The notes under the pieces: model-generated | Told to the model about the DNA's origin: nothing | Database searches by the model: none | Seen by the model: only the letters and a program-made list of their open reading frames with translations | In this document: one piece after another, positions 1 to 9,764 of the stretch | Layout of the letters: each line of letters starts with the position of its first letter | How positions within the stretch are numbered: position 1 is the stretch's first letter | Program-made: the position numbers and the translations under genes | Source of the DNA: a bacterium | Lineage (GTDB): Bacteria > SM23-31 > JAUVVT01 | Length of the DNA: 9,764 nucleotides | NCBI GenBank assembly: GCA_030616165.1 | Contig: JAUWXV010000138.1 | Span: forward strand, 1-9,764 | Direction: 5' to 3'

Positions 1-30
1 AGAAAACTTTATATGAAAAAAGGAGGGTAA
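1..30 (+). CDS. possible C-terminal tail of an upstream gene (partial)
   Basis: Frame 1 is open from the window edge and reads RKLYMKKGG before a TAA at 28-30. This would fit the basic end of an upstream protein, but ten codons cannot be assigned to a family. The alternative is that the purine-rich AAAGGAGGG at 19-27 is a Shine-Dalgarno-like string, but no ATG, GTG or TTG follows at a usable distance, so it does not mark a start. Very low confidence. Confidence 0.2.
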   Translation, partial: RKLYMKKGG

Positions 31-115
31 AAAGTATATAGCCTGTATTATTCATAAAATTTACATTTATCTTGAGTAAAACGTATTCTTAAATACATTT
101 AAGTATATCTTAACG

Positions 116-208
116 TGTCATGTCGAGTCCCCCGAGTTCTCGGGGGAAGACATCTCTATTTTTTTGAGATTTCTCGAATCCGTCATTCGGACTCAACTCG
201 AAATGACA
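116..208. repeat. 93-bp cloverleaf-like inverted-repeat element (REP/MITE type)
   Basis: The ends are near-perfect inverted repeats: TGTCATGTCGAGT at 116-128 and ACTCGAAATGACA at 196-208, pairing 12 of 13. Inside are three further hairpins in series. The first is CCCCCGAG-TT-CTCGGGGG (129-146, perfect arms). The second is ATCTC (152-156) with GAGAT (166-170) around a T-rich loop. The third is GAATCCG (176-182) with CGGACTC (188-194), 6 of 7 pairs. The whole would fold as a closing stem with three arms. Local G+C is clearly above the flanks. Known short dispersed elements (REP sequences mobilised by RAYT transposases, or MITEs) have this size and TGTCAT..TCGAG style of end. That assignment is inference, since only one copy is present here. 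It lies 56 bp upstream of the metalloprotease start and could also end transcription from upstream. Confidence 0.65.
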
Positions 209-264
209 CTTCTATTATATTATGCAATTCAGCATTTATGAATGTATCAGGCTAGAAAAATCAA

Positions 265-2052
265 ATGAGGAATATATTTTTTTATTTTATTCTTGTCGGT
301 TTTACTTTAGCCAATATATCGGAAAGAATATTTTGTGCGGACCTGCAAACTCAAATATTAGAAGACTATCAGAAAGGGGAAATAAGTTATCATAATTATA
401 TTGTATATCGAGGTTATCTGATATTTGCTCCTGAAAAACTTTTTGAGATATATCCTGGTGAAAAAGTTGAAAAGGCAGAAAAATGCGGTACAGGAACCAT
501 TATGGAACTTACCCTAAACTGGGATATTCTTACAAAAGATGAAAAATCCTTTTTTTCGCAGTATATTCATTCAAGACCAAGTCTTGTGTATTCCTTAATA
601 AGTCCAAGTGGATTTTTTAAAATTCATTATGATTTGACAGGATATAATAAAGTTCCATCGGAAGATTTGAATGAGAATGGAATCCCTGATTATGCGGAGG
701 AGGCTGCTTTGGCACTTGATAAAGCGAGGTCTTTATATGTTGACACATTAGGTTTTCTATCGCCATATAGTGACAAAGGAATTGAAGGTCCTGAATTTGA
801 TGTATATCTCAGAAATTTAGCAGGAGGTAACTATGGTCTAACCTATCTTCCACCTAATATTTATATAGAAATTGACAATGATTTTATAGAAAGTATTTAT
901 TACTACACTCAAGGGATTAATGCGTTAAAGGTAACCTGTGCTCACGAGCTTCATCACGCAATCCAGTTTTCTTATATAATCAGAATTCAGGACTTTTTCT
1001 TTTATGAGGTTACTGCCACTCTAATGGAGGATATGGTATTTGATGAAATAAATGATTATTATCAGTATTTGCCGAGTTTTTTTAAATACACGCAGGTTCC
1101 TTTCAATACATATAAAGATCCCAATTTCCCAACCCATGAATATGGATTGTCTATATGGGGACATTTTCTTAATAAGAAATATAATAGATTTATAATGAGA
1201 GAAATATGGGAAGAATTTAAAAATAACATGCCAATCCTCGATGCTATTGATGAAACGTTGAAAAATCACAACAGTATTTTTGATGACGACCTCAATGAGT
1301 TTTATACCTGGAATTATTTTACAGGGTCCAGGGCAGATGTGGTTAATTATTATGATGAAGGAGCTGAATATCCTGAACTTGAGATGATAGATATAGTACC
1401 TGCGACAAAAGATACTATAATTCCTATATCTAATAAATATCTTACTCCATCATATATTTTGCTTGAAGGTCTTATTCCAACATATTATGAGATAAATGCA
1501 AAAACTTCTGACAATGTTGAAATAGATTTATGGAGAAATAAAATAATGTTATTTGAACCTATGGGTCCTGCTATACCGGTTTTATTCAGGAATACCGATT
1601 CACTTACAAATTCTGCAGAAATTATGAATCAGGAGGTAAATTCTGAGGCGCTCATAGTTTCTACTTCTGTAGCCAGAACTGACAATAAGTTCGATGAGGA
1701 AAGAAAATATAATATGGATATTGAGGTTAAAATAATAGAAATACCGGCTTATAAAAGAAACAGCCTGAGAGATATCTATCCCAATCCCTTTATATTTGGG
1801 GAGCATAATGATGTGACAATTGAATTTACTCTTGAAAGAATATCCGATGTCAAATTATTAATCATTTCTTCGAGTGGGAGAATTGTAAATAAGATAGTAG
1901 AAGAGAGAAATATGTCTGAAGGACGGCTCCATAAGCGTTCCTGGGATGGTTTAAATGAAAATAATGTTCCCGTTCCAAGTGGAATTTATTTCTGCCAGCT
2001 TAGAGCGGCTGATTTTTCAGAAACTAAAAAGATTGCTGTCATAAGAAGGTGA
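265..2052 (+). CDS. secreted putative zinc metalloprotease, MXAN_6640-like, with C-terminal FlgD/T9SS-type sorting domain
   Basis: The 595-residue protein opens with a signal peptide (hydrophobic run about residues 4-18, possible cleavage after Ala25), so it is exported. Residues 133-145 carry DLNENGIPDYAEE, a Ca-loop-like segment typical of the MXAN_6640 putative metalloprotease family. HELHH at 227-231 is an HExxH zinc motif, and Glu248 in YEVTATLMED is a plausible third ligand, as in gluzincins. About residues 365-490 are beta-rich and unassigned. Residues about 503-595 form a FlgD-like/T9SS type A C-terminal domain: YPNPF at 505-509, a central SSGRIV strand, then WDG and PSGIYFCQL near the end, closing with basic residues. 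In Bacteroidota such domains direct export through type IX secretion and surface attachment; no secretion genes are seen here. The ATG at 265 is the first start after an in-frame TAG at 253-255 and has no clear Shine-Dalgarno. The next gene follows after 6 bp. The family is well matched; peptidase activity is inferred. Confidence 0.85.
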   Translation: MRNIFFYFILVGFTLANISERIFCADLQTQILEDYQKGEISYHNYIVYRGYLIFAPEKLFEIYPGEKVEKAEKCGTGTIMELTLNWDILTKDEKSFFSQYIHSRPSLVYSLISPSGFFKIHYDLTGYNKVPSEDLNENGIPDYAEEAALALDKARSLYVDTLGFLSPYSDKGIEGPEFDVYLRNLAGGNYGLTYLPPNIYIEIDNDFIESIYYYTQGINALKVTCAHELHHAIQFSYIIRIQDFFFYEVTATLMEDMVFDEINDYYQYLPSFFKYTQVPFNTYKDPNFPTHEYGLSIWGHFLNKKYNRFIMREIWEEFKNNMPILDAIDETLKNHNSIFDDDLNEFYTWNYFTGSRADVVNYYDEGAEYPELEMIDIVPATKDTIIPISNKYLTPSYILLEGLIPTYYEINAKTSDNVEIDLWRNKIMLFEPMGPAIPVLFRNTDSLTNSAEIMNQEVNSEALIVSTSVARTDNKFDEERKYNMDIEVKIIEIPAYKRNSLRDIYPNPFIFGEHNDVTIEFTLERISDVKLLIISSSGRIVNKIVEERNMSEGRLHKRSWDGLNENNVPVPSGIYFCQLRAADFSETKKIAVIRR

Positions 2053-2058
2053 AAGGAA
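2044..2058 (+). promoter_or_regulatory. ribosome binding site overlapping the stop of the metalloprotease gene
   Basis: AAGGTGA (2046-2052) spans the TGA stop of the upstream gene and sits 6 bases before the ATG at 2059. A second purine run, AAAGGAA (2052-2058), is too close to the start to be the main site. The overlap suggests translational coupling of the protease and transglycosylase genes in one transcript. It also supports ATG 2059 as the true start. Confidence 0.55.
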
Positions 2059-4224
2059 ATGAAATTAATAAAATATTTTTCGTATTTTTTGATAGTTGTT
2101 TTTATTATTTATTTTTTTACTGCAAGTGTAAAATTTTATAATAAAGACAAATCAAATTCCATTAATCTTAAAGAGGCAGGTGATAGGTATTATGAAAAAG
2201 GGGATTATAAAAATGCACTGGAGCATTATCTGAAAGCATCAGAAGACGATAAATACAGTGAGTCAAATCTGAATTTGATGTCAAAAATTTCTATGTGTTA
2301 TTTTTATAATAAAGACTTTGAAAGATACCTGAAAAATTTAAACGAAAGTAGTAAATTTGATTCACAAATAAGTGATTATATTGATTATTTTTCCCTATTA
2401 TGTTATAGGAATTTGAAGGATTCTAAAAAAACTAAAGAAAAAATAAATGAGTTCTTTAAAAAGCATAAAGAAAGTCTTCTTATAAATGATGTTATAATAA
2501 TAAATGTGGAGTATTTAAGGGAAAATGGTCAATATTCAAGTTCTAACAAACAATTAATTCCACTTTTAAAGAATGTAAAGGATAAAGAAAAACTCCAAAA
2601 AATTCTAATATACATTTCCGACAATTATTTTAAACTAAAAAAATATGATAATGCAGTAACATATCTTAAAAAAATAATCAATGATTATCCATTTGAGCCT
2701 AACTCAATTGATGCCCTTGAAAAAATAATCAAAATAAGGGAAATTGAAGGCAAAGCAATAAATGACGATGAGATTCTACTTGGTTTATCTTTGTACATTA
2801 GCCGAAGAAATTATCAAAAAGCATACGAATTCTATAAAAAATATTCTCCCATGTTACAAAACAAAAAAGTCGATGGAAAATTTGAAGAGGGAAGGATATT
2901 ATTCTATCTGGGAAGATATGATGATGCTTTTAAAATTTTTAAAGGAATATCATCAAAGTATCCAAATTCGGAACTTGTTCCGGGCTCAATGCTTTTTGCA
3001 GCAAGATGTTATTTAGGGAAAGGTAATATTGAAAATTCTATAAAAGAATACATTATATTTACAAGGTTTTTTCCAAGGGATGATATGGTTCCTGAGGTTT
3101 TTTGGAAGATTGGATGGATATATGAGGGAATGAAAGACTTTAATAACGCAATAAAATATTATAGGATTAACGCTCAAAAATACAATAGATTTAGTAATTT
3201 ATCCCGCTGGCGGATTGGCTTTTGTTATTATAAAATGAAGAGGTACCAGAGTGCAATAAATATTTTTAATGCCATAATAAATAAAAAATATATCTCTGAG
3301 AGATTGATAGATAGTGCTCTTTATTGGAAGGCAAAATCGCTTGAAAAACTCGGTGATATTGAAAATTCTAAACAGTTACTTAAAATACTTGTTTCAGTAG
3401 ATTTTCCTAATTATTACTCTTTCAAAGCCGAAGAAAAACTGAAAAGTAATATTATCCTTAATGATATGAACACGAAAAAAAGTGATATTGAAAATGAGTT
3501 GAAAAATAATTCGGATAGATATCCCGAAATAAAAAAGGGAGTAATAGTAGGTGAAATTTTTGGGATGGTTTACGGAGAGCAAATACTAAATAATGTTAGA
3601 AATAGAATGAGAAATACTCTTGAGTTTTTAAAGATTATTCAAAATGCATACGAGGATATTGGATCATTTTCAAAGGCTATCAGAGTATCCATTGATATTA
3701 AAAATGGTTTTGATATCAATAAATTGTCTGAGGATTTTGAGTTTTTAATAAAAAAGGTTTATCCGAAATATTTTGAGGAAGAGGCACTAAATGTCATTAA
3801 GGATAGAGAAATTGAGCCTGCTGTCATTTATTCTATAATTAGAAGAGAATCGGCATTTGAAAGTGATGCAATATCAGTAGCAGGTGCTGTAGGTCTTATG
3901 CAGCTTCTTCCGGAAAATGGTTCTAAAACCAGTAAAATGATTGGAAGAAAATTTGTTTGGGAAGATTTAATTGATCCTGAAATAAATGTATTACTTGGAT
4001 ATGAGCATTTCAAATCACTTCTGAAAAAACATAATGGTAACTATATTACCGCCTTTGCTTCTTATAATGGAGGAACTCATAATGTTGATAGTTGGATCAA
4101 AAGATACGGATTAGAAGATATTGATGAATTTATAGAGAGTATTGAATTTACTGAAACCAGGGATTATGTGAAAGCCGTGCTTGAAGGATGGTGGATTTAT
4201 AAGAGATTATACGGAGATAGATAA
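2059..4224 (+). CDS. membrane-anchored TPR lytic murein transglycosylase (Slt70-like)
   Basis: This 721-residue protein should cleave the MurNAc-GlcNAc bond of peptidoglycan in the periplasm, forming 1,6-anhydro-MurNAc ends. Residues 7-24 are a hydrophobic segment acting as an uncleaved anchor or signal peptide. From about residue 38 to 470 come TPR-like helical repeats (e.g. around 38-73, 185-215 and several between 276 and 460, with motifs such as YLGRYDDA and KIGWIYEGMKDFNNA). These match the alpha-superhelix of Slt70. The C-terminal SLT domain (about 585-715) is complete: catalytic Glu597 in RRESAF, GLMQLLP at 612-618, AFASYNGG at 665-672, and ETRDYV at 699-704 closing the fold. The length is a little above E. 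coli Slt (about 645 residues) because of extra repeats. It is apparently cotranscribed with the preceding secreted protease, so both act on or beyond the cell envelope. Lys/Asn/Ile codons are heavy, in line with the AT bias. Family assignment is firm; exact physiological role (turnover or opening of a secretion passage) is inference. Confidence 0.93.
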   Translation: MKLIKYFSYFLIVVFIIYFFTASVKFYNKDKSNSINLKEAGDRYYEKGDYKNALEHYLKASEDDKYSESNLNLMSKISMCYFYNKDFERYLKNLNESSKFDSQISDYIDYFSLLCYRNLKDSKKTKEKINEFFKKHKESLLINDVIIINVEYLRENGQYSSSNKQLIPLLKNVKDKEKLQKILIYISDNYFKLKKYDNAVTYLKKIINDYPFEPNSIDALEKIIKIREIEGKAINDDEILLGLSLYISRRNYQKAYEFYKKYSPMLQNKKVDGKFEEGRILFYLGRYDDAFKIFKGISSKYPNSELVPGSMLFAARCYLGKGNIENSIKEYIIFTRFFPRDDMVPEVFWKIGWIYEGMKDFNNAIKYYRINAQKYNRFSNLSRWRIGFCYYKMKRYQSAINIFNAIINKKYISERLIDSALYWKAKSLEKLGDIENSKQLLKILVSVDFPNYYSFKAEEKLKSNIILNDMNTKKSDIENELKNNSDRYPEIKKGVIVGEIFGMVYGEQILNNVRNRMRNTLEFLKIIQNAYEDIGSFSKAIRVSIDIKNGFDINKLSEDFEFLIKKVYPKYFEEEALNVIKDREIEPAVIYSIIRRESAFESDAISVAGAVGLMQLLPENGSKTSKMIGRKFVWEDLIDPEINVLLGYEHFKSLLKKHNGNYITAFASYNGGTHNVDSWIKRYGLEDIDEFIESIEFTETRDYVKAVLEGWWIYKRLYGDR

Positions 4225-4249
4225 TTTGTGGATATCTTTTTTTATTTTT
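4213..4249 (+). terminator. weak rho-independent terminator-like hairpin after the transglycosylase gene
   Basis: AGATA (4215-4219) pairs with TATCT (4233-4237), with two possible G-U pairs below, around a 13-base loop. It is followed directly by a T-rich tract to 4249. The stem overlaps the TAA stop at 4222-4224. The stem is short and AT-rich, so it may be chance. It is consistent with the larger 86-bp gap before the esterase gene. Confidence 0.28.
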
Positions 4250-4310
4250 GAATGTCACTATTTTCAGATAGTTAATAAAAAAAATTAATTAATAAAAATA
4301 ACGAGGAAAT

Positions 4311-6533
4311 ATGCGCTCAATTTTTAAATTATCAGTTTTGTTAATTGTGATTTTCTGGCCAGGATATATAAATGCTGGAGAAGTAAAGATAATTGATTCC
4401 AGACATTACAGCAATGTTTTTGGGGAGATGCGGAATTATAGGATTTTTTTGCCTCCTGGGTACGATAAGAATCCCCAGAAAAGATATCCAGTAATTTATT
4501 TTTTTCATGGGTGGTCTCAACGATACTTTGGGATAACAAGAGGGAGTGGATTTGATAAAGGAAATGACAATGACGGTGATAATATAGCGAATTTTGTTGC
4601 TGAACACGATGTTATAGTGGTAAAATGGGACGGTTTTAATCTCCGCCCGGATGATGAATACTATCTTCGCCCATATAACATTAGTCCAGTTGAAACTTAC
4701 CGTCAGTTTCCGATCTATTTTCCAGAACTTGTTAAATATATAGATTCAAATTACAGAACAATTCCTGACAGGAGTCATAGAGCGGTTTCGGGATTATCTA
4801 TGGGTGGATTTATGACATTCTGGGTTGGGGGCAAATATCCACATTTAATTTCTGCAGCAGGAAATTTCTGCGGCTCCCCAGAATTTATGGTCGGTCCAAG
4901 AAAATTTCCTGTGGAATATCGACACATAGATATTTATAAAAACTACAATGGGATGAAACTCCGCTTAAATTTTGGCACAAAGGATTTTATTCGCTGTTAT
5001 CATAAAGACTTAAACAGAATTTGGACCCAGGTAATGGATAACTATGAATACGAAATATACGAGACTGCTCACGTAACTTGTGGACTTGGAGAGATGTTTG
5101 AATTTTTAATGAAAACATTTGAAAATTCTTCCCCTAAACCTAAAAAGTGGCATCATATTGACGTTTATCCTGAATTTTCAGTCTGGGGATATAATGTAAA
5201 TTCAGACCGTGACTTTCCGGGATTTACCATACTTGAAAATGTTAATAAAAGAGGATTTCGAACTTCTGTGAGGGAATTTCTCACCGATGGTGAACTTATG
5301 CCATTCGTTAATTTATATGTCACAACGACTCCAATTTATGGAAAAAATAGGGAATATATTGTCAATGACATAAATCTTACAAAAAATAAATCTGCTCAAT
5401 ATATTATTCAGAGTGACAATATCGGGAGATTAAAGATTCCGCTTGATGGATACCTCCATGAAATCGGAATCAATAAAAAAAGGGATATCCCAAACCTCTC
5501 TCTTGCATCTTTTGAAATAGATAATATGAATTGGGCAGCACCAATGAAAAATGAAAAAATTTCTATTAAATTATTGAATAAAGGGGGAATAAAAGTAGAT
5601 GGAGTTCGGGCAGAATTAAACGCAACAAGAAATAGTGTGAATATAATTGGTGGGGAATCGGAATTTGGAAGTATTGCTGTTAACGAAATAAAAAATTCAA
5701 AAACTCCATTTATTTTTTACGTTAATGCAGATAGCATTGAAATTGTAAAATTCAAACTTGTTATAAAAGACAAGGAAAATAGGAAATGGAGTGAGTTTTT
5801 TGAAGTTCCAATAAAGGTTTCTCAACCAGAATTTAAAAATATAGTAATTGCAGATGGGAAAAGATTTACTGTCGCAAGAGCCGGAACAAGCAAAACGACT
5901 ATTTCCCTTGGGGCTGGAAATGGAGACGGGGCTGCAAATCCTGGTGAATCTATTGCTATTCTTGTAAATGATCAGAATAACTACTGGCGAACTTATTTAT
6001 ATACCTCTGATAAATATGTGAATCCGGGTGGAATAAATCCGAGATTATCCGATAACTGGGGCAGTTATGACCATGTTGGAGGTTCTGCGAAATATTCTAT
6101 ACCAGTTATATCATCGGATTGTCCACAAAATCACATAATAGAATTTTTTGCAGAATACTGGCTTCCAGACTATCCTGATCATATCATAAAGCGGGGAAAA
6201 GTAATAATAAAAGTTACTGGGGAAGATCGAACACCTCCACAAGTGCGATGGGTAAAAATCCCGGGAGATAATATTATTCAAGCAAAAGTTTTTGACGGTG
6301 GAAAGATTGAATATGTTAAAGCTACCCTTAGATATAGAAATGACCCAAAAAAAATCTTTGATATTATATTAAATGATGATGGTATTGATGGAGATAGAAT
6401 AAAAGAGGATAATGTGTTTAGTAAAAAAATATCTGAGCAAAAATTTGGTTTGTATAATGTTGAAATAGAAACAGCCGATTTCTTAGGAAATAAAAGTATA
6501 GGAAAAATTTCTGATATTTTTACTTTATATTAA
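4311..6533 (+). CDS. secreted alpha/beta-hydrolase esterase (esterase D/feruloyl-esterase-like) with long beta-rich C-terminal region
   Basis: The 740-residue protein starts with a signal peptide (hydrophobic 7-20, cleavage likely after Ala22 in INA-G). Residues about 25-275 form an alpha/beta hydrolase of the esterase D type, the fold used by S-formylglutathione hydrolases, feruloyl esterases and enterochelin esterases. The visible features are an HGW oxyanion-side motif at 66-68, nucleophile Ser163 in GLSMGG (161-166), likely acid Asp225 in FGTKD, and likely His254 in TAHVTCG. All three triad members are in the expected order. The remaining ~460 residues look like several Ig/beta-sandwich modules. 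They include a GNGDGAANPGE loop (536-546) resembling repeats of surface proteins, and NDDGIDGD (688-695) in a final domain like those with D-D-G-x-x-G-D Ca-binding loops. No T9SS-type tail is present, unlike the first protein. GAGG-type Shine-Dalgarno at 4303-4306 supports ATG 4311. It probably hydrolyses an ester on an external polymer or peptide; substrate is unknown. Confidence 0.82.
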   Translation: MRSIFKLSVLLIVIFWPGYINAGEVKIIDSRHYSNVFGEMRNYRIFLPPGYDKNPQKRYPVIYFFHGWSQRYFGITRGSGFDKGNDNDGDNIANFVAEHDVIVVKWDGFNLRPDDEYYLRPYNISPVETYRQFPIYFPELVKYIDSNYRTIPDRSHRAVSGLSMGGFMTFWVGGKYPHLISAAGNFCGSPEFMVGPRKFPVEYRHIDIYKNYNGMKLRLNFGTKDFIRCYHKDLNRIWTQVMDNYEYEIYETAHVTCGLGEMFEFLMKTFENSSPKPKKWHHIDVYPEFSVWGYNVNSDRDFPGFTILENVNKRGFRTSVREFLTDGELMPFVNLYVTTTPIYGKNREYIVNDINLTKNKSAQYIIQSDNIGRLKIPLDGYLHEIGINKKRDIPNLSLASFEIDNMNWAAPMKNEKISIKLLNKGGIKVDGVRAELNATRNSVNIIGGESEFGSIAVNEIKNSKTPFIFYVNADSIEIVKFKLVIKDKENRKWSEFFEVPIKVSQPEFKNIVIADGKRFTVARAGTSKTTISLGAGNGDGAANPGESIAILVNDQNNYWRTYLYTSDKYVNPGGINPRLSDNWGSYDHVGGSAKYSIPVISSDCPQNHIIEFFAEYWLPDYPDHIIKRGKVIIKVTGEDRTPPQVRWVKIPGDNIIQAKVFDGGKIEYVKATLRYRNDPKKIFDIILNDDGIDGDRIKEDNVFSKKISEQKFGLYNVEIETADFLGNKSIGKISDIFTLY

Positions 6534-6590
6534 ATTACAGGAATATGTATCTCTATTAATTTTTTGCGAATCCAATAATTTATATTTTCC

Positions 6591-6639
6591 AACCTTATAA
6601 TATTATCGGCTATGTATAATAATAATATATGTGGTTTTT
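6591..6639 (+). terminator. possible hairpin terminator after the esterase gene
   Basis: AACC (6591-6594) can pair with GGTT (6633-6636), and TATTAT (6601-6606) with ATAATA (6616-6621). Together they give an interrupted AT-rich stem followed by T residues to 6639. The internal mismatches make it weak. It is listed because it lies in the only sizeable gap between two genes of different function. Confidence 0.22.
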
Positions 6640-6709
6640 ACAAATTTCACTCTTTTTTTTCTTCAAATTAAAGTGATATACCAAGCATTATTACACAATA
6701 TGAAAATAC

Positions 6710-6740
6710 TTGAAAAAAATTTAATTAATTAGCATATTAT
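6710..6740 (+). promoter_or_regulatory. promoter-like -35/-10 pair upstream of the flavoenzyme gene
   Basis: TTGAAA at 6710-6715 (5 of 6 to TTGACA) is followed after 19 bases by TATTAT at 6735-6740 (5 of 6 to TATAAT). A 17-base spacing gives the poorer CATATT. In DNA this AT-rich such matches arise often by chance, and the sigma consensus of this organism is unknown. The position, 56 bp before the start codon, is reasonable. Confidence 0.3.
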
Positions 6741-6780
6741 AAAAGTTCTATTATAGAAAAGTTTTGTTCGACAAGTATAA

Positions 6781-6786
6781 AAGGAG
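6781..6786 (+). promoter_or_regulatory. strong ribosome binding site for the flavoenzyme gene
   Basis: AAGGAG lies 9 bases before the ATG at 6796. It is the best Shine-Dalgarno match in the window and fixes the start of the 884-residue protein, giving an N-terminal extension of about 40 residues before the TIM barrel. Confidence 0.75.
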
Positions 6787-6795
6787 TGGACTATT

Positions 6796-9450
6796 ATGGG
6801 AGTTCATGAAAAATTTCGTTTTAAGACATTTGAAGAATTAATTGAAAAAATAGAAGTATTAAATCTTGATATACCATATGACACTGATATAAGTATTTTA
6901 AAAAAACAAGTAAGATTTGGTTCATTTATCTGCCCCAATTCTCTATCTGTTCATCCTATGGAAGGATGTGATGGAGAAGCGGACGGTTCTCCTGGGGATT
7001 TGACTTTCAGAAGATACGATAGATTTGCCAGAGGAGGTGCCGGACTTTTGTGGTTTGAAGCAACCGCCGTAGTGCCTGAAGGAAGGGGAAATTCAAGACA
7101 ACTCTGGATTCATGATGAAAATGTTCATTTATTTGAAAAACTTGTAAAAAAGACTGAAGAATCGGCAGTTGATTCAATGGGGAGTACTCATCAGCCAATT
7201 TTAATACTTCAATTAACACATTCAGGGAGGTACAGTAAGCCATCTGGCAAACCAATGCCTATTATTGCACAACACTCTAAAATACTTGATAAATTTCATA
7301 ACTTGACCTATGAATATCCAATTATTTCTGATGAGGAACTTGATAGAATAAAAGAAAAGTTTGTTGAATCAGCCCATTTGGCTTATAAAGCAGGGTTTGA
7401 TGGAATAGATATAAAAAGCTGTCACGGCTATATTATCTCTGAACTGCTTGCATCTTTTACAAGAAAAAATAGCCGTTATGGTGGAGATTTTGAGAATCGT
7501 ATTAGATTTTTAGTTGAAACGGCAAATCAAATACGCTCGGAAATACCGGACTTTCTTATCACCTGTAGATTAAATGTGTTTGACGCAATCCCATTTCCTT
7601 ATGGATTTGGAGTCGATAAAGATGATTACAAAAAGCCTGACCTTACAGAACCGATTTCTCTTATAAAAGAATTAAAGAAATCAGGTATCACCGGTATAAA
7701 CGTGGCAGTTGGGAATCCATATTACAATCCCCATTATGAGCGCCCTTATGATACTCCAATAGCAGAGGGATATATACCGGATGAAGACTCGCTTGAGAGT
7801 ATTGCACGAATTATCCATATTAATAAGCAAATTAAGCAAAAATGCAATGATTTGACTATTATTGGAACGGGATTTTCATGGCTTAGACACTTTTTCCCTT
7901 ACATTGCCGCAGGTATGATAAAAAAAGGTTGCGTATCCATAGTAGGGCTTGGTAGAAATGCCTTTGCTTATCCTGATTTTGCAAAAGATATAATAAAGCA
8001 TGGTGAAATGGAGCCAACAAAGGTTTGCATATCATGTTCAGGATGTTCTCAGATTATGAAAGATGGAGGCAAAACTGGGTGTGTGATTAGGGATGCAGAT
8101 GTATATGCACCAATTTACAAAGAGGGGAGACTTAATAGTCCTGATGTTGTTAGAAAATTAGCTGAAATATGCAGAAATTGCGTAAATCCTACATGTGTAA
8201 TTGGCTGTCCTGCTGATGTTGACATACCGGGCTTTATAAGTGCCATTGCTGAAGGAAATGAAGAAGAATCATATAAAATTCTCCGAAGGAGCAATATGCT
8301 TCCAGAAATCTGTGCTTATATATGTCCAGTGGAGATTCAATGTGAAAAAGGCTGCATCCAGCGTTATCTTGGTGATGGTCCAATACCAATCAATTTACTT
8401 CAGAGGTATGTTTCAAGAAGGGCACGAAAAGAAGGATGGGAAATCGCTCCTTTTCCTGAAAAGACAACCAATAAAAATATTGCAGTTATTGGGGCTGGTC
8501 CATCCGGGATAGCATGCGCAATAAGACTCATAGAACTCGGACATAAAGTAACAATTTTTGATAGAGAAAAAAATCCCGGTGGACTTATTAAATATACTTA
8601 CCCGGAATATAAAATTTCAGATGAAACTATTGATAGCGAAATAAGTTTCCTTCTTTCAAAAGCAGAAAATGGAAGACTTTTTTGGCGACTTGGGAGAGAA
8701 ATTTCAGTAGATTATAATCTCGACAACATAATAAAAGAGGGATGCGATGCTGTTTATATAGCAGTGGGATTAATGAAATCTACTCCCCTGCCAAATGCCA
8801 AAAGACCTGAAAAAGGAGTTATAGAGGTTCTTTCTTTTTTGAGAGATATTAAATACAGCGATGGTATGCAAATTCCTTCGAAAATTGCTGTATTAGGAGG
8901 AGGGAACAGTGCAATTGATGCGGCGGTTGTCTCTAAAAAGCTAGGTGCAGAGGATGTTTATTTAATTTACAGAAGGTCTTTTGAAGAAATGCCTGCATTT
9001 CCTCAAGAAAGAGATAGGGCATTAAATGAAGGAGTAAAATTTTTAATTCTGACTCAACCACTCGATTATATAACAGATGAGAATAACATCCTGAAAGGAA
9101 TACTTGTTGCGCCGACACGCCTTGGTGAACCTGACCAATCAGGAAGAAGACAACCTCAAATTATACCCGACACAAAGTACATTGTGGAGGTTGACCTGGC
9201 AGTTGAAGCACTTGGACAGGTCTCATCTGATAATATAAATAGAATGTTTCCGAGTGTTAGATTCGATAAAAATGGATTGATAATCACCAGAAAGGGTAGT
9301 ACAGCAACAGAAAGAGAAGGTGTATTTGCAGGTGGGGATGTTGTTAATGGAGGTACAACCGCCGTTCAGGCTGTTGCCGAGGGATGTAAGGCAGCAGAAG
9401 AAATTCACAAATTTTTAAAAAGCAAAACAATTTCTTTCCAAAGAAAGTAG
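6796..9450 (+). CDS. OYE-family NADH:flavin oxidoreductase fused to a GltD/NfnL-like Fe-S/FAD/NADPH module
   Basis: The 884-residue protein has no signal peptide and should be cytoplasmic. Residues about 40-405 are an Old Yellow Enzyme TIM barrel binding FMN: HSGRYS at 142-147, HGY at 210-212 (Tyr212 aligns with the catalytic Tyr of OYE), and YGGDFENR. A cluster motif follows, Cys411, 414, 417 and 429, as in dienoyl-CoA reductase and trimethylamine dehydrogenase. Next is a GltD-type N-terminal domain with Cys459, 462, 467 and 471 (C-x2-C-x4-C-x3-CP) and Cys506, 510, 516 and 520 (C-x5-C-x3-C core), expected to hold two 4Fe-4S clusters. Then come the FAD motif GAGPSG (566-571), the NAD(P)H motif GGGNSA (701-706) with RR at 726-727 favouring NADPH, and the closing GGDVVNGGTTAVQA from 846. 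Electrons likely pass from NADPH through FAD and Fe-S to FMN and an activated C=C or related substrate. FadH-type enzymes (about 670 residues) lack the GltD N-terminal domain. Substrate unknown; fold assignments are firm. Confidence 0.9.
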   Translation: MGVHEKFRFKTFEELIEKIEVLNLDIPYDTDISILKKQVRFGSFICPNSLSVHPMEGCDGEADGSPGDLTFRRYDRFARGGAGLLWFEATAVVPEGRGNSRQLWIHDENVHLFEKLVKKTEESAVDSMGSTHQPILILQLTHSGRYSKPSGKPMPIIAQHSKILDKFHNLTYEYPIISDEELDRIKEKFVESAHLAYKAGFDGIDIKSCHGYIISELLASFTRKNSRYGGDFENRIRFLVETANQIRSEIPDFLITCRLNVFDAIPFPYGFGVDKDDYKKPDLTEPISLIKELKKSGITGINVAVGNPYYNPHYERPYDTPIAEGYIPDEDSLESIARIIHINKQIKQKCNDLTIIGTGFSWLRHFFPYIAAGMIKKGCVSIVGLGRNAFAYPDFAKDIIKHGEMEPTKVCISCSGCSQIMKDGGKTGCVIRDADVYAPIYKEGRLNSPDVVRKLAEICRNCVNPTCVIGCPADVDIPGFISAIAEGNEEESYKILRRSNMLPEICAYICPVEIQCEKGCIQRYLGDGPIPINLLQRYVSRRARKEGWEIAPFPEKTTNKNIAVIGAGPSGIACAIRLIELGHKVTIFDREKNPGGLIKYTYPEYKISDETIDSEISFLLSKAENGRLFWRLGREISVDYNLDNIIKEGCDAVYIAVGLMKSTPLPNAKRPEKGVIEVLSFLRDIKYSDGMQIPSKIAVLGGGNSAIDAAVVSKKLGAEDVYLIYRRSFEEMPAFPQERDRALNEGVKFLILTQPLDYITDENNILKGILVAPTRLGEPDQSGRRQPQIIPDTKYIVEVDLAVEALGQVSSDNINRMFPSVRFDKNGLIITRKGSTATEREGVFAGGDVVNGGTTAVQAVAEGCKAAEEIHKFLKSKTISFQRK

Positions 9451-9495
9451 GCTCTGACTAAGATAGAAAAGAAACTTTATACTTATAAATTCATA

Positions 9496-9764
9496 ATGAA
9501 TGAAAAATTAAGAAAGAATGCAGAGGAAATTGTAAGAACTCTTACTGATAAGGGTTATATTGCATATTTTGCTGGTGGGTGTGTAAGAGATATGATTATG
9601 AGCATAGAGCCAAAAGATTATGACATTACTACTAATGCAAAACCAGAAGAGATAATCTTTACTTCATGTGGCACAGAATCAAATAATTTCGCAATTAAAG
9701 GCTTGGCCCATGTCAATCAGAGCAAGGGTAAGCATATCATAACTTCAGCTATAGAGCATTTTTC
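9496..9764 (+). CDS. chimeric open frame: N-terminus of tRNA CCA-adding enzyme joined in frame to a cysteine desulfurase fragment (partial)
   Basis: The frame is open from ATG 9496 to the window edge (89 full codons). Residues 1-53 are the start of a class II nucleotidyltransferase (CCA-adding enzyme/poly(A) polymerase head): GGCVRD at 27-32 and the metal-binding DYDI at 41-44, followed by TTNAKPEEI. That enzyme adds or repairs the CCA end of tRNAs. From about residue 48 the sequence matches NifS/IscS cysteine desulfurases: [15 protein letters not shown] (50-64), FAIKG (65-69) and HIITSAIEH (80-88), where His88 corresponds to the His that stacks on PLP. Neither half can be complete: the first lacks the rest of the head, neck and body, and the second lacks about 60 N-terminal residues. 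The NifS part is slightly richer in G+C (about 37% against 32%). No Shine-Dalgarno is visible; the start is 45 bp after the flavoenzyme stop. Both family matches are clear; whether the joint exists in the cell is uncertain. Confidence 0.85.
9634..9654 (+). other. junction segment between CCA-adding enzyme and cysteine desulfurase sequence
   Basis: Codons for N-A-K-P-E-E-I fall where the two families resemble each other. CCA-adding enzymes continue DYDIATxAxPEEV, and NifS/IscS proteins read [11 protein letters not shown]. Sequence before this segment fits only the first family and sequence after it only the second. The breakpoint therefore lies within or next to these 21 bases, as expected for a microhomology-mediated joint, either in the cell or in an assembly graph. 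Confidence 0.7.

Follow-up and report, generated by a model that had tools for sequence, protein, structure and literature searches.

The window analysed here is an entire contig of 9,764 bp (C267) from a draft genome of 343 contigs with a completeness of 90%. At positions 6796-9450 it carries a gene for an 884-aa protein that combines an Oxidored_FMN domain (Old Yellow Enzyme family FMN oxidoreductase) with a Fer4_20 / Pyr_redox_2 part resembling the glutamate synthase small subunit. G004, a genome of the same class, has the FMN part by itself, as a 453-aa frame (46% identity). The last frame of the window (9496-9762, + strand, 89 codons) remains open to the contig end without a stop codon in the ORF listing. 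Within this single frame, the start of a PcnB/CCA-type nucleotidyltransferase is followed by sequence from the interior of a NifS/IscS cysteine desulfurase, and three features are distinguished:

9496..9633, + strand: truncated gene for a PcnB/CCA-type tRNA nucleotidyltransferase, 5' end only (residues 1-46)
9634..9657, + strand: joint of 24 bases, whose translation NAKPEEII is common to both families in one frame
9658..9764, + strand: interior part of a NifS/IscS cysteine desulfurase gene, cut off by the end of the contig

The two assignments were obtained from independent Pfam and NCBIfam searches, and they confirm the preliminary description of this DNA, which had recognised both families in one frame without a stop. 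In the Pfam search, residues 23-54 match profile positions 1-32 of 126 of PolyA_pol (PF01743; E 8.9e-10), and residues 47-88 match positions 57-98 of 371 of Aminotran_5 (PF00266; E 1.4e-8). Among the NCBIfam profiles, the head matches the PcnB/CCA families TIGR01942 (E 3.2e-18) and PRK13299 (E 5.1e-15), and the tail matches DndA, NifS and IscS profiles (E 8e-16 to 1e-13, including TIGR03402 and TIGR02006). Each half's family match is far beyond chance. However, both halves are truncated, as had also been proposed. The first 54 residues are those of a PcnB/CCA enzyme and include both the GGCVRD and DYDI motifs, but the likeness ends there, leaving the score against TIGR01942 at 65.7 bits (cut-off 305.65). 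About three quarters of the head domain and everything C-terminal of it are missing, so that neither the complete PolyA_pol head nor the downstream RNA-binding part required of a PcnB/CCA nucleotidyltransferase is present. Similarly, residues 47-89 are those of a cysteine desulfurase, but the N-terminal positions (approximately the first 56 of the profile) are replaced and the remainder would lie past the contig end. Of the complete class-V aminotransferase fold, with PLP lysine and catalytic cysteine, that defines such an enzyme, the fragment covers profile positions 57-98 of 371.

The joint is located 107-131 bases from the end of the contig. Beyond the NAKPEEII stretch, which ends at 9657, only 107 bases are left, or approximately one short read. 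The earlier suggestion that the switch might be near a contig end is therefore borne out, since the stretch studied ends where the contig itself ends. The contig as a whole was also considered as a possible foreign member of the bin. This was rejected because its 721-aa transglycosylase has a near full-length counterpart (59% identity) in the only genome of the same family that was compared.

Relatives of the two halves were sought separately. An intact protein of 456 aa (L006) has 63% identity to the head, whose top match in the relatives search has 60% identity (G037). No relative of the head was found at E 0.001 in five other genomes of the class, and the corresponding cca/pcnB gene may be particular to the genus. 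Four of these five class mates each have one PolyA_pol-containing gene, evidently of another subtype. For the tail, NifS proteins from Chloroflexi, Margulisiibacteriota and Endomicrobium reach 74-83% identity, the highest value belonging to a Chloroflexi protein (L041), and the NifS found in six genomes of its own class reach 69% at most. As judged from this similarity, the tail is likely to come from another community member, although 43 residues are too few for firm placement.

The search of the assembly for intact cca and nifS genes that the preliminary description had recommended was successful in part. Two further nifS genes, both intact, are present in the genome (C286, 69% identical to the tail, and C55, 62% identical), and C160 carries a single intact Cca-type gene, which belongs to a different subtype. 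None of these three is a parent of the joint. Searches of the bin with the joint pattern, both exact and allowing 3 mismatches, and with the DNA of the tail recovered no parent: the 20-mer at the joint occurs exactly once, and the tail sequence is not repeated. The missing remainder of the cca gene and an undamaged version of the nifS seen in the tail were likewise not found in the bin.

The two Pfam matches overlap exactly at residues 47-54, NAKPEEII. It had been noted earlier that N-A-K-P-E-E-I resembles both families, and the shared peptide is real: other organisms carry the identical octapeptide at the aligned position of intact Cca proteins (seven loci, from Patescibacteria and others) and of intact NifS proteins (ten loci), and the frame in which it is read is the same in both. 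The comparison of bases around PEEI that had been proposed at the same time was carried out on relatives, by computing the longest exact DNA matches over 1287 cca/nifS pairs with codon-shuffled controls. The longest shared DNA falls on the NAKPEEII stretch and reaches 25 nt, between a cca gene of Nomurabacteria (L092) and a nifS gene of Bacteroidetes (L115); in the controls, no exact match exceeded 13 nt. Unrelated cca and nifS genes can therefore be identical over 25 bases at this stretch, and a short sequence common to both sides of the joint is thus found in relatives of the parents, which were themselves not located. With identity of this length, both genes can contain the same short assembler k-mer. 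Additionally, because both genes read the shared peptide in the same frame, a join at this point is automatically in frame, and therefore needs no selection.

Overall, the apparent fusion is very probably a mis-join of two unrelated genes by the assembler, which left a chimeric contig end. Contig ends that are mis-assembled, and may be chimeric, have been described as a problem in metagenome assembly (PMC4270193). We infer that the join originated in the assembler as follows. A cca/pcnB gene located 3' of the 884-aa oxidoreductase gene would have been under extension up to the 24 bases that encode NAKPEEII, where a nifS gene with an identical k-mer, probably that of another community member, was present in the assembly graph too. 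Both parents would carry the AATGCAAAACCAGAAGAGATAATC stretch, and the contig would have run on for approximately one read length into nifS and then stopped. If the whole octapeptide is shared, then the exact shared length of the true parents would be approximately 24 bases, a length that would matter only where the assembler works with short k-mers. The observation that neither parent is intact in the bin counts against such a mis-join. As in the chimeric ends described in PMC4270193, sequences of probably different organisms meet at the end of a contig or close to it; in contrast to those, the join here falls in an octapeptide shared by two unrelated families and is consequently in frame. 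The preliminary description had proposed either recombination or a mis-join at a short shared sequence, and the contig end and the shared peptide support that proposal; among its alternatives, the mis-join by the assembler is favoured, and recombination or deletion between adjacent genes is less so.

A genuine recombination or deletion within the organism, joining cca and nifS at the shared 24-base stretch and fixed in the lineage as a pseudogene or fused gene, is unlikely. The open frame is clean, the two halves are similar in GC content (0.31 and 0.38), and the loss would be tolerable given that an intact Cca-type gene and two intact nifS genes remain. However, the tail is unlike the NifS of its own genome and class, 24 bases are short for homologous recombination, and the event would need to coincide with a contig end to within approximately 130 bases. 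If such recombination did occur, then the outcome would also be a dead gene. It is more doubtful still that the joint is a chimera of library preparation, in which PCR or whole-genome amplification produced a joined molecule or read that then entered the assembly at the end of the contig. Such a chimera would have the same anatomy, with a short stretch in common and roughly one read length of tail before the contig stops, and PMC4270193 names an alternative of this kind for mis-assembled contig ends. However, it must persist in enough reads to be assembled, and it is separable from a join made by the assembler only by reads.

Finally, a functional two-domain fusion protein, already considered unlikely in the preliminary description, can be practically dismissed: although the frame is uninterrupted, each domain is broken off within its catalytic fold (profile positions 1-32 of 126, and from 57 of 371), which makes a working protein very unlikely. 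No second locus with both halves was present among those fetched (the best 80 of 346 relatives and the best matches in 41 whole genomes), and a literature search found no description of a cca-nifS fusion. One candidate for a second fusion (L040), with a match over residues 16-89, was rejected as an ordinary full-length NifS of 392 aa that had been aligned with a gap.

The apparent fusion is thus almost certainly ordinary. The case serves only as a warning, in that mis-joins at an eight-residue motif common to two unrelated families yield clean, open chimeric frames, which can pass for gene fusions in databases.

Elsewhere on the contig, two genes encode secreted proteins. The first (265-2052) is 595 aa in length and has a HELHHAIQ zinc-protease-like motif, as well as a weak match, below the cut-off, to the C-terminal sorting domain Por_Secre_tail. 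The second (4311-6533) is 740 aa in length and has an N-terminal esterase domain, together with approximately 500 residues without a Pfam match.
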